Shown piece by piece: positions 1 to 64,000 of a stretch of 64,000 bases of DNA. This DNA is from Acidobacteriota bacterium. Lineage in GTDB: Bacteria; Acidobacteriota; Vicinamibacteria; Vicinamibacterales; CAVVIG01. The translations under genes were made by a program, and so were the position numbers. The stretch spans positions 1 through 64,000 of the forward strand of contig QHWB01000057.1 in the NCBI GenBank assembly GCA_003222395.1, read 5' to 3'. Position 1 is the stretch's first letter. Each line of letters opens with the position of its first letter. Below the pieces are notes generated by a model. The model was not told the origin of the DNA. It worked only from the letters and a program-made list of their open reading frames with translations, and made no database searches.

Positions 1-349
1 AGCAGCCGGCGGCGAGGTCCGGCAGAATCACCTGCTGGTGATCCGCGCTCAACACGTCGGCGCTCTCGGCCATGAAGTGCACACCGCAGAAGACGATGAA
101 ATCGGCGTCGGGGTGCCTGCTCACCTGCCCGGCGAGCTTGTACGAATCGCCGGTGTAGTCGGCGAACTTGATGACCTCGTCGCGCTGGTAGTGATGTCCG
201 AGAATCACGAGGCGCCGGCCGAGCTTTGCGCGCGCTACGGCAATCCGCCGATCCATTTCCTCATCGGACAGACCGACATACCGCTCGGGCAGCGGCTGCC
301 GCTCGCCGATGTGTTGCTTTTCGTGCTCCGTCAGCAGAGGTATCAGCAC
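1..349 (-). CDS. nadA: quinolinate synthase NadA, 3' part cut by window edge
   Basis: NadA condenses iminoaspartate with dihydroxyacetone phosphate to quinolinate, the first committed step of de novo NAD synthesis, using a [4Fe-4S] cluster. The visible N-terminal 116 residues include the family blocks [23 protein letters not shown] and [16 protein letters not shown]. The C-terminal domains lie beyond base 1. I placed the start at a GTG (347-349), which gives an N-terminus of usual length; no ATG precedes the conserved blocks. It lies 74 bp downstream of mqnE on the same strand and may be co-transcribed with it. Identification is secure; the start is less so. Confidence 0.9.
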
Positions 350-422
350 GGGTTGTGAAACTTTTCGCAAACTGTTCTAGAAGTATAACACCTGACGCTT
401 CGCTGTGATTCCCCACTCAGCT

Positions 423-1547
423 CTACCCGTCGGTGCCGGTGTGTTCGACCACTCTATACAAGGTGTCGCGCTCGACAGGTTCGCGCCCCGCGGCGCGGAT
501 GAGACGTTCGATCTCGCGCGGCGTCATCGCGGTCGGCGTCTGCGATCCCGCCATGTGGTAAATCTTCTCTTCCTGCACGGTGCCGTCGAGGTCGTCGGCG
601 CCAAACCACAGGCAGGTCTGCGCCACCTCGACGCCTGTTGCAATCCAGAACGCCTTCACGTGCGGAATGTTGTCGACGACGAGCCGCGCGACGGCGTGAA
701 CGCGGAGCGTGTCCGCGGCGCTCGGCGCCGGCAGCTTGCGCATCTGGTTGTTGTCAGGGTGAAACGCGAGCGGGATGAACGCCTGGAAACCGCCGGTGTC
801 GTCCTGCAGCGCGCGGGCGCGCAGCATATGGTCGACGCGCTCTTCCGCCGTCTCGATGTGGCCGTAGAGCATTGTCACGTTCGACCGCATGCCGAGCCGA
901 TGCGCCAGACGGTGAATCGACAGATAACGGTTCGCGTCGCACTTGTTCACGTCGTTCGCGATTTTCCGCCGCACGCGTTCGGCGAAGATTTCGGCGCCGC
1001 CGCCGGGCAGCGAATCGAGTCCCGCATCCATCAATTCGCGCAGCACCTGCTCGTCGCTCTTCCCGTACAAATCGGCGAAGAACGCGATCTCGACCGCGGT
1101 GAAACATTTCAAATGGATGTCCGGCCGAATCTGTTTGAAGCCGCGCAGCAGATCCGTGTAGTAGCGCCACGGCAGATCGGGATGCAGACCGTTGACGACG
1201 TGGATTTCGGTGAGCGGCTGATGGGAGCGCTGCCGCAGCTTGTCCCACGCCTGTTCGAGCGAGAGCGTGTACGCGCCGGGATCGCCTGGCTTCAACCGGG
1301 CGAACGAGCAGAACAGGCAACTGGCGACGCAGACGTTCGTCGCTTCGAGGCGGATGTTGTAGTTGTAGAAGGTGCGGGCGCCGTGGCGCTTCTCGCGCTC
1401 GCGGTTCGCGAGCCACCCGACCACGAGCAGATCGCGACACTCGAAAAGGCGCACTCCATCGGAGAGATCGAGACGGTCGCCGGCTGTGAGCTTCTCCTCG
1501 ACATCAGAGAGGCCGGCAGAGCGGAGGCGAGACTCAGGAAATGCCAA
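423..1547 (-). CDS. mqnE: aminofutalosine synthase MqnE (radical SAM)
   Basis: MqnE is the radical SAM enzyme that joins 3-[(1-carboxyvinyl)oxy]benzoate to SAM, giving aminofutalosine in the futalosine route to menaquinone. The 374-residue protein carries the CX3CX2C cluster motif (CVASCLFC, near residue 87) and the C-terminal signature GADDLDGTVQEEKIYHMAG, which separates MqnE from its paralogue MqnC. The TTG start at 1547 overlaps the end of yjbQ by 14 bp, implying translational coupling. Finding mqnD at 8.6 kb and menG at 27.4 kb supports this route in the organism. Confidence 0.93.
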   Translation of the reverse strand: MAFPESRLRSAGLSDVEEKLTAGDRLDLSDGVRLFECRDLLVVGWLANREREKRHGARTFYNYNIRLEATNVCVASCLFCSFARLKPGDPGAYTLSLEQAWDKLRQRSHQPLTEIHVVNGLHPDLPWRYYTDLLRGFKQIRPDIHLKCFTAVEIAFFADLYGKSDEQVLRELMDAGLDSLPGGGAEIFAERVRRKIANDVNKCDANRYLSIHRLAHRLGMRSNVTMLYGHIETAEERVDHMLRARALQDDTGGFQAFIPLAFHPDNNQMRKLPAPSAADTLRVHAVARLVVDNIPHVKAFWIATGVEVAQTCLWFGADDLDGTVQEEKIYHMAGSQTPTAMTPREIERLIRAAGREPVERDTLYRVVEHTGTDG

Positions 1548-2037
1548 ATATTTGTATTCGGAGCGAGCGCGCGCGCGGACCGTCGAGCTCCGCCATCAGG
1601 ATGCGCTGCCACTGACCGAGGACCACTTCGCCGCCGCTGACCTGGAGCGTCAGGCTGTGACCGAGGATGAGCGCGCGCAGATGCGAGTCGGCGTTCATGC
1701 GATCGCAGTCCGAATGCTGCGGATCGTTGTGCAGCCATTCGGCGTCGCGCGCCACCATCTGCTCGAGGAACCGCTTGATGTCCGACAGGAGCGCCGTCTG
1801 GAACTCGTTGATGAAGAGCGCGCAGGTCGTGTGCATCGACCAGAGGCTGACGAGTCCTTCGCGGACGTTAAACTGGCGGACGAACTCCATCACCCGACTG
1901 GTGAGGTCGACGAGCTCGATTCGCTGATCGGTCTGAACGACGATCATTTCCCCGTGAATCGCGAGACCGGCGACTTTCGCCGTGGCCACCTCCTCGACCG
2001 GTTTTTCGCGAACCGTAACGGTCGAACTCTTGCTCAT
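1534..2037 (-). CDS. yjbQ: YjbQ/UPF0047 family protein
   Basis: This 167-residue protein belongs to the UPF0047/YjbQ family, which in E. coli has weak thiamine-phosphate synthase activity and whose true role is unsettled. The family blocks are visible: HTTCALFINE, NADSHLRALILG, LGQWQRILMAELDGPR. I start it at ATG 2037 (MSKSSTV); the longer open frame upstream runs into the riboswitch region on the other strand and is not coding. It heads an operon with mqnE and is divergent from the B12 transport operon. Confidence 0.85.
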   Translation of the reverse strand: MSKSSTVTVREKPVEEVATAKVAGLAIHGEMIVVQTDQRIELVDLTSRVMEFVRQFNVREGLVSLWSMHTTCALFINEFQTALLSDIKRFLEQMVARDAEWLHNDPQHSDCDRMNADSHLRALILGHSLTLQVSGGEVVLGQWQRILMAELDGPRARSLRIQIFGIS

Positions 2038-2117
2038 GCCGTCTCCTCGATTGTGCGGCGAACCGAGTAATGTTATGCAAAAAGCGTCCGATCCCGCAAC
2101 CCTGCTATACTCGCCGC

Positions 2118-2320
2118 ACAACTTGACGCTCACCCCGGCGGCCACGCGAAGTGGGTGCAAAGCCCACACGGTCCCGCCACTGTAAGCGGTTACGCTGCGC
2201 AACACCGTCACTGGGCTCCAATGCGCGATGCGCGAACGAGGCCGGGAAGACGCGCAGGCACGTCCGCGAGTCAGGAAACCTGGCCATCGGAGGCGTCCTT
2301 TCTTCGGCGCGCGAGACGCC
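2118..2320 (+). promoter_or_regulatory. cobalamin riboswitch with expression platform
   Basis: The leader of the B12 uptake operon contains the B12-box core GCCACTGTAAGCGG (about 2177-2190) and, some 80 bases later, a CAGGAAACCTGGCC segment matching the 3' conserved part of cobalamin aptamers. Downstream, GGCGTC (2292-2297) pairs with GACGCC (2315-2320) immediately before the GGGAGG ribosome binding site at 2321-2326, which looks like a translational expression platform. A TATACT hexamer at 2106-2111 may be the -10 box, but I see no clear -35. Boundaries are approximate. Confidence 0.85.
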
Positions 2321-2332
2321 GGGAGGATCCTG

Positions 2333-4513
2333 ATGCGCATGTCCCGCCTGTGGCGGCTGTTGGCCGCCGCGCTCCTGCTCAGCCGCACCGTTTCAGCCGC
2401 AACGCTCAATGGACGCGTCACCGATCCGGATGGTCGTCCTGTTGCGGGCGCTCGCATCGTCGTCGTCGGCGCGCTCGGCGCCGTCGCCGATCGCGAGACC
2501 TCCGCCGACGGCAGCTTCGAGATCGACGCGCTGCCGGCCGGCGTGTACGGCATTCATGTCGTCAAGGATGGATTCACCGCGGATCCGATTCGGGCGGACG
2601 TCGCGGCGTTCGATGCGCGCACGCTCGACTTCGCGCTGCGCGTCAGCGCGCTCGCCGAATCGATCGTCGTGTCGGCATCGCAGATCGAGCTGCCGCTGTC
2701 GCGCGCGGCCGACGCGATGACCGCGATCACCGCCGCCGATCTGGAGGCCCGACAGATCGAAACGGTTGCCGACGCGCTACGGCTCGTGCCGGATCTCGCC
2801 GTCACGCGCAGCGGCGGCCGCGGCGCCATCACGTCGCTCTTCCCGCGCGGCGGCGCCTCGAACTACACGCTCGTGCTCGTCGACGGCATCCGCGCCAACG
2901 CGTTCGGCGGCGGCTACGACTTCGGTCATCTGCCGGCGGCGGAGGTCGACCGCGTCGAGGTGGTTCGTGGACCGGAAAGCGCGCTGTTCGGATCGGATGC
3001 GATTGGAGCGGTCGTGCAGATCGTGACCAAGCGCGGCGGCCGGCCGCGTGGCGACGCGCTCATCGAAGGCGGCAATCAGGGAACCGAGCGTCTTGCCGGA
3101 AGCGCGGCCGGTTCGCGGGATGCGTGGAGCTGGGGCGGCGGCATCGAACAGCGGCGCAGCGACGGCTTCACCGGCGTCGCGCCTGCCACCGGCGAACGCG
3201 TCACGAACGACGACGACCATCTGCGGCACGCATCGGGTTCGCTCGGCTGGCGCCGTCCGAATGGACCGGACCTGCTCATCGGCGGCAACGTCGGCCATGA
3301 CGAGCGCGGCTTTCCGGGACCGTTTGGCACCAACCCGGCCGGCAACTTCACGCACGTCGACCGCGTATCGCGTGGCATCAACGATTCGCGTCAGCTTGGC
3401 GCGCGCCTGAACCATCCATGGTCGTCCCGCGTCCGCCAGCGGATCGATCTCAACGTCTTCGACCGCTCGAGTCAGTTCACGAGCTCCTTCGGGCCGTCGA
3501 CGAGCGGCACACGAAGGGTCGACGGCCGCGTTCAGGAGGATGTCGCGGTCAATCGATCATTTGCAGCCTCGGGCGGCGTGGAAGCAATATCCGAGCGCGC
3601 GTCGAGCACGTTCATCACCGGCGCGGACGGGACGCCGGGGCCAATCCGCAGGGCGGTTACCGGAACATTCGGCGAGGTCCGGTACGTGGCGAGCGAGCGA
3701 CTGTTCGTGACCGGCGGCGCCCGGCTCGAACACTTGAGCCGCGATCGACAGCGAATCAATTCGCTGAACCCGAAGGCGGCCGTCAGCTTCGTCGCGAAAG
3801 CGACGAGGCTGCACGCCAGCGCCGGCACCGGCATCCGCCCGCCCGATGGATTCGAGATCGCGTTCACGGACAATCCCAATCTCAAGCCAGAGCGCAGCCG
3901 GAGCGTTGACGGCGGTGTCGAACAACGTTTCGCCGGAGACGCGCTCGTGGCCGGCGCGACGGCGTTCTTCAACCGCTACGACGATCTCCTCGTCACGGTC
4001 GGACGTTCGCTGCGCGACGCGAGCCGCTACAAGACCGACAACATCTCGAACGCCCAGGCGCGCGGCCTCGAGTTGACGCTCGACGCGCGCCCGCGGCCCC
4101 GGCTGTCGCTGCGCGCCAGCTACGCGTGGGTCGACACGCAGATTCTGTCGGTTGACGGCCTGGCCGCGATCGCACCGCCGCCGTTCAAGGTCGGCGACCC
4201 GCTGCTCCGCCGCCCGAAGCATCAGGGCGCAATCGACCTCGTCTACACGCACGGCCGCGTGAGCGCGTTCGCCGATCTGACGACGCGCGGCCGCGCGCTG
4301 GACGTCGAGCCGAGCTTCGGCGCGTCGGGAGGATTGTTCTTCTCGCCTGGATACGCTGTCGGCAATGCCGGCGCCAGCATCCGCTTCACGCGCAACTTCG
4401 ACGTGTACGCGCGCGTGCTGAACGTGACCGATCGCGCCTACGAAGAGGCGCTTGGCTTTCCCGCGCTTCGCCGCAGCGCGATTGTCGGAGTCCGGGTTGC
4501 TGCAGGTCGATAA
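2333..4513 (+). CDS. btuB: TonB-dependent receptor, BtuB-like cobalamin importer
   Basis: This 726-residue outer-membrane receptor follows the B12 riboswitch and precedes btuD-btuC-btuF, so cobalamin or a related corrinoid is the likely substrate. A signal peptide (MRMSRLWRLLAAALLL, then VSAA) is followed by a carboxypeptidase-regulatory-like domain (about residues 24-100), a plug domain with the ALRLVPDLAVTRSG and VDRVEVVRGPESALFG blocks, and a beta-barrel ending near residue 726. The ATG at 2333 lies 6 bases after GGAGG, which decides the start. The regulatory-like N-terminal domain is typical of Bacteroidota and Acidobacteriota receptors and is absent from E. coli BtuB. Confidence 0.9.
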   Translation: MRMSRLWRLLAAALLLSRTVSAATLNGRVTDPDGRPVAGARIVVVGALGAVADRETSADGSFEIDALPAGVYGIHVVKDGFTADPIRADVAAFDARTLDFALRVSALAESIVVSASQIELPLSRAADAMTAITAADLEARQIETVADALRLVPDLAVTRSGGRGAITSLFPRGGASNYTLVLVDGIRANAFGGGYDFGHLPAAEVDRVEVVRGPESALFGSDAIGAVVQIVTKRGGRPRGDALIEGGNQGTERLAGSAAGSRDAWSWGGGIEQRRSDGFTGVAPATGERVTNDDDHLRHASGSLGWRRPNGPDLLIGGNVGHDERGFPGPFGTNPAGNFTHVDRVSRGINDSRQLGARLNHPWSSRVRQRIDLNVFDRSSQFTSSFGPSTSGTRRVDGRVQEDVAVNRSFAASGGVEAISERASSTFITGADGTPGPIRRAVTGTFGEVRYVASERLFVTGGARLEHLSRDRQRINSLNPKAAVSFVAKATRLHASAGTGIRPPDGFEIAFTDNPNLKPERSRSVDGGVEQRFAGDALVAGATAFFNRYDDLLVTVGRSLRDASRYKTDNISNAQARGLELTLDARPRPRLSLRASYAWVDTQILSVDGLAAIAPPPFKVGDPLLRRPKHQGAIDLVYTHGRVSAFADLTTRGRALDVEPSFGASGGLFFSPGYAVGNAGASIRFTRNFDVYARVLNVTDRAYEEALGFPALRRSAIVGVRVAAGR

Positions 4514-5279
4514 CGTTTCGTTTTCGTACACTTCGTCCCGACGCGTGCTCCAGGACGTGTCGTTCTCCGTCATGCGCGGATCGATCGTCGGCGTGCTGGG
4601 ACCGAACGGTTCGGGAAAAACGACGCTGCTGCGGCTCATCGCCGGCGCGCTTCGACCGTCGAACGGACGGGTGACGCTCGAAGGCGCCGACGTCCTCACG
4701 CTGTCGCGGCGCGACCTCGCCCGCCGCGTCGCGGTCGTGCCGCAGGAGACGCGCACGACGTTCGACTTCAGCGTTCTCGACATCGTGTTGATGGGACGCT
4801 ACCCGCACCTCGGTCCGTTCGAGCTCGAGGGCGCGAGCGACCTGGCCATCGCGCACGATGCGCTCCGGGCCACCGGCACCGACGATCTGGCATCGCGCGC
4901 ATTCGCCACCTTGAGCGGCGGCGAGAAGCAGCGCGTCGTCATCGCGAGCGCGCTCGCGCAGGCGTCGGACGCGCTGCTGCTCGACGAGCCGACGGCATCG
5001 CTCGACGTCGGTTATCAACTCGACGTCGCGTCGCTGCTGGCGAGGCTCAACAGGGATCGCGGCTGCACGATGCTGGTGTGCACACACGATCTCAATCTCG
5101 CTGCGTCGATCTGTGCGGAGCTGGTATTGATCCGTCGCGGACGCTTGATCGACCGGGGCGCGCCCGAGACAGTTTTGACGACCGCGAACATCCGGTCCCT
5201 TTACGACGTGGACGCCGAGATCGCGTATCACCCGCGGGCTCGGCGTCTGACGGTGGTGCCGATTGGCCGGGCGCAATGA
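4497..5279 (+). CDS. btuD: cobalamin ABC transporter ATPase BtuD
   Basis: This is the ATPase of the BtuCD-F importer. It shows Walker A GPNGSGKT, the signature LSGGEKQRV, Walker B ALLLDEP and the H-loop CTHDLN. The likely start is TTG 4497, six bases after GGAG and 17 bp inside the end of the receptor gene; an in-frame ATG at 4452 would add 15 residues encoded deep inside the receptor gene and lacks a good ribosome site. The length from TTG is 260 residues, usual for FecE/BtuD proteins. It is co-transcribed with the receptor under the riboswitch. Confidence 0.9.
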   Translation: MLQVDNVSFSYTSSRRVLQDVSFSVMRGSIVGVLGPNGSGKTTLLRLIAGALRPSNGRVTLEGADVLTLSRRDLARRVAVVPQETRTTFDFSVLDIVLMGRYPHLGPFELEGASDLAIAHDALRATGTDDLASRAFATLSGGEKQRVVIASALAQASDALLLDEPTASLDVGYQLDVASLLARLNRDRGCTMLVCTHDLNLAASICAELVLIRRGRLIDRGAPETVLTTANIRSLYDVDAEIAYHPRARRLTVVPIGRAQ

Positions 5280-5283
5280 TGAA

Positions 5284-5346
5284 GTCCGGCCGAAGCCGGA
5301 CGCCACCGTCGATCGTGAGAAGGTGCGGCCGAAGGCGGACCGCCCG
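5284..5346. repeat. pair of REP-like hairpins between btuD and btuC
   Basis: Two similar short hairpins sit in tandem. The first has a perfect stem, GTCCGGC (5284-5290) with loop CGAA and GCCGGAC (5295-5301). The second (about 5323-5340) has the same architecture with an imperfect stem. They resemble the other short hairpins in this window that end in GCC or CTAC. They occupy the only btuD-btuC gap and would be translated if btuC began at its upstream ATG (5263). Confidence 0.6.
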
Positions 5347-5358
5347 ATCCGCGCTCGG

Positions 5359-6345
5359 ATGATCGCGACAGTCGCCGGCTTCGGCGCATTGTTGGTGCTG
5401 ACGTGCCTCCTGGCGCCGCTGGCCGGCACGACACACATCTCGCTCGCTCGCGCGTTCGATCGATCGCAGGCGTTCGCCGACAACGTCGACGCGCAGATCT
5501 TCTTCATCGCGCGCCTGCCGCGCGTAGCCGCCGCCGCGATCGTGGGCGCCGGACTGGCGGCCGCAGGCGTGGTCTTTCAGGCGCTGCTTCGCAATCCGCT
5601 CGCGGCGCCCGAAACGCTCGGCGTCTCGATCGGCGCGTCGGTCGGCGCGATGGTGGCCATCACGTTTTTGCCGCCTTTTTCGATCGGCGGTCTGTCGGCT
5701 GTTCCGCTCGCCAGCTTTGCCGGCTCGCTGGGCGCGCTGGCGATCGTGTACGGGCTGTCGGCCGCGCGCGGCCGCGGCATGTCGTCGACCGTCCTCCTGC
5801 TCGGCGGCGTGGTATTGACGACTTTTCTCGGCGCCGTCGTGAACTTCATTCAGTACGTCTCGGATTTTTCTCAGACATTCCGAACCGTCCGCTGGTTGAT
5901 GGGATCGCTCGACGTCGGCGGGTACGCGCCGATCGCTGCCGCGCTCGTGCCGCTCGCGCTCGCGACGTTCGGATACGCCACCCTGCCGCGCGCCCTCGAT
6001 CTCATGAGCCTGGGACCCGAAGCGGCGGCCGCGCGCGGCGTCGACGTGCCGCGCGCCGAACGGATCGCGCTCGTCAGCGCATCGCTCTCGACGGGCGCTG
6101 CTGTGTCGCTCAGCGGTCCGATCGGTTTCGTGGGCATCGTCGTGCCGCACCTGATTCGGCTGATGGTCGGCGCCGATCATCGTCTGGTGCTGCCCGCGTC
6201 GGCGCTGTTCGGCGGCGCCTTTCTGATCGGTTGCGATCTGGTCGCCCGATCGGCGCTCGCGCCGATCGAGCTGCCGGTCGGCATCGTCACCGCGTTCATC
6301 GGCGGTCCTTTCTTCCTGTGGCTGCTCTTCACGCGGTTGCGATGA
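5359..6345 (+). CDS. btuC: cobalamin ABC transporter permease BtuC
   Basis: This is the FecCD-family inner-membrane permease of the B12 importer. It has many hydrophobic helices, the family blocks RLPRVAAAAIVGAGLAAAG and LLRNPLAAPETLGVS, and the L-loop-like stretch GPIGFVGIVVPHLIR. From ATG 5359 the product is 328 residues, the usual size, and begins at the first membrane helix. An in-frame ATG at 5263 would add 32 charged residues encoded by the REP-like hairpin pair, so I prefer the later start. The stop overlaps the btuF start (ATGA). Confidence 0.9.
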   Translation: MIATVAGFGALLVLTCLLAPLAGTTHISLARAFDRSQAFADNVDAQIFFIARLPRVAAAAIVGAGLAAAGVVFQALLRNPLAAPETLGVSIGASVGAMVAITFLPPFSIGGLSAVPLASFAGSLGALAIVYGLSAARGRGMSSTVLLLGGVVLTTFLGAVVNFIQYVSDFSQTFRTVRWLMGSLDVGGYAPIAAALVPLALATFGYATLPRALDLMSLGPEAAAARGVDVPRAERIALVSASLSTGAAVSLSGPIGFVGIVVPHLIRLMVGADHRLVLPASALFGGAFLIGCDLVARSALAPIELPVGIVTAFIGGPFFLWLLFTRLR

Positions 6346-7193
6346 CTCGACGAACCTTCTTGCTCGTGGTCGTTTTCGGCGCGATGGGGCTGGCCGCGGA
6401 GCCGCCCCGCCGAATCGTCTCCCTCATCCCGGCCGTCACCGAAATGATCTTCGCGATGGGCGCAGGCGACCGCGTCGTCGGCGTCAGCGCCTACGATCGG
6501 TACCCGCCACAGGTCGATCGCATCGCGCGCGTGGGGGGACTGATCGATCCGAACGTCGAGCGAATCTTCTCTCTGAAGCCGGACCTGGTCATCGTCTACG
6601 ACACGCAGGAAGACCTGAAGCAGCGCCTCGACCGCGCGGCGATTCCGTTCTACCGCTACGAGCACCGGACGCTGCCCGACATCGCTGCGACGATGCGGTC
6701 GGTCGGCGCGCGGATCGGCGCGGCCGAGCGGGCGAATCAGCTCGCCACCGGAATGGAAGCGGACCTCGATGCGATCCGCCGGACGGTGAGCGGTGAACCA
6801 CGTTTCAAGACGCTCCTCGTCTTCGGCCGCGATCCCGGATCGCTCCGCAATGTCTACGCGAGCGGCGGATACGGGTTTCTCCACGACATGCTCGAAGCCG
6901 CCGGTGGCGACGACGTGTTCGCCGACACGAAACAGCAGTCGGTGCAGGCTTCGACGGAAATGATTCTGGCGCGCCGCCCGGAAGTGATCATCGAGCTGCA
7001 CTATGGCGACAGCGTGAAGTCCACGGAGCTGCGCCGCGAGGCTGCGGTGTGGGACGCGCTGCCTTCGATTCCGGCCGTCCGCAATCACCGTGTCTATCTC
7101 CTCGTCGGCGACGAGTTCGTCGTGCCGGGTCCACGGGTGGTGAACGCGACGCGAACGCTCGCCCGCATGCTCCATCCATCGGTGTTCAGATGA
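6342..7193 (+). CDS. btuF: cobalamin-binding periplasmic protein BtuF
   Basis: This 283-residue protein is the periplasmic substrate-binding component for BtuCD. A short signal sequence (TRRTFLLVVVFGAMGLAA) is followed by a helical-backbone binding-protein fold: RIVSLIPAVTEMIFAMGAGD at the start of lobe 1, then VERIFSLKPDLVI, and lobe 2 with ASGGYGFLHDMLEAAGG. The start overlaps the btuC stop, and the stop overlaps the next gene by ATGA, so the operon is translationally coupled. Corrinoid specificity is inferred from the riboswitch and the neighbours. Confidence 0.9.
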   Translation: MTRRTFLLVVVFGAMGLAAEPPRRIVSLIPAVTEMIFAMGAGDRVVGVSAYDRYPPQVDRIARVGGLIDPNVERIFSLKPDLVIVYDTQEDLKQRLDRAAIPFYRYEHRTLPDIAATMRSVGARIGAAERANQLATGMEADLDAIRRTVSGEPRFKTLLVFGRDPGSLRNVYASGGYGFLHDMLEAAGGDDVFADTKQQSVQASTEMILARRPEVIIELHYGDSVKSTELRREAAVWDALPSIPAVRNHRVYLLVGDEFVVPGPRVVNATRTLARMLHPSVFR

Positions 7194-7876
7194 AGATCCT
7201 GGTGTCGTGGAGCAGCGGCAAGGACAGCGCATGGATGGTGCACGTGCTCCGGCAGCAGCCGCTGCCAATCGGCGGGCTGCTGACGACGATCAACGAGGCG
7301 GCGCAGCGAGTGGCGATGCACGCGGTGCGCGTCGAACTGCTCGACGCGCAGGCGCAGGCCCTCGGGTTGCCGCTGTGGAAGGTTCCGATTCCTTCACCGT
7401 GTCCGAACGAGACCTACGAACGGCAGATGAGCGCGGCCGTCGCGCGCGCCGCCGCCGACGGATTCACTCACGTCGCGTTCGCCGACCTGTTTCTGCAGGA
7501 CATCCGTCGCTACCGGGAGGATCGCCTGGCAGGAACGGGACTGACGCCGCTGTTTCCCCTCTTCGGAGACGAGGGGACCACGGGGGCGCTCGCGCGCGAG
7601 ATGATTGCCGCGGGCCTGCGGGCGCGGATCACGTGCGTCGATCCGCGACAGCTCGATCCGCGGTTCGCCGGGCGCGATTTCGACCGACGACTGCTGAGCG
7701 ATCTGCCCGCGTCAGTCGATCCGTGCGGTGAGCGCGGAGAGTTCCATACCTTCGCATACGCCGGACCGATGTTCCCGAAGCCGATCGCCATCGACATCGG
7801 CACGACGGTCGAGCGCGACGGCTTCTTGTTCACGGATCTCACATGCCCCGCTATCCCGAGCGCATCGTCTGTCTGA
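7190..7876 (+). CDS. PP-loop ATPase, diphthine-ammonia-ligase-like (COG2102 type)
   Basis: This 228-residue protein has the PP-loop VSWSSGKDSAW at its N-terminus and looks like the Diphthami_syn_2/COG2102 family, whose eukaryotic member amidates diphthine using ATP and ammonium. Bacteria lack diphthamide, so the substrate is unknown. It is coupled by ATGA to btuF and overlaps the next corrinoid-binding-like gene by 34 bp, which suggests a job in corrinoid salvage or modification. That is inference from context only. Conserved-looking stretches include CPNETYERQM and HVAFADLFLQDIRRYRE. Confidence 0.75.
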   Translation: MKILVSWSSGKDSAWMVHVLRQQPLPIGGLLTTINEAAQRVAMHAVRVELLDAQAQALGLPLWKVPIPSPCPNETYERQMSAAVARAAADGFTHVAFADLFLQDIRRYREDRLAGTGLTPLFPLFGDEGTTGALAREMIAAGLRARITCVDPRQLDPRFAGRDFDRRLLSDLPASVDPCGERGEFHTFAYAGPMFPKPIAIDIGTTVERDGFLFTDLTCPAIPSASSV

Positions 7877-8631
7877 CCGAAGAAACGACCGAGACGCTGT
7901 ATTTGCTCGGCCAGGGTCACCGCATCGTCGGCGTGTCGGGCTACACCGTGCGCCCGCCCGAGGCGCGGCAGAAGCCCAAGATCTCCGCGTTCATCAATGC
8001 GAAGTTCGACAAGATCGAGGCGCTGCAGCCCGATCTGGTGCTCGCGTTCTCCGATCTGCAGGCGGACCTCGCATCCGAGCTGGTCAGGCGCGGCATCACC
8101 GTCGTGACGTTCAATCAGCGAACCGTTGCCGAGATCCTGCAGATGATTCGAATGCTCGGCGGGCTCGTCGGCTGCCAGCGCGAGGCCGAACAGCTCGCCG
8201 ATCGGTTGTCAGCCGATCTCGATCGGCTTCGCGACGCGGCATCGCGGCTCCCCGGGCGCCTTCGCACGTTCTTCGAGGAATGGGACGAGCCGCTGATTTC
8301 AGCGATTCGATGGGTGGAGGAGCTGGTCGAAATCGCCGGCGGCGCGCCGATCTTCCCGGAGCTGTCAGCCGCAAGACTGGCCAAGGATCGCATCGTCGAT
8401 CCAGCGGAGGTGGCGCGTCGGGATCCGCAGATCGTCTTCGCGTCGTGGTGCGGAAAGAAGGTCCGAGCGGAAACCATTCGATCGCGCCCTGGATGGGATC
8501 GCGTGAGCGCCGTGCGGGACGATCGGATCTACGAGATCAAATCGACTTACATCCTGCAACCGGGACCGGCGAGCCTCACGGAAGGCGTCCGCCGGCTGCA
8601 CGAGGTTCTCAGCTCGCAAATTCCACGGTGA
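7843..8631 (+). CDS. second BtuF-like binding protein without signal peptide
   Basis: This 262-residue protein has the BtuF/FecB fold: RIVCLTEETTETLYLLGQGH, then FDKIEALQPDLVLAFSD, and lobe 2 with VEELVEIAGGAPIFPEL. Unlike the upstream BtuF it begins MPRYPERIV, with no hydrophobic signal segment, so it is predicted to be cytoplasmic. Such proteins are usually annotated as cobalamin-binding proteins of unknown role. It overlaps the PP-loop gene and is the last gene of the riboswitch operon; its 3' end overlaps the convergent mqnD by 23 bp. A cytosolic corrinoid carrier or chaperone is one possible reading. Confidence 0.8.
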   Translation: MPRYPERIVCLTEETTETLYLLGQGHRIVGVSGYTVRPPEARQKPKISAFINAKFDKIEALQPDLVLAFSDLQADLASELVRRGITVVTFNQRTVAEILQMIRMLGGLVGCQREAEQLADRLSADLDRLRDAASRLPGRLRTFFEEWDEPLISAIRWVEELVEIAGGAPIFPELSAARLAKDRIVDPAEVARRDPQIVFASWCGKKVRAETIRSRPGWDRVSAVRDDRIYEIKSTYILQPGPASLTEGVRRLHEVLSSQIPR

Positions 8632-9433
8632 CGGGCTCGGGCAGGAGCCCGGCCTGCGCGGCGTCGCCGAGCAGACGGTGCACGGCCGCGCGGCCGCGCT
8701 CGCCGTAATCGAGCGTGAGGTCGTTCACGTACATGCCCACAAAGCGATCGGTCTTCGCGCGATCGAGTCCGCGGCCGAAGCGCATCGCATAGCTGACGGC
8801 CTCGCCGCGATGCCGCAGACCGAACGCGATGCTGTCGTGCAGCAGCAGCGACAGCGTCGAGATGTGCCGCGGGCCGAGATCGCGCCGGATGACGTTGCCG
8901 CCGAGCGGAAGCGGCAGCCCGCCCGTGCGATCGCTCCACCATTCGCCGAGATCGACGATCTTCTTCAGGCCTTCATCCGCCCAGGTGATCTGTCCTTCGT
9001 GGATCAACAGTCCGGCCTCGACCTCGCCGGCGTGAACCGCCTGCTGGATCTTGTCGAACGGCAAGACGGTGTACTGAACCGACGGGTCGAAGAGGCGCAG
9101 CGCCAGGAACCCCGTCGTCAGCGTCCCCGGCACGGCGACGGTGACGCCCTTCAACGATGGCGCGGCGGTCTTCGACACGACGATCGGGCCGTAGCGGTCA
9201 CCCATGCTGGCGCCGTGCGGCAGAAGGATGTAGCGGTCGGTGAGGTGCGCGTATGCGTGAAACGACACGGCGGTGATCTCGTAGGTGCCTTCGAACGCCG
9301 CGCGGTTCAACGTCTCGATGTCGCCCAGGACATGTTCGAGCTCATAACCGAGCGACGGCACTCGGCCGCTCGCGAGGCCGTAGAACATGAACGCGTCGTC
9401 GGAGTCTGGACTGTGTGCGATGCGGATTTTCAT
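8609..9433 (-). CDS. mqnD: 1,4-dihydroxy-6-naphthoate synthase MqnD
   Basis: MqnD converts cyclic dehypoxanthinyl futalosine to 1,4-dihydroxy-6-naphthoate in the futalosine menaquinone pathway. The 274-residue protein has the family start IAHSPDSDDAFMFYGLA, the ITAVSFHAYAHL block and the GASMGDRYGPIVVS segment, and is the usual length. It is the last gene of the long minus-strand run that includes the isc operon, separated by 30 bp from the membrane-protein gene. Pathway partners mqnE and menG are elsewhere in the window. Confidence 0.93.
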   Translation of the reverse strand: MKIRIAHSPDSDDAFMFYGLASGRVPSLGYELEHVLGDIETLNRAAFEGTYEITAVSFHAYAHLTDRYILLPHGASMGDRYGPIVVSKTAAPSLKGVTVAVPGTLTTGFLALRLFDPSVQYTVLPFDKIQQAVHAGEVEAGLLIHEGQITWADEGLKKIVDLGEWWSDRTGGLPLPLGGNVIRRDLGPRHISTLSLLLHDSIAFGLRHRGEAVSYAMRFGRGLDRAKTDRFVGMYVNDLTLDYGERGRAAVHRLLGDAAQAGLLPEPVTVEFAS

Positions 9434-9463
9434 CGGCGGATGGCGCGATCGAATCGGCGTCCG

Positions 9464-9958
9464 TCAGACGTCGTCGTCGGGATCGGGCACGGTGTACGGC
9501 CGGGACACGCGCTTGATCACGATCGTCAATCCGAAAGCGACGATGACGCAGGCGGCGGCGAAGCCGATGTAGATGCCGCTGCCGACGCCTGCAATCGGCG
9601 CCTCGCTCATCGGCGTGTTCTCCACGATCGCGAACGCCTGCGAGATCGTCAGCGCGCGCTCGCCGGCCGACCGCGGCAGGATGCGCCACGACAGGACCAT
9701 GATCCCGAGCGCCGCGAGTCCGACGAGGAGCAGCGGGTGGCGCGAGTTCCTGCGCGTGATGAGGCTGAGGAGTGCGAGCACCGCAGCAATCGCGCCGAGG
9801 CCGGCGATCCAGAGCGCCGCCACGTCGGGGACGCCCCGCATCGACACGTCGGCGACGACGACCCACGGGAGAAAGGCGCTGACGGTGAGGACAATGCCGG
9901 CGACGAACGGAACGAAGTAGCCGCGCATTCCCGGACGAAAGATTCCGGTCGAGGCCAT
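9464..9958 (-). CDS. small integral membrane protein, unknown function
   Basis: The 164-residue product has four clear hydrophobic segments (around residues 14-36, 46-66, 74-92 and 128-148), with a periplasmic-looking loop between the third and fourth. I recognise no catalytic motif. It follows iscX with a single base between the genes and precedes mqnD by 30 bp, so it is probably transcribed with the isc operon. Whether it has a role in Fe-S or quinone metabolism cannot be told from the sequence. Confidence 0.7.
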   Translation of the reverse strand: MASTGIFRPGMRGYFVPFVAGIVLTVSAFLPWVVVADVSMRGVPDVAALWIAGLGAIAAVLALLSLITRRNSRHPLLLVGLAALGIMVLSWRILPRSAGERALTISQAFAIVENTPMSEAPIAGVGSGIYIGFAAACVIVAFGLTIVIKRVSRPYTVPDPDDDV

Positions 9959-9959
9959 T

Positions 9960-10166
9960 TCAGTGCTGCGCGTCCTTCCATTCGTCGTACCACGCCATCT
10001 GGATCGCCTCGAGCTTCGATTCGTTCGACGTCTTCGGATCGTCGTCGAACCCGTCGAGACCGATGACTCTGTCGCGGAGATCGATGAAGCGAAGGGTCAG
10101 CGGATCGACGGCGGGAAACTTTTCCGCGAGCGCGATACCGATGTCTTCCGAGTCGGTCCACTTCAC
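9960..10166 (-). CDS. iscX: Fe-S assembly protein IscX
   Basis: IscX is a small acidic protein that binds IscS and iron and modulates Fe-S assembly. This 68-residue copy has the family pattern: WTDSEDIGIALAEKF near the start, RFIDLRDRVIGLDGFDDDP in the middle and AIQMAWYDEW at the end. The start is GTG 10166, which overlaps the fdx stop as GTGA. The gene occupies its normal place at the end of an isc operon, directly after fdx. Confidence 0.93.
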   Translation of the reverse strand: MKWTDSEDIGIALAEKFPAVDPLTLRFIDLRDRVIGLDGFDDDPKTSNESKLEAIQMAWYDEWKDAQH

Positions 10167-10573
10167 GGCACGACCTCCTGCGCCTTGCGTTCCTTCCTGT
10201 CGGACTTGCCGAGCTGAATGCCGCCGCCTTCCTGCACGTAGTTGCGCGTGTACATCGGCAGCTCGCAGACGACGTCGCCTTTGACGACGGCCTGGCAGCC
10301 GAGGCGCGACTGCGGCGTCAGATCCCACGCGGTGTCGAGCCGATCGGCCTCGTCGTCTTCCATGTCGCTCAGGTTGTGCGCGCCTTCCCGGATGATGACG
10401 TGACAAGTCGTGCACGCGCAGTTGCCTCCACACGCGTGTTCGAGCGGGACACCGAGGTTCTTCGCGACGTCGAGGAACGACTCGGGCTTGCCGTGGTTCG
10501 AGTACGGAAGGTTGCCGCTCTCGAACTCGACGGTCGTCGGCTCGCCGTCGATGATGAACGTCACTCTAGGCAT
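10163..10573 (-). CDS. fdx: 2Fe-2S ferredoxin of the isc operon
   Basis: This adrenodoxin-type [2Fe-2S] ferredoxin supplies electrons for cluster assembly. Cluster ligands are visible in CGGNCACTTCHV and in RLGCQAV near residue 92. At 136 residues it is longer than E. coli Fdx because of an insertion near residues 17-32 and a basic C-terminal tail (KSDRKERKAQE). It lies between hscA and iscX; the hscA gap holds an inverted repeat (10583-10660). Confidence 0.93.
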   Translation of the reverse strand: MPRVTFIIDGEPTTVEFESGNLPYSNHGKPESFLDVAKNLGVPLEHACGGNCACTTCHVIIREGAHNLSDMEDDEADRLDTAWDLTPQSRLGCQAVVKGDVVCELPMYTRNYVQEGGGIQLGKSDRKERKAQEVVP

Positions 10574-10582
10574 ATCACCCTC

Positions 10583-10660
10583 GGGATTTGGGATTCGGGA
10601 TTCGGGATTCGCCCCAAATCGGAATTCGACGGCAAATCACAAATCCCAAATCCCGAATCA
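10583..10660. repeat. short-word inverted repeat between hscA and fdx
   Basis: The only sizeable hscA-fdx gap consists of a repeated GGGATTCGGGATT word on the left (10583-10609) and its complement, AATCCCAAATCCCGAAT, on the right (about 10640-10656). It would form a long imperfect hairpin. The same construction from 7-base words, with other words, recurs at 40285, 47468 and 22355. Confidence 0.75.
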
Positions 10661-10663
10661 CAC

Positions 10664-12537
<1,874 letters not shown>

Positions 12538-12541
<4 letters not shown>

Positions 12542-13233
12542 GCGCTGAGTTCCCTTTCGATGCCGCCTAGCAGGTTGTTGATGTAATTGCGCTCGAGAAA
12601 CCGATCGCGCAGCGCGGTCAGAACCGCGCGCCGCTCGTCTGCTCCTTTGTTCGCGTCCACGGCCGCGTCCCACTGCTCCGACAGCTTGTCGAGCTGCGAC
12701 TCGTGGTCGGCGCGCTTCGCGTCGATCGGCGCGCGCGCGCGCTCGAGTCGCGCCTTCCACGTCTCGGCCGCTGCCCCGCTCGCGCGCTCCGCGCGGATCT
12801 CGTCGAGCTCCTCGTTGAGCGCGAAGACTTCCTCGAGCAGCGCCGGCGGTACCTGTTTCGACGCCTGCTCCGGACCCCCCGGCGCAAGGCCTTCGACCTT
12901 GAGGAGATATTCGATACGCGAGATCGGGTTCCGCAGCGTGCGATACGCGTCGTTCAGGTAAGACGACCGTTCGAGGCTCGCCCGTCGTTCACCGGGATCC
13001 GCGTTGTAGAAGTAGTCGGGATGAAACTGACGGCTCAACCCGCGGAAGCGCTCTTCGAGCAGGCGGCTGTCGATCTTCAGCTTGCGCGGCAGACCCATGA
13101 AGGCGAAGTAGTCGCCGTGCCGGCCGAGCGACAGAATCTTCGAGCACTGCGGACAGAAATGCGCGTCGACCGGGGCGCCGGCGCCGCAGCTGCGACACAC
13201 CTGGAGCGTCGGGCTGGTGGTGTGGGGAGACAT
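12538..13233 (-). CDS. hscB: J-domain co-chaperone HscB with N-terminal zinc finger
   Basis: HscB is the J-protein that delivers IscU to HscA. The 231-residue protein begins with a CX2C...CX2C zinc finger (CRSCGAG and CPQC, residues 13-30), as in mitochondrial HSC20 but not E. coli HscB. This is followed by a J domain with the HPD motif (QFHPDYF) and the C-terminal three-helix HSCB domain that binds IscU. It sits between iscA and hscA in canonical isc order, coupled to hscA by GTGA. Confidence 0.92.
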
Positions 13234-13256
13234 GGGACATTCTGACTTCCTGCTTT

Positions 13257-13583
13257 TTACGCCCCGAAGGAGCTGCCGCAGCCGCAGGTCGTCTTGGCGT
13301 TCGGATTGTTGAACACGAACCCTTTGCTGATCATGTTCGTGTCGTAGTCGAGCACCGTGCCGTTCAAGTACAGCAGACTCTTCCTATCGATGAAAATCTT
13401 CGCGCCCTGCGGCCCTTCGAAAACTTCGTCGCCCAGCCGCGGCTGTTTCTCCCAGGCGAACGTGTAGCTCAAACCCGAGCACCCCCCGCCTTTGACGCCG
13501 ACGCGCAACCCGCCCTCGGTGATGCCTTGCTTCTGCATCAGCGTCCGGATCTTGTCCGCGGCAGTTTCTGTGATCTCGATCAT
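13257..13583 (-). CDS. iscA: A-type iron-sulfur carrier IscA
   Basis: This 108-residue A-type carrier has the three conserved cysteines: one in GGGCSGLSY and two in TTCGCGSSF near the C-terminus. It is thought to carry Fe-S clusters or iron to target apoproteins. It starts at ATG 13583, just 5 bp after iscU. A longer upstream frame reads through iscU in another frame and is not coding. Confidence 0.94.
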   Translation of the reverse strand: MIEITETAADKIRTLMQKQGITEGGLRVGVKGGGCSGLSYTFAWEKQPRLGDEVFEGPQGAKIFIDRKSLLYLNGTVLDYDTNMISKGFVFNNPNAKTTCGCGSSFGA

Positions 13584-13588
13584 GGTGA

Positions 13589-14014
13589 TCAAGCAGTCGG
13601 CTGGGCCACCTTCTCGGCTGGCTTGGCGTCGGCCGTCTGCTTCTTCTTGTAATCCGCGATCGCCGCCTTGATCGCGTCCTCGGCGAGGACCGAGCAGTGA
13701 ATCTTCACCGGCGGCAGGCTCAGCTCGTTGACGATGTCGGTGTTCTTGATCGCCAGCGCCTGATCGACCGTCTTGCCCTTCAGCCATTCGGTCGCGAGGC
13801 TCGAGCTGGCGATAGCCGATCCGCAGCCGAACGTCTTGAATTTCGCATCGTCGATGATGCCCGTCTGCGGATTCACCTTGACCTGCAGCTTCATGACGTC
13901 GCCGCACTCCGGCGCGCCGACCAGACCCGTGCCGACGTTCGGATCCTCCTTGGGAAGCGATCCGACGTTGCGCGGGTTCTCGTAGTGATCGATGACCTTG
14001 TTCGAGTAAGCCAT
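13589..14014 (-). CDS. iscU: Fe-S cluster scaffold IscU
   Basis: IscU is the scaffold on which clusters are built from IscS-derived sulfur. The conserved ligands are visible: C37 in GAPECGDVM, C63 in FKTFGCGSAIA and C106 in VKIHCSVLAEDAI, with the chaperone-recognition LPPVK just before it. The 141-residue length includes a C-terminal alanine/lysine-rich tail about 12 residues longer than E. coli IscU. It lies between iscS and iscA. Confidence 0.95.
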   Translation of the reverse strand: MAYSNKVIDHYENPRNVGSLPKEDPNVGTGLVGAPECGDVMKLQVKVNPQTGIIDDAKFKTFGCGSAIASSSLATEWLKGKTVDQALAIKNTDIVNELSLPPVKIHCSVLAEDAIKAAIADYKKKQTADAKPAEKVAQPTA

Positions 14015-14025
14015 GTGTCCTCTTG

Positions 14026-14049
14026 GCAGCCCTACAGGGCTGCGCTACC
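14026..14049. repeat. REP-like hairpin between iscS and iscU
   Basis: GCAGCCC (14026-14032), loop TACA, GGGCTGC (14037-14043), followed by GCTACC. It is a perfect 7-bp stem in the 56-bp iscS-iscU gap, of the same class as the elements at 15309 and 5284. Confidence 0.7.
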
Positions 14050-14070
14050 GGTTGATGCGTGGGCCTGCCT

Positions 14071-15297
14071 TTAATGTCCCTCGGTCTGCCACTGCATCGT
14101 GGACAGATCGACGCCTTCCTTCGCAAGCTCGTAGAGCGGTGACATGTCGCGAAGCCGGCTGACGACGTTCGTCAGCTTGTCGGCCACATAATCAACTTCC
14201 TCCTTCGTCGTCCAGCGGCCGAGACCGAATCGAATCGATGAATGCGCCAGATCGTCGCCGGCGCCGAGCGCCTTCAGCACGTACGACGGCTCGAGGCTCG
14301 CCGACGTGCACGCGGACCCGGACGAGACCGCCACATCGTTGATCCCCATCAGCAGCGACTCGCCCTCCACGTAGGCGAAGCTGATGTTCAGGTTGTGCGG
14401 CAGCCGATGCTCCATCGATCCGTTGATGTACAGCTCGTCGAGATTCTTGTGCAGCTTCTCGTTCAGATAATCGCGCAGGCCGCGCAGCCGCTCGCTTTCG
14501 GTCGCCATGTCCTGCCTGCACAGCTCGGCGGCCTTGCCGAATCCGACGATGCCGGGCACGTTCAGCGTCCCCGAACGCATGCCGCGCTCGTGGCCGCCGC
14601 CGTCGATGATCGGCGCCAGCAGCACGCGCGGATTGCGGCGGCGGACGTAGAGCGCGCCGACGCCCTTCGGGCCGTACATCTTGTGCGCGCTGATCGACGC
14701 CATGTCGACCTTCAAGTCGTTGACGTTGAAGGGCACCTTGCCGACCGCCTGCACCGCGTCGGTATGGAAAAGGATTCCTTTCTCTTTCGCGATCGCGCCA
14801 ATCTCCCCGATCGGCTGGAGCACGCCGATCTCGTTGTTGGCCATCATGATCGTAATGAGAATCGTCTTGTCGCTGATCGCCGCTTTCAACTCATCGAGGC
14901 TGATCCGGCCGTCCTTGTGCACCGGCAGATACGTGACGCGATAGCCTTCCTTCTCGAGACGCTTGCACGTGTCGATCACCGCTTTGTGCTCGGTGACGCA
15001 CGTGATGATGTGGTTGCCCTTCTCGCGATACATCTCGGCGGCGCCTTTGATCGCGAGGTTGTCCGACTCTGTCGCGCCGCTCGTGAAGACGATCTCCTTC
15101 GCGTTCGCGCCGATCAGATCGGCGATCTGCTTGCGCGCCTTATCCACGGCCTCTTCGGCCGCCCAGCCGAACGGATGATTGCGGCTGGCGGCGTTGCCGA
15201 ATTCCGTCGAGAAGTACGGCAGCATTGTCTCGAGGACGCGCGGGTCGACCGGCGTCGTCGCGTGGTAGTCCATGTAGATCGGAAGCTTGATCGCCAT
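14071..15297 (-). CDS. iscS: cysteine desulfurase IscS
   Basis: IscS is the PLP-dependent desulfurase that provides persulfide sulfur to IscU, and probably to the adjacent E1/rhodanese system and tRNA thiolation. The 408-residue protein begins with the family pattern [17 protein letters not shown]. It has the PLP lysine in [19 protein letters not shown] and the active-site loop [17 protein letters not shown] carrying the catalytic cysteine. It is in standard operon position after iscR; the iscR-iscS gap of 103 bp holds REP-like hairpins. Confidence 0.96.
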
Positions 15298-15308
15298 CTT
15301 TTCTTTCT

Positions 15309-15397
15309 GGCTCGCCTAAAGGCTCGCCCTACGTAGTTCGTCGAATGACGTCGCGCGGTAGCGCGAGGCTTTCAGCCAAGCGCCACGCTTCGGCCGA
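15309..15397. repeat. two REP-like elements in the iscR-iscS gap
   Basis: This 103-bp gap contains GGCTCGCCTAAAGGCTCGCC followed by CTAC (15309-15332) and, further on, a segment with GGTAGCGCGAGGCTTTCAGCC (15356-15376, first 20 bases shown by position). Read on the minus strand both have a GCC-rich stem ending in a GTAG/CTACC flank. No other feature is seen in the gap. Confidence 0.65.
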
Positions 15398-15400
15398 GGG

Positions 15401-15862
15401 TCACAAATGCGTATGAAGCACAGCGGCCTTTGCCGTCGGCTGCGGCGGCACATCGGCCGCGAGCTCGGCGATCGTGCATTCCCCGAGCGCCGCCAGAATC
15501 CGTTCGCGGACACGCCAGAGGGGATCGCGCACGTTGCATTTCGCAAACTGTTCGCACTGACCCTCTTCAGTGGAGCACGCGGTCACCGTCACCGGACCAT
15601 CGATGGCCTGGATGACGTCGGCGACCGAGATCAGCGTCGGTGTCCGCGCCAGCTGATAACCGCCGCGGGTCCCCTGCTGCGATGCCAGCAGCCCGCGGCG
15701 CACGAGCCGCTGGAGGACTTTAGCCATCAGCTCGATCGGAATGTCGTAGAGCTCCGCAATTTCGCGGGCGGAGGCCGTCGCGTGCGATGACCGGTCGCCT
15801 CGAAGCGCCAGATGCTTCATCGCCATCAGCGCGTAATCCGCCTTTTTCGATAGCCTCAGCAT
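15401..15862 (-). CDS. iscR: Rrf2-family Fe-S regulator IscR
   Basis: IscR is the [2Fe-2S] transcription factor that represses isc operons when clusters are plentiful. The 153-residue protein has the Rrf2 winged helix (LSKKADYALMAMKHLAL; GTRGGYQLAR) and three candidate cluster cysteines spaced CX6CX5C (CSTEEGQCEQFAKC, residues 96-109). It is the first isc gene but lies only 22 bp downstream of the fused E1 gene, so cluster-responsive control may extend to, or be bypassed by, the cysteine genes upstream. Confidence 0.93.
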   Translation of the reverse strand: MLRLSKKADYALMAMKHLALRGDRSSHATASAREIAELYDIPIELMAKVLQRLVRRGLLASQQGTRGGYQLARTPTLISVADVIQAIDGPVTVTACSTEEGQCEQFAKCNVRDPLWRVRERILAALGECTIAELAADVPPQPTAKAAVLHTHL

Positions 15863-15866
15863 GTCC

Positions 15867-15879
15867 GACCGTTAAGGTC
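15867..15879. promoter_or_regulatory. possible IscR/Rrf2 operator upstream of iscR
   Basis: A perfect dyad GACC-N5-GGTC (15867-15870 and 15876-15879) lies 4 bases in front of the iscR start, next to an AT-rich TAAAAT stretch that could be a -10 box. It does not match the E. coli type-1 IscR consensus well, so autoregulation through it is only a suggestion. Confidence 0.3.
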
Positions 15880-15884
15880 CTATT

Positions 15885-17345
<1,461 letters not shown>

Positions 17346-17749
17346 GATTCAGCCTGCCCTCGTCGAAGCTGGAACGGTCCTCTTTCAGAAACCAGACGGT
17401 CATATCTGCGGCCGCGCCCTGCGCAACCGCAACGATGATGTAGGCGAAGTTCGGCCACGCGTGATCGAGGTCGTACTGCGACGGCCGCGCCGGATGATCG
17501 GGATGCGAATGGTAGAACCCGAGCAGCTCTCCGCCGAGCTCCCCTGCCTTCCGTTCGGCCTCGCGGTAGTCGGACGGCCGCACGAGAAACCTTCGTCGCG
17601 GTCCTTCCTCGGTTGTGTTGGGCAGCGGCACGACGTCCGCCACGTGATCGTCGCGGCCAACGAGCGCGCCGCAGCATTCGTGCGGATACGTTTCCTGACC
17701 GTGGCGCCGAATGGATGCATCGACCGCAGGGGGAATGGTCAGCGCGCGT

Positions 17750-18691
17750 TCAGTCATTGACCGTCCAGAAACTCTCGCTCAAGTATTTCTCTGCGCCGTC
17801 GGGAAACACCGTCACGACCACGCCGCGATCGAGTCGCCGCGCGACGTGCAGCGTCGCCACCATCGCCGCGCCCGACGAAATGCCGGCGAGCATCCCCTCC
17901 TCACGGGCCAGCCGCCTCACCATCCGATACGCCTCATCGGTGTCGACGCGCAGATCTTCGTCGGCGAGCGTCGGATCGTAAATCGACGGCACGATCGCCG
18001 ACTCCATGTGCTTCAGCCCTTCGAGCCCGTGAAACGGCGAGTCGGGCTGAAACGAAATCAGCTTGATCGCCGGGCTGTAGTTCCGCAGCCGCCGGCCTGT
18101 GCCGATGAACGTGCCGCTCGTCCCGAGTCCGGCAACGAAATGGGTGATGCGGCCGCTCGTCTGCTCGATGATCTCGGGCGCCGTCGTGTCGTAGTGTGCG
18201 CGCCAGTTGGCGTCGTTGCTGTATTGATCCGGATAGAAATACCGATTGGGATCCTTCGCGTACAGGCGGCGCGCTTCTCTGATCGCACCGTCGCTGCCTT
18301 CGAGCGGGCTCGTCAGCACCAGCTCGGCGCCAAGCGCGCGCAAAATGACCTTGCGTTCAGGGCTTGCGTTTTCAGGCACGCACAGGCGCACCGTGTAGCC
18401 GCGCGCCGCCCCGACCATGGCGTACGCGATCCCGGTGTTGCCTGACGTCGCGTCGAGGATCGTCTTCCCACGCACCAGCTTCCCGCTGGCTTCGCCTTCG
18501 AGGATCATCCGCGCGGCTGCGCGATCCTTGACCGACCCGCCAGGGTTCTGCCATTCGGCCTTCGCGTACAGCTCGACGCCCGGAGTCTCGCGCTCGAACT
18601 GATGCAGGCGCACCAGCGGCGTGCGTCCGATCATGTCGAAGACCGACGAGCCGGGGGCGCGATCAAGAATGGATGCGTTGGACGTAGACAT
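17750..18691 (-). CDS. cysM: PLP-dependent cysteine synthase CysM
   Basis: This 313-residue fold-type II PLP enzyme has the lysine in NPGGSVKDRAA (K55), the substrate loop ATSGNTGIAYA and the phosphate-binding GLGTSGTFIGTGR. By context with a carrier protein and a JAMM peptidase it probably uses a protein thiocarboxylate as sulfur donor, with O-phosphoserine as acceptor, as in Mycobacterium CysM. The acceptor is inferred, not shown. It is the first gene of the sulfur directon and divergent from the methyltransferase with start codons almost touching. Confidence 0.88.
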   Translation of the reverse strand: MSTSNASILDRAPGSSVFDMIGRTPLVRLHQFERETPGVELYAKAEWQNPGGSVKDRAAARMILEGEASGKLVRGKTILDATSGNTGIAYAMVGAARGYTVRLCVPENASPERKVILRALGAELVLTSPLEGSDGAIREARRLYAKDPNRYFYPDQYSNDANWRAHYDTTAPEIIEQTSGRITHFVAGLGTSGTFIGTGRRLRNYSPAIKLISFQPDSPFHGLEGLKHMESAIVPSIYDPTLADEDLRVDTDEAYRMVRRLAREEGMLAGISSGAAMVATLHVARRLDRGVVVTVFPDGAEKYLSESFWTVND

Positions 18692-18696
18692 TGCCG

Positions 18697-19314
18697 ATGT
18701 CCGACCGGACTAGTCCTGATTCTACCAAACTCGGCGAATGGCTGTTCCAGCGCCGGACGTTGCTGCCGCTGCCGATTGCGGCGGCGATTCTGTTGATTCC
18801 TTCAGGTGAGACGTCGCGAAACGTCGCGGCGATTCTCGGCGGCATCGCGCTCACTCTCTCGGGCGAAGCGCTGAGGATGTGGGGGGTGCGCCACATCGGC
18901 GTCATTTCGCGGACGCGAAGCGATCGGTTGGGCCCGCTCGTGGAGAGCGGCCCGTTCGCGCACCTTCGCAATCCGCTGTACATCGGGAACATCGCGCTGT
19001 GGGTTGGATTCGCTATCACCGCCGGTCTCCTCTGGCTCGCGCCGATCGTGTTGGTGCTCCTCGCGCTGGAATATCACGCCATCGTCCGATGGGAGGAACA
19101 TCTGCTCGAGTGGCGCCTCGGCGAGACGTATCGCTTGTACGCCTCTCGCGTTCCGAGGTGGATCCCGACTCTCCATCACGGAGGACACGGAGTGCGCTCC
19201 GTGTCCTCCGTGGTGGAGAGCTTCTCGTGGCGCGAGACGTTCTTCAGCGAGCGCGGGACGCTGATCGCGATCGCGGCGGGGTACCTGCTGCTTTGGACAA
19301 AGGCTCGTTTCTGA
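18697..19314 (+). CDS. ICMT-like membrane methyltransferase
   Basis: This protein of about 205 residues resembles isoprenylcysteine carboxyl methyltransferase/phospholipid methyltransferase proteins. It has four or five hydrophobic segments and the SAM-binding stretch GPFAHLRNPLYIGN followed by EYHAIVRWEEHLLE. The substrate is unknown. I use ATG 18697; TTG 18691 is also possible. Between VPRWIP and SWRETFFSERGTL lie about 18 residues encoded by a 52-bp near-perfect hairpin (19169-19220). The 3' end overlaps the convergent glycosylase by 71 bp. Confidence 0.75.
   Translation: MSDRTSPDSTKLGEWLFQRRTLLPLPIAAAILLIPSGETSRNVAAILGGIALTLSGEALRMWGVRHIGVISRTRSDRLGPLVESGPFAHLRNPLYIGNIALWVGFAITAGLLWLAPIVLVLLALEYHAIVRWEEHLLEWRLGETYRLYASRVPRWIPTLHHGGHGVRSVSSVVESFSWRETFFSERGTLIAIAAGYLLLWTKARF
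19169..19220. repeat. 52-bp hairpin element inside the methyltransferase gene
   Basis: The left arm of 24 bases (19169-19192, beginning CTCTCCATCACGG) and the right arm (19197-19220) are complementary at 23 of 24 positions, with a TGCG loop. It is translated in frame as a His/Gly/Ser/Val-rich insert. Confidence 0.9.
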
Positions 19315-19921
19315 GCGTCTGCCACAGATACCAGGAAGCGACCGAACGATAAGGACGCCAGGCCTCGCCCATCTTCAGGATCCGATTCGCTTTCGGTTTC
19401 CTACGCAGCCGATACAACCGCTGAATCGCATTGACGATGCCGAGGTCGCCCGCCGGCAGCACGTCGGGACGATGCAGCCGGAACATCAGGAACATCTCGG
19501 CCGTCCAGCGCCCGAAACCTTTCACCGCCGTGAGGCGTTCGATGACCATCTCGTCGGGTAACGTCTCGAGCTCGGCGAGATTCAGACCGCCGTCGGCGAT
19601 CCGCGCGGTGAGATCGCGTATGTAGCTGATTTTCTGCCCGCTGAAGCCGACGCTTCGCAGCTGCTCGTCGGTCAGCGCCGCGATCGCCGCCGCGTGTGGA
19701 ATGTGATTGTCCGGGAACAGCGCGGCGAAGCGTCCGAAGATCGTCGCGGCCGCCTTTGTCGACAGCTGCTGGCTGACGATGGCGCCGACGAGCGCGGTCA
19801 GATGATCCTTGCGCTGACGATCGGCCATCAAACACGGACCGATGCGTTTGATCGCTTCGCGCAGAACCGGATCGCGCCGCATCAGGATGCGGCGCGCCTT
19901 GTCATACTCGGCAGCGGTCAT
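19244..19921 (-). CDS. HhH-GPD DNA glycosylase (AlkA-like)
   Basis: This 225-residue protein belongs to the helix-hairpin-helix GPD superfamily, probably a 3-methyladenine DNA glycosylase II. It has the VGAIVSQQLSTKAAATIFGRF helix region, the hairpin LTAVKGFGRWTAEMFLMF and the catalytic aspartate in PAGDLGIVNAI. It lacks the C-terminal Fe-S cysteines of Nth/MutY and the N-terminal domain of E. coli AlkA. The basic C-terminal tail overlaps the convergent methyltransferase gene. Confidence 0.85.
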   Translation of the reverse strand: MTAAEYDKARRILMRRDPVLREAIKRIGPCLMADRQRKDHLTALVGAIVSQQLSTKAAATIFGRFAALFPDNHIPHAAAIAALTDEQLRSVGFSGQKISYIRDLTARIADGGLNLAELETLPDEMVIERLTAVKGFGRWTAEMFLMFRLHRPDVLPAGDLGIVNAIQRLYRLRRKPKANRILKMGEAWRPYRSVASWYLWQTLRNEPLSKAAGTPPRSRSASRAR

Positions 19922-19950
19922 TTCTTTATTCGTCGTGGGGCCCCACCCCC

Positions 19951-20383
19951 ACGACCTGTGCCGCGCTCGCTCGTTCGCTCGCGCGGCTTTGCTCGTTATA
20001 TTCGCTCTTTTCTAGGAACACTTAGGGACACACGATTCGGAAGCCGATGCTTCGCACCCCTACGACCTGTGCCGCGCTCGCTCGTTCGCTCGCGCGGCTT
20101 TGCTCGTTATATTCGCTCTTTTCTAGGAACACTTAGGGACACACGATTCGGAAGCCGATGCTTCGCACCCCCACGACCTGTGCCGCGCTCGCTCGTTCGC
20201 TCGCGCGGCTTTGCTCGTTACATTCGCTCTTTTCTAGAACACTTAGGGACACACGATTCGGAAGCCGATGCTTCGCACCCCCACGACCTGTGCCGCGCTC
20301 GCTCGTTCGCTCGCGCGGCTTTGCTCGTTATATTCGCTCTTTTCTAGGAACACTTAGGGACACACGATCCGGAAGCCGATGCT
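19951..20383. repeat. four tandem copies of a 110-111-bp unit ending in the FGE gene
   Basis: Copies begin at 19951, 20062, 20173 and 20283, each with ACGACCTGTGCCGCGCTCGC. One copy has lost a single base in TCTAGGAACAC, and a few other bases differ. Each unit contains a GC hairpin (GCCGCGC...GCGCGGC) and a copy of the last roughly 30 bases of the FGE-like gene, including its stop codon. Copy four is the genuine gene end. The stretch between the glycosylase and FGE genes holds nothing else except a short palindrome at 19934-19952. Confidence 0.9.
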
Positions 20384-21139
20384 GTAAGCGTACGTGTCCG
20401 GCGGCACCTTGTGGCGGTACGCGCAGCGCAGCATCGACACGTTTTCGTTCACCCACGAGCCGCCGCGAACGATTCGCATGTTGCCCGAGTCGGGTCCGTG
20501 GGGGTCGCGTGGATCGGAGAGCGCGTAGTACTCGGCGTGATACCAGTCCGAGACCCACTCCCACACGTTGCCGCCCATGTCGTACAGGCCGTACGCATTC
20601 GGTGGATACGTCCCCGCCGGACGCGTGCCCCGTTTTGATTTCGCGGCCGGGTCCGACAAATAGTTGCCGCGCGTGACATCGGCCTCGTTGCCCCACGGGT
20701 AGCGCAGGCTTTCGGCGCCGCCGCGCGCGGCTTTCTCCCATTCGGCCTCGGTCGGCAGACGAACGACGCGGCCAATCTTTTCGCTCATCCACTCGCAATA
20801 CGCGAGCGCGTCGTCGTATCGCACGAGCACGACGGGATGCGCGCCTTGACCGGGCGGCGGCTCGCCGTTCTCCCACACGTAAGGCGTCGCCATTTCCTTG
20901 AACAGCGCGTCGCGGCCGCCGTGCGTGATCAGCGGCAGGCCACGAATGGCGGGCGGAGGATATCCGGTGGCGCGGATGAACTGCGCGTAATCGTCGTTGG
21001 TGACGGTGAAGCGCCCGATCGAAAACTCGCTGACGTACACACGATGGACAGGACGCTCGTCCTCTTCCGCATCGGGAGCGCCCATCAAGAAATCACCGGC
21101 AGGAATCCGCGCGAGATCCGGGGTCTGCCGCTGCGACAA
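20354..21139 (-). CDS. formylglycine-generating-enzyme-like (SUMF1) protein
   Basis: The protein of about 261 residues has the FGE-sulfatase fold: IPAGDFLMG, RFTVTNDDYAQFI, RLPTEAEWEKAARGG, YPWGNE, NAYGLYDMGGNVWEWVSDWY, RIVRGGSWVN and GFRIVCP at the end. Members oxidise sulfatase cysteines to formylglycine or have other roles; no sulfatase is in this window. The start is uncertain: TTG 21139 lies 8 bases after a TATACT hexamer on the minus strand, and the open frame continues upstream into the divergent aminotransferase gene. The last codons are duplicated in the tandem repeat downstream. Confidence 0.8.
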   Translation of the reverse strand: MSQRQTPDLARIPAGDFLMGAPDAEEDERPVHRVYVSEFSIGRFTVTNDDYAQFIRATGYPPPAIRGLPLITHGGRDALFKEMATPYVWENGEPPPGQGAHPVVLVRYDDALAYCEWMSEKIGRVVRLPTEAEWEKAARGGAESLRYPWGNEADVTRGNYLSDPAAKSKRGTRPAGTYPPNAYGLYDMGGNVWEWVSDWYHAEYYALSDPRDPHGPDSGNMRIVRGGSWVNENVSMLRCAYRHKVPPDTYAYSIGFRIVCP

Positions 21140-21253
21140 CGGCGCAGTATACAAAAAAGCGGTGGACGGCCGGGCGCGGCACGAAGGCGCCGACCGCTCG
21201 GCGGTGGGGGTTGGTGAGCGCGAGCGATCGAGAAAACGCGATACAGTGACGCC

Positions 21254-22414
21254 ATGAAGCTCGAGCCGTTCGCGATGGAGCGCATGCAATCCACCTACGA
21301 GAATCAGGTTCGGTTCAATCTCTCCGAGAGCGGCGTGAATCCGCTGCGCCTCGACGAGCTCGTCGACGGCGCCGTCGATCGCGACGCGTTCTTCGCCGAG
21401 CGGCTTCGCTACACGCAGTCGAACGGCACCGAACCGCTGCGCTCGGCGATTGCCTCGCTGTACGACGGCGCGACCGTCGATCACGTTCAGGTGACGAACG
21501 GCGGCGCCGAAGCCAACTACATCACGACGTGGCGTCTCGTCGAGCCGGGCGACGAAGTGGTGATGATGGTGCCCAACTACATGCAGACGTGGGGCCTCGC
21601 GCGCGCCTTCGGCGGCACGCTCATCGAGTGGCCGCTCGTCCTCGATGAGCGCGGACGCTCGCGGTGGCGCGTCGATACCGCTGCGCTCGAGCGTCTGGTG
21701 ACGGTGCGTACCAGGCTGATCATCATCTGCAATCCGAACAATCCCACCGGCGCGCGTTTCGAATCGTCCGACCTCGATCGGATTGCTTCGGTCGCGAACC
21801 GATCCGGCGCCTGGATTCTGGCGGACGAGATCTACCGGGGCGCCGAGCGCGACGGCCGCGAGACGCCGACAATGTGGGGGCGCACCGACCGCGTCATCGT
21901 CACGAGCGGCCTGTCCAAAGCGTACGGGTTACCGGGGCTGCGCATCGGCTGGATTGTGGGACCGCCGGCGTTCGTCGCGTCGACGTGGTCGTATCACGAC
22001 TACACGACGATCGCGCCCGGCGCGTTGAGCGACGCGCTCGCGCAGCGCGCGCTCGAACCGCCGCGGCGCGAGCGGATCCTCAGTCGGACGCGATCGATTC
22101 TGAATCAGAACTTTCCCGTCGTCGGAGAGTGGCTCGACGGCCGCGGCGATCTGTTCAGCTACGCGCCGCCGGATGCCGGCGCCATCGTCTACGTTCGCTA
22201 CCGTATTCCGGTGAATTCCACCGAACTCGTCACTCGCCTGCGCACCGAAAAGAGCGTCCTGATCGTCCCGGGTGATCATTTCGGCATGGATGGATATCTG
22301 CGGATCGGGTTTGGTGAGGACATCGCCTATCTGCGGTCCGCCCTGGAGCGGATCGGGGATCTCGGATTGCGCATCGCGGATCGCGGATCGGGGATCATCC
22401 AAAGGATGTCATGA
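21254..22414 (+). CDS. class I/II PLP aminotransferase
   Basis: This 386-residue fold-type I aminotransferase has GGAEANYITTWRLVEPGD, CNPNNPTG, the aspartate in WILADEIYRGAE and the PLP lysine in SGLSKAYGLPGLRIGW, plus the substrate arginine in YLRIGFG. It resembles aspartate/tyrosine-type enzymes; the substrate cannot be assigned. Its last 20 or so residues come from a run of GGATCG/GGATC words (22355-22404) that looks like one of the short-word repeats, so the ancestral C-terminus has probably been extended. Confidence 0.85.
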   Translation: MKLEPFAMERMQSTYENQVRFNLSESGVNPLRLDELVDGAVDRDAFFAERLRYTQSNGTEPLRSAIASLYDGATVDHVQVTNGGAEANYITTWRLVEPGDEVVMMVPNYMQTWGLARAFGGTLIEWPLVLDERGRSRWRVDTAALERLVTVRTRLIIICNPNNPTGARFESSDLDRIASVANRSGAWILADEIYRGAERDGRETPTMWGRTDRVIVTSGLSKAYGLPGLRIGWIVGPPAFVASTWSYHDYTTIAPGALSDALAQRALEPPRRERILSRTRSILNQNFPVVGEWLDGRGDLFSYAPPDAGAIVYVRYRIPVNSTELVTRLRTEKSVLIVPGDHFGMDGYLRIGFGEDIAYLRSALERIGDLGLRIADRGSGIIQRMS

Positions 22415-22654
22415 GGTCGCGCGCCACGCGGCGATCGCGGCCAGCAGCGCCTCGCGGTCGTACCCTTTGACGACGCGTTCGCCGAATACCGTGACGGGGA
22501 TGGTGCGGAAGCCGCGGGCGATGAGATCGTCGTAGGCGCGCTCGTCTTCGTCGACGTTGTGGGCCGTGAACCGTACGCCTTCGCGTGAAAGCAACTCTTT
22601 CACCTGTTCGCAGCTGCGTCAGCTGCTGCCGGCGTACACGATAATCTCGGACAT
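22409..22654 (-). CDS. glutaredoxin-like selenoprotein (in-frame UGA, UxxC)
   Basis: ATG 22654 opens MSEIIVYAGSS, then a TGA (22619-22621) in frame, then RSCEQVKELLSREGV and a normal glutaredoxin/NrdH tail with the cis-proline stretch TIPVTVFGERVVKGYD. Read as selenocysteine, the TGA gives UxxC exactly where thioredoxin-fold CxxC stands, in an 81-residue protein of normal size. A 7-bp hairpin with a G in the apical loop lies 15 bases after the codon. AGGAGG precedes the ATG by 3 bases. A role as a thiol reductase is inferred. Automatic annotation would miss it or begin it after the TGA. Confidence 0.85.
22585..22603 (-). promoter_or_regulatory. putative bacterial SECIS hairpin
   Basis: On the minus strand GTGAAAG (22603-22597), loop AGTTG and CTTTCAC (22591-22585) form a perfect 7-bp stem. 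The loop begins 22 bases after the in-frame TGA and has a G in its second position, matching the known spacing (about 16-37 bases) and loop preference for bacterial SECIS elements. Confidence 0.7.
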
Positions 22655-23833
22655 ATGCCTCCTCTGGAAGGTATCACCGTTCTCGATTTGACGCGCGTGC
22701 TGTCGGGTCCGTACTGCACGATGCTCCTCGCCGACATGGGCGCGCGGGTGATCAAGATCGAGCAGCCGGGCAAGGGCGACGACACGCGCGCGTGGGGGCC
22801 GCCGTTCACCAACGGCGAAAGCGCGTACTTTCTCAGCATCAACCGGAACAAGGAAAGCGTCACGCTCGACTTCAAGCACGCGGGCGGACGCGCGATCCTC
22901 GAGCGGCTCGTCGAGAAAGCCGACGTGCTCGTCGAAAATTTCCGTCCGGGCACGCTGACCAGGCTCGGTCTCGACTACGAGTCGTTGGGCTCGCGTTTTC
23001 CGCGCCTCGTTTACTGCTCCATTTCCGGATTCGGACAGACCGGCCCGCGATCGAAACAGCCCGGTTACGACGCCGTCATCCAGGGCGAGGGTGGTTTGAT
23101 GAGCATCACCGGCGCCGCCGACGGTCCGCCGTACCGGCTGGGCGTCGCGATTGCCGACATCGCCTCGGGCATGTTTGCCGCATACGGCGTCGCGCTGGCG
23201 CTGTTCGCCCGCGAGCGAACGGGGCGCGGACAGCAGGTCGATCTCGCGATGCTCGACGCGGTGGCCGCGCTGCTCTCGTACCAGGCCGGCAACTTCTTCG
23301 CGAGCGGCCGCGTGCCGGCGCGGCTCGGCAACCGGCATCCGAGCATCGTGCCGTACGAAGTGTTTGCGGCGTCCGACGGCGACTTCGTGCTCGCCGTCGG
23401 CAACGACGAGCAGTGGAAGACATTCTGCGCGGTCGCGGAATTGGCCTGCGTCGAGCGGTTCGGCACGAACCGCCAGCGCGTGACCGGCTACGACGAGCTG
23501 CGGCCGATCGTCGCCGCCGCGCTCGGAACGCGCCCGAGGCGATATTGGATCGAGCGTTTGAGCGCAGCCGGCGTGCCGTGCGGCTCCGTTCGTAATCTGC
23601 AGGAAGTGTTCGACGATCCACAACTTGCCGCGCGCGAGATGGTCACGCGCCTCGAGCATGCCGTCGCCGGACCGCTGCAGCTTCTCGGCGTGCCGGTGAA
23701 GTTGTCGGACACGCCCGGCGGCGTCCGCACGGCGCCGCCGACGCTCGGCCAGCACACGGACGCCGTGCTCAGGAACGATCTCGGCCTTCCCGCAGCAGAG
23801 ATCGATCGTCTGCGCGCTCTCCGCATTCTCTGA
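22655..23833 (+). CDS. family III CoA-transferase (CaiB/BaiF type)
   Basis: This 392-residue protein has the family III pattern: ITVLDLTRVLSGPYCTMLLADMGA, VIKIEQPGKGDDTRAWGPP, VENFRPGTLTRLGLDYE and the catalytic aspartate region CSISGFGQTGPRSKQPGYD. It transfers CoA between carboxylic acids; substrates are unknown. Its ATG is immediately adjacent to that of the divergent selenoprotein (CATATG), so each gene's leader lies inside the other. Confidence 0.88.
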   Translation: MPPLEGITVLDLTRVLSGPYCTMLLADMGARVIKIEQPGKGDDTRAWGPPFTNGESAYFLSINRNKESVTLDFKHAGGRAILERLVEKADVLVENFRPGTLTRLGLDYESLGSRFPRLVYCSISGFGQTGPRSKQPGYDAVIQGEGGLMSITGAADGPPYRLGVAIADIASGMFAAYGVALALFARERTGRGQQVDLAMLDAVAALLSYQAGNFFASGRVPARLGNRHPSIVPYEVFAASDGDFVLAVGNDEQWKTFCAVAELACVERFGTNRQRVTGYDELRPIVAAALGTRPRRYWIERLSAAGVPCGSVRNLQEVFDDPQLAAREMVTRLEHAVAGPLQLLGVPVKLSDTPGGVRTAPPTLGQHTDAVLRNDLGLPAAEIDRLRALRIL

Positions 23834-23839
23834 CGCGTC

Positions 23840-24265
23840 ATGCAGACCTCCGACGTCCGCAAGCGGGTCCGCGAGACGATCGAGCGCGCCAGACGCCGCG
23901 CCGCCGACCGGCGGGCGCGCGGCGACGAGGCGTCGCACGACTTCGACGCGTTTCTCGAGCGCGTCGCCGTGCCGCTCGTGCGCCAGATCGCCAACGTGCT
24001 GAAGGCGGATGGCTATCACTTCACCGTCTTCACGCCGTCGGGCAGCGTGAGGCTGATGTCCGATCGCCGCGCCGAGGACTACATCGAACTGACGTTCGAT
24101 GCGAGCGGCGACACCGGCCGCGTGGTCGGACGCTCGAGCCATCTTCGCGGCAAGAACGTCATCGAATCGGAGCAGCCGGTCGGGAGCGGCAAGCCGGCGT
24201 CGATTACCGAGGAGGAGCTGCTCGATTTTCTGATGAAGGAGCTGGAGCCGCTCGTCGAGCGGTGA
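23840..24265 (+). CDS. conserved-looking cytoplasmic protein, unknown function
   Basis: The 141-residue protein starts 6 bp after the CoA-transferase and is probably in its operon. The N-terminal 40 residues are an Arg/Ala-rich predicted helix (VRETIERARRRAADRRARG). The remainder alternates strands and helices (FTVFTPSGSVRLMS; YIELTFDASGDTGRVVGRSS; ITEEELLDFLMKELEPLVER). I recognise no family or catalytic motif. Codon use matches neighbouring genes, supporting a real gene. Confidence 0.65.
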   Translation: MQTSDVRKRVRETIERARRRAADRRARGDEASHDFDAFLERVAVPLVRQIANVLKADGYHFTVFTPSGSVRLMSDRRAEDYIELTFDASGDTGRVVGRSSHLRGKNVIESEQPVGSGKPASITEEELLDFLMKELEPLVER

Positions 24266-24268
24266 GCG

Positions 24269-26968
24269 TCAGGCGAGCCGTTCCACGAACGAGATGTCGA
24301 CGCCGGTGCGTTCGAGCGCGGCCAGGAGACCGGCGCGATCGCTCGCGTGGCGATACGCCTCACGCGCGTCGACGACGCCTCCCTGAACGAGACCGACGAG
24401 CGCGTCGCACAGCGGCATCATGCCGTAGCGGCGGCCGCCCTCGATTGCCATCGGCAGCTGCGACGTCTTTCCTTCGGCGATCACGCTCGACACGGCGGGC
24501 GTGTTGAGGAGGAGCTCGCGCGCGGCCGTCCGACCGCCGCCGACCTTCTTCAGCAGCACCTGCGCGATGACGCCGCGCACGTTGTCGGCGAGCGCGAGCT
24601 GGACCTGCCGGCGATGCTCGGGCGCGTACAAGTCAATGATGCGATCGATGGCGGCGGTCGCCGTGTGCGCCGAGAAGCCGCCGATCACCAGACGCCCTGA
24701 CGCCGCCGCTTCGAGCGCCACGTTCATCAGGCCGGCCGTCCGCAGATCCTCGATCACGAGCACGTCGGGATCCTCGCGCAGCGCCGCGCGCGCCGCCGCC
24801 AGCATGTCGTGGTCGTCGCCGCGCACCTCGCGCTGGCTGATGAACGAGCTGCCGCGCGGATGCACGACGTTGATCTCGCGCTCGATCGTAATCACGTGAT
24901 CGCGGCGCGATCGATTGATGAGATCGACGAACGCCGAAATCACCGTGCGCTTGCCGCTCGATCTCGGGCCGGCGACGAGCACCATGCCCTCGGGCTCGGT
25001 CGCGAGCGCCTGCATGGCGCGCGGCAGCCCGAGCTGCTCGGCGGAGATCGTCCGCGTCGGCATCAGCCGGAACACGCCGCCCGGCCCGCTGTGATCGCGG
25101 AAGCTCATGCAGCGCACGCGGCCGACTTCCTCGATGTCGCAGATCCACTCGCTCGTTGCGCCGGTGCGGAGCGCCTCGTGGCTCCGCTCGGGCATCAGCG
25201 TCAGGAGCAGCGACTCGACGTCGCGTCCGCTCAGCACCGGCTCGCCTTCGAGATTCTGCAGCTCGCCGTCGACGCGGACCGACGGCTTCGCTTCCGACGA
25301 GAGATAGAGCGTCGAGGCACCGCGCGCCGCCGAGATCCTCAAGAGTCGCTGCAATCCATCCATCGTCGGATCTCCAATCGGCGCCGATACCTGCTCGAAT
25401 CGAACCGGATTCCGCGCCATTGACACCACGACAGCCGGCGCCGCCGACGGTGGAGGCGGCGCTGCGGCAACGGGCAACGGCTCGGTGACTGGCGGCGCGG
25501 GTTCCGCGACCGTGCGCGGCGGCGCCGAAGCCGCGACCGGCGGCGCAGCGACGGCGGCCGGCGGCGGCGTGATAACCGGCAGCGGCACGGCCACGATCGG
25601 CGGCGCAGCGATCGGCGGCCGCGCAACGATCGGCGGCGCGGCGACAACCGGCAACTGCACCGCCATGATCGGCCGCGGCGCGACGACCGCCGGCGGTGCA
25701 ACGACCGGCAGCGGCACGGCCCTGATCGGCGGCCGCACAACGACGGGAGGCGGCGCAACGACCGGCAGCGGCACCGCTCTGATTGGCGGCCGCGCAACGA
25801 CCGGCGGCCGCGCAACGACCGGCAGCGGCACCGCTCTGATTGGCGGCCGCGCGACGACCGGCGGCGGCGCAATGACCGGCAGCGGCACCGCCATGATCGG
25901 CGGCCGCGCGACAACGGCCGGCGGCGCAACCACTGGCAGCGGCACCGCCATGATCGGCGGCCGCCCGACGACCGGCGGCGGCGCAACGACCGGCAGCGGC
26001 ACCGCTCTGATTGGCGGCCGCGCAATGACCGGCGGCCGCGCGACGACGGGCGGCGGCGCAACGACCGGCAGCGGCACCGCCATGATCGGCGGCCGCGCGA
26101 CAACGGCCGGCGGCGCAACCACTGGCAGCGGCACGGCCATGACCGGCGGCCGCGCGACGACCGGCGGCGGCGCAACGACCGGCAGCGGCACCGCCATGAT
26201 CGGCGGCGGCGCAACGACCGGCGGCTCCGCAACGACCGGCAGCGGCACGGCCGTGATCGGCGGTGGCGCTTCGACCGGCGCGGGTGGCGGTGGCGGCGCG
26301 GTTACAGGCTTCGAAGCGGCGGCGACCGGTGTCGGCGGCGCTGGCGCGGCCTCTTCTGCCGGGGGTGGTGGCGATGGCGGCACGTCGAGTCGCGGCGCCG
26401 CCTCCGCTGCGATCCGCCCTTCGTCTGGTAGCGGATGACCCCGATCGGCGTGCGTCTCGTCGACCGGGACCCGTTCCGGCGCATCCGTGTCAAGGTCGAC
26501 GACATCCCATTCGGCCGAGTCGCCAGGCCTTGGTGCCGCGGCGATGAATTCATCGGGAACGAAGTCATCGTGGTCAGCGGCAAGAGGCGAATTTGCAACC
26601 GCCGACATGGGCTGCGGCGAGAAGAACTCGTCGGGAATGCGGTCTTCGTCTGGAACGCGATGGCGACGCACTTCAACCCACAGGTCGTCTCCGCCGCGCG
26701 CGGCGACGACGGTGAAATGTTCGCCGGGGAACTCGGCGATCGGCGGCAGCTCGTACTGCACGGCGCCGAACTCGTCGAGCGCGCCGTGCGATTCCGGCGA
26801 CAGCAGCTGCTTGACGATTCCGTCGACGGCGTCAAGGGTCAGGCCGCGGCTGGCGAGATCGACCTGTCCCGTCGGCGACACGACGTACGGTTTGTCGCCG
26901 GCGTGCATGACCAGCGCTTCGCCGTCGACGCGAACGATCGCCTGCAGCAGGGATGGGACGAGACTCAC
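24269..26968 (-). CDS. PilT/GspE-like ATPase with long proline-rich repeat region
   Basis: The 899-residue protein has an N-terminal domain of about 150 residues, then about 250 residues of a Pro/Val repeat with a 19-residue period (for example IMAVPLPVVAPPPVVARPP), then a secretion-type ATPase. The ATPase has Walker A GPRSSGKRT, Walker B PDVLVIEDLRTAG and the twitching-type block RREINVVHP-like stretch (EREINVVHPRGSSFISQREV). The usual Walker A GSGKS/T is altered to SSGKR. The domain resembles PilT/PilU more than PilB. The start is GTG 26968. The partner machinery is not in the window. Confidence 0.8.
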   Translation of the reverse strand: MSLVPSLLQAIVRVDGEALVMHAGDKPYVVSPTGQVDLASRGLTLDAVDGIVKQLLSPESHGALDEFGAVQYELPPIAEFPGEHFTVVAARGGDDLWVEVRRHRVPDEDRIPDEFFSPQPMSAVANSPLAADHDDFVPDEFIAAAPRPGDSAEWDVVDLDTDAPERVPVDETHADRGHPLPDEGRIAAEAAPRLDVPPSPPPPAEEAAPAPPTPVAAASKPVTAPPPPPAPVEAPPPITAVPLPVVAEPPVVAPPPIMAVPLPVVAPPPVVARPPVMAVPLPVVAPPAVVARPPIMAVPLPVVAPPPVVARPPVIARPPIRAVPLPVVAPPPVVGRPPIMAVPLPVVAPPAVVARPPIMAVPLPVIAPPPVVARPPIRAVPLPVVARPPVVARPPIRAVPLPVVAPPPVVVRPPIRAVPLPVVAPPAVVAPRPIMAVQLPVVAAPPIVARPPIAAPPIVAVPLPVITPPPAAVAAPPVAASAPPRTVAEPAPPVTEPLPVAAAPPPPSAAPAVVVSMARNPVRFEQVSAPIGDPTMDGLQRLLRISAARGASTLYLSSEAKPSVRVDGELQNLEGEPVLSGRDVESLLLTLMPERSHEALRTGATSEWICDIEEVGRVRCMSFRDHSGPGGVFRLMPTRTISAEQLGLPRAMQALATEPEGMVLVAGPRSSGKRTVISAFVDLINRSRRDHVITIEREINVVHPRGSSFISQREVRGDDHDMLAAARAALREDPDVLVIEDLRTAGLMNVALEAAASGRLVIGGFSAHTATAAIDRIIDLYAPEHRRQVQLALADNVRGVIAQVLLKKVGGGRTAARELLLNTPAVSSVIAEGKTSQLPMAIEGGRRYGMMPLCDALVGLVQGGVVDAREAYRHASDRAGLLAALERTGVDISFVERLA
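25560..26270. repeat. degenerate 57-bp tandem repeat in the PilT-like gene
   Basis: About twelve copies of a 57-base unit (19 codons), with two extra 6-codon partial units, encode the proline-rich stretch. Copies vary at few positions, chiefly Ile/Val, Met/Arg and Pro/Ala codons, suggesting recent expansion or gene conversion. Confidence 0.85.
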
Positions 26969-27001
26969 CGTTTCTTATGTCGGTCGATTGCGTGCCTATC
27001 A

Positions 27002-27436
27002 TTAGGACGTCCGCGCCGTCCCAACCTCATAAATCCGAACGAGTTCCACCAATTTGTATCCGCGCGTCTGGTACGGCGGGACGATGCGCTCGGTGCGCAG
27101 GTACTGCAGCATCCTTTCGTCCGCGTAATCGGGCGGACCGATGCCGGCAGCTTCCGTCAGCGCCGCTTCGAGGCCGGCGATCGTCATCACTCTGACGACG
27201 ACGGCCCTGGAGCCCGGCAGAAAACCGAACCGTTTCACCGCTTCGTGACGCTCGATTTTCGTAAATGCGACGAAGATCTCGTTGCTGATGAAGTTGTAGT
27301 CGGCTTCCGATCGCGTCGCCGGAGCATCTTCCACGCGCACGAATTCAATCGCTTCCATCGATCGCAGGCAATCGATGAGCAGTTGCGTGAATGTGCCCTC
27401 GCCTGACCATTTCGACACGTCAACTTCGGAACGCAT
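27002..27436 (-). CDS. hypothetical protein downstream of menG
   Basis: The 144-residue product overlaps the end of menG by 17 bp and precedes the PilT-like gene by 33 bp on the same strand. It is a soluble alpha/beta-looking protein (TFTQLLIDCLRSMEAIEFVRV; NEIFVAFTKIERHEAVKRF; AVVVRVMTIAGLEAALTEAAG) ending in a conserved-looking YKLVELVRIYEVG. I recognise no family. Overlap with menG and matching codon use argue it is real. Confidence 0.65.
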   Translation of the reverse strand: MRSEVDVSKWSGEGTFTQLLIDCLRSMEAIEFVRVEDAPATRSEADYNFISNEIFVAFTKIERHEAVKRFGFLPGSRAVVVRVMTIAGLEAALTEAAGIGPPDYADERMLQYLRTERIVPPYQTRGYKLVELVRIYEVGTARTS

Positions 27437-28121
27437 GATGGATGGTCATCAGTCCGCCGAGGATCGGATGATACGTCGCGCGAACGAAGCCACGCGCCTC
27501 GAGCAACCGCGCGACGGCGGCGGCGTCGGAATACTGAAGAATCGAAGCCGGAATGTAGCGATAGGTGTCGGGGTCGCGATGCAGGATCCATCCGAGCGCC
27601 GCGCCGACGAGCGTCAGATACGCGAGGAACGCCGCGCGGACGACGGCGTTCGACGGACGGTTGAAATCGAGCGACACGAGCTGGCCGCCGGGTCGAAGGA
27701 CGCGTTGGATCTCATCGACCGCGATCGTCAGGCTCGGCACGTTCCGCAATCCGTATCCCGTGGTCACGATGTCGAACGACCGCGGCGGAAACGGCAGCGC
27801 CATCATGTCACCGACGACGAACTTCTCTCTCCGTTTCGCGCGCGCCAGGACCAGCATTCGATGCGTGATGTCGAGACCGACGACGTCGGCGCCGCGCGCG
27901 GCGAGCGCAAACGCGATGTCGCCAGTACCCGTCGCGAGATCGAGCGCGCGCGCGCCCGCCGCCGGCGACGCGAGGTTGACGAGACGTGTCTTCCACCGCC
28001 GATCGAGTCCGAACGAGAGCGCGATCGTAGTGAAGTCGTAGCGATCGGCAATCGTCGCGAAGAGCGCGCGCACGTAGCGACGCTTGCCTTCGGGCGTGGC
28101 GATGCGTTCGGCTACTCGCAT
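27420..28121 (-). CDS. menG: demethylmenaquinone methyltransferase MenG/UbiE
   Basis: This class I SAM methyltransferase carries out the last step of menaquinone synthesis. The 233-residue protein has ALDLATGTGDIAFALA (SAM motif I), the UbiE block YGLRNVPSLTIAVDEIQRVLRPGG and a family-typical ILHRDPDTYRYIPASI. I start at ATG 28121; the longer open frame crosses the divergent regulator's start. It matches the futalosine genes mqnE and mqnD in the window. Confidence 0.9.
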   Translation of the reverse strand: MRVAERIATPEGKRRYVRALFATIADRYDFTTIALSFGLDRRWKTRLVNLASPAAGARALDLATGTGDIAFALAARGADVVGLDITHRMLVLARAKRREKFVVGDMMALPFPPRSFDIVTTGYGLRNVPSLTIAVDEIQRVLRPGGQLVSLDFNRPSNAVVRAAFLAYLTLVGAALGWILHRDPDTYRYIPASILQYSDAAAVARLLEARGFVRATYHPILGGLMTIHHAFRS

Positions 28122-28139
28122 TGATGGATAATAGCGGCG

Positions 28140-28814
28140 ATGCTCCCCTCGAGCACCGTCGAGAACTATCTGAAAGCGATCTACCAGGGTCAGTCGCTGC
28201 TCGCGGCCGGTGAACGGCTCGTGTCGATGGGACAAGTGGCATCATCGCTCGGCGTGACGCCCGGCACGGCGACGACGATGGTGAAGGCGCTGTCGGAATC
28301 GGGTCTGGTCGAATACGAGCCGTACAGCGGCGTGCGCCTCACGTCCGCGGGGGAGCGGCTCGCCGGCCTGGTCGTCCGGCGCCATCGTCTCGTCGAATCA
28401 TTTCTGGTTCAGGTGATGGGCATGAGCTGGGCAGAAGTGCACGAGGACGCGGAGCTGCTCGAGCACGTCGTGTCCGATCGGTTGATCGATCGCATCGACG
28501 AAATGCTCGGGCGTCCGACGCACGACCCGCACGGCGATCCGATTCCGAATCCGGAAGGAACGGTCGCGGCACGCGCGCTCGACTCGCTGCTCACCTGTCC
28601 GCTCGCCACTCCGTTGAAAGTGACGCGGATCGCCGATCAGGATCCCGCGTTCCTGCGCTTCATCGAGAACAACGACCTCAAGCCGGGCCAGCCGGTCGAA
28701 GTCGAGACGCGCGACGCCGCAGCCGACGCGGTGCAGCTGCGCGGAAGGGATAGACGGATTACGATCGGCGCGCGCGCGGCCTCGAAGCTGCTCGTGGAGC
28801 TCGATCGAAGCTGA
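28140..28814 (+). CDS. DtxR/MntR-family metal-dependent repressor
   Basis: The 224-residue protein has the DtxR winged helix (STVENYLKAIYQ; GVTPGTATTMVKALSESGLVEYEPYSGVRLT), the dimerisation/metal domain (RRHRLVESFLVQVMGMSWAEVHEDAELLEHVVSD, with the Glu/His ligands) and a C-terminal FeoA/SH3-like domain. It senses Fe or Mn in known members. It is divergent from menG by only 18 bp and heads an apparent operon with two outer-membrane-like proteins, opposite an efflux operon, so it may regulate metal traffic here. Confidence 0.88.
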   Translation: MLPSSTVENYLKAIYQGQSLLAAGERLVSMGQVASSLGVTPGTATTMVKALSESGLVEYEPYSGVRLTSAGERLAGLVVRRHRLVESFLVQVMGMSWAEVHEDAELLEHVVSDRLIDRIDEMLGRPTHDPHGDPIPNPEGTVAARALDSLLTCPLATPLKVTRIADQDPAFLRFIENNDLKPGQPVEVETRDAAADAVQLRGRDRRITIGARAASKLLVELDRS

Positions 28815-28815
28815 C

Positions 28816-29553
28816 GTGCATCGACGCCTCATCGCAATCGTGACGGCGTGTGTGTCGGTGGCCGCGGTGGAGGCGCGCGCGCAATCGAACAAATGGGAGA
28901 TCCTCGACAACTCCTTCCTGGTCGAGGAGTCGTTCAACCAGGAAGCCGGCGTCGTCCAGAACATCTTCACGTGGAGCCGTCATCGCTCGGGCGGCTGGGA
29001 GGCGTCGTTCACTCAGGAATGGCCGGCGCCGAATCTCACGCACCAGCTCTCGTACACGATTCCGTTCTCGAAGAGCGACGGCATCGGCGGCATCAACGAC
29101 GTGCTGCTCAACTATCGCTACCAGCTGCTCGTCGAAGGCGGACGGCGGCCGGCCGTGTCGCCGCGCTTCAGCCTCATCCTTCCAAGCGGCCGCGAAGCCG
29201 ACGGACTGGGCAGCGGCGTCATCGGGCTGCAGGTGAACCTGCCGGCGAGCAAACAGTTCGACGACTTGTACATCCATGCGAACGCGGGGTGGACGTGGCT
29301 GCCGGGCGTTGATTCGACGCCGCACGTGGCCGGCAGCGGCATCTGGCGCATGAGCCCGATGTTCAACGTGTTCCTCGAGGCCGTCGCGGAGATTGATCAG
29401 CTGCTGACCGTCTCGCCCGGCTTCCGCCGCGGCTGGAATTTCGGCGAGCATCAGCTCGTGATTGGGGCCGCAGCCCCCGTCACGCGCGCGAGCGGCGTCA
29501 CCGACGTCGCGCTCCTGACGTACTTCTCGTACGAGCTGCCGTTCCGCCGATGA
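28816..29553 (+). CDS. predicted outer-membrane protein 1 (MetA-pathway/transporter-like)
   Basis: The 245-residue product has a signal peptide ending at VEARAQ and then alternating amphipathic strands (GGWEASFTQEW, QLSYTIPFS, DVLLNYRYQLL, RFSLILPSG, HQLVIGAAAPVT) ending in an aromatic-containing strand, as in small beta-barrels. It resembles proteins annotated as putative MetA-pathway or transporter barrels; the substrate is unknown. It begins with GTG one base after the DtxR-type gene's stop and overlaps the next gene by ATGA. Confidence 0.7.
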   Translation: MHRRLIAIVTACVSVAAVEARAQSNKWEILDNSFLVEESFNQEAGVVQNIFTWSRHRSGGWEASFTQEWPAPNLTHQLSYTIPFSKSDGIGGINDVLLNYRYQLLVEGGRRPAVSPRFSLILPSGREADGLGSGVIGLQVNLPASKQFDDLYIHANAGWTWLPGVDSTPHVAGSGIWRMSPMFNVFLEAVAEIDQLLTVSPGFRRGWNFGEHQLVIGAAAPVTRASGVTDVALLTYFSYELPFRR

Positions 29554-30407
29554 TCCTCGCCGCGCTGTCCGGCATCCTCATCATGCTGTGTTTCAGCGCG
29601 TCGGCGCGCGCCCAGCAGAACGAGGGCATCGAGCCGGATCGTCCGGACGTCACCAACGGGACGCACATCGTCGACACCGGACTGCTCCAAATCGAGATGG
29701 GCGGCCTCTACGCGCACCCCGGGACGCGACAGCACGCGTTCGGCTCGCCGTTCACCGCGCGGGTCGGGCTGACGGAATGGCTGGAAGCGCGCATCGGCAC
29801 CGATGGACTGGTGACCGCGACCGACGGCATCACACGGCAGACCGGCGTCGGCAACACTCAAATCGGCGCGAAGCTCCGGTTGTGGGCCGACCCCGGCGGC
29901 GTGCCGGTGCTGTCAATCCTGCCGGCGATCAATCTGCCCACCGCGGACGCCACCAAAGGATTCGGCTCCGGCGATCGCGACTATCTGCTGTCGGTCCTCA
30001 GCGGCTCGGACATCGGCCGTCACTGGCACGTGGACGTCAACTACGGCATCGGCCGCATCGGCGCCGGAAACGGCGAGCCGCATTTCACGCAGCACCTGGC
30101 GTCGACGTCGGCGAGCGTCGCGGCGACCGACAATCTGAATCCCTATGCCGAGGCGTTCTGGTTCTCGCGGCAGGACGCGGAGGGTGGCGCGATGTCGGCG
30201 GTCGACGCCGGCGCGATCTACGAGCTCGGCGCGCGCTACGCCGTCGACGGCGGCGTTCAGATGAACGTCAGCGGAGGCTCGCACGAAGTCGCCGTGTTCG
30301 GAGGCGTGTCGATGGTGGTCGGCGACATCCTCGGCAATCACGGCGTCCACGCGCGGCAGCTGCAGCATCAGCGACGATCGGCAGCGAGGCGCGCTTCGAC
30401 GAGATAG
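29550..30407 (+). CDS. predicted outer-membrane protein 2 (MetA-pathway/transporter-like)
   Basis: The 285-residue protein has a signal peptide (ILAALSGILIMLCFSASARA|Q) and the opening EPDRPDVTNGTHIVDTGLLQ that is common in small beta-barrel proteins of the MetA/transporter type. Barrel-like strands continue to about residue 270, and the last 15 residues are basic and overlap the convergent efflux gene by 40 bp, so the C-terminus may have been extended. It is co-transcribed with the preceding barrel gene. Confidence 0.7.
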   Translation: MILAALSGILIMLCFSASARAQQNEGIEPDRPDVTNGTHIVDTGLLQIEMGGLYAHPGTRQHAFGSPFTARVGLTEWLEARIGTDGLVTATDGITRQTGVGNTQIGAKLRLWADPGGVPVLSILPAINLPTADATKGFGSGDRDYLLSVLSGSDIGRHWHVDVNYGIGRIGAGNGEPHFTQHLASTSASVAATDNLNPYAEAFWFSRQDAEGGAMSAVDAGAIYELGARYAVDGGVQMNVSGGSHEVAVFGGVSMVVGDILGNHGVHARQLQHQRRSAARRASTR

Positions 30408-33400
30408 TACAGGGCAGGCAGGACCAGCAGCGTGAGGAGCGTCGCCGAGACGAGCCCTCCAATCACGACGACCGCCAGCGGCTTCTGCACTTCCGATCCG
30501 ATCGCATGCGACAGGGCCATCGGCAGCAACCCGAGCATGGCCAGCAGCGCCGTCATCAACACGGTCCGCAGCCGCACCGTGGCGCCGGTCATCACGGCAT
30601 CGAGCGGCGTCAACCCCCGGGCGCGCAAATCGGCGAAGTGGCTGACCATCACGACGCCGTTCAGGACCGCCTGTCCGAACAACGCAATGAACCCGATCGC
30701 CGCCGAGACGCTGACGTGAATCCCCGTCACGTATAAAGCGACGATGCCGCCGATCGACGCGAGCGGGATGTTCGCCAGGATGATGGCGGCGTTCTTCACC
30801 GAGCCAAATGCGTTGAACAGAAGAATGAAGATGAGGAAGACGCTCACCGGCACGATGACGGCGAGGCGCGTCATCGCGCGCTGCTGATTCTCGAACTCGC
30901 CGCCGAAGATCGCGAAATAGCCGGGCGGAAACATGACGCCGCCGGCCACCTTCTCCTTCATCTCCTGCACGATGCCGCCCATGTCGCGCCCGCGGATGAA
31001 CACGCCGATCGCGGAGACGCGCTGTCCCAGCTCGCGGCTGATGTTCATGCTGCCGCCACGGACGGCGATGTTGGTCACGTCGCCGAGCGGCACGCGCGTG
31101 CCCGACGGCGTGTCGACGAGCACGTTGCGGATCGCCGCGACGTTCTGTCGATCCCGATCGCGCAGCCGCACCGCGACGCCATATCGGCGATCGCCCTCCC
31201 AGATTTCAGTGCCGACCTTGCCGCCGAGCGCCGTTTCGATCACGTCCTCGACGTCGGCCACGTTGAGCCCGTACCGCGCCGCGCGGGCGCGGTCGACCTC
31301 GATTTGCAGCTGCGGCACTTCGCCGGCGCGATCGACGAACGCGCGCGACACGCCGCGCACGCCCGACACGATGCGCAGCACCTCGCCGGCCTTCTGCCGC
31401 AGGACTGCCGGATCGTCGCCGAAGACCTTGATGACGATCTGTCCGTCGATCTGCGAGATGCTTTCGAGCACGTTGTCGCGAATCGGCTGCGAAATCGCCG
31501 GTTCCAATCCGGGGATGCGGCCGACGGCGTCTTCCATCTGCGCCGCCAGATCCTCGCGCGTGATCCTCCGCGTCCACTGCGACGGCGGCTTCAGATCGAC
31601 GAAGAACTCGGCCATGTTGATTGGCTTCGGATCGGTGCCGTCTTCCGGGCGGCCCGCCTGCGAGATGACCTGCGTCACTTCGGGAAACTCGCGTGCGATG
31701 CGCCGCACCTGGGCCACGAGCCGTTTCGCCTCGGAGACCGACACGCTCGAGGGAAGCGTCAGGTTGATCCACAGCGTCCCCTCGTTCAGTTCGGGCAGGA
31801 ATTCGGTCCCGAGCCTCGGGACGAGCAGCAGGGCGATCGCGAGCGCCGCGACTGCGCTGCCGATGGCGGCCAACGGCCGCCGCAGCGTCCGTTCCAGCGT
31901 ACGGCGGTACGCACGTTCGAGAAACGCGACGAGCGCATTGTGCTCGTGCTTCACGCCACGCCCGAGCAGGAAGAAACAGAGGAGCGGCACGAGCGTGAGC
32001 GAGAACACGAGCGATCCGACGAGCGCCGACGAAACGGTGTACGCCATCGGCGCGAAAATCCGTCCTTCGTGGCGCTGCAGCGTGAAGATCGGAATGTGCG
32101 CGACGATGATGATCAGCATCGAGAACAGCGTCGGACGCCCGACCTGCTCGGTCGCGTCGAGAATCGTTCGGCGCGCTGATTCACGATCGGGAGAGTGGGA
32201 GTGTCGGGCGAGCGTTCGAAACACGTTTTCGACGACGATGACCGCGCCGTCCACGATGATGCCGAAATCCATCGCGCCGAGCGACAGAAGGTTCGCCGGA
32301 ATGCCGCGGACGCGCAGGCCGATGAACGTCGCGAGCAGCGCGAGCGGAATGACGGCCGCCACGATGGCGGCCGCGCGGCCGTTCCGCAGGAACACGTACA
32401 GCACGAGCGTCACGAGCAGCGCGCCTTCGAGCAGATTGCGAAAGACCGTGGTGAGCGTCGTGGAGATGAGCTGTGACCGATCGTAGTACGCGACGATCTT
32501 CACGTTCCTCGGCAGCACCGATTCGTTCAGGTGGTCCACCCTCGATTTGATTTCCTGAAGCACCTCCGACGGATTCTCGCCTTTGCGCATCAGCACGATG
32601 CCCTCGACGATCTCGTCGTCGTCGTTGCGGCCGACGAGACCTTGCCGCGGCACCGCGCCGTCGTCGACTTCCCCGATGTCGCGCATGAGCAGCGGCGTGC
32701 CGTTGTGCTCGGCGACAACGATCGATCCGATGTCGGCCGACGAGCGCAGGAGGCCGACGCCGCGAATCAGGTACTGCTGCTCCCCTTCCTCGAGATAGTT
32801 GCCGCCGGCGTTGGCGTTGCCGCGCGACAGCGCGGTGAACACCTGCTGCAGCGTCACGCCGTACGCTTTCATACGCGCGAGATCGACGTTCACCTGGTAT
32901 TGCTTGATGAACCCGCCGCGGCTGACGACGTCCGCCACGCCCGGCGCCATCTTCAGCGCGCGCTCGACGACCCAGTCCTCGATGCCGCGCAGCTCGGTCG
33001 GACTCGCGGTCGCCGATTCGAGGCGGAACCGGTACAGCTCGCCGACCGGCGTCGCCAGCGGCGCCAGCTGCGGCTGGATGTTGGGCGGCAGGTCGGCCTG
33101 CTGCAGCCGTTCGAGCACGCGCTGTCGCGCGAAATAGTCGTCGACCTGATCGTCGAAAGTGAGCGTCAGGAACGACAGCCCGAACTGGGTGTGCGAGAAC
33201 ATCCGCACCGAGTGCGGCACGCCGGCGAGCGCGATCTCGAGCGGAATCGTGATCTGCTTCTCGACTTCTTCCGGCGCATGGCCGGGAAAGAGCGTGATCA
33301 CCGTCGCCTGCACGTCGGTGACGTCGGGAAACGCCTCCACCGGCAGCGATCGAAACGCGACGACCCCGGCCGCCACGAACAGCACCATCACGAGCATCAT

Positions 33401-33445
33401 GAACAGCGGCTGATACAGCGCGAACGTGACGAGCCGCTTGACCAT
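30368..33445 (-). CDS. heavy-metal RND efflux pump, CusA/CzcA type
   Basis: This 1025-residue inner-membrane pump has twelve membrane helices, the N-terminal block ALYQPLFMMLVMVLFVAAG and the FPDVTDVQATVITLFPG stretch. The HME signature is GAMDFGIIVDGAVIVVENV, with the proton-relay aspartate in helix 4. It expels metal ions with the overlapping membrane-fusion and TolC-like genes (ATGA junctions). The ion (Cu/Ag, Zn/Co/Cd or other) is not decidable here. The start at ATG 33445 overlaps the fusion-protein stop. Confidence 0.9.
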   Translation of the reverse strand: MVKRLVTFALYQPLFMMLVMVLFVAAGVVAFRSLPVEAFPDVTDVQATVITLFPGHAPEEVEKQITIPLEIALAGVPHSVRMFSHTQFGLSFLTLTFDDQVDDYFARQRVLERLQQADLPPNIQPQLAPLATPVGELYRFRLESATASPTELRGIEDWVVERALKMAPGVADVVSRGGFIKQYQVNVDLARMKAYGVTLQQVFTALSRGNANAGGNYLEEGEQQYLIRGVGLLRSSADIGSIVVAEHNGTPLLMRDIGEVDDGAVPRQGLVGRNDDDEIVEGIVLMRKGENPSEVLQEIKSRVDHLNESVLPRNVKIVAYYDRSQLISTTLTTVFRNLLEGALLVTLVLYVFLRNGRAAAIVAAVIPLALLATFIGLRVRGIPANLLSLGAMDFGIIVDGAVIVVENVFRTLARHSHSPDRESARRTILDATEQVGRPTLFSMLIIIVAHIPIFTLQRHEGRIFAPMAYTVSSALVGSLVFSLTLVPLLCFFLLGRGVKHEHNALVAFLERAYRRTLERTLRRPLAAIGSAVAALAIALLLVPRLGTEFLPELNEGTLWINLTLPSSVSVSEAKRLVAQVRRIAREFPEVTQVISQAGRPEDGTDPKPINMAEFFVDLKPPSQWTRRITREDLAAQMEDAVGRIPGLEPAISQPIRDNVLESISQIDGQIVIKVFGDDPAVLRQKAGEVLRIVSGVRGVSRAFVDRAGEVPQLQIEVDRARAARYGLNVADVEDVIETALGGKVGTEIWEGDRRYGVAVRLRDRDRQNVAAIRNVLVDTPSGTRVPLGDVTNIAVRGGSMNISRELGQRVSAIGVFIRGRDMGGIVQEMKEKVAGGVMFPPGYFAIFGGEFENQQRAMTRLAVIVPVSVFLIFILLFNAFGSVKNAAIILANIPLASIGGIVALYVTGIHVSVSAAIGFIALFGQAVLNGVVMVSHFADLRARGLTPLDAVMTGATVRLRTVLMTALLAMLGLLPMALSHAIGSEVQKPLAVVVIGGLVSATLLTLLVLPALYYLVEARLAADRR

Positions 33446-34593
33446 CAGCCGGCCCGCCGTTGCTCGTGCTGCCGCAGCAGCAGGGCGCCGTCGACGACGA
33501 CGCGATCGCCGGGACGAAGGCCGGCGAGCACCCGGCGCAGCGGGCCTTCGCTCTGCGCCACGTCGACGGCGCGGCGCACGAATCTGCCGCGGCCGATCTC
33601 TGCGTAGACGAAGGCGCGGCCGTCCTCGGTGAACACGGCGTCGGCGGGCACGAGCATGACGCGATTGTGCGCTTCGAGATCGAGCGACACCGACGCGAAC
33701 ATCTCCGGCTTGAGGCGGCCGCCCGGATTCGCGACGCTGACGCGAACTTTCGCCGTCCGCGTCGCGGCATCGATCGAATCGCTGATGTAGTTGACCCGCC
33801 CGTGGAACGTCTCGCCCGGGTAGGCCGCCGTGGTGATCGACGCGGTCTGCCCCGGCGAGACGCGCTGGAGATCGCGCTCGAACACGTCGCCAACCACCCA
33901 CACGGTCGACAAATCGGCAATCGTCATGATCGGCGTGCCGTCGCTCTGCACGAACTGGCCGGCGGTGACCCTGCGGTCGATGACGATGCCGGTCAGCGGC
34001 GCCGTAATCGGCAAACGGCCGTTGAACTCCGCGAGATCGTCCCGCGGATTCAATCCGAGCACGCGCAGCGACTCCTCGGTTCGAGCCGCGCGCGATCGCG
34101 CCTTCGCGAGGTCGCTCTGCGCCTGCTGCATCGCGATCCGCGACGCCGCCTCGTGCGCGAAGAGATCCTCGGTCATCGCGGCGGTCTTTTCCGCCAGCTC
34201 GACGTCCTTTCGCGCCTCGATGTATTCGCCGACCGACGCGGCGGCCTCACGGCTGTTGATCGCGCACAGCGTGTCGCCTCGCCTGACGGCGTCCCCGACC
34301 TTGACGCGGAGATCGATGACCTGCCCGCCGAGCGGCACGACGATGCGGGCGACGCGCTCCTCGTCGAACTGGACCTTGCCAGCCACGGCGAACGCGTCGG
34401 CGATTTCGCGCTCCACGACCGGTTCAATTCTGATCGCGGCGAGCATCTTCTGATCGAGCGACACAGGACCCTCCGGCGTCTTCGCTTGGATCGCTTCGCC
34501 GTCGGCGGCGGCCGTCGCCGCATCCGAATGGCCGCAGGCCGGCGCGGACAGCGCGGCCGCCACGAACATGAATCCGACGGTGAACCGCGTCAC
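33445..34593 (-). CDS. RND membrane-fusion protein, CusB/CzcB type
   Basis: This 382-residue periplasmic adaptor has a signal sequence with a lipobox-like SAPAC near residue 20. The fusion-protein fold is visible: barrel/lipoyl halves VPLGGQVIDLRVKVGDAVRRGD and ITAPLTGIVIDRRVTAGQFV around a long helical hairpin, then ADLSTVWVVGDVFERDL. The C-terminal region carries no obvious CusB methionine cluster. It is coupled on both sides by ATGA to the TolC-like and pump genes. Confidence 0.9.
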   Translation of the reverse strand: MTRFTVGFMFVAAALSAPACGHSDAATAAADGEAIQAKTPEGPVSLDQKMLAAIRIEPVVEREIADAFAVAGKVQFDEERVARIVVPLGGQVIDLRVKVGDAVRRGDTLCAINSREAAASVGEYIEARKDVELAEKTAAMTEDLFAHEAASRIAMQQAQSDLAKARSRAARTEESLRVLGLNPRDDLAEFNGRLPITAPLTGIVIDRRVTAGQFVQSDGTPIMTIADLSTVWVVGDVFERDLQRVSPGQTASITTAAYPGETFHGRVNYISDSIDAATRTAKVRVSVANPGGRLKPEMFASVSLDLEAHNRVMLVPADAVFTEDGRAFVYAEIGRGRFVRRAVDVAQSEGPLRRVLAGLRPGDRVVVDGALLLRQHEQRRAG

Positions 34594-35858
34594 TGCACGA
34601 TCTCCATTCCGACCGCCGCGTTCAAGCGTGTCGCCGCCCGCCGGAGGCCCGCGCGGGCATCGACGTAGCCCTGCATGGCGTCGTTGAACGCGCGCTGCGC
34701 GTCGAGGAGCTCGACGAGCGACGTCCCGCCCGACCGGTACATGTATGCCGACGTATCGCGCGCCTTGGTCGCCGGCTGGATGAGAGCGCCTTCGATGTCC
34801 GCCACGAGTTCGCGCGTCGTCACGTACTCGTGAAACGCCAACTGCACGTCGGCCGCGATCTGCGCCTCGCGCGCGGCGATGTGGCGATCGGCCTGCGTAC
34901 GCTCCGCCGTGGCGCGCGCGATCTCTCCCTGATTGCGGTTCGAGAACGGAAGCGGCGTGCTGAAGAACAAGCCGAGCGAGTTGCCCCGTCCGGCGATGCC
35001 CTGCTGGCGCCGGTATTCGGCGCCGACCGTGTAATCAATCGTGCCAAGCGCTTCCTGGAGGCGAAGGTCGGCGACCGAGCGCGCCTGGGCGAGCTGCAGC
35101 GCGCGAAGGTCGGGCCGCGCCTGCCTCGCGAGCTCCTGCAGTTGCCGGAGCGCGGGCGCCGGCTCGGCAGCGAACCCCGTCAGCGCGTCGGTGATCTTCA
35201 GCGGATCGTCCGGCAGCCGGCCGAGCAGGACGCGGAGCCGTGCGGTCGCCGCGGCCACGTCGAGGTCGGCGCGAACGACGGTCGCGCGGAATTGCAGCAT
35301 CGCGACTTCCGATCTCGTCGCCTCGAACGGGGCGAGCGACCCGGCCGTGACGCGCGCCCTGTTCACGCGCGCGAGCTCTTCGAACGCATGCAGATTTTCG
35401 GCGAGCAGCGTGCGGCTCGCCTGCGCAGCGATGACGTCGATGCACGCGAGCGTGACATCCTGAGTGAGCCCGCGAACCGCGTCGGCGAACTGCGCCTCGG
35501 CAGCCGACTTGACGGCCGACGCGAGCGCGATGCGCGCGCTCCGCTTCCCGCCGCGCTCGAGCGGCACGTCGACGCGCCACGCGATTTCGGGCGGCCCGCC
35601 GTTGTTGGTTGCGTCGAAGCCGGTGCCGAGCGCATCGAGATGGTCGGCGCTGAAGCTGAAGACCGGATTCGGCCGCAGTCGGGCCGCGATCATCCGCGCC
35701 TCCGCAATCGTCAGCGCGGTCTTCTCGGCGAGCAGGCTCAGGTTGTGCTGCAGCGCCTCGTCGACCGCCTGCGCGATGCTCAACGCCTGCGCATCCGCCC
35801 GCGCGGCGCAGCCGACCACGAGAACAACGGAAGAAAAAATACGCACAATGCCTCGCAC
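34590..35858 (-). CDS. TolC-family outer-membrane efflux protein
   Basis: This 422-residue outer-membrane channel has a signal peptide (IVRIFSSVVLVVGCAARADA|Q, residues 4-24) and two repeated long-helix regions typical of TolC/CusC: ALSIAQAVDEALQHNLSLL and RPDLRALQLAQARSVADLRL, with YRSGGTSLVELLDAQRAF near the end. It is the first gene of the tripartite efflux operon; a hairpin lies in the 76-bp gap upstream of it. Confidence 0.9.
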   Translation of the reverse strand: MRGIVRIFSSVVLVVGCAARADAQALSIAQAVDEALQHNLSLLAEKTALTIAEARMIAARLRPNPVFSFSADHLDALGTGFDATNNGGPPEIAWRVDVPLERGGKRSARIALASAVKSAAEAQFADAVRGLTQDVTLACIDVIAAQASRTLLAENLHAFEELARVNRARVTAGSLAPFEATRSEVAMLQFRATVVRADLDVAAATARLRVLLGRLPDDPLKITDALTGFAAEPAPALRQLQELARQARPDLRALQLAQARSVADLRLQEALGTIDYTVGAEYRRQQGIAGRGNSLGLFFSTPLPFSNRNQGEIARATAERTQADRHIAAREAQIAADVQLAFHEYVTTRELVADIEGALIQPATKARDTSAYMYRSGGTSLVELLDAQRAFNDAMQGYVDARAGLRRAATRLNAAVGMEIVQ

Positions 35859-35890
35859 CTCTGCACGGCGGTGATGGAGGCTCCGCCGCG

Positions 35891-35912
35891 CGAGCCGAAA
35901 ACGTTCGGCTCG
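35891..35912. terminator. perfect hairpin between VCBS-like gene and efflux operon
   Basis: CGAGCCGAA (35891-35899), loop AACG and TTCGGCTCG (35904-35912) form a 9-bp stem in the 76-bp gap. No U-tract follows on the minus strand, so it may be a Rho-independent-like terminator of the gas vesicle transcript, an attenuator, or simply a repeat element. Confidence 0.45.
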
Positions 35913-35934
35913 TCGAACTGTCGCTGGCGACTGG

Positions 35935-36465
35935 CTAGTGCGAGGACGGAGGGGCCCGGGGCGTGGCCGCGCCCCGCGTCGGATCGAGGGCCCGCGCGTC
36001 GTTCACCGAATCCGAATGTTCGGCGACCGCCGCCGGCGGCGCGTGCCCACAGGACGTCGCGACCTTCGACGAAGGCGGTTCGTTCTGAATGGTCTGTTCG
36101 TCGCAGGCGCCGCCGTGTTCCCACGTGTCGTCCGGGGGACAGCCGTCGACGATCGGCTTGTGCTCGGGTTTCTTCGAGGTCAGCCGTCCGTTGCCGTCGT
36201 TGACCCAGACGAGGAATCCGCGGTCGGTCGATGCGACGACGTCGAGGTCGCCGTCGCGGTCGATGTCAGCGGTCAGCGCGCCGCGGACGACGATGTCGTA
36301 CCGGGTCGCGATCGTGCGCGAGAACGACGCGACGTCGATCGTACGCTCGACGCTCACGAACGCGCCGGCGGGCACGTTCGCGCGTGCTGCGGTCGCCACG
36401 GCGAGAGCGATCACCGCCGAAACAATCGCGACGCGGGCGCGCATCACCCGACGATGATAACTCAC
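35935..36465 (-). CDS. secreted VCBS/FG-GAP-like protein at end of gvp operon
   Basis: This 176-residue protein has a signal peptide (VAIVSAVIALAVATAARA) and one calcium-binding-like FG-GAP/VCBS unit, ADIDRDGDLDVVASTDRG, followed by VWVNDGNGRLTSKK. A Cys/Pro-rich tail follows. The GTG start at 36465 overlaps the gvpK stop as GTGA, which ties it to the gas vesicle operon. ATG 36444 is an alternative start closer to the signal peptide. Its function is unknown and an export role would be odd for a gas vesicle protein. Confidence 0.7.
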   Translation of the reverse strand: MSYHRRVMRARVAIVSAVIALAVATAARANVPAGAFVSVERTIDVASFSRTIATRYDIVVRGALTADIDRDGDLDVVASTDRGFLVWVNDGNGRLTSKKPEHKPIVDGCPPDDTWEHGGACDEQTIQNEPPSSKVATSCGHAPPAAVAEHSDSVNDARALDPTRGAATPRAPPSSH

Positions 36466-36854
36466 ATCAACTTGCCGATCGGTCCGAGATCGAGATTGAG
36501 ATCTTCGGGCGACAGTCCGAACCTTACACCGATGTCGCGGATCGTCTCTTCAAGGCGCATCAATGCAATGCCGACGGCTTCAACTTCCTTACGCGTGAGC
36601 GTCTTCTGCTCCATGCGGCGGATGGCCTGGCGCTCCATCAGCTTGCGCAGGAACTCGACAATCGTCAGCACCAGCTGCGCGACCGATTTCTGCACATCGT
36701 CCGGATCCGGATTCCATCGCGCCGGTGTGGCGCGCCGCTCGATCTCCTTGCGGAGCTGCCGCAGTTCGGCGGCGGTGACGGGCGCTGCTGCCGCGGTCGC
36801 GCGCGGATGGCGGCGCCGTTTCGGTTGAGCGCGGCGGCGCGAACGTCGCTTCAC
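36462..36854 (-). CDS. gvpK: gas vesicle protein GvpK
   Basis: This 130-residue protein has the GvpK pattern: RWNPDPDDVQKSVAQLVLTI, LRKLMERQAIRRMEQKTLT, AVGIALMRLEETI and the ending LSPEDLNLDLGPIGKL. GvpK is a conserved accessory factor needed for gas vesicle assembly. The GTG start at 36854 overlaps the preceding gene by GTGA; the N-terminal 35 residues are an Arg/Ala-rich extension before the conserved part. It is the last gvp gene of the operon. Confidence 0.93.
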   Translation of the reverse strand: MKRRSRRRAQPKRRRHPRATAAAAPVTAAELRQLRKEIERRATPARWNPDPDDVQKSVAQLVLTIVEFLRKLMERQAIRRMEQKTLTRKEVEAVGIALMRLEETIRDIGVRFGLSPEDLNLDLGPIGKLM

Positions 36855-37150
36855 GACTTGCGGCGTCTCGTGAAGCGCGGGCCTTGGCGAAGGCGTTTGG
36901 ACGGGCGGCGGCCGCCCGGCCGAAGCGTCGCGCTCCGCTTCGGCAGCACGCGGTCGGCCGCGCACAACAAGGTCGACAGGCGCAGGTAGATGAGATCGAT
37001 GCCGGCGACGCCGAGCATCAGCTCGCCGCTCGCCATCACGCCTCTGTTGAGCAGCTCGTCGAACACGTCGAGCAGCGTCGATTGCGGCGTCTCGACGATG
37101 TCGCCCGCGACGCGGAGGCGCGACGGTGGTCTCGCAAAGGAGTCCGGCAT
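36851..37150 (-). CDS. GvpA-family protein (GvpM/GvpS/GvpJ-like)
   Basis: The 99-residue protein has a GvpA-fold core: TLLDVFDELLNRGVMASGEL, then LGVAGIDLIYLRLSTLLCAAD. The NRGV...GVAGIDLIYLRL spelling is closer to GvpM/GvpS/GvpJ minor proteins than to the structural GvpA. A basic C-terminal tail of about 30 residues follows. It lies 3 bp after gvpL and is coupled to gvpK by GTGA. It is the third GvpA-family gene in the operon. Confidence 0.85.
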   Translation of the reverse strand: MPDSFARPPSRLRVAGDIVETPQSTLLDVFDELLNRGVMASGELMLGVAGIDLIYLRLSTLLCAADRVLPKRSATLRPGGRRPSKRLRQGPRFTRRRKS

Positions 37151-37153
37151 CGG

Positions 37154-37930
37154 TTAGTCCTCAACGAATGTGTACGGCGGCCACGGTCCGGTCAGCGTGA
37201 GACCGTAACCGTCCTTCGCGAGTGCCCGCGCTTCGCGCGCCGCCTGCGCGCGAAAGGCGCGCGCCCTGGCGCGCGGGACGAGAAACGCGGCGTCGAGCAG
37301 CAATGGGCCGTCGGTCGGCAGCTCGGTCGCCGATCGCCGCTTTGCCTGTCGCGATCGCGACGCGAGCCGATCGTACACTGCGGAAACCGTCTCGCGTGCG
37401 TGCTCGGCGAGCTCGACCGCGGCGTCGCGCTCGGCTTTCTTACGCGCCAGATAGCCGGCACCCGTCGCGTTCTTGTTCGTGCGCGCGCCGGTCCGGTGGG
37501 AGGCGGCGCGGCGGCGCACGGCGGCTGCGCGATCGAGCACGACACGAATCCCGAACTCCTGCTGCCGTGCGACGCGCCTCATGACGCTGCTGATGCGCCG
37601 CCGATCTCCGCGAACCTGCTCCACCGCGCGTCGGTCGTTCGTGAAGATCGTGAACAGCTTCATCGGCAGCACCGCGTCCGCTTCGCCGAACGATTCGACG
37701 ACCGCCTCGTGCGCCACCGCCGCGCGCGACACCCATTCGAGGTCCGAGAGGCGCTTGTTGATGGCCGCTTGGCCGTACTCCTTCGTCGGCACGTCGGTGA
37801 CGACGAGGTAGAGATGGCGATCGACGTCGAGCACCCGAACAGCACTCGAATGCGGCAGTCGGCGCGCCGCCGCAGGCACGCGCGGACGCCGCGGCGCCGA
37901 GACGACACAGTAGACATACGTGGCGTTCAT
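37154..37930 (-). CDS. gvpL: gas vesicle protein GvpL/GvpF family
   Basis: The 258-residue protein has the GvpL/F features: an opening ATYVYCVVSA, an HEAVVESFGEADAVLPMKLFTIF block and a closing LTLTGPWPPYTFV. GvpF/L proteins bind GvpA subunits and act in assembly. It is markedly Arg/Ala-rich in the middle. It overlaps the ArsA-like gene upstream by ATGA. A second GvpF/L protein is encoded at 40357-41340. Confidence 0.92.
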   Translation of the reverse strand: MNATYVYCVVSAPRRPRVPAAARRLPHSSAVRVLDVDRHLYLVVTDVPTKEYGQAAINKRLSDLEWVSRAAVAHEAVVESFGEADAVLPMKLFTIFTNDRRAVEQVRGDRRRISSVMRRVARQQEFGIRVVLDRAAAVRRRAASHRTGARTNKNATGAGYLARKKAERDAAVELAEHARETVSAVYDRLASRSRQAKRRSATELPTDGPLLLDAAFLVPRARARAFRAQAAREARALAKDGYGLTLTGPWPPYTFVED

Positions 37931-39987
37931 ACGATCCAGCGGCGCGCCCACTCGCTCAGCGCGCGGACGCCGCGGGGCGGCGGCGCCGTCAGCGGCGTCT
38001 GGATGATAACCCGCCGTTGCGACAATCGCCTCAACGCGGCCAGTTCGCTGCGCTCGGTCGCTGCCGTCGCGCGACACCGGCGGCATCGTCCGGGCGTCAG
38101 TGTCATCGCGTTCACGACGAGCGCCGGCGTCGCGAGCTGGAGGCGCCGGAGCCGCTCGAGGAACCGCTCCGTTTCGCTCCGCGGCACCTGCGCCGCGCGC
38201 GCGACGACGATGAAACGGGTCGCCTGTCGATCGTGCAGCAGCGCCTGCAGATCACGAATCGACTTCGAGAGATCGACGAGCGCCGCGGCGAGCGGTCCGG
38301 CACGTACGACGGATCGATACTTGAGCAGGACCCGCATCAGGACCTGGACCCACGCGCGCGCCGCCTCGGGCATCTCGAGCAGCCGAACCGCGTGTCCGGT
38401 CGGCGCAGTATCGATGACGATCGCGTCATAGGCAGTACGCGCGCCCACCACCGAAAGGACCCCGAACAGCTCGTCGATGCCTGGCGGCGCGATTTTCAGG
38501 AGCTCCGACCCGCGGCCGCCAATCCGAACGCCGGCCGCGCCGACCGTCGACGCGATCTCTTCGAGCGCCGACTCGAGATCGTGTCGCCGCGCGGCCAGCG
38601 CCGCTTCCGCATCGACCTCTCGTGCGACGAGATTCGCAGGACCACCTCCAACGCGACGCGGCCGATCGCTCAGCCGCGCCGAGAACACGTCGCCGAGCGA
38701 ATGCGCCGGATCGGTGGACAGGAGCAGGATTCGGCGGTCCGGATGCGCATGCGCCAGCGACAACGCCGCCGCCGCTGCGACCGTCGTCTTTCCAACGCCC
38801 CCCTTTCCGCCGAAGAACACGAGGCGCGCGTCACCTAACAGTTCTGGCAGCGGCGGACCAGCGTGTCCGCCCCGCTTCGTCGGTACGCCATGTCGTTCGA
38901 AGACGACACGGCGGCCGGAGGCGACGCGCCGCCCTGGGCCGACGCGCGGATCGGAGCCGACATGCTGGTCGGGCCCTACGAGTGACCGTCCAATTGCCGC
39001 CAGAGCATTCACGCTGCGGGGTTCCTCGAGCTGCGCAGGAATCAGCCGAACACGTCGTCCGCGTCCGATCGTCCGCCGGATGCGCGCGATCGTCCGCGCC
39101 TCGTCCGCGATGCGGCGATCGCACAGCGGACACGGACCGAGATCGGTGAGCACATGGTTCACGACGACTTCGGCAATCGGCACGCCGATCGCGTCCAGCG
39201 CCGCGAGCGCGTCTTCGCTCTCGGCCACCGACATCGGTTCGGGAAGCGTCACCCAGTGAAAGGCTGTGCGACCGCCGTCGCGCAGCCGCTCGGCGATTTC
39301 CGCGGCTTGCGCGCCGATTTCGGCGATGAGGCGGTCGGCAGCTTCAGGACGGCCGACCCGTGCAAGCTGCTGGCGAATCAGCCGATGCTCTTCCTGGAGC
39401 GCGTCGAGCACTTCTGCGACTGCCGCCACCAGCTCGGGCGCCCCGAGCAACCGCAAGGTATGCCCGGTCGGCGCCGTGTCGACGACGATGAGATCGTAGG
39501 GAGCGCGCTTGCGAATCGGGCGGGCCTCGCCGAGGCTCGCCGAGGCGCCGGAGGCGCGAAGGCGGCGCGCTCCAGAGAGACGATCGATTTCGATCAGACC
39601 CACGAGCTCGTCGACGCCCGGGATCGACAAATCGAGCAGCGCGTCGACATCGTCTCGATCGAGCCAGGTGCCGTGCTCGAGCACATCGCCCAGAGCCACC
39701 CGGTTCGCGTCCACCCACCGTGCCAATGCCCTCGGCGCGTCGAGCTCGATCGCATCGAACGTGTGGCGCTTCGCGCGGATCCGCGTCGGCCGGACGCCGA
39801 GCCTGGTCACCAACGCGTCGCCGAGCGAATGCGCGGGATCGGTGGAGACGACGAGCACCTGCGAGCCCGAGGCTGCTTCAGCGAGAGCTCGCGCGGCAGC
39901 GCACGTCGTTTTGCCGACGCCGCCTTTTCCACCGTAAAAAACAAATCTGGGCCGGGGACTGGTCGCTGCAGGCTGGCGGGTCGTCAG
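37927..39987 (-). CDS. tandem ArsA/GET3-like ATPase within the gvp operon
   Basis: Two ArsA/GET3-type ATPase domains lie in one chain of about 686 residues. Domain 1 begins FVFYGGKGGVGKTT and contains STDPAHSLGDALVT and VVDTAPTGHTLRLL; domain 2 begins LVFFGGKGGVGKTTVAAAAA and contains STDPAHSLGDVFS and VIDTAPTGHAVRLLEMP. There is no ATG, GTG or TTG between the gvpG stop (39991) and the first P-loop. The best start is CTG 39987, seven bases after GAAGG; the GTG at 39858 would delete the P-loop. Two hairpin-derived segments lie in domain 1 and the linker. The family handles arsenite or tail-anchored proteins; here it may be an assembly ATPase. Confidence 0.85.
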   Translation of the reverse strand: MTTRQPAATSPRPRFVFYGGKGGVGKTTCAAARALAEAASGSQVLVVSTDPAHSLGDALVTRLGVRPTRIRAKRHTFDAIELDAPRALARWVDANRVALGDVLEHGTWLDRDDVDALLDLSIPGVDELVGLIEIDRLSGARRLRASGASASLGEARPIRKRAPYDLIVVDTAPTGHTLRLLGAPELVAAVAEVLDALQEEHRLIRQQLARVGRPEAADRLIAEIGAQAAEIAERLRDGGRTAFHWVTLPEPMSVAESEDALAALDAIGVPIAEVVVNHVLTDLGPCPLCDRRIADEARTIARIRRTIGRGRRVRLIPAQLEEPRSVNALAAIGRSLVGPDQHVGSDPRVGPGRRVASGRRVVFERHGVPTKRGGHAGPPLPELLGDARLVFFGGKGGVGKTTVAAAAALSLAHAHPDRRILLLSTDPAHSLGDVFSARLSDRPRRVGGGPANLVAREVDAEAALAARRHDLESALEEIASTVGAAGVRIGGRGSELLKIAPPGIDELFGVLSVVGARTAYDAIVIDTAPTGHAVRLLEMPEAARAWVQVLMRVLLKYRSVVRAGPLAAALVDLSKSIRDLQALLHDRQATRFIVVARAAQVPRSETERFLERLRRLQLATPALVVNAMTLTPGRCRRCRATAATERSELAALRRLSQRRVIIQTPLTAPPPRGVRALSEWARRWIV
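38852..38871. repeat. REP-like hairpin in the linker of the ArsA-like gene
   Basis: GGCGGAC (38852-38858), loop CAGCGT, GTCCGCC (38865-38871): a perfect 7-bp stem in a roughly 150-bp stretch encoding the Arg/Gly/Pro-rich linker between the two ATPase domains. Confidence 0.7.
39501..39573. repeat. GC-rich repeat insertion in ArsA domain 1
   Basis: A run of GGCTCGCCGAGG-type words encodes an Arg/Ala/Ser/Gly-rich segment of about 22 residues just before the conserved YDLIVVDTAPTGH of domain 1. Domain 2 has only a short loop at the same place. Confidence 0.6.
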
Positions 39988-39990
39988 ACG

Positions 39991-40284
39991 TCAGCCTTCA
40001 GAATTCCAGCTTTCGATCTCGACGCCCGACACCTTGTCCTCGGGCGACATGCTGATGGCGCCCTGCGGCCGCCCTTTGATCTCGCGGATGCGGGCGAGGA
40101 TGTCGCGCTCGGTCTGATGGAATTCCTTTTCGGAGATCTCGCCGAGCTCGAGCCGCATCTGCGCTTCAAGGAGCTGTTCGCGCAGCGCGGTATCGTCGTT
40201 CATCTCGGCCTCGGCCGCGGCAACCACTTGGTCGAGCACGAAGCGCAGGCCACCGATGAGCAGCGAATCGAGGATGAACATCAT
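39991..40284 (-). CDS. gvpG: gas vesicle protein GvpG
   Basis: The 97-residue protein begins with the GvpG signature FILDSLLIGGLRFVLDQVV and continues with a helical LREQLLEAQMRLELGEISEK and EFHQTERDILARIREIK. GvpG is a small accessory protein that works with GvpF/L in assembly. The TGA stop is in the same frame as the following ArsA-like gene, 3 bases before its probable CTG start. A heptamer repeat fills the gap to gvpF. Confidence 0.92.
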   Translation of the reverse strand: MMFILDSLLIGGLRFVLDQVVAAAEAEMNDDTALREQLLEAQMRLELGEISEKEFHQTERDILARIREIKGRPQGAISMSPEDKVSGVEIESWNSEG

Positions 40285-40355
40285 TCAGCTATCAGCTCTC
40301 AGCTTACAGCTATCAGCTATCAGCTGAAAGCTGAAAGCTGATAGCTGAAAGCTGA
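40285..40355. repeat. heptamer-word inverted repeat between gvpF and gvpG
   Basis: The 72-bp gap consists of the 7-base words CAGCTAT, CAGCTCT and CAGCTTA on the left and AGCTGAA, AGCTGAT and AGCTGAG on the right, which are complementary and form a long imperfect hairpin. There is no gene in it. Confidence 0.85.
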
Positions 40356-40356
40356 G

Positions 40357-41340
40357 TCATGCCCTTTCGAGCTTCAAACGAATGTTGACGAAATTGTACG
40401 GAGGCCAGGGGCCGGTGTACTTGAACGTCAGCTTGTCGAACTTGCTTGCGATCGACTTCACCTTCGCGTCGAACGCCTGCTCCTGATCGCGCGAGATCAG
40501 GAAGGCCGCGTTCATGATCATCTTGTCGCCGATCGGTTTGTTGATGCGCGACGCCACCGAGACCTCGCGGAGCTGCTCGAGGATGTCGGCGACGTAGCGC
40601 TCCGATCGAGACTGCAGCGCCGAATCGATGAGGCGTCCGTACTGCATGCGCGCGAAGTAGGTCGGACCCTTCTGGCCGGAGATTTCCTTCTTCAGCCGGC
40701 TGATGTCCTCGTCGTCGCTCTCGACCTCGCGAATCGACTGGTCGCGATCCCACAGCACCTTCAGTCCGAACTCGAGCTTGTTCTGCATCTTGTTCAGCAC
40801 GTCGCCGAAGGCCTCGGCGGCCGAGCGCAACAGCTCGACGATGTCGTCGCGCGTCTTGAATATCGTGCCGAACGACATCGGAATGACCGTGTGCTCGCGC
40901 ATGACCGTTTCGTTCACACGCTCGTGCGCGAGCACGTTCTCGCGCGTGGAGTCGAGCACTTCGAGCGGCGCGTCGGACACCACCGCCGCGAGGCTCTTGT
41001 AGTGCACCGTGTAGACCTCCGACGGATCGCTGCCGATGCCGATCGGCCCGAATCGCAGCGCGTCGTTCGATTCGATGATGCAGTAGACGTACTTGCCGCG
41101 GCTGCCGCCGGACGCGGGCGCCTCCACCGTCGTCGCTTTCCCGCCCTGAACGATCTTCTCGGACGATCGATGCACCGCACGGCCTTCGTGCTTCGACGGC
41201 TTCGCCGCGGCCTTCACGGCACCGTTCGCTCTGCCTGCGCGCGCCGGACGCGCCGTCGCCATCTTCTTGCCGCCCGCGCGCAGCGGCGGCGCCACCTCGC
41301 GATCGCGCTTGCGGGCGTTAGTTGATGGTGTTCTTGCCAT
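40357..41340 (-). CDS. gvpF: gas vesicle protein GvpF/GvpL family with basic N-terminal tail
   Basis: This 327-residue protein has a GvpF/L domain from about residue 85: GKYVYCIIESNDALRFGPIG, HERVNETVMREHTVIPMSFG, YFARMQYGRLIDSALQ and the closing TFKYTGPWPPYNFVNIRL. The first 80 residues form an Arg/Lys/Ala-rich tail, longer than in other GvpF proteins; whether it is translated from ATG 41340 or from an internal start is open. It overlaps the response regulator end by 23 bp. Confidence 0.92.
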   Translation of the reverse strand: MARTPSTNARKRDREVAPPLRAGGKKMATARPARAGRANGAVKAAAKPSKHEGRAVHRSSEKIVQGGKATTVEAPASGGSRGKYVYCIIESNDALRFGPIGIGSDPSEVYTVHYKSLAAVVSDAPLEVLDSTRENVLAHERVNETVMREHTVIPMSFGTIFKTRDDIVELLRSAAEAFGDVLNKMQNKLEFGLKVLWDRDQSIREVESDDEDISRLKKEISGQKGPTYFARMQYGRLIDSALQSRSERYVADILEQLREVSVASRINKPIGDKMIMNAAFLISRDQEQAFDAKVKSIASKFDKLTFKYTGPWPPYNFVNIRLKLERA

Positions 41341-41764
41341 ACTTGGCGCTCCTGCGGGTTTTCTTCGTTGAGGCCGACGCGAGATCGTCCAGCACTTTCC
41401 GGATTTCCTTCACGAGATCTTCCGGCAGACAGGGCTTGGTGACGAACGCGTCGCAGCCCGCCTTCTTCGCGCCGTCGGAGATGCCGGCGAGCGCGTGCCC
41501 GGTCAGCGCGACGACCGGAATCGACGCCGTTCGCTTGTCCGCCTTCAGCCGGCGCGTCGCCTCCCAGCCGTCCATGACCGGCAGCGACAGATCCATCAGG
41601 ATGATATCGGGCTGCTCATCGACGGCCCGCTGCAGCGCCTCCTGGCCGTTCTGCGCTTCGACGACGTCGAACCCCGAATATTGCAGGTACTCCGAGTACA
41701 TCTCGCGCGCGTCCGGATAATCGTCGACGATGAGCACACGCGGCCGTTGATCCTTGTTGGTCAT
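41318..41764 (-). CDS. receiver-only response regulator in the gvp operon
   Basis: The 148-residue protein is a CheY-like receiver: [13 protein letters not shown] (acidic pocket), the phospho-acceptor in [24 protein letters not shown] (the T/S switch) and [11 protein letters not shown] (the conserved Lys). A C-terminal basic tail replaces an output domain, so it must act through partners. It is coupled to the histidine kinase by ATGA and overlaps gvpF, a placement unusual for gas vesicle clusters. Confidence 0.9.
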
Positions 41765-44058
41765 TTCCGTCCCTTGATCGGCAGCGTCAGGGTGAACGTC
41801 GAGCCCTTGCCGACCTGACTTTGAACTGAGATCCGGCCGTCGAGCATCTGGGCCAGACGGCGGCAAATCGACAGGCCGAGGCCCGTGCCCCCGTATGCGC
41901 GCGTCGGCGTGTTGTCGAGCTGTCGAAAGTCTTCGAAGATTCGGTCCTGATCGGCCGCGGAGATGCCGATTCCGGTGTCGGTCACGGCGAGCGCGATCGT
42001 GCGGTCTCGCGCGTTGCGTCGCGCAGACAACGTCACCCCGCCGTGATGGGTGAACTTGACCGCATTGCTCAGCAGATTCACGAGGATCTGCTTCACCTTC
42101 TGGCGATCGGTCACGAGCTGGGGCAGATCGCGTTCGAGCTGCATCGTCACGGTGAGCTTCGAGCGCAGGATGATCGGGTCGAGCTCGGCCCGTACTTCCG
42201 ACATCAGGTCGTGGATCTTGAACTTCGAGGCCTGCAGCGGCATGCGGCCGGCCTCGATGCGGGAAATGTCGAGAATCTCGTTGATGATCGTCAGCAGGTG
42301 GCGGCCGTTCGATTCGACGCGCGCGAGCTGCCGCTTGACGGGCGCCTCGAGCGGGCCGGCCACGCCCTGCAGCAGCATCGACGTGTAGCCGAGCATCGCG
42401 TTGAGCGGCGTGCGGAACTCGTGCGACATGTTCGCGAGGAACTGCGACTTCAACGCCGACGCCTGCTCCAGCTCGATCGCCTGCCGCCGTAGCAGCTCGT
42501 TCTGCTGCGCGATATCGGCCGTCGCGGCCTGAATCTTTCGCTCGAGCTCGTCGGCCGCGTGCTGGAGCTGCTCGTAGAGTTCCGCTTTCTCGATCGCTTC
42601 GCGCCGGTCGTGCAGGATCGTGACGACGGCGTTCAGCTCGCCGTGTTCCGACAGGATCTTTCCGGCAATCGCCTCGACCGGCATCGGCTCGCCCGCCTTT
42701 GCATCGACGAGGCCGATCTCGCCGTTGCGGCGTTGATCCGCGCTGACGAGCATGCCCGCGATGAACGACGAGAAATGCGCGTCGTTGGTCTGCACCCAAC
42801 GCTGCTCGATCTCGCTGGCGCCCGACGGAATCGTGAAGAGCCGCTCGGCCGGTTCGTTCATCAGCGAGGTCGCGCCAGACGCGTCGGTCACGACGATCGG
42901 ATCCGCGACCGAATCGATGATCAGGTTCAGACGATCGCTCTCGGCGCGCGCCTGCGCCTCGGCGACGCGCATCTTGCGATAGTTCTCCTCGATCTCCTCG
43001 CTTGCGCGGCGCAGGTCGGTGACGTTGCGGAGAATCGAGACGACGCCGCTGCCCTGCCGCGGATCCTCGGTGACGGTGCTGAGCAGCTCGAACACGAGGT
43101 CCGAACCGTCGGCCGGGTTGACGAGCAGCAGCTCGCGCCGCCTGGCGCCAGTCTCTTCGATCGCCTTGCTCGAGAGCGCCGACGACAGCAGCATGTTGTT
43201 CATCCGTACCGCGCCGCGGCGTCCTTCGCTCTCTTCTTCCGACGCCGTGAACAGCGTCAGCGCGCGCTGGTTCGCGATCAGCAGCCGCCCTTCCGTATCG
43301 GTCAGCAGAATCGGATCGCTGACGGCGTTGATGATGCTGTACAGCAGCGATCGCTCGCGGCCCTGTTTGCGGCCTCCTTCGGTGAGCGCCTGCTGCCGCA
43401 GAATCTGATCGAGCTTCTGGACGAACACGCTGATGAACCAGTGCAGCTCCGACGTCACCGGCGCGCGGCCGTCGAGCAGCAGCAGGCCAAACGCTTCGTC
43501 GCCGACGCCGCTGACGCCGAGCGGCACGACGTGGAACGCCGCGTCGTCGAACGGCGTCGCCGGGCGCCGCTTCCGATCGGCAGCCGAGTGCGCGTCAGGG
43601 AAGAAGACTTCTTTGCGGTTGTTCAGCGCGTTGACCAGCGGGTTGCCCCACTCCTCGAGCGAGACGGTGAAGGACGACGCGGCGGGATTGGTGAAGCCGT
43701 ACTGGCCGGCGGCGAACAGCGCGGGATCGCCCATCGGCCGGACGAGACAAATGGACTTCGAGATGCCGAGCGTCTCGCCGATCCACTGCAGTGCGTGCTG
43801 GGCCGTGTCGGAGACGTCGGTACGGCTGATGAACCCTTCGAGCAGCCGCACGCGCGCCGCGAGCTGCTGCTGCTCCTCGTCGCTCAGCGCGGAGGCTTCT
43901 TCGACCGCGACGCGAACGCGCGGGACGCCGGTGTAGGGCGTCGAACCGTTACGCCTGCTCGCGGGCCTTCGCGCGGCGTCGACCGCGACGAGTGCGGCCG
44001 GCGGCGCCAGGCGTGAGCTTAGCCCTGAGGGCGGCGTTTTCAGCAACGACTTCCTCAT
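41761..44058 (-). CDS. GAF/PAS hybrid-free histidine kinase in the gvp operon
   Basis: This 765-residue (or shorter) sensor kinase contains a GAF-like domain (about residues 60-210), two PAS domains (about 230-350 and 370-480), a coiled coil, HisKA with [15 protein letters not shown], and an HATPase with [21 protein letters not shown] and [15 protein letters not shown]. It has no membrane helix, so it is a cytosolic sensor. ATG 44058 overlaps gvpA by 110 bp; an in-frame GTG near 43855 is the only later candidate. The signal is unknown. Confidence 0.88.
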
Positions 44059-44287
44059 ATCCCTTGCTCTCGATCGCCGGCTTCGCGACCGGCGCGAGCG
44101 ACCCGACCGCTTCTGAGTACTTCAAGTATGTCTCGATCGACGCGACGACGATGCGGGCTTCGACGGTGATGAGATCGATGCCGACCAGTGAGACCCTCAC
44201 CCATGCATCGATGACGATCCCCTTGTCGAGCACTCGGTCGAGGACGTCGATAAGACTTGTGCCGCCTGCTGCACGTTCAACGGGCAT
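43949..44287 (-). CDS. gvpA: major gas vesicle structural protein GvpA
   Basis: GvpA forms the rib of the gas vesicle wall. The 112-residue product has the canonical core [20 protein letters not shown], then [20 protein letters not shown] and [12 protein letters not shown] hydrophilic C-terminal extension (about 35 residues, ending in a basic [13 protein letters not shown]) is present, longer than in cyanobacterial GvpA but common in GvpA/B of other bacteria. It lies second in the operon, 25 bp after gvpJ. Confidence 0.95.
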
Positions 44288-44312
44288 CGAACTCTCCTTG
44301 CGGCGCGCGCGG

Positions 44313-44639
44313 CTACCTCATCGTCGCGGTTCGGCGCCGCATCAGCGTCGCGAGTCGACGCTCGAGCACACGCACCTGCTTGCGTAGTTCTTCGTTTTCG
44401 GCCGACACCGCCTGCCGCCCCGGCGAGAGGTGGTGGTCGTACTTCCACCAATCGAGTCCGATCTGTTCAGCCTTGTCGATCGAACAGATCAGCAGTCGAA
44501 TCCTGATCGTCAGGAGCTCGACTTCCGCGAGCGAAACCTTGATATCGCCCGCCACCACGAGACCTTTGTCGAGGACGCGATCGAGGACTTCGACGAGACC
44601 CGTGGATCGTCCATGGCCCTCAATCAGTGGCGTCGGCAT
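44313..44639 (-). CDS. gvpJ: GvpJ, minor GvpA-family protein
   Basis: The 108-residue protein has the GvpA fold ([40 protein letters not shown]) and a GvpJ-like continuation with [14 protein letters not shown], ending in a coiled-coil-like tail. GvpJ is a minor wall or nucleation protein. It is the first gene after the sigma-54 promoter, with a 5' leader of about 60 bases. Confidence 0.9.
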
Positions 44640-44712
44640 AAGTTCGGTATTCTACGTGGTCGAACAATCGATTTGTCGCTTGACCTCGGCCGAGGGACGG
44701 GGGCTTATCTCA

Positions 44713-44727
44713 GCAATGGTAGTGCCA
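44713..44727 (-). promoter_or_regulatory. sigma-54 (-24/-12) promoter of the gas vesicle operon
   Basis: On the minus strand TGGCAC (44727-44722), 5 bases, then TTGC (44716-44713) and T matches the sigma-54 consensus TGGCAC-N5-TTGCW exactly in sequence and spacing. It lies 74 bases upstream of gvpJ, the first gvp gene, in an otherwise gene-free 172-bp region. Confidence 0.8.
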
Positions 44728-44799
44728 CTTCATTAGCGAACGATTTCGATTGGCGTATCAATGACGTGCAGCGAAGCCCGACAGTGGAGCGCAAAATCC

Positions 44800-44816
44800 T
44801 GTAGCAAATTCCTACA
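44800..44816. promoter_or_regulatory. possible upstream activator site for the gvp promoter
   Basis: A perfect dyad TGTAG-N7-CTACA lies about 73 bp upstream of the -24 element, at a usual distance for sigma-54 activator sites, and overlaps the stop codon of the phosphatase gene. The binding protein is unknown. Confidence 0.35.
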
Positions 44817-45462
44817 TCGCGAGCAGCGCCAAGGGATCGTCGACGATGCAGTCGTCCGGACTCAGCGCGTCGCGAGGAATTCCTCCGAAACCAAAACCGT
44901 AACGCGCAAGGCAGATCGCCGTACCGGCCTGGCGCGCCGTGCGCCAGTCGATCAGCGAGTCGCCAATCAACAGCGTCGACGCGACCGTTGTCGCGGCAAT
45001 CGCAGCGAGGTGGCGGAGTGCGCTCGGGTCAGGCTTGCGCGGGAACGGACCATCGCCGCCGATCACGAACGACGCGTCGAAATAACCGTTGAGTTGAAGT
45101 CCCGCCAGAATGCGGCGCGTGGCGGCAATCGGTTTGTTCGTCAACACGGCGAGCGGCGCCCGCTCGATGAGTCGATCGAGCGTCTCGCGGATTCCGGAAT
45201 AGGGCCGCGTGTGATTCAGGAGGCGGCCATCGTAAATCGCGAGAAACCGCGCGAGCGCATCCGGCGGCTGCGCGATGCCGCTGGCCGCGAACATGCGGTC
45301 GACGAGCACCGCGGCACCGTCGCCCACCATTCGTCCGATGTCTTCTTCGGGCAGCGGCCACGCGCCGGACACGCGCAGCAGCTCGTTGGCCGACTCCGCG
45401 AGATCGCGGCGCGAGTCGACGAGGGTTCCGTCGAGATCGAACACGTACAGCGAGAACGGCAA
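44812..45462 (-). CDS. gph: phosphoglycolate-phosphatase-like HAD hydrolase
   Basis: This 216-residue HAD phosphatase has all four motifs: YVFDLDGTLVDS (nucleophile Asp), LAVLTNKP, the lysine in RKPDPSALRHL and LLIGDSLIDWRTA. The closest pattern is phosphoglycolate phosphatase, which removes 2-phosphoglycolate from repair and oxygenation side reactions. It is followed on the same strand by the gvp promoter region and lies 10 bp downstream of queD. Confidence 0.82.
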   Translation of the reverse strand: MPFSLYVFDLDGTLVDSRRDLAESANELLRVSGAWPLPEEDIGRMVGDGAAVLVDRMFAASGIAQPPDALARFLAIYDGRLLNHTRPYSGIRETLDRLIERAPLAVLTNKPIAATRRILAGLQLNGYFDASFVIGGDGPFPRKPDPSALRHLAAIAATTVASTLLIGDSLIDWRTARQAGTAICLARYGFGFGGIPRDALSPDDCIVDDPLALLAM

Positions 45463-45472
45463 GGCGCGGCGG

Positions 45473-45883
45473 CTACTGGGTTGCGAACTCGGCGAACGAC
45501 GTCGGCGTCTCCCACACTTTCACCCGCACGACCGGGAAGCCCTGCTCTTTCGCGTATTCGAAGATGAGACGCGCGATGCGTTCGACGGTCGGATTGCTGT
45601 CGAGCAGAAAGACCGGCTCGCCGAGCTGTCGAAGCGGCGGCACGAGCGGATCGTCGTGTCTCAGCAGCATCTTGTGATCGAGCTCCTTGTCGATCCAGCC
45701 TTTGATCACGCGTTTGATGTCGCTGAAGTCGCAGACCATGTTGCGATTGTCGAGTGCTCCGGTGCGAACCTCGATCTCGGCTGATGCGTTGTGGCCGTGA
45801 GGATGCTTACAGATTCCGTCGTAGTCGAGCAGCCGATGCCCGTAGCAAAAGTCGATGCGCTTCGTAACGGAATACATAATCAA
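45473..45883 (-). CDS. queD: 6-carboxy-tetrahydropterin synthase QueD
   Basis: QueD converts dihydroneopterin triphosphate to 6-carboxytetrahydropterin, an early step to queuosine. The 136-residue protein has the zinc histidines in CYGHRL and KHPHGHNASAEIEV, the catalytic cysteine in GICKHPHG and the CDFSDIKRVI and DHKMLL blocks. It is divergent from queC with only 24 bp between start codons, so both promoters must overlap coding sequence or each other. Confidence 0.93.
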   Translation of the reverse strand: MIMYSVTKRIDFCYGHRLLDYDGICKHPHGHNASAEIEVRTGALDNRNMVCDFSDIKRVIKGWIDKELDHKMLLRHDDPLVPPLRQLGEPVFLLDSNPTVERIARLIFEYAKEQGFPVVRVKVWETPTSFAEFATQ

Positions 45884-45907
45884 ATTCTGTCATAGAATCG
45901 CGTCGGC

Positions 45908-46588
45908 ATGAGCGGCACGGCCGTGCTTCTCTCGGGCGGATTGGACAGCGCAGTTCTCCTCGCGGACGAAATCCATCGCAGCCGCGGCGACGTGCAGCCG
46001 ATCTACATCAGCGTCGGGCTCGCGTGGGAATCGGCCGAGCGCGTGGCGATCGCGCAGCTGCTCGCGTCGCGCCCTTTCGCGTCGCACGTGCGAACTCTCG
46101 CGTCGCTGTCGGTCGACGTGCGCGACGTCTACGCCGCGACGCACTGGGCGATCGAAGGGCGGCCTCCGGCGTATCACACGCCGGACGAAGACGTGTATCT
46201 CCCTGGCCGCAACATCATCCTGCTCGGCAAGGCGGGCGTGTACTGCGCCGCCGCGAAGCTCGATCGGCTCGTGCTCGGCACGCTCGCGCACAATCCCTTT
46301 CCGGACGCGACGCCGCAGTTCCGATCGGCAATGGCTCACGCGCTGTCGCTCGGGCTCGCGCATGAAGTGACGATCGACGCGCCCTACGCCGGCCTGAGCA
46401 AAGCCGACGTCGTCCGCCGCGGTCTCGCGCTCGGCGTTCCATTGGAACACACGCTCTCGTGCATGAGCCCGCGAGAGGGTGCGCACTGCGGCATGTGCAG
46501 CAAATGCCGCGAACGGCATGATGCCTTCCTCGAGGCGGGCGTCATCGATCCCACGGTATATGCGGACCAACGATACGTACGGGCGTAG
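45908..46588 (+). CDS. queC: 7-cyano-7-deazaguanine synthase QueC
   Basis: QueC is the PP-loop ATPase that makes preQ0 from 7-carboxy-7-deazaguanine. The 226-residue protein has the P-loop LLSGGLDSAVLLA, the YLPGRNIILLGKAGVY block and the four zinc cysteines in LSCMSPREG and HCGMCSKCRERHDAF. It is the partner of divergent queD for queuosine. Confidence 0.92.
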   Translation: MSGTAVLLSGGLDSAVLLADEIHRSRGDVQPIYISVGLAWESAERVAIAQLLASRPFASHVRTLASLSVDVRDVYAATHWAIEGRPPAYHTPDEDVYLPGRNIILLGKAGVYCAAAKLDRLVLGTLAHNPFPDATPQFRSAMAHALSLGLAHEVTIDAPYAGLSKADVVRRGLALGVPLEHTLSCMSPREGAHCGMCSKCRERHDAFLEAGVIDPTVYADQRYVRA

Positions 46589-47462
46589 CGTCTTCGCCGC
46601 CATCGCCGCGACCGCGCTCACTGCGACGGGCACGGCCGCGCAGGCGCCTCTTGATGTACAAGCCGTCCTGACACGCGTTGGCGAGCGCGTGGCTGAATAT
46701 TACAGGCGAGTCCAAAATGTCATCTGCATCGAGAAAACAACGGTTCAGCCGATTACGCATGACTTCTCTTTGATGGGGTTTTTGCGTGTCACCGAATCGG
46801 AATTACACATCGAGCCGGGTACCACCGGCGACGGCGACGGCGCAACTGGTGCCACCGTCGTACGAAGGTTATTGAGAATCAACGGCCGCGCACCGCGCGA
46901 TAAAGATAAGACCGACCATGCCGGTTGCACAGACCCGAATCCGCTGTCGCCCGAGCCGCTGGCATTCCTGCTGCCAGCCAACCGCGAGGACTACAAATTT
47001 TCCTCTGCAGGCTTCGGCAAGGGCAAAGAACGCGACGTCTTGTTTATCGACTTCATGAGTCTGGGCCCAAGCGGTGAAGGTACGCTGGTCGAAGACGTGA
47101 ATGGGCGGCCGGACTGTTTCAGCTGGACACTCCCGGTCCAGCTGAGAGGGCGCGTCTGGATAGACACGCCGACCTACGATGTCTTACGAGTAGAAATCCA
47201 TCTCGCAAGCCTTGCGACGATCAAAGTGTCAGCGCGTCAGCAAATAAAGCACGGCTTGCCGACATGGATCGTGATCGACCGCTACGATCGCACCATCCGA
47301 TACAAAACGATCGCATTCAAGGATCCCGACGACGCGATGCTGTTGCCGGAATCCATTGAAACGCTGCTCATGGTGAGGAGCGCTCTGCAATCGATCCGCA
47401 AGCAAGAGCAGTATTCCGGCTACCGACGCTTCGTGACGGGCGGACGGGTCGTCAAAGACTGA
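46560..47462 (+). CDS. secreted protein, unknown function
   Basis: This product of about 300 residues has a signal peptide (SVFAAIAATALTATGTAAQ|A) and alternating beta-strand blocks (RVQNVICIEKTTVQPIT; LRGRVWIDTPTYDVLRVEIH; LPTWIVIDRYDRTIRYKTI; PESIETLLMVRSALQSIRKQ) and may adopt an outer-membrane lipoprotein-sorting-like (LolA/LolB) beta fold. That comparison is weak. It overlaps the end of queC by 29 bp. The segment is visibly poorer in GC than neighbouring genes, which may indicate transfer. Confidence 0.65.
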   Translation: MRTNDTYGRSVFAAIAATALTATGTAAQAPLDVQAVLTRVGERVAEYYRRVQNVICIEKTTVQPITHDFSLMGFLRVTESELHIEPGTTGDGDGATGATVVRRLLRINGRAPRDKDKTDHAGCTDPNPLSPEPLAFLLPANREDYKFSSAGFGKGKERDVLFIDFMSLGPSGEGTLVEDVNGRPDCFSWTLPVQLRGRVWIDTPTYDVLRVEIHLASLATIKVSARQQIKHGLPTWIVIDRYDRTIRYKTIAFKDPDDAMLLPESIETLLMVRSALQSIRKQEQYSGYRRFVTGGRVVKD

Positions 47463-47467
47463 CTCTG

Positions 47468-47530
47468 TGCTGGGGACTGGGGGCTGGGCAGTCGCTGGTT
47501 GCTGGGGACTGGGCGTGATCCGCAACCAGC
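47468..47530. repeat. 7-base-word repeat between the secreted-protein and DUF4097 genes
   Basis: Runs of CTGGGGACTGGG and CAGTCGCTGGTTGCTGG words, with an inverted CAACCAGCAAC at 47522-47532, fill the gap between two convergent genes. The words resemble heptameric repeats (for example CCCCAGT) described in filamentous cyanobacteria. Confidence 0.7.
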
Positions 47531-47534
47531 AACC

Positions 47535-48368
47535 TCACGATCTCCGAAGCGTGATCGATCCATCGCCCGTGCGCAGCCGCACGGCGCTGCCGCCCGATCC
47601 GAGTCGTCCGCGGACGGTGTTGCGGCGAATTTCGCCGGTCACGTTCGACAGCGTGATCTCGTTCACGTGGATGCGGCCGTCGCCGGTGTGCGCGTCGAGC
47701 TCGGCGCCGAAGCCGTCCGGAATTTCGAGCGTGATCGATCCGTCGCCGGTCGAAATATCCCAATCGCTCGCCGCCGTGCTTCCTGGCGCGGCGTGAATCC
47801 GCACGCTGCCGTCGCCGGAATGAACTCGAAGCGCGCCGAACTTTCCTTCGAGCGTCATGCTGCCGTCGCCGGTGCTCGCGTTCACCTCGCCCGACAGTTC
47901 GCGCGCGCGAATGCTGCCGTCGCCCGAACGCAGGTCGACTTTCCCGGTGATGCGCTCGACGTCGATCGAGCCGTCGCCGCTCTTCGCCGTCACGTCGGAC
48001 TCCGCTGGCAATGACACGATCAGCTTCGCGGATCGACCGAAGTTCCATGTGAGGTGAAAGCCGCGATCGCCGTGCTTCTCGGCCGTCACGTCGACGACGA
48101 CCCGGTTGCCCGACTGTTCCGCGTGGACTTCAATCGACGAGATCGCCGCATCGTCGCGCCCTCGCTTCTCGACGATGACCTGCACGTCGGGCTTGTCCCA
48201 TGGGCGGATTTCGATCGAGCCATCGAAGGTCGACAGCACGACTTCGGGCTTGCCGGTCGTGCTGAAGTGTTTTTGCTCCCGGACGACCTGCTGGATGTCC
48301 GCGCCGACGATATCGACGCAGCCCGCTGGGAAGAGTGACAAGAGCGCCAGAAAAATCGCCGCGCGCAT
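47535..48368 (-). CDS. DUF4097-type lipoprotein with SGDGSI repeats
   Basis: This 277-residue exported protein starts at ATG 48368, eight bases after GGAGGG. A signal sequence (MRAAIFLALLSLFPAGC) carries a lipobox-like cysteine. From about residue 120 a short beta-repeat recurs every 20 residues or so, with SGDGSI, TGDGSM and TGDGRI motifs, as in DUF4097 (putative adhesin/right-handed beta-helix) proteins. Its function is unknown; the repeat geometry suggests a beta-solenoid. Confidence 0.8.
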   Translation of the reverse strand: MRAAIFLALLSLFPAGCVDIVGADIQQVVREQKHFSTTGKPEVVLSTFDGSIEIRPWDKPDVQVIVEKRGRDDAAISSIEVHAEQSGNRVVVDVTAEKHGDRGFHLTWNFGRSAKLIVSLPAESDVTAKSGDGSIDVERITGKVDLRSGDGSIRARELSGEVNASTGDGSMTLEGKFGALRVHSGDGSVRIHAAPGSTAASDWDISTGDGSITLEIPDGFGAELDAHTGDGRIHVNEITLSNVTGEIRRNTVRGRLGSGGSAVRLRTGDGSITLRRS

Positions 48369-48439
48369 GAGAGAACCCTCCATTCCGGTGGTTAGACGAC
48401 GTCCACCGATCGCGGGTTCGGGCCGAGACAGGCCGGCGT

Positions 48440-49777
48440 CTACGCGAAGGGGCGCACCGTCGTCTCCGCCGCTCGGTTGTACACCAACTGGCCCGCGATG
48501 TAGGTCTGCACGACCGCAAAATTCCCGTCCAGCACCACGACGTCGGCAACCGCCTCGGGGGCCAGCACGCCGTGACCGACGAGCCCGAGCTCGCGGGCCG
48601 CGGTCGTCGCGCAGATCGTCGCAGCGTCGACGACCGACAGACCGATAGAGCCTGCCAGCATCTGAAATGCGCGATCCATCGTCAGCGTACTGCCGGCGAG
48701 GGTCCCGTCCGTGAGGTGGGCCGCCGATTCGCCCGCCGTAATCGTCCGACCGCCGAGCATCGCCCGAGCGCCCGCGCCGAGGCCTGACAACGCCGTCCCG
48801 TCGGTGATCGCGAACACGCGCGACGGCCGCTTCGCCGCGATCGCCGTCCGGACGATCGCCGGATGCACGTGAAACCCGTCGCAGATGATCTCCGCGGCGA
48901 CTTCGTCGGCCTGCAGGATCGCGCCGGCCAGGCCCGGGCGCCGGTGATTGATCGGCGGCATCCGGTTGAACAAATGGGTCGCGTGACGTGCGCCGGCGGC
49001 AATCGCGGCCACAGCTTCGTCGTATGTCGCACCGGAATGCCCGAGCGACACGCGATGACCGCTGGACGTGAGCGATCGAATCAGGTCGAGCGCGCCCTCG
49101 AGCTCCGGCGCGAGGGTGACGATTCCGACGTCCGGCGCGGCACGCTCGATCTCGGCGACGATAGCGATTGCGTCGAAGTCAGATCGCTCGGCTGGAGCCT
49201 CGCGATCCATCGCGGCCTCGCGCTCCACGGCGGCCGTGCGCTCAACGGCGCTGGAGCGCGAGCCTTCCGCCTCCGCCGAAGGCTTCGGTGGACCGCCGTA
49301 GCCTTGGTGAATGCGGTTAGGCGAGCGCAAACACGACAACGGCTGCGCGCCCCTGTATTCAGGGTTGATGAAATTGCTTTCGAGATGCGCCGGCAGCACG
49401 CGCGCGGCCCGTGGCGCCGGCGCTTCGCGGGCGCGCCGCACTTGATCGAGCACGCCGCGCAGCGCCTCGGGTCCGCAGGCGACGGTCGTCGGACAGAACG
49501 CCGTCACGCCGTACTTCGGAAGTCGTTCGGCAATCGCCGCGATCGAACCTCCCGCTGCGGCGGCATCCAGCGTGTCGATTCCCTCGACGCCGTGAACGTG
49601 GACGTCGATGAAGCCGGGCACGATGTAATGTCCGTGGAACGCGAACAGCGGATGCGCGTGGCCGGAAGACGGCGCGTCGGCGCGGATCTCGACGATCCGA
49701 TCGCCGTCGATGACGAGCGTGCCCGGCGACAGGATGCGGTCAGGCAGCACCAGCGCCGCGCCTGACAGGACGATCAT
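48440..49777 (-). CDS. nagA: N-acetylglucosamine-6-phosphate deacetylase with inserted segment
   Basis: NagA removes acetate from GlcNAc-6-phosphate in amino-sugar and cell-wall recycling. The 445-residue protein has the metal motif FIDVHVHGVEGIDTLD, HLESNFINPEYRGA, LGHSGATYDEA, HLFNRMPPINHR and the catalytic aspartate in FAITDGTALSG. Between EYRGAQP and FDAIAIVAEIERA an Arg/Ala/Glu-rich stretch of about 45 residues is encoded by repeat DNA (49200-49330), making it longer than usual NagA proteins (about 380 residues). It is coupled to a ROK-like gene by ATGA. Confidence 0.88.
   Translation of the reverse strand: MIVLSGAALVLPDRILSPGTLVIDGDRIVEIRADAPSSGHAHPLFAFHGHYIVPGFIDVHVHGVEGIDTLDAAAAGGSIAAIAERLPKYGVTAFCPTTVACGPEALRGVLDQVRRAREAPAPRAARVLPAHLESNFINPEYRGAQPLSCLRSPNRIHQGYGGPPKPSAEAEGSRSSAVERTAAVEREAAMDREAPAERSDFDAIAIVAEIERAAPDVGIVTLAPELEGALDLIRSLTSSGHRVSLGHSGATYDEAVAAIAAGARHATHLFNRMPPINHRRPGLAGAILQADEVAAEIICDGFHVHPAIVRTAIAAKRPSRVFAITDGTALSGLGAGARAMLGGRTITAGESAAHLTDGTLAGSTLTMDRAFQMLAGSIGLSVVDAATICATTAARELGLVGHGVLAPEAVADVVVLDGNFAVVQTYIAGQLVYNRAAETTVRPFA
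49200..49330. repeat. repeat-derived insertion in nagA
   Basis: A GC-rich palindromic run (GGCTTCGGTGGACCGCC and a nearby GCGGCCGTGCGC type word array) encodes an extra loop in NagA. A frame is kept and no stop arises. The region of about 130 bp has the same flavour as the hscA and arsA insertions. Confidence 0.65.
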
Positions 49778-50706
49778 TCAAGCACCCCACCGCGCACATT
49801 CCGCGCGATGGGGGCCCCGCCTTCCGGCGCGGCCGCGGCCAGGCGCGCCGCGCCAATCGCGGCGGCGTCGCCGCCGAGCGTCGCCGGCGCAATCGCGAGC
49901 TCGTCCATCATCACGCGCGGCAGCCGGCGCGTGATCTCGGCGCGAATCGGCTCGAGCAGCAGATCGGCGGCGCTCGCCATGATGCCGCCGAGCACCAGCA
50001 TGTCCGGATCGACAACGACAACCAGGTTTGCGGCGGCCATTCCGAGATATTTCGCCGTGTCGCGGACCACCGAGATCGACACGCCGTCGCCGCCGCGCGC
50101 CGCGTCGAGCACGTGGTCCAGCGTGATCGCCGACAAGTCGTCGACGGCGTCCTGAATGCGCGATCGATCACCCGCTTTGATGCGCCAGATCAACCGCCGG
50201 ACGATGCCGGCCGCCGCGGCTTCCGCTTCGAGGCACCCGGTCTTCCGGTAATCCTCGCGCTCGACCGGATTGAGCGACAGCCACGCGACCGATCCCGCGC
50301 GTCCGCGGCTGCCGACCACTGGGGCGCCGCCGCGAACGATCCCAGCCGTGGAGCGATCGCCGACGGCAAAATAGACGACCTCGCGGACGCCACGTCCGGC
50401 GCCAACCCACGCCTCGGCAACGGCGGCCGCCGTTCCCGACGAAGACACGGCGCGCGGCAGCGCCGACGCCCGCCCGCGCCTCGCCAATCGGTCCGCCACC
50501 GCTACGAGAGCCGGCGACGCCGGGTTCGGAGACGCGATGCCGATCGATCCGTCGATCGCCTCGCCCTGCCCGATCTGATCGAGGGCCAATTCGGCGGCGG
50601 CGCCGACGCCGGCTTCGTGCTCGGCCGTTGCGCGCGCGAGCACGCGTCCGCCGTCGTCGACAGAGACGGCTACGGCGTACGAATCGAGGAGCTCGACGCC
50701 GATCAT
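49774..50706 (-). CDS. ROK-family protein, degenerate, probable pseudokinase
   Basis: The 310-residue protein has the ROK/NagK-like layout: VAEAWVGAGRG, VGSRGRAGSVAW, GCLEAEAAAAGIVRR and VVVVDPDMLVLGGIMASA. Key positions differ: the N-terminal phosphate loop (DxGGT) reads ELLDSY, the catalytic NDAN reads SGTA, and the histidine after AGxxG is tryptophan. The zinc CXCGXXGC is reduced to a single GC. It should not phosphorylate sugars. The start at ATG 50706 overlaps the next gene by ATGA, and it is followed by nagA. Confidence 0.78.
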   Translation of the reverse strand: MIGVELLDSYAVAVSVDDGGRVLARATAEHEAGVGAAAELALDQIGQGEAIDGSIGIASPNPASPALVAVADRLARRGRASALPRAVSSSGTAAAVAEAWVGAGRGVREVVYFAVGDRSTAGIVRGGAPVVGSRGRAGSVAWLSLNPVEREDYRKTGCLEAEAAAAGIVRRLIWRIKAGDRSRIQDAVDDLSAITLDHVLDAARGGDGVSISVVRDTAKYLGMAAANLVVVVDPDMLVLGGIMASAADLLLEPIRAEITRRLPRVMMDELAIAPATLGGDAAAIGAARLAAAAPEGGAPIARNVRGGVLE

Positions 50707-51134
50707 CAGTCGCGGCCCCAGTCGGTGTTGATCTGCAGCTTGCGTCCTTCGAGAGGCAACGGCACCGGCTCCTCGCCGTTGTCGGAGTGGAACAGGAGGC
50801 GATCGACGCGATCGAGCAGCGACGAGAGCTCGCGCTCGTCGGGGGCGTTGATCACGAGCACACCGCCGCTCTCGCCCAACGGGAAGCGGCGATTGTCCAG
50901 ATAATCGCGATCCATCGTGACGAGCGTGCGCCGAAGCTGCTGCGCGAGCTGATAGTGACGAACGTCCGGCGCGCGCCGCAGCTCGTTGTCCTCGAGGACG
51001 AAGAGGACGTCCCACTGCAGACGGAGCCGCATGTGGGCGACGATGCCCGCGGGGACGTTCGCGTCGGCATAGATCCGCGGCCGCGCAGTGAGCCGCTCGG
51101 CGTGCGATGCCAGCTCGGACGAGAGTGTTCCCAT
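50706..51134 (-). CDS. DUF5615-like PIN-fold protein
   Basis: The 142-residue protein has the Mut7-C/DUF5615 pattern: RIYADANVPAGIVAHMRLRL, then DVLFVLEDNELR, LVTMDRDYLDNRRFP and GGVLVINAPDEREL. The family has acidic PIN-like residues and is found as solitary nuclease-like proteins or toxins. No adjacent antitoxin is seen; instead it is coupled to the ROK-like gene by ATGA and overlaps the DHS-like stop, so it appears to be part of this operon. Confidence 0.72.
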   Translation of the reverse strand: MGTLSSELASHAERLTARPRIYADANVPAGIVAHMRLRLQWDVLFVLEDNELRRAPDVRHYQLAQQLRRTLVTMDRDYLDNRRFPLGESGGVLVINAPDERELSSLLDRVDRLLFHSDNGEEPVPLPLEGRKLQINTDWGRD

Positions 51135-52273
51135 TACTTTTCAGTTTTCAGTTCGAGTTTCTTGTCCTGCGCGGCCTTGGCTTCGCGCGTCAGCGCCGCG
51201 ACGAGCTCCGCGCGCTTGTGGACGAGCTCTTTGCGCTGGCGGCGGCCGTTCGGCGCCCCAACGGCGTACTCGCAGAAGAGCGGGAACGCGACGGTCGAGT
51301 CGCAGTAGGCGACGACCGTATCCGGCAGGACGCCCGGATTCACCTTGCCCCAGCTGACCGCTTCCGCCGGCGTCGCGCCCGACAATCCACCAAACACGAC
51401 CTGATCCGTCGTGATCTGGATGAAGTAATCATTGCCGCCCTTCGCAATACCGTAGATCTCCCACAGCGTCGGCTGGGCCTGGAGATAGAAATTCTTCGGC
51501 GAGCCGCCGCCGAGGATGACGCAGCCGTTGCGCTTACCGGCCAGCACGATCGCGCAGACCTCGTTGACGTCGAGGTTCGGATCGATCATTAAGCGGCTGC
51601 CGTTCATGAGCTCGTGATACGCGATGTTCATGCCAATCGAGCTGTCGCCCGGCGATGAGGTATACAGCGGTACGCCGAGACGCGCCGCGCGGGCGACGAC
51701 CGAGTGCTCCTCGCAACCCGGAAAACGCTCGAGCAGATCGATCCCGAGCCGGTAGTGAAAGTCGGCCGTCGAGATCGCCTCGTCGAGGCCAGAGCGGACC
51801 AGGAAGTCGCGTAGATACGCGTCGGTCTGCAGCAGAACGTCGGCGGGAAACAGGACGTCGTAGATCCGAATGACGCCGTCCTCGTACAGCTCGCGGTCGT
51901 CGACGAACGGGGATCCGCGCCGCAGCGTGAAATTCAGCGCATAGTGCAGATCGTGATACAGGTTCGCGCCGGTCGAAATGACGAAGTCGATCAGGCCGCG
52001 ATCCATCATCTCGATCACGCAGCCGCCGAGTCCCGCAGGCGTCATCGCACCTGCCACAGTCAGCCCGATCGTCGTGTCGTTCTTCGGATCGAGCATCTTC
52101 TCGGTGAAGATCGCGCACGCCTCCGACAACCGGCCGGCGTTGAAGGCCTGGAACCCTTCGTCGATCAGATGCCGGATGTCCGCGCTGCCCTTGGGGCGGT
52201 AATAATGAATCGGCTTGCCCGACAGGAACTGCTGACGCGAGTGCCCGGGCGAACCGGGAGCGCGATACGGCAA
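51134..52273 (-). CDS. deoxyhypusine-synthase-like protein
   Basis: This protein of 379 residues belongs to the deoxyhypusine synthase family: GLTVAGAMTPAGLGGCVIEM, VISTGANLYHDLHYALNFT, ASTADFHYRLG-like ISTADFHYRLGIDLL and the active-site CVILGGGSPKNFYLQAQPT, where the lysine matches the DHS lysine. Bacteria have no eIF5A, so homologues probably make homospermidine or act on unknown amines. I prefer TTG 52273 after AAAAGGAG; ATG 52336 adds 21 residues encoded by repeat sequence. It overlaps the PIN-like gene start by TAATG. Confidence 0.8.
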   Translation of the reverse strand: MPYRAPGSPGHSRQQFLSGKPIHYYRPKGSADIRHLIDEGFQAFNAGRLSEACAIFTEKMLDPKNDTTIGLTVAGAMTPAGLGGCVIEMMDRGLIDFVISTGANLYHDLHYALNFTLRRGSPFVDDRELYEDGVIRIYDVLFPADVLLQTDAYLRDFLVRSGLDEAISTADFHYRLGIDLLERFPGCEEHSVVARAARLGVPLYTSSPGDSSIGMNIAYHELMNGSRLMIDPNLDVNEVCAIVLAGKRNGCVILGGGSPKNFYLQAQPTLWEIYGIAKGGNDYFIQITTDQVVFGGLSGATPAEAVSWGKVNPGVLPDTVVAYCDSTVAFPLFCEYAVGAPNGRRQRKELVHKRAELVAALTREAKAAQDKKLELKTEK

Positions 52274-52284
52274 CGGATTCTCCT

Positions 52285-52378
52285 TTTCAGCTCTCGACGC
52301 TCGACTCTCACCGTTCGAGAAACGGGTTGAGAGCATTCCTTGAGAATTTGAGCATTGAAAGTTGAGGGTTGAAATAGC
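52285..52378. repeat. short-word repeat upstream of the DHS-like gene
   Basis: CTCTCGACGCTCGACTCTCACC and its approximate complement GGGTTGAGAGCATTCC are followed by words TTGAGAATTTGAGCATTGAAAGTTGAGGG. It separates the DHS-like gene from the divergent PH-like gene. Position and word structure match the other short-word repeats, although the inverted pairing is weak. Confidence 0.5.
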
Positions 52379-52393
52379 TTAACATCTGCGTTT

Positions 52394-52828
52394 GTGACTG
52401 GCGAGCAGGACTGGCTCTGGTGGACGGCCGCTGTGGCATCCGCCGTCGTCGTGGCGCTCGCGTTCTGGGTGTGGATGAAGGGGCGGCCGTTCGCGAGCGG
52501 CGACGTGTTTCGCGCGAGCCGCATCAGCCGCGGCAATCATCTGTTTCCGACGCAGGTGCTTATCACGCCGACGAGCGTCGTCCAGCACACGCCGCGCTGG
52601 ATCGGCAAGCGCGAAGAGACGATTCACATGGCGCACATTTCGTCGGTCCGCATCGACACCGGCCTTCTGTTGTCGAACGTGCTCGTGGAAACGAGCGGCG
52701 GATCCGATCCCATCGTCTGCCACGGCCACCGCAAGGGCGACGCCGTGGAGATGAAGACGCTCATCGAGCGATATCAGACCGATTACTACCGCGGCTCTTC
52801 GACTCGCCGCTCGCCTGAATCGGCCTAG
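52394..52828 (+). CDS. small membrane protein with bacterial PH-like domain
   Basis: The 144-residue product starts with GTG, has one N-terminal membrane helix (WWTAAVASAVVVALAFWVW) and then strands resembling a bacterial PH domain (VLITPTSVVQHTPRWIGKREETIHMAHISSVRID, shown as positions about 56-88). I recognise no other motif. It is divergent from the DHS-like gene and followed by a 117-bp gap and the sigma-54 activator. Confidence 0.65.
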   Translation: MTGEQDWLWWTAAVASAVVVALAFWVWMKGRPFASGDVFRASRISRGNHLFPTQVLITPTSVVQHTPRWIGKREETIHMAHISSVRIDTGLLLSNVLVETSGGSDPIVCHGHRKGDAVEMKTLIERYQTDYYRGSSTRRSPESA

Positions 52829-52945
52829 GCGGCGCGCTGTCGTGATACGGAAATGACCGGCACGGCGGCCGATCGGGCCGTCTTGCGGGTCGGCCACATG
52901 CCCTGTCGGTCGGCCCCGGATCGGCCGATATCCTAAGTGCACATA

Positions 52946-54304
52946 ATGGATGACCTGACCTTCAGCGCCCGCCGTGCGAGCACGGCAGCGACCGCGCGGC
53001 CCGACGCGGGCGGCGAGCTCGAAACCCGCTTCAAAACGCTGGTGCAGTCGCCACTGCGCGCCGGCATTCTTCGTTATCTCAGCGCGCGGCCCGACGAGAG
53101 CTTCGACGTCGAATCGCTGATGCAGACGTTCGGCCGCCTGCGGCTCGACGTGGAAAACTGCGTGCGCGAGCTCGCCGACTTCGGCGTCGCGCGCGTTGTG
53201 CCGGGCTCGCCGCCTCGCTACGCGATCGAACGGCCGGCCAACGACACCATCGTCGACCTCCTCGATCAGTTCCTCGAACGGCGCGCGAACGTCTCGACCG
53301 AGGATCAGTCGCCGTCGGTGCAGCGGTTCCGCGAGATGATCGGCCGCGACGAGAAGATGCTGATCGTCTTCGAATGGATCCGCACGGCCGCGAAATCCGA
53401 TATCTCCGTGCTCGTGCTCGGCCCGACCGGATCGGGCAAAGAGCTCGTCGCGCGCATGATTCACGAGCTCAGCCGCCGGAGCGTCGCGAAGTTCCAGGCG
53501 GTCAACTGCGCGGCGCTTCCCGATACGCTGTTCGAATCGGAAATCTTCGGGTACGAAAAGGGCGCGTTCACCGGGGCGCACGATCGGAAGCCCGGACGGC
53601 TGGAGCTGGCCAACGACGGCACGTTGTTCCTCGACGAAATCGGCGACATGTCGCTCATCGCGCAGGCCAAGCTGTTACGCGTGCTCGAAGAGCGGCGCTT
53701 CGAACGTCTCGGCGGGCACAAGTCGATCTCGGTCGACTTCCGACTGATCTCGGCGACCAACCGTCCGCTCGAGCAGTTCGTGCGCGACGGCCGCTTCCGC
53801 GAGGACCTCTACTACCGGGTGAATGCGTTCGCGATCCGACTGCCGTCTCTGCGCGAGCGGCAGGTCGACATTCCCGTGCTCGCGCAGCGATTCCTCGCGC
53901 GGTACTGCGCCGCGCAGGGGTTGCCGCTCGACAATAAGGCGTTTTCGCGTGAAGCGCTCGATCTCCTCGTGGGCTATCATTGGCCGGGCAACATCCGCGA
54001 GCTCGAAAGCACGGTGTCCCGCGCGGCGCTGTCGGCGCCCGGCCGCACGATCCGCGCGTCCGACGTCGAGTTCCTCCACGCCTCGACCTCCGCGCCGCAA
54101 CCATCGGGCGAGCACATGCCGACGCTCGCCGAATCGGAACGCGCGCACATCGTGCGGGTCCTCGAAGCGGCGCAGTGGAACAAGAAAGAGGCGGCGCGCG
54201 TGCTCGACATCAGCCGCGGCACGCTCTATCGAAAGATCGTTGAGTATCAGCTGGAGCCCGAAGCACGGCCGGCGACACGCCGGACGCGCGAAACCGAGGT
54301 TTGA
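52946..54304 (+). CDS. sigma-54 enhancer-binding activator with wHTH N-terminus
   Basis: This protein of about 452 residues is a sigma-54 activator. The N-terminal 120 residues form a winged-helix-like domain (PLRAGILRYLSARPDESF; LADFGVARVVPGSPPRYAIE) instead of a receiver. The AAA+ domain has Walker A GPTGSGKELVAR, the sigma-54 loop KGAFTGAHDRK, Walker B GTLFLDEIGDM and the arginine-finger segment FREDLYYRVNAF. The C-terminal Fis helix is NKKEAARVLDISRGTLYRK. GTG 52937 is a slightly longer start. It is the only such activator in the window and a candidate for the gvp promoter. Confidence 0.9.
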   Translation: MDDLTFSARRASTAATARPDAGGELETRFKTLVQSPLRAGILRYLSARPDESFDVESLMQTFGRLRLDVENCVRELADFGVARVVPGSPPRYAIERPANDTIVDLLDQFLERRANVSTEDQSPSVQRFREMIGRDEKMLIVFEWIRTAAKSDISVLVLGPTGSGKELVARMIHELSRRSVAKFQAVNCAALPDTLFESEIFGYEKGAFTGAHDRKPGRLELANDGTLFLDEIGDMSLIAQAKLLRVLEERRFERLGGHKSISVDFRLISATNRPLEQFVRDGRFREDLYYRVNAFAIRLPSLRERQVDIPVLAQRFLARYCAAQGLPLDNKAFSREALDLLVGYHWPGNIRELESTVSRAALSAPGRTIRASDVEFLHASTSAPQPSGEHMPTLAESERAHIVRVLEAAQWNKKEAARVLDISRGTLYRKIVEYQLEPEARPATRRTRETEV

Positions 54305-54354
54305 ACGTCCGATTTCGGGGATGATTCCCGGACTCGGCTCCCCCTAAGCTGAGC

Positions 54355-56850
54355 ATGAAGGATCTGCCCATTGCCGCACGGCTCTATGTCGGAGCCGTTC
54401 TGACGGCAGGCGCCCTCACCATCACGATCTTCGCGCCACGCAGCATCGATAACCTCGTGCTGTTTGCGGCGCTCCTCGGCTTCTCATCGCTTGCCTCGGC
54501 GCTGAAAGTGAGCCTGCCGCTCGCGAGCAGCGGGTCGACGATGTCGGTGTCGTACGCCGTCGATTTCCTGTCGCTGCTGCTCCTCGGCGCGAACCCGACG
54601 ATGGTCGTGGGCGCGGCGAGCGCGTGGAGTCAGTGCACGTTCCGGACGCAGTCGCGATCGGCGCCGTACCGCACGCTCTTCAGCATGGCGTCGCTCGTGC
54701 TCACCGTCAAAGCGGCCGGCACGGTCTACACATGGCTCGGCGGCACTGCGCCCGGCGTGCAGTTCTCGTTCGTCGACATCCCGAAACCGCTCGTCGGCGC
54801 CGCGACGGCGTACTTCGTCTGCAACACCGTGCTCGTCGCGACGGCGATTGGACTATCGACCAAGCAGTCGATCGTCCGCGTGTGGAACGAGAATTTCCTG
54901 TGGAGCGCGCCGGGCTATTTCGTCGGCGCCGGCGCCGCGGCGGTCGCGACGACGGTCGTGTATCACGGCGGGTACTGGTTCGCCGCGCTCGCGGCCGCGC
55001 CGCCGTATCTGATCTACCGCACCTACAAGGTGTACATGGGCCGCATCCACGATCAGCAGCGGCACGTCGCGCAGGTGTCGGACCTGCACCTCGCGACGAT
55101 CGAGGCGCTCGCGCTGGCCATCGACGCGAAGGATCAGACGGCGCAGAGCCACATCCGGCGCGTGCAGGTGTACGCCGCCGGACTCGCGCGCGCGCTCGGC
55201 ATGGCGGAAAACGAGATCCAGGGCGTCAAGACCGCCGCGCTGCTGCATGACATCGGGAAGCTCGCGGTGCCCGAACACATCCTGTCGAAGCCAGGTCCGC
55301 TCACTCAGGAAGAATTCCAGAAGATTCGCATCCATCCGCAGGTCGGCGCGGAGATCATCAGTGGAGTGCCCTTCCCGTACCCGGTGGCGCCCCTCATCCT
55401 CAGCCATCACGAACGATGGGACGGCAAGGGGTATCCTGCCGGCCTGAAAGGCGACGAGATCCCGCTCGGCGCGCGCATCCTCGCCGTCGTCGACTACTTC
55501 GACGCGCTCATGTCGGAGCGCCCCTATCACAAGGCGATGAGCCTCGAGGCTGCGCTCGGCCTCGTCCGGCAGGAAGCCGGCAAGGCGCTCGATCCGCGCG
55601 TCGTGCAGACGTTCGTGGACATGTACTCGGCGCTCGCCGCGGAAGCCGAGTCGAGCCAGGAACCGGCGCGCAAGCTGACGCGTGTGGCCGCGCAGCTGCC
55701 GACAGCCGAACCGGCAGTAGGGCTGGTGCACGACTCGCCCGGACGAACCAACGTGTTCCAGGACATCGCGCTGGCTCACCGCGAGATCTACGCGCTGTAC
55801 GAAATCGCGCAGGCCATGGGCAGCAGCCTCGGCGTGTCGGACACGATGGCCCTGATCTCTTCGAAATTGAGCAACATCGTGCCGTTCTCCTGCTGCGCGC
55901 TGTTCCTGTACAACGACGACACCGAGACGCTGCGTTGCCGCTTCGCGACCGGCGTCGAGTCGGACACGATTCAGCAGCTCACGATTCGCAACGGCCACGG
56001 TCTGACCGGCTGGGTCGCGCGCAATCGCCGCCCGCTCGTCAACGCGCGCCCGAGCGCCGATCTGGAAGCGGCGGGTCAGCCGTCCGATCGCACGACGCTG
56101 CACTCGGCGCTCGTGTGCCCGCTGCTCTTCAACGAACGGTTCATAGGCACCATTTCGGTCTATCACACCGAACCGTCGGTCTACACCGACGACCACCGGC
56201 GCCTGCTCGATCGCATCTCGGAGCAGGCCGCAGCGGTCATCTACAACTCGATGGTCTTCGAACAGACGCAGGAAGATTCGCTCACCGACCCGCTGACGGG
56301 TCTGCCGAACACGCGCTCGATGTTCATGCACCTCACGCGCGAGCTCGCGCGGGCGGAGCGGCTGAAGTCCGAGGTTTCGCTGCTCGTCATGGACCTCGAC
56401 AACTTCAAGGAGATCAACGACACGTTCGGCCACCATGTCGGCGACCGCGCCCTGCGCGACATCGCTACCGTGCTGCGTGCCGGGATCCGGCCGTACGACG
56501 TCTGCGTCCGCTACGCGGGCGACGAATTCATCGTCGTCCTGGCGGGATGCGGCGCCGACGAGGCCGAGCGCAAGCGCCTGGAATTGCAGCGTGCCGTCGA
56601 TGGCCTGCAGTTCGAGGCGCGGCCCGGACAGATGCTGCCGCTGGCCATCAGCGTCGGCGCGGCCGTGTTCCCGCACGACGGCAATACGTACGAAACGCTG
56701 CTGGCGACGGCCGACAGCCGGATGTACCGCGACAAGACTCGCCGCAAGCGCGTCAATGGCGGTCCCGATGCGAGCCGGCACATGCTGCTGCCGATGATCT
56801 CCGCCGTGTCCGAATTGGATCTGCAGAGGGCCGCCGTAGGAGTGCTCTGA
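54355..56850 (+). CDS. membrane HD-GYP / GAF / GGDEF c-di-GMP protein
   Basis: The 831-residue protein has about six or seven N-terminal membrane helices (residues 10-225), an HD-GYP phosphodiesterase with HDIGKLAVP and HHERWDGKGYPAGLKGDEIP, a GAF domain (about 480-630) and a GGDEF domain with DLDNFKEINDTFGHHVGD and RYAGDEFIVVLAG. The GGDEF core reads AGDEF, which some active cyclases tolerate. It could make and degrade c-di-GMP. It follows the sigma-54 activator by 50 bp and may be in its operon. Confidence 0.9.
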   Translation: MKDLPIAARLYVGAVLTAGALTITIFAPRSIDNLVLFAALLGFSSLASALKVSLPLASSGSTMSVSYAVDFLSLLLLGANPTMVVGAASAWSQCTFRTQSRSAPYRTLFSMASLVLTVKAAGTVYTWLGGTAPGVQFSFVDIPKPLVGAATAYFVCNTVLVATAIGLSTKQSIVRVWNENFLWSAPGYFVGAGAAAVATTVVYHGGYWFAALAAAPPYLIYRTYKVYMGRIHDQQRHVAQVSDLHLATIEALALAIDAKDQTAQSHIRRVQVYAAGLARALGMAENEIQGVKTAALLHDIGKLAVPEHILSKPGPLTQEEFQKIRIHPQVGAEIISGVPFPYPVAPLILSHHERWDGKGYPAGLKGDEIPLGARILAVVDYFDALMSERPYHKAMSLEAALGLVRQEAGKALDPRVVQTFVDMYSALAAEAESSQEPARKLTRVAAQLPTAEPAVGLVHDSPGRTNVFQDIALAHREIYALYEIAQAMGSSLGVSDTMALISSKLSNIVPFSCCALFLYNDDTETLRCRFATGVESDTIQQLTIRNGHGLTGWVARNRRPLVNARPSADLEAAGQPSDRTTLHSALVCPLLFNERFIGTISVYHTEPSVYTDDHRRLLDRISEQAAAVIYNSMVFEQTQEDSLTDPLTGLPNTRSMFMHLTRELARAERLKSEVSLLVMDLDNFKEINDTFGHHVGDRALRDIATVLRAGIRPYDVCVRYAGDEFIVVLAGCGADEAERKRLELQRAVDGLQFEARPGQMLPLAISVGAAVFPHDGNTYETLLATADSRMYRDKTRRKRVNGGPDASRHMLLPMISAVSELDLQRAAVGVL

Positions 56851-56859
56851 ACCGCGCGC

Positions 56860-57081
56860 CTACTCGATCCAATCGGGTTTCGTCCCGCTCACACCCGTCC
56901 ACAACAGCGCCAGGCCCGTCGCGCCGCTAATCAGCGCGAGCCCTTCGATCCACCACGCGCTGGCGCGTCCGCTGAATTCAATCCACGCCCCCGGGACCGC
57001 GAGCGCGATCCCGACGGCGGATGCGAGCGCGCGGCGGCGCACGAAGCGCAGCAGCAGTCCTCGCGCCCTGCGGAATAGCAT
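56860..57081 (-). CDS. small two-helix membrane protein, unknown
   Basis: The 73-residue product begins at ATG 57081, with a basic start (FRRARGLLLRFVRRR) and two hydrophobic helices (ALASAVGIALAVPGAWIEF and WIEGLALISGATGLALLW). A longer frame upstream includes a hairpin and is less likely. It is convergent with the HD-GYP gene and may be an incidental small membrane protein. Confidence 0.5.
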   Translation of the reverse strand: MLFRRARGLLLRFVRRRALASAVGIALAVPGAWIEFSGRASAWWIEGLALISGATGLALLWTGVSGTKPDWIE

Positions 57082-57093
57082 TTTCGTATTCGC

Positions 57094-57146
57094 GTGGGGC
57101 CCATCCCCACGCGCTGATGCCCTCGCGCCGTTGCGCTCGGGCATAT
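57094..57146. repeat. REP-like hairpin before the FNR-like gene
   Basis: CGTGGGG (57094-57100), loop CCCAT, CCCCACG (57106-57112) is a perfect 7-bp hairpin; an imperfect ATGCCC...GGGCAT stem (57117-57144) follows. Beyond it a TAGCAT/ATACAA AT-rich stretch just before 57186 may hold a promoter. Confidence 0.6.
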
Positions 57147-57185
57147 CCACGACATAACGTCGCAGCCGGGTAGCATACAAGTTTT

Positions 57186-57887
57186 GTGATCCTCAATCTG
57201 CCGATTCGCGAGGTCCTGCCGGCCACGCCGCGCGCGCACATCGTGCGGCTCGATCTCGACGGTCACCCGTTCGAGTACGCCGCGGGACAGGCGGTGCTCG
57301 TCGGCAACCAGGGATCGGAGACGCGAAAACCGTACTCGATCGCGTGCGCGCCCGAGGATGCGCGACGCGACGGCTGGATCGAGCTGCTCGTCGGCATGGA
57401 CGAAGATCCGCAGGGCGGTCCGCCGTTCACGCTGCGGCGCGGCGTGACGGTTGACGTCGAAGGACCGTTGGGCACCTTCACGTTTCCCGCGGCGCCCGTC
57501 GAAGGACGATTCCTCTTCATCGCAGGCGGCAGCGGCATCGCGCCGCTGCGCGCGATGCTGCGGCACGCGCTGCAGATTCCACACGCGAACGTCGGTCTTC
57601 TCTACAGCGCGCGCACGCCGGACGATTTCGCGTACGAGAGCGAACTGCGCGCCCTGGCCGACGCGGGGCACATCGAGCTGCGTCAGACGGTCACGCGCGC
57701 CGGCGACACGATCGATTGGCGCGGCGCGCGCGGACGCATCGGCCGCGTCGAGCTCGGGCAGCTGGTCCACGACGCGGAGACGCTCTGCTTCGTCTGTGGC
57801 CCGCCGGCACTCGTCGACGAGGTGCCGAAGCTGCTCGAGGAGATCGGCGTCTGCCGGTCGCGTATCAGGATTGAGGAATGGAGCTGA
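57186..57887 (+). CDS. FAD/NAD(P)H oxidoreductase (ferredoxin-reductase-like)
   Basis: This 233-residue flavoprotein has the FNR-type fold: the FAD motif RKPYSIACAPED, GPLGTFTFP, the NAD(P)-binding AGGSGIAPLRAMLRHAL and CFVCGPPALVDEVPKLLEEIGV near the end. It lacks the 2Fe-2S cysteines of PyrK-type subunits. The electron partner is unknown; domain order resembles small FAD reductases of oxygenases. The GTG start precedes MILNLPI; the 3' end overlaps the convergent BON gene by 23 bp. Confidence 0.85.
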   Translation: MILNLPIREVLPATPRAHIVRLDLDGHPFEYAAGQAVLVGNQGSETRKPYSIACAPEDARRDGWIELLVGMDEDPQGGPPFTLRRGVTVDVEGPLGTFTFPAAPVEGRFLFIAGGSGIAPLRAMLRHALQIPHANVGLLYSARTPDDFAYESELRALADAGHIELRQTVTRAGDTIDWRGARGRIGRVELGQLVHDAETLCFVCGPPALVDEVPKLLEEIGVCRSRIRIEEWS

Positions 57888-58176
57888 CCTGCAGCTGCGA
57901 GCGGACGTCGCGCACGCCCTGCACACGCCGCGCGAGATCCATCGCGCGCGCCTCGTCGGACTTCGACTTCACCGAGCCGCTCAGCGTCACGACGCCCTGG
58001 TTGGAGACCACGTCGATCTTGGTCGCCGCGACCTGCGTGTCGTTCAACAGCACCGTCTTGACTCGCGCGGTAATCGATGCGTCGTCGAGCGCACTGCTCG
58101 ACTGCACGCGCGCGGCCTGAGCGCATGCGCCGATCGAAGCGGTCAGCATGAGCATGACGAATGAGCGCTTGAGCAT
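57865..58176 (-). CDS. BON-domain lipoprotein
   Basis: The 103-residue protein has a lipoprotein signal (MLMLTASIGAC) and one BON domain: DDASITARVKTVLLND, KIDVVSNQGVVTLSGSVKSK and LARRVQGVRDVRSQLQV. BON proteins such as OsmY bind membranes and are stress-related. It lies downstream of fabI on the same strand. Confidence 0.85.
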   Translation of the reverse strand: MLKRSFVMLMLTASIGACAQAARVQSSSALDDASITARVKTVLLNDTQVAATKIDVVSNQGVVTLSGSVKSKSDEARAMDLARRVQGVRDVRSQLQVSSIPQS

Positions 58177-58214
58177 GCGGCCTCCCGTTGCCAGTTGGGT
58201 AATTGGGCTGCAAC

Positions 58215-58991
58215 CTAAATGCCGCCGTTGACGTGGAAACCCGCGTCAACCATCACGATCTCACCCGTGACAGCCCGTGACGCCTGACTCAGCAGGAATA
58301 CCGCTGCGTCAGCGACCTCTGACGTATCGACGCCACGCCGCAGCGGCGCCCGATCGCGATACACCTGCAGGATGCTGGAGAATCCGGAAATCCCCGATGC
58401 CGCCAGCGTCTTGATCGCGCCCGCCGAGATCGCGTTGACGCGGATGTTTTTCGGCCCGAGATCGCTCGCAAGATAACGGACCGACGATTCGAGCGCCGCT
58501 TTCGCCACGCCCATCACGTTGTAATTCGGAAACACGCGCTGGCTGCCGATGTAGGTGAGCGTCAGGATGCTGCCGCCGCCGCGCGGTTCCATGAGCGGCA
58601 CGACCGCGCGCGTCAGGGCGACGAGCGAATAGACGCTGACGTCGAGCGCCACGCGGAAGCTCTCGCGCGACGTCTCGACGAACGGATGGCTCAACGCGTC
58701 GGCGGGCGCGAACGCGGCGCCGTGCACCAGGAAATCGAGGCCGCCGAACTCGTGCTGGAGCGTGGCCGCGAGGTCGCCAATCTGCTGATCGCTGGCGACG
58801 TCGCATGGCGCGAGGACGGGATTCTCGAGCGTCGCCGCCAGCTCTCGTACGTTCTCCTCGAGCCGCGCGCTCGGGAATGTGAGTGCCAGGCGCGCTCCCG
58901 CCGCCGCCGCCGCCTGCGCGATCGCCCAGGAGATCGATCGTTTGTTGGCGACGCCAACGATGAGACCGTGTTTACCAGAAAGGTCCGACAT
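58215..58991 (-). CDS. fabI: enoyl-ACP reductase FabI
   Basis: FabI reduces the trans-2-enoyl-ACP at the end of each fatty-acid elongation cycle. The 258-residue SDR protein has the FabI nucleotide start GLIVGVANKRSISWAIAQA, LTYIGSQRVFPNYNVMGVAKAALE with the Tyr-X6-Lys pair, and the substrate loop VRVNAISAGAIKTLAA-like RVNAISAGAIKTLAASGI. It is the direct target of triclosan in related organisms. It is isolated from other fab genes here. Confidence 0.93.
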   Translation of the reverse strand: MSDLSGKHGLIVGVANKRSISWAIAQAAAAAGARLALTFPSARLEENVRELAATLENPVLAPCDVASDQQIGDLAATLQHEFGGLDFLVHGAAFAPADALSHPFVETSRESFRVALDVSVYSLVALTRAVVPLMEPRGGGSILTLTYIGSQRVFPNYNVMGVAKAALESSVRYLASDLGPKNIRVNAISAGAIKTLAASGISGFSSILQVYRDRAPLRRGVDTSEVADAAVFLLSQASRAVTGEIVMVDAGFHVNGGI

Positions 58992-59062
58992 GCTGATAGC
59001 CGAGCGCTGAAAGTTACAGCAGCACCAGCCATCAGCTGTCCGCTGTCACCTATCAGCTCTGG

Positions 59063-59749
59063 TTACTTGGAACGCTTGCGTCCGCCGCCGCCGTGGCGCT
59101 TGGCCGTACGTGAAGGGACGCCCTGCGGCCGCGTGTTGCCGCGCATCGGTCCGCCGAAGCCGCCGTTCGAGCGGTTGTTACCGGAGAAGGACGCGCCGCC
59201 TCGCTGATGGCGCGGCCGGAACCGGTTCGGCCGTCCACCAGGTTGACGGATGGTGAATTCTGGAATCGGACGCGCCGGCGGCTGCTGCCCTTCGGGCCGC
59301 GGCAGCGAGGCGCGAATCAGCGGTCTGTGCACCGGACCTTCATCGTCGTCGCGCGAAACGTCGTCTTCGTCGCCCGCGGCGACCATCGGTTCCGCCTCCG
59401 GCCGTGGATCGATCGGCTCCGACGCCGTTTCCGGTTCCGCGAGCTGCACCGGCTCCGGCAACTCCTTCGACGCGTCCGCGTCGGCCTGGCCGTCGACCGG
59501 TTCGTGGACGACGCGCTTGGGCGCGCCCGCCGCAACCTGCGCGTACAGCGCGCTGGGCGTATCGGACTTCTTCCGCTGGCGCGGAACCTTGGCGTGCTTG
59601 TATTCGTGCTCGGCGTCGCAGGTCGTACACCGCGTCTGCTTCACATCGGGGCCGACCATCGCAACGACTGCGTGGTTCGTCACGCGGCGTTCGCGAGGAC
59701 AATAATCGTCCAGAATGTCACCAAGCCGAAGCTGGCGCTGTTGCATCAA
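59063..59749 (-). CDS. zinc-ribbon, Arg/Gly-rich protein of unknown function
   Basis: The 228-residue product has an N-terminal conserved-looking LGDILDDYCPRERRVTNHAVVAMVG and a CTTCDAEH zinc-ribbon-like pair (about residues 41-44), an acidic/proline-rich middle and an Arg/Gly/Asn-rich C-terminus (RGGASFSGNNRSNGGFGGPM; RHGGGGRKRSK) like RNA-binding tails. No family is recognised. A nucleic-acid-binding role is inferred from composition only. Confidence 0.65.
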   Translation of the reverse strand: MMQQRQLRLGDILDDYCPRERRVTNHAVVAMVGPDVKQTRCTTCDAEHEYKHAKVPRQRKKSDTPSALYAQVAAGAPKRVVHEPVDGQADADASKELPEPVQLAEPETASEPIDPRPEAEPMVAAGDEDDVSRDDDEGPVHRPLIRASLPRPEGQQPPARPIPEFTIRQPGGRPNRFRPRHQRGGASFSGNNRSNGGFGGPMRGNTRPQGVPSRTAKRHGGGGRKRSK

Positions 59750-59798
59750 ATCTCCCGACGAACCGCTGGCTGGGAATGGGGATGCCGAAAGGCGGTGG

Positions 59799-61181
59799 TC
59801 ATCTTAGCACAGCAGTGAGCCACACGCGAATTTCACGCAACCGGCCGTCGACCGCGGCCGGCGCTGTCGACTGAGGGGTCCGTTTGGCGGCAACCGATAC
59901 ACGGGGCGTCATCCGCGCGACGATATCCGCCTCGAACCAGTCGCTGGCGGCGCGCCAGTCGTCGAGCGACAAGGACGCGAAATCCCGTTTCTCCGCAGCG
60001 AGCTGGCGTACCAGGGCGCCCACGATTTCGTGGGCCCGGCGGAAAGGGACCCCGCGGCCGACCAGGTAATCGGCGACATCGGTCGCGAGGAGCAAGCCCG
60101 ATGCCGCCGACGCGGCGCGATCGCGGTTCAGCGCCAGCCCGTCGATGACCGATTGCGCCATCGCCAGACAGCCCGTGAGGGTATCTTCGGCGTCGAAGAC
60201 GCCTTCTTTGTCTTCCTGTAGATCCTTGTTGTAGCCGGTCGGAAGGCCCTTCATCGTGGTCATCAAGGCGATCAGATGGCCAAATGTCCGGCCCGCCTTG
60301 CCTCGCACCAGCTCCAGCGGATCCGGATTCTTCTTCTGCGGCATCATGCTGCTGCCGGTGCTCAGGGCGTCGGACATCTCGAAGAACCGGTATTCGTCGC
60401 CGCAGAGAATGATGAGGTCTTCGGCGATCCGGCTCAGATGGACCATCGTCATCGCGCACGCGTAGAGAAACGTGGCGGCGAAATCGCGATCCGACGACGC
60501 GTCGATGCTGTTGGCCACGACGCGCGAGAACCCGAGCTCGCGCGCAAGGAACTCGACGTCGATCTCGTACGCCGTGCCGGCGACGGCGCCGCTGCCGAGC
60601 GGCAGGGCATCGCTTTCCTGCCGGGCCTGGTCGAAGCGCGCGTAATCGCGCTGCAGCGGAGCCGCGTGCGACAGAAGGAAGTGCGAGACGAGGACGGGCT
60701 GCGCCGGTCTGAAATGCGTGAACGACGGCATCAACCCGTCGCCGGCAGCTTCGGCCTGCCGCACGAGCGCGCCCACGACGGCGGCGACCGCGCGCTGCAG
60801 TTCGGGGATACGGCGACGCAGATAGAGCCGGAGATCGAGCGAGACCTGCTCGTTGCGCGAGCGCCCGGTATGCAGGCGCCGTCCCGCGTCGCCGAGGCGC
60901 TCGACGAGCAGCCGTTCGATGAAGCTGTGCACATCTTCGTCCGGGCCGTTCACGAACGACGGATCGGATCGACCCTGTTCGAGAATCGTCTTCAGAGCGT
61001 CTTCGATGCGCCGCGCGTCATCGTCGGCGAGCACGCCGGCCTTCGCGAGCGCGCGCGCCCACGCCAGGCTGCCGGTCACGTCGTCTTCGAACAGCCGCCG
61101 ATCGAACCGAAACGACGCGCCGAACGAGAACGCCGCCGCATCGGGTGCGCCGTCAAACCGGCCCGACCACAATGCTGTCAT
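59799..61181 (-). CDS. argH: argininosuccinate lyase ArgH
   Basis: ArgH splits argininosuccinate to arginine and fumarate. The 460-residue protein has ALWSGRFDG, DEDVHSFIERLLVERLG, HTGRSRNEQVSLDLRL, TPAQP-equivalent FRPAQPVLVSHFLL and the signature GSSMMPQKKNPDPLELVRGK, in which the Ser/Lys catalytic loop lies. The start at ATG 61181 overlaps the ArgG-like stop by ATGA. It is complete and looks active. Confidence 0.95.
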   Translation of the reverse strand: MTALWSGRFDGAPDAAAFSFGASFRFDRRLFEDDVTGSLAWARALAKAGVLADDDARRIEDALKTILEQGRSDPSFVNGPDEDVHSFIERLLVERLGDAGRRLHTGRSRNEQVSLDLRLYLRRRIPELQRAVAAVVGALVRQAEAAGDGLMPSFTHFRPAQPVLVSHFLLSHAAPLQRDYARFDQARQESDALPLGSGAVAGTAYEIDVEFLARELGFSRVVANSIDASSDRDFAATFLYACAMTMVHLSRIAEDLIILCGDEYRFFEMSDALSTGSSMMPQKKNPDPLELVRGKAGRTFGHLIALMTTMKGLPTGYNKDLQEDKEGVFDAEDTLTGCLAMAQSVIDGLALNRDRAASAASGLLLATDVADYLVGRGVPFRRAHEIVGALVRQLAAEKRDFASLSLDDWRAASDWFEADIVARMTPRVSVAAKRTPQSTAPAAVDGRLREIRVWLTAVLR

Positions 61182-62077
61182 CGGGACAACCGCGAAGAGG
61201 CGAGAAGCTCTGACCTCCGACCTCTGAGCTCCAAGTTGCGCCGCTCGACGATCTCGCACGCACCTCTGAACAGCTTCAGGCGAGCGATGCCGGAAACGCG
61301 CTCCTGCGCGCGCGCGACGTTCGCGTCCAGCGCCTCGCGTTCGGAGGTGAACCAGTCCCCGGACTCGATGACGTCGGCGTATCGACGACTCAGATGTTCG
61401 TCGGCGGCCTGCGCTTCGACCGCCCGGTGCGCGGCGCTCAGCACGGTGGCAGCCGGCGTTTCCAGGCCGTGACAACGGCCGACGCCGTGCGCGGCGGCGA
61501 TGATGTCGAGGCTGCCGACCAGATCGAGCAGCGGCATCGGAATGGCATTGATCGCCACGGGCGACCCGCGCTCGAAGGCGAGCTCGACGAACGCCGGCTC
61601 GCTCGGGTACTCAGCAGCCGATCGCGAGCGCGCGGGTTGGTCGGCGCGGCCGGCGCGCGGCACGGCCACGACGGCGAAGTGAGGTTTCAGCGCGCGGACG
61701 GCGGTGGCGATCCGCGCATCGCTCGCCGCGCACGCGTGCGCGACGGTCGTCGTTTGTTCGATCTCGGCGATCTCGACCAGCTTCCGCGCAAGGAGCGGAC
61801 GACTCAGCGCGCCGACGAGCGATCGTCCCTCGACCAGCAGCGCATCCGCTCTCAGCGCGCGGAGGAAGTACTCGCGGGCGAACTCTTCGTAGACGTCGAG
61901 CACGTGGGCCCGCGACGCGCCCATCCCGAGCGCGCGGTCGCGAACGGCTTCGAGACGCCGCCCCTGCCCGAGGTCGAGCGTCAGCGTGACGACCTCGGCG
62001 GCATGAACGTCGGCGAGCCACTCGATCGCGTGCGAAGTATCGGGGCTGCCGGAATACGCGAGCGCGATCCGTGTCAT
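61178..62077 (-). CDS. truncated, degenerate argininosuccinate-synthase-like protein
   Basis: The 299-residue product aligns along argininosuccinate synthase: AYSGSPDTSHAIEWLAD at the P-loop, LDLGQGRRLEAVRDRA, SRPLLARKLVEIAE, VELAFERGSPVAINAIPM and HGVGRCHGLETPA. It is about 100 residues shorter than normal ArgG (about 400). The GATGKGNDQVRFE block reads ACAASDARIATAV, the segment equivalent to YSVDANLWGRS is missing and the ENR...KSR...YE block is collapsed. ATP-site residues and substrate contacts are therefore lost. It is coupled to argR and argH by ATGA. Confidence 0.82.
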   Translation of the reverse strand: MTRIALAYSGSPDTSHAIEWLADVHAAEVVTLTLDLGQGRRLEAVRDRALGMGASRAHVLDVYEEFAREYFLRALRADALLVEGRSLVGALSRPLLARKLVEIAEIEQTTTVAHACAASDARIATAVRALKPHFAVVAVPRAGRADQPARSRSAAEYPSEPAFVELAFERGSPVAINAIPMPLLDLVGSLDIIAAAHGVGRCHGLETPAATVLSAAHRAVEAQAADEHLSRRYADVIESGDWFTSEREALDANVARAQERVSGIARLKLFRGACEIVERRNLELRGRRSELLASSRLSR

Positions 62078-62526
62078 TCGGCGGTGAAATCCTTCAAGCG
62101 TCTTGCCAGCGTCGCCGCGCTGCGCGCGCCGCGCGCCACGACGAGAATCGTGTCGTCGCCCCCAATCGTGCCGACGACCTCGGGCAGCTGCGCGCGGTCG
62201 AGCGCAATCGCGAGCGGCTGTGCCTGGCCGGCGTCGGTACGGATGACCACGAGCTGCTGCACCCGCTCGACGCGCCGCAGGAACTCGGCGGCAGCCCGCT
62301 CGAGCGCCGTCAGCGCCGTCTCCGGATTCGGCGCCTCGACGCCCGGCCGCTGGTACGCGCCGTCGCCGGCGCGCTTCACGAGGCCGAGCTCCTTGATGTC
62401 GCGCGAGATCGTCGCCTGCGTCGCCTCGAAGCCGCGCTGATGCAGCCGCTTTCGCAGCGATTCCTGGCTGTGCAGCGCCTCGTGATCGATGAGTTCCAGG
62501 AGCACGGTCTGGCGGCGCGCTTTCAT
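62074..62526 (-). CDS. argR: arginine repressor ArgR
   Basis: ArgR is the arginine-responsive hexameric repressor of arginine biosynthesis. The 150-residue protein has the winged helix (RRQTVLLELIDHEALHSQES; RGFEATQATISRDIKELGLVKR) and the arginine-binding GTIGGDDTILVVARG. It is divergent from argC across a 74-bp AT-rich region that should hold operators. It is coupled to the argG-like gene by ATGA. Confidence 0.93.
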   Translation of the reverse strand: MKARRQTVLLELIDHEALHSQESLRKRLHQRGFEATQATISRDIKELGLVKRAGDGAYQRPGVEAPNPETALTALERAAAEFLRRVERVQQLVVIRTDAGQAQPLAIALDRAQLPEVVGTIGGDDTILVVARGARSAATLARRLKDFTAE

Positions 62527-62600
62527 GCAGGAGACGATGATGAGTATACATCGATTTTTGTTGATTGAACTGCGATCAGCGTGTATATCTATGCTTTCCG
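62527..62600. promoter_or_regulatory. argR-argC intergenic region with candidate ARG boxes
   Basis: An AT-rich stretch in a GC-rich genome contains TATACA (62545-62550) and its reverse complement TGTATA (62582-62587), plus a CTATGC-N8-GCATAG dyad across the argC start. These are plausible ArgR half-sites and divergent promoters, though none is a close match to the E. coli ARG box. Confidence 0.5.
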
Positions 62601-63647
62601 ATGCATAGTGTCGCGCACCCCGCGCCAGCCGCTTCCGACGACGCTGCCGGCGCCGCGCTCACGCGGGTCGCCGTCGCCGGCGCGACCGGTTACACCGGCC
62701 AGGAGCTGCTGCGCCTGCTGTCGCGCCATCCGACGGTCCGCCTCACGGCCGCCATGTCGTCGGGGACGACCGCCGCGTCGGCGCGCAGGCTGCCGGCGTT
62801 GACGCGGCTGTGGAGCGGTTCGGTGACGCCGCTGTCGCCCGAGACCCTCAGGAACGACGCCGACCTGGTGTTCCTCGCGCTGCCCGACACGGCCGCGGCG
62901 GAACTCGCGCCGGCGCTCGTCGACGCCGGCGTCCGCGTCGTGGATCTCTCCGGCGCGTTCCGGCTGCGTGCCGACGAAGTGCGCGCGCGGTGGTATCCCG
63001 AAACGCATCGGCTTCCCGCCGGCGTCGCGTACGGGCTCACCGAACGCGAGCGCGGCGCCGTCATGCGCGCGCAGCTCGTCGCGAACCCCGGGTGCTATCC
63101 GACGGCCGCGCTCCTGGCTATCGCGCCGCTCGTCGAGGCCGGCCTGCTGCTGCCGACCGCCGACGTCATCGTCGACGCGAAATCGGGCGTGTCGGGCGCC
63201 GGCAAGACGCCGTCCGAGCGGACGCATTTTTCCGAGTGCCACGCCAGCGTGTCGGCGTACGGCGTGTTCAACCACCGGCACGGCGCCGAAATCGAACAAG
63301 GCGTCGGCCGTCAGGTGACGTTCACCCCGCATCTCGTTCCGCTCGACCGCGGCATTCTCGCGACGATCTACCTCCGCGTCGCGCCCGGAACCACCGAAGA
63401 CGCGCTCGCCGACGTGTACGAACGGGCGTATGCCGGCACGACGTTCGTCAGGCTCGTCGGGTCGTCTCTGCCCGAGATCAAACACGTCGCCCACACGAAC
63501 TTCTGCGATATCGGATGGCGCGTCGACGACTCGGGCCGCGCGGTTCTCGTGTCGGTCATCGACAACCTGCTGAAGGGCGCATCCGGCCAGGCGGTGCAGA
63601 ACATGAACGTGATGCTGGGGATCGACGAGAGGACCGGGTTGTTGTGA
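62601..63647 (+). CDS. argC: N-acetyl-gamma-glutamyl-phosphate reductase ArgC
   Basis: ArgC reduces N-acetylglutamyl phosphate to the semialdehyde. The protein (about 348 residues from ATG 62601) has the NADP loop VAVAGATGYTGQELLRLL, the catalytic NPGCYPTAALLAI, KSGVSGAGKTPSE and HLVPLDRGILATIYL. An earlier in-frame ATG (62565) lies within the promoter region. It is followed by argB with a GTGA overlap. Confidence 0.94.
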   Translation: MHSVAHPAPAASDDAAGAALTRVAVAGATGYTGQELLRLLSRHPTVRLTAAMSSGTTAASARRLPALTRLWSGSVTPLSPETLRNDADLVFLALPDTAAAELAPALVDAGVRVVDLSGAFRLRADEVRARWYPETHRLPAGVAYGLTERERGAVMRAQLVANPGCYPTAALLAIAPLVEAGLLLPTADVIVDAKSGVSGAGKTPSERTHFSECHASVSAYGVFNHRHGAEIEQGVGRQVTFTPHLVPLDRGILATIYLRVAPGTTEDALADVYERAYAGTTFVRLVGSSLPEIKHVAHTNFCDIGWRVDDSGRAVLVSVIDNLLKGASGQAVQNMNVMLGIDERTGLL

Positions 63648-64000
63648 GGATCGCAGCTCGCCGAAGGCCGCTTGTCCTCAAGTTCGGCGGCGAGCTGCTC
63701 GAAGATCGCGCGCTGCTGGCGGGCGTGGTCTCGGCAGTGGCGCGGATGGCGATCGGCGATGGGGACGTTCACGCGCCCCTCGTCATCATTCACGGAGGCG
63801 GCAGGGAGATCGATGCCGCGCTGAAACACGCAGGGCTCGAGAAGCGGCAGGTCGATGGACTGCGGATCACCGACGGTGCGACGCTCGAAGTCGTCGTCGC
63901 AGTCCTCGGCGCCGTGAACACGCGACTGGTCGCGGCGTTGAATACAGCGGGCGTGCCGGCCGTGGGACTCACGGGCGCCGACGCGAATTGCGGACTGTCG
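63644..64000 (+). CDS. argB: acetylglutamate kinase ArgB, 5' part (runs off window)
   Basis: ArgB phosphorylates N-acetylglutamate. From GTG 63644 (overlapping the argC stop) the visible 119 residues show the amino-acid-kinase start LVLKFGGELLEDRALLAGVV, the LVIIHGGGREIDAAL block and VPAVGLTGADANCGLS. The C-terminal ATP site is beyond the window. With argC on this strand and argR/argH on the other it forms a divergent arginine cluster. Confidence 0.92.
   Translation, partial: MRIAARRRPLVLKFGGELLEDRALLAGVVSAVARMAIGDGDVHAPLVIIHGGGREIDAALKHAGLEKRQVDGLRITDGATLEVVVAVLGAVNTRLVAALNTAGVPAVGLTGADANCGLS

Follow-up and report, generated by a model that had tools for sequence, protein, structure and literature searches.

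The triggers for building gas vesicles, and the ATPase that powers insertion of GvpA, have been studied mainly in organisms that carry GvpN, an AAA+ ATPase given as conserved in all gas vesicle clusters (PMC9501494). The window analysed here, a stretch of 64,000 nucleotides from an Acidobacteriota contig, contains a ten-gene operon on its minus strand (36462-44639) and raises the question of how a gas vesicle cluster without GvpN would be controlled and powered. On balance, we favour reading it as a distinct GvpN-less operon type of probable soil and groundwater bacteria. A conserved type of this kind, with a kinase of its own, is a compact, testable system; it also offers new parts for the vesicles that serve as ultrasound reporters, and it draws attention to vesicle genes in soil phyla that have been little noticed.

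Gene content of the operon

The initial annotation had listed gvpJ, gvpA, a histidine kinase, a receiver, gvpF, gvpG, a tandem ArsA-like ATPase, gvpL, a third GvpA-family gene and gvpK on the minus strand, and all ten were found in that order, each with its own family match (Table 1). A Pfam scan of the ten products returned Gas_vesicle three times, GvpL_GvpF twice, and HisKA with HATPase and PAS, Response_reg, GvpG, ArsA_ATPase (in tandem) and GvpK once each. The GvpF/L, GvpG and GvpK products all exceed the Pfam cut-offs, while several NCBIfam models bearing these names give scores below their own cut-offs. The gvpA product matches shell proteins in the PDB (8gbs, E = 8e-25; 7r1c, E = 8e-21). 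With the starts of the longest open reading frames, five of the nine junctions overlap, in line with the claim that most do: gvpA/kinase by 110 nt, kinase/receiver by 4, receiver/gvpF by 23, ATPase/gvpL by 160 and the GvpS/M-like gene/gvpK by 115, where the sizes 110, 160 and 115 nt hinge on the choice of start. The remaining four junctions are gaps of 25, 72, 3 and 3 nt.

Table 1. Operon genes and candidate elements in the window, with the evidence for each.
Feature	Position	Strand	Evidence and remarks
Sigma-54-like candidate promoter, TGGCAC-N5-TTGC	44713..44727	-	74-88 nt upstream of gvpJ-like start
-10-like box, TAGAAT	44649..44654	-	Ends 9 nt before gvpJ-like ATG
GvpA-family gene 1, GvpJ-like	44313..44639	-	PF00741 60.9 bits; NCBIfam GvpJ and GvpA models both below cut-off
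gvpA, shell protein, basic C-terminal extension	43949..44287	-	PF00741 60.8 bits; NF006874 GvpA 111.4 bits (cut-off 100)
Sensor histidine kinase, GAF-PAS-PAS-HisKA-HATPase, 765 aa	41761..44058	-	Pfam; GAF_2 below cut-off; start uncertain, overlaps gvpA
Single-domain receiver, response regulator without output domain	41318..41764	-	PF00072 92.3 bits, no other domain
gvpF (GvpF/GvpL family)	40357..41340	-	PF06386 258.5 bits
Long hairpin in the gvpF-gvpG gap, built of 7-nt TCAGCTN repeats	40285..40356	-	-48.2 kcal/mol, z -6.4 for 40280-40370
gvpG	39991..40284	-	PF05120 65.5 bits
Tandem ArsA/GET3-family ATPase	37927..39987	-	TIGR00345 347.3 bits (full frame; cut-off 135); probable CTG start at 39987
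gvpL (GvpF/GvpL family)	37154..38086	-	PF06386 146.5 bits
GvpA-family gene 3, GvpS/M-like	36851..37150	-	PF00741 36.6 bits
gvpK	36462..36965	-	PF05121 107.1 bits over residues 84-167; listed GTG probably lies upstream of the true start

All ten genes are under constraint: dN/dS against the relative L135 ranges from 0.11 to 0.47, and the highest value among the four relatives compared is 0.64 (the S/M-like gene against L109). Read from its genes, the operon is very probably a real gas vesicle cluster. By sequence, it encodes the GvpA shell protein and the related J and S/M, a scaffold set (F, G, L and K), a GET3-like ATPase of two domains and, next to gvpA, a conserved kinase with its receiver.

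The lack of GvpN, proposed for the operon, extends to the genome, which is 99.3% complete and gave no real member of the family; the best of 44 weak matches reached 32.6 bits, where the cut-off is 266.8, and a search of the same laxness gave weak matches in all 14 control genomes too. The genome search found no gvpF or gvpL outside the operon and a single copy of gvpK. Two lone gvpA-like genes lie elsewhere; at each of these places, nine neighbouring open reading frames were tested and none matched another gvp family. A complete second gvp cluster with gvpN, named earlier as a check on the proposal, was not found in these searches or in the tested frames flanking the extra gvpA-like genes. GvpN does not strictly define a gas vesicle cluster, since the Streptomyces cluster also does without it. 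The gvpOAFG-JLSK cluster of Streptomyces coelicolor resembles the one in the window in its missing GvpN, its soil host and its F-G...L-S-K core, but its listed gene order includes neither ArsA nor a kinase (PMC9501494; PMC4982088). Gas vesicle genes in a soil lineage had been called unexpected; they are in fact known from Streptomyces and Bacillus megaterium (PMC9501494).

A kinase and receiver beside gvpA

Relatives of the operon were surveyed in 80 named loci, the best of 181 confirmed, which were fetched with an alignment of GvpF from such clusters and are enriched for this type, so that the counts describe this lineage rather than gas vesicles at large. The loci are not all from separate genomes, and, with many short contigs among them, the absence of a gene is a local one. 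Two arrangements were distinguished, the window's own (four phyla) and a second one (Gemmatimonadota and other Acidobacteriota); the labels of the arrangements, and the distances and bit-score thresholds behind the locus counts, are our own. GvpN is found in none of the 80 loci and in none of the six clusters in the window's gene order. The cluster is patchy within the phylum, where 23 of 396 genomes have it, and none of the six further genomes sampled from the window's family carries it. A sibling cluster, L044, has neither gvpA nor gvpJ.

A profile-matching kinase (>100 bits) lies directly 3′ of gvpA in 55 of the 57 named loci with room for one, comprising all 34 of the window's arrangement (best scores 828-1256 bits) and 21 of 23 of the second. 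Kinases of the second arrangement are more distant (13 Gemmatimonadota-type at 597-665 bits, seven Blastocatellia-type at 303-338 and one partial at 112). Kinases that are apparently unrelated score 209 bits (L051) and 170 bits (the second kinase of L145), so that orthology is less sure in the second arrangement; three of its loci (L147, L153 and L159) gave no kinase match. The eight sequences on which the profile was trained come from the phylum survey; one of them is probably the relative in G148 (303 bits), apparently the genome of L145. With stricter distances, the counts become 50/57 for a kinase after gvpA, 42/67 for ArsA and 37/65 for a receiver after any kinase; the distances were widened because five misses (L108, L112, L117, L168 and L172) do carry the kinase.

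The receiver is present in 34/34 loci of the window's arrangement and adjoins the kinase directly in 32, while none of the 24 loci of the second arrangement gave a receiver match above 100 bits; in the two of these that were checked (L145 and L155), a protein with two receiver domains comes next. Both kinase and receiver occur in all six same-order clusters. The phosphoacceptor histidine and the N, D/G, F and G boxes of the kinase are invariant, with H546, N661, N665, D694, G696 and G698 in 66/66 aligned kinases (score at least 280, length at least 600 aa), and the receiver retains Asp58 and Lys110 in 46/46. Kinase distances correlate with those of GvpF (r = 0.83, n = 62) as do those of GvpA (0.81, n = 62), GvpK (0.80, n = 54) and GvpL (0.83, n = 58); receiver divergence is less closely tied to that of GvpF (r = 0.49, n = 44). 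The kinase has no close paralogue in the genome, the best match, over the kinase core, reaching 155.6 bits, compared with 1650 for the kinase itself. The kinase with its receiver-only partner is thus built into the operon, as first described, and conserved among relatives, and we are fairly confident that the pair is dedicated to the gas vesicle cluster.

No report of a kinase beside gvpA was found in the open-access gas vesicle literature, among the matches listed, which include PMC2963123, PMC7204071, PMC6617781, PMC4982088, PMC9501494 and PMC11778176; the kinase in PMC7325909 is phoR. Our best reading is that the kinase conserved next to gvpA is the notable new part, a two-component system specific to a widespread GvpN-less cluster type. 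A model of kinase residues 60-490 (mean pLDDT 90, pTM 0.59) drew mostly PAS and phytochrome proteins among the 50 Foldseek matches listed, and residues 60-243 alone gave no PDB sequence match at E 0.1. Sensing through heme or a LOV domain was considered and set aside: among 44 kinases from the lineage of the window, none of the cysteine columns reaches 80%, and the only histidine column to do so lies at the end of PAS2. For this reason, we name no ligand for the sensor.

The ArsA/GET3-like ATPase

An ArsA-type ATPase in a gas vesicle cluster had been taken as out of the ordinary, and we discard it as a novel element, as Castillo and Saier reported ArsA in gas vesicle operons in 2010 (PMC2963123). 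Their clusters likewise carry a tandem ArsA homologue within the gvp operon, and the acidobacterial one, given with two L/F genes, J, K and M and without N, fits the set in the window. The phrase "histidine kinase" has a count of zero in that text; the kinase, the receiver and their conservation are added here.

The assignment to the ArsA/GET3 family agrees with the initial annotation. The Pfam scan and the first NCBIfam scan of the ATPase began at 39858, without the first P-loop, and the NCBIfam scan was repeated on the full frame, which passes the TRC40/GET3/ArsA model and stays far below the cut-off of the arsenical pump model (TIGR04291, 217.3 bits against 650). As in the GET3/TRC40 chaperone of tail-anchored proteins, each half has a P-loop (GKGGVGKT), a DPAHSL motif and a CXXC motif (CPLC and CRRC); unlike GET3, the two halves are in one chain, and the protein is a candidate chaperone. 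Two P-loops occur in 60/60 aligned ATPases and CXXC in both halves in 45/60, with one motif in two and none in 13. No ATG, GTG or TTG lies ahead of the P-loop in the window, and the start codon is missing in 8/58 loci. A programmed frameshift giving a GvpG-ArsA fusion is not supported as a shared device, as the ArsA frame relative to GvpG varies among loci.

It is very improbable that the protein handles arsenite or other metalloids and sits in the operon by chance. In its model, one half is matched by TRC40 (3zq6) with Z = 32.8 and an rmsd of 2.0 over 275 residues. The best full-length structural match of the model is an ArsA, that of L. ferriphilum (Z = 33.1), but the arsenical pump score, the GET3-like CXXC motifs and the tandem ArsA genes in gvp operons of several phyla (PMC2963123) argue against such a role. 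The metalloid cysteines, whose roles are described in PMC5382584, were not seen at the aligned sites of 9nbl, judged by eye from one alignment, and ArsA distances follow those of GvpL (r = 0.95, n = 45).

The ATPase gene follows gvpF in 48 of the 67 named loci with room and is absent from 19. Conservation of gvpA, kinase and arsA as one unit, which had been put forward, holds for the kinase but not for ArsA, which is absent from three of the six same-order clusters; among the genomes of these three, G325 has an ArsA-family protein elsewhere, and G293 and G317 have none. A strict replacement of GvpN by ArsA was likewise rejected, given that two clusters of the phylum have both (L051 and L053) and two have neither (L044 and L089). 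That the ATPase is a chaperone for GvpA-family proteins has, in our estimate, a little under an even chance.

Control, assembly and function

In the scheme we propose, the GAF-PAS-PAS region of the kinase would detect a cue inside the cell, and the kinase would phosphorylate the receiver. Lacking a DNA-binding part, the receiver would act through contact with other proteins, as a step in a phosphorelay governing transcription of the operon or on the assembly machinery itself. The ATPase may hold the hydrophobic members of the GvpA family in solution until they are incorporated by GvpF/L, and so may do the ATP-driven work done elsewhere by GvpN. Action of the receiver on assembly rather than transcription is doubtful. 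The fullest version, in which a dedicated phosphorelay with an output other than a transcription factor runs a GvpN-less gas vesicle lineage of at least five phyla, its phosphorylated receiver acting on assembly proteins and the GET3-like ATPase passing GvpA-family subunits to the growing shell, is quite unlikely.

The kinase and receiver could instead feed a phosphorelay that ends in a sigma-54 activator encoded elsewhere, with no direct action on assembly, and we hold this to be a serious possibility, if short of probable. Upstream of the operon is a perfect sigma-54-like site, the sole exact match in 64 kb (0.04 expected); the genome has rpoN, and 8 kb away from the operon, at 52937-54304, is a gene for a sigma-54 activator. 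Serratia sp. ATCC 39006 has a gas vesicle cluster with regulators of its own, in which the NtrC-like GvrA drives gvpA1 from a sigma-54 promoter (PMC4982088; PMC11778176). That cluster, however, has GvpN and its NtrC-like regulator within it, whereas the window has a kinase directly behind gvpA and an output-free receiver, and a domain scan of the operon found no GvrA-type DNA-binding regulator. The sigma-54-like site is, moreover, confined to close relatives: matches of 9-10/10 at -86 to -103 occur in five of 35 upstream regions (the window, L094, L096, L098 and L135; shuffled mean for at least 9/10 0.145, maximum 2/35), and the other 30 reach at most 8/10. At 8/10 or better, the count is 7/35 (shuffled mean 2.0, maximum 7), and a wider set with another start rule gave at least 9 in 5/72, against 19/1440 random stretches. 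Sigma-54 control across the whole lineage is not supported, given five near-perfect sites in 35. A 5/6 match to TATAAT lies 8-10 nt before the chosen ATG in 13/35 upstream regions (mean 0.73, maximum 5, in 500 mononucleotide shuffles), which also counts against this route. In the window, the -10-like box beside the gvpJ-like ATG, where no Shine-Dalgarno sequence was found, suggests a leaderless mRNA.

The distinct operon type favoured here also has to be weighed against gas vesicle-like particles with a use other than buoyancy (storage, stress or envelope-like), or genes that are mostly silent or decaying in soil lineages, which we regard as unlikely. The hosts are probably from soil and groundwater, judging from record titles, and for the GvpN-less Streptomyces coelicolor cluster another vesicle function, or none, is discussed (PMC4982088), although Streptomyces is counted among the vesicle formers (PMC9501494). 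The lone gvpA-like genes and the sibling cluster without gvpA and gvpJ fit this view as well, but the closeness of GvpA to structural GvpA in the PDB and the constraint on all ten genes speak against it.

The repeats of the hairpin between gvpF and gvpG extend beyond the operon, as their three-unit TCAGCTN pattern has 194 matches in the genome.

The operon and its upstream region

Profile matches identified the gene families of the ten-gene operon and bore out its first reading, with the genes in the order GvpJ-like, GvpA, histidine kinase, single-domain receiver, GvpF, GvpG, tandem ArsA/GET3 ATPase, GvpL, GvpS/M-like (S/M) and GvpK. Residues 1-71 of the window GvpA align with 8gbs and residues 1-65 with 7r1c, both solved shell proteins of gas vesicles. 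All ten genes are under constraint against L135, the cluster of a close relative, with dN/dS (Nei-Gojobori, custom script) lowest in GvpK (0.11) and GvpJ (0.12) and highest in S/M (0.47); the receiver has 0.15, the kinase 0.19 and the ATPase 0.29; over the four relatives compared, the top value was 0.64, for S/M against L109.

Near-perfect sigma-54 sites lie at a distance similar to that of the window's exact site (see table) in L094, L096, L098 and L135, all from close relatives, and Serratia gvpA1 is described as sigma-54 dependent (PMC4982088, PMC11778176). A -10-like box is found 8-10 nt 5' of the gvpJ ATG in 13 of the 35 upstream regions, including that of the window, where no Shine-Dalgarno sequence was seen before this ATG; together, these features suggest a leaderless mRNA. 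An HD-GYP/GGDEF-like protein, read by eye, comes after the sigma-54 activator. The three-unit TCAGCTN pattern has 194 matches genome-wide, overlaps counted (reversed control, 0), and the hairpin formed by these heptamer repeats could tune the ratio of upstream versus downstream genes.

Features of the operon, the window and the lone gvpA-like genes of the same genome
Feature	Position	Remark
Sigma-54 consensus, exact	44727-44713	sole match in the window
Operon, ten genes	44639-36462	minus strand, tightly packed
gvpA 3' end	43949-44058	codes for basic C-terminal extension; overlapped by kinase reading frame
TCAGCTN hairpin	40285-40356	gvpF/gvpG gap; very stable, -48 kcal/mol
Opening of ArsA frame	39985-39990	right after GvpG stop; candidate start CTG
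Sigma-54 activator	52937-54304	Fis-type helix-turn-helix, without receiver domain; 8 kb from operon
Lone gvpA-like gene L006	G000:C40:46215-46331	short tail, unlike that of window GvpA
Lone gvpA-like gene L007	G000:C47:35515-35634	ends abruptly past core

A kinase associated with gvp genes

The kinase has 765 residues in a GAF-PAS-PAS-HisKA-HATPase layout, from which alone no membrane segment is apparent. Pfam GAF_2 falls below its cut-off in the window kinase (E 2e-4); in two distant relatives, L145 and L155, GAF is above its own. The predicted model of residues 60-490 (mean pLDDT 90, pTM 0.59) has as its top structural matches PAS sensors such as LOV-HK, DosP, FixL and phytochromes. The kinase looks like a dedicated family, since the next-best kinase of the genome reaches 155.6 bits, with a match confined to the kinase core, versus 1650 bits for the gvp kinase itself.

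The association between the kinase and gvp genes is wide. The best 80 of 181 confirmed loci, fetched with GvpF alignment A1, come from Acidobacteriota, Myxococcota (including records titled Deltaproteobacteria), Rokubacteria, Planctomycetota and Gemmatimonadota, and all but one carry MAG in the title. Thirty-four have arrangement 1, J-A-kinase-receiver-F-G-(ArsA)-L-S-K with few permutations, 24 have arrangement 2, F-G-(ArsA)-L-S-(F)-K-J-A-kinase, and in 22 gvpA is not within the stretch examined. Among loci with at least 1.5 kb of contig beyond gvpA, a kinase match above 100 bits lies directly 3' of gvpA in 34/34 of arrangement 1 (828-1256 bits) and 21/23 of arrangement 2, L153 and L159 giving no such match. 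Arrangement 2 kinases score 597-665 bits in 13 loci, 303-338 in seven and 112 in L150, with three loci having none. A receiver above 100 bits is present in all 34 arrangement 1 loci, adjoining the kinase in 32, and in 0/24 of arrangement 2; in L145 and L155 the protein 3' of the kinase is a hybrid of two receivers and a kinase. In a GvpF tree, built by a quick method and with long outgroup branches, the 48 rows holding arrangement 1 loci, from four named phyla, fall in one starred group. In five Rokubacteria loci (L101, L102, L108, L112, L117), gvpF and gvpG flank an extra kinase-like ORF that scores 144-163 bits.

Pairwise GvpF distances are tracked by those of the kinase (r 0.83, n=62), of GvpA (0.81, n=62), of GvpK (0.80, n=54) and of GvpL (0.83, n=58), and less well by those of the receiver (0.49, n=44); none of these values was reached in 999 permutations (0/999), and common host ancestry adds to such correlations. 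Because the neighbourhood is conserved and the proteins co-diverge, it would follow that the kinase governs the vesicles. No earlier report of the association was found in the open-access literature searched, so it is new in print as far as our searches show.

Within Acidobacteriota, an even sample of the phylum has GvpK in 23/396 genomes, the window's included; six belong to the window's taxonomic order, and within its family GvpK is absent from all six further genomes sampled. The proposed gvpA-kinase-arsA synteny held for the kinase, which profile annotation finds with the receiver in 6/6 same-order clusters, and failed for ArsA, which is present in three (window, L052, L055) and missing from L044, L054 and L089. 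Beyond this order, a full-length kinase relative (303 bits) lies 3' of gvpA in G148, and G376 has kinase fragments at a contig edge. In L044 (genome G293), which has kinase, receiver, F, G, L, S and K, gvpA and gvpJ were not found, reflecting either decay or a gap; the G293 genome search gave one Gas_vesicle match only.

GvpN and stray gvp genes

The absence of GvpN was upheld in the 7.74 Mb genome (118 contigs; completeness 99.3%, contamination 3.0%), where the strongest of 44 weak matches scored 32.6 bits versus a curated cut-off of 266.8, and matches of this kind arise in all 14 control genomes too. GvpN was likewise missing from the named loci (0/80) and the same-order clusters (0/6); among the 22 other GvpK-bearing genomes of the phylum sample, nine have it. 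In the stretches examined of these nine, the gvp kinase profile never exceeds 209 bits, the score of a match in L051 that does not adjoin gvpA. A second gvp cluster with gvpN, which would have countered the initial annotation, was searched for in the genome and not found: GvpK is single copy and the search gave no GvpF/L outside the operon. Two extra gvpA-like genes (74 and 64 residues) lie on other contigs, each surrounded by nine tested ORFs that gave no gvp family; the two are possible remnants or solo genes.

The ArsA/GET3-like ATPase

An ArsA-type ATPase in a gas vesicle cluster had already been published: Castillo and Saier (2010) proposed that tandem ArsA proteins energise a vesicle biogenesis step (PMC2963123). 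ArsA lies 3' of gvpF in 48/67 named loci with room. All 60 aligned ATPases have two P-loops; CXXC occurs in both halves in 45 (CPLC and CRRC in the window), in one half in two and in neither in 13, among them all six Gemmatimonadota rows. CXXC is described as the zinc motif of the GET3 dimer interface, not found in Get3d nor in some working GET3 proteins (PMC10248533), and as generally present in eukaryotic GET3 (PMC5382584). None of the metalloid-binding cysteines named for bacterial ArsA (PMC5382584) was seen in the window ATPase at the aligned places of 9nbl, in one alignment read by eye. The predicted model (pLDDT 87, pTM 0.87) matches full-length ArsA 9nbw (Z 33.1, rmsd 3.0, 531 residues), and one half matches TRC40 3zq6 (Z 32.8, rmsd 2.0, 275 residues); thus, judged from this model, the fold alone does not tell ArsA from TRC40. 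No in-frame ATG, GTG or TTG lies 5' of the window ArsA P-loop, and a usual start at least five codons before the P-loop is missing in 8/58 clusters, a survey in which the script took the second P-loop in some rows.
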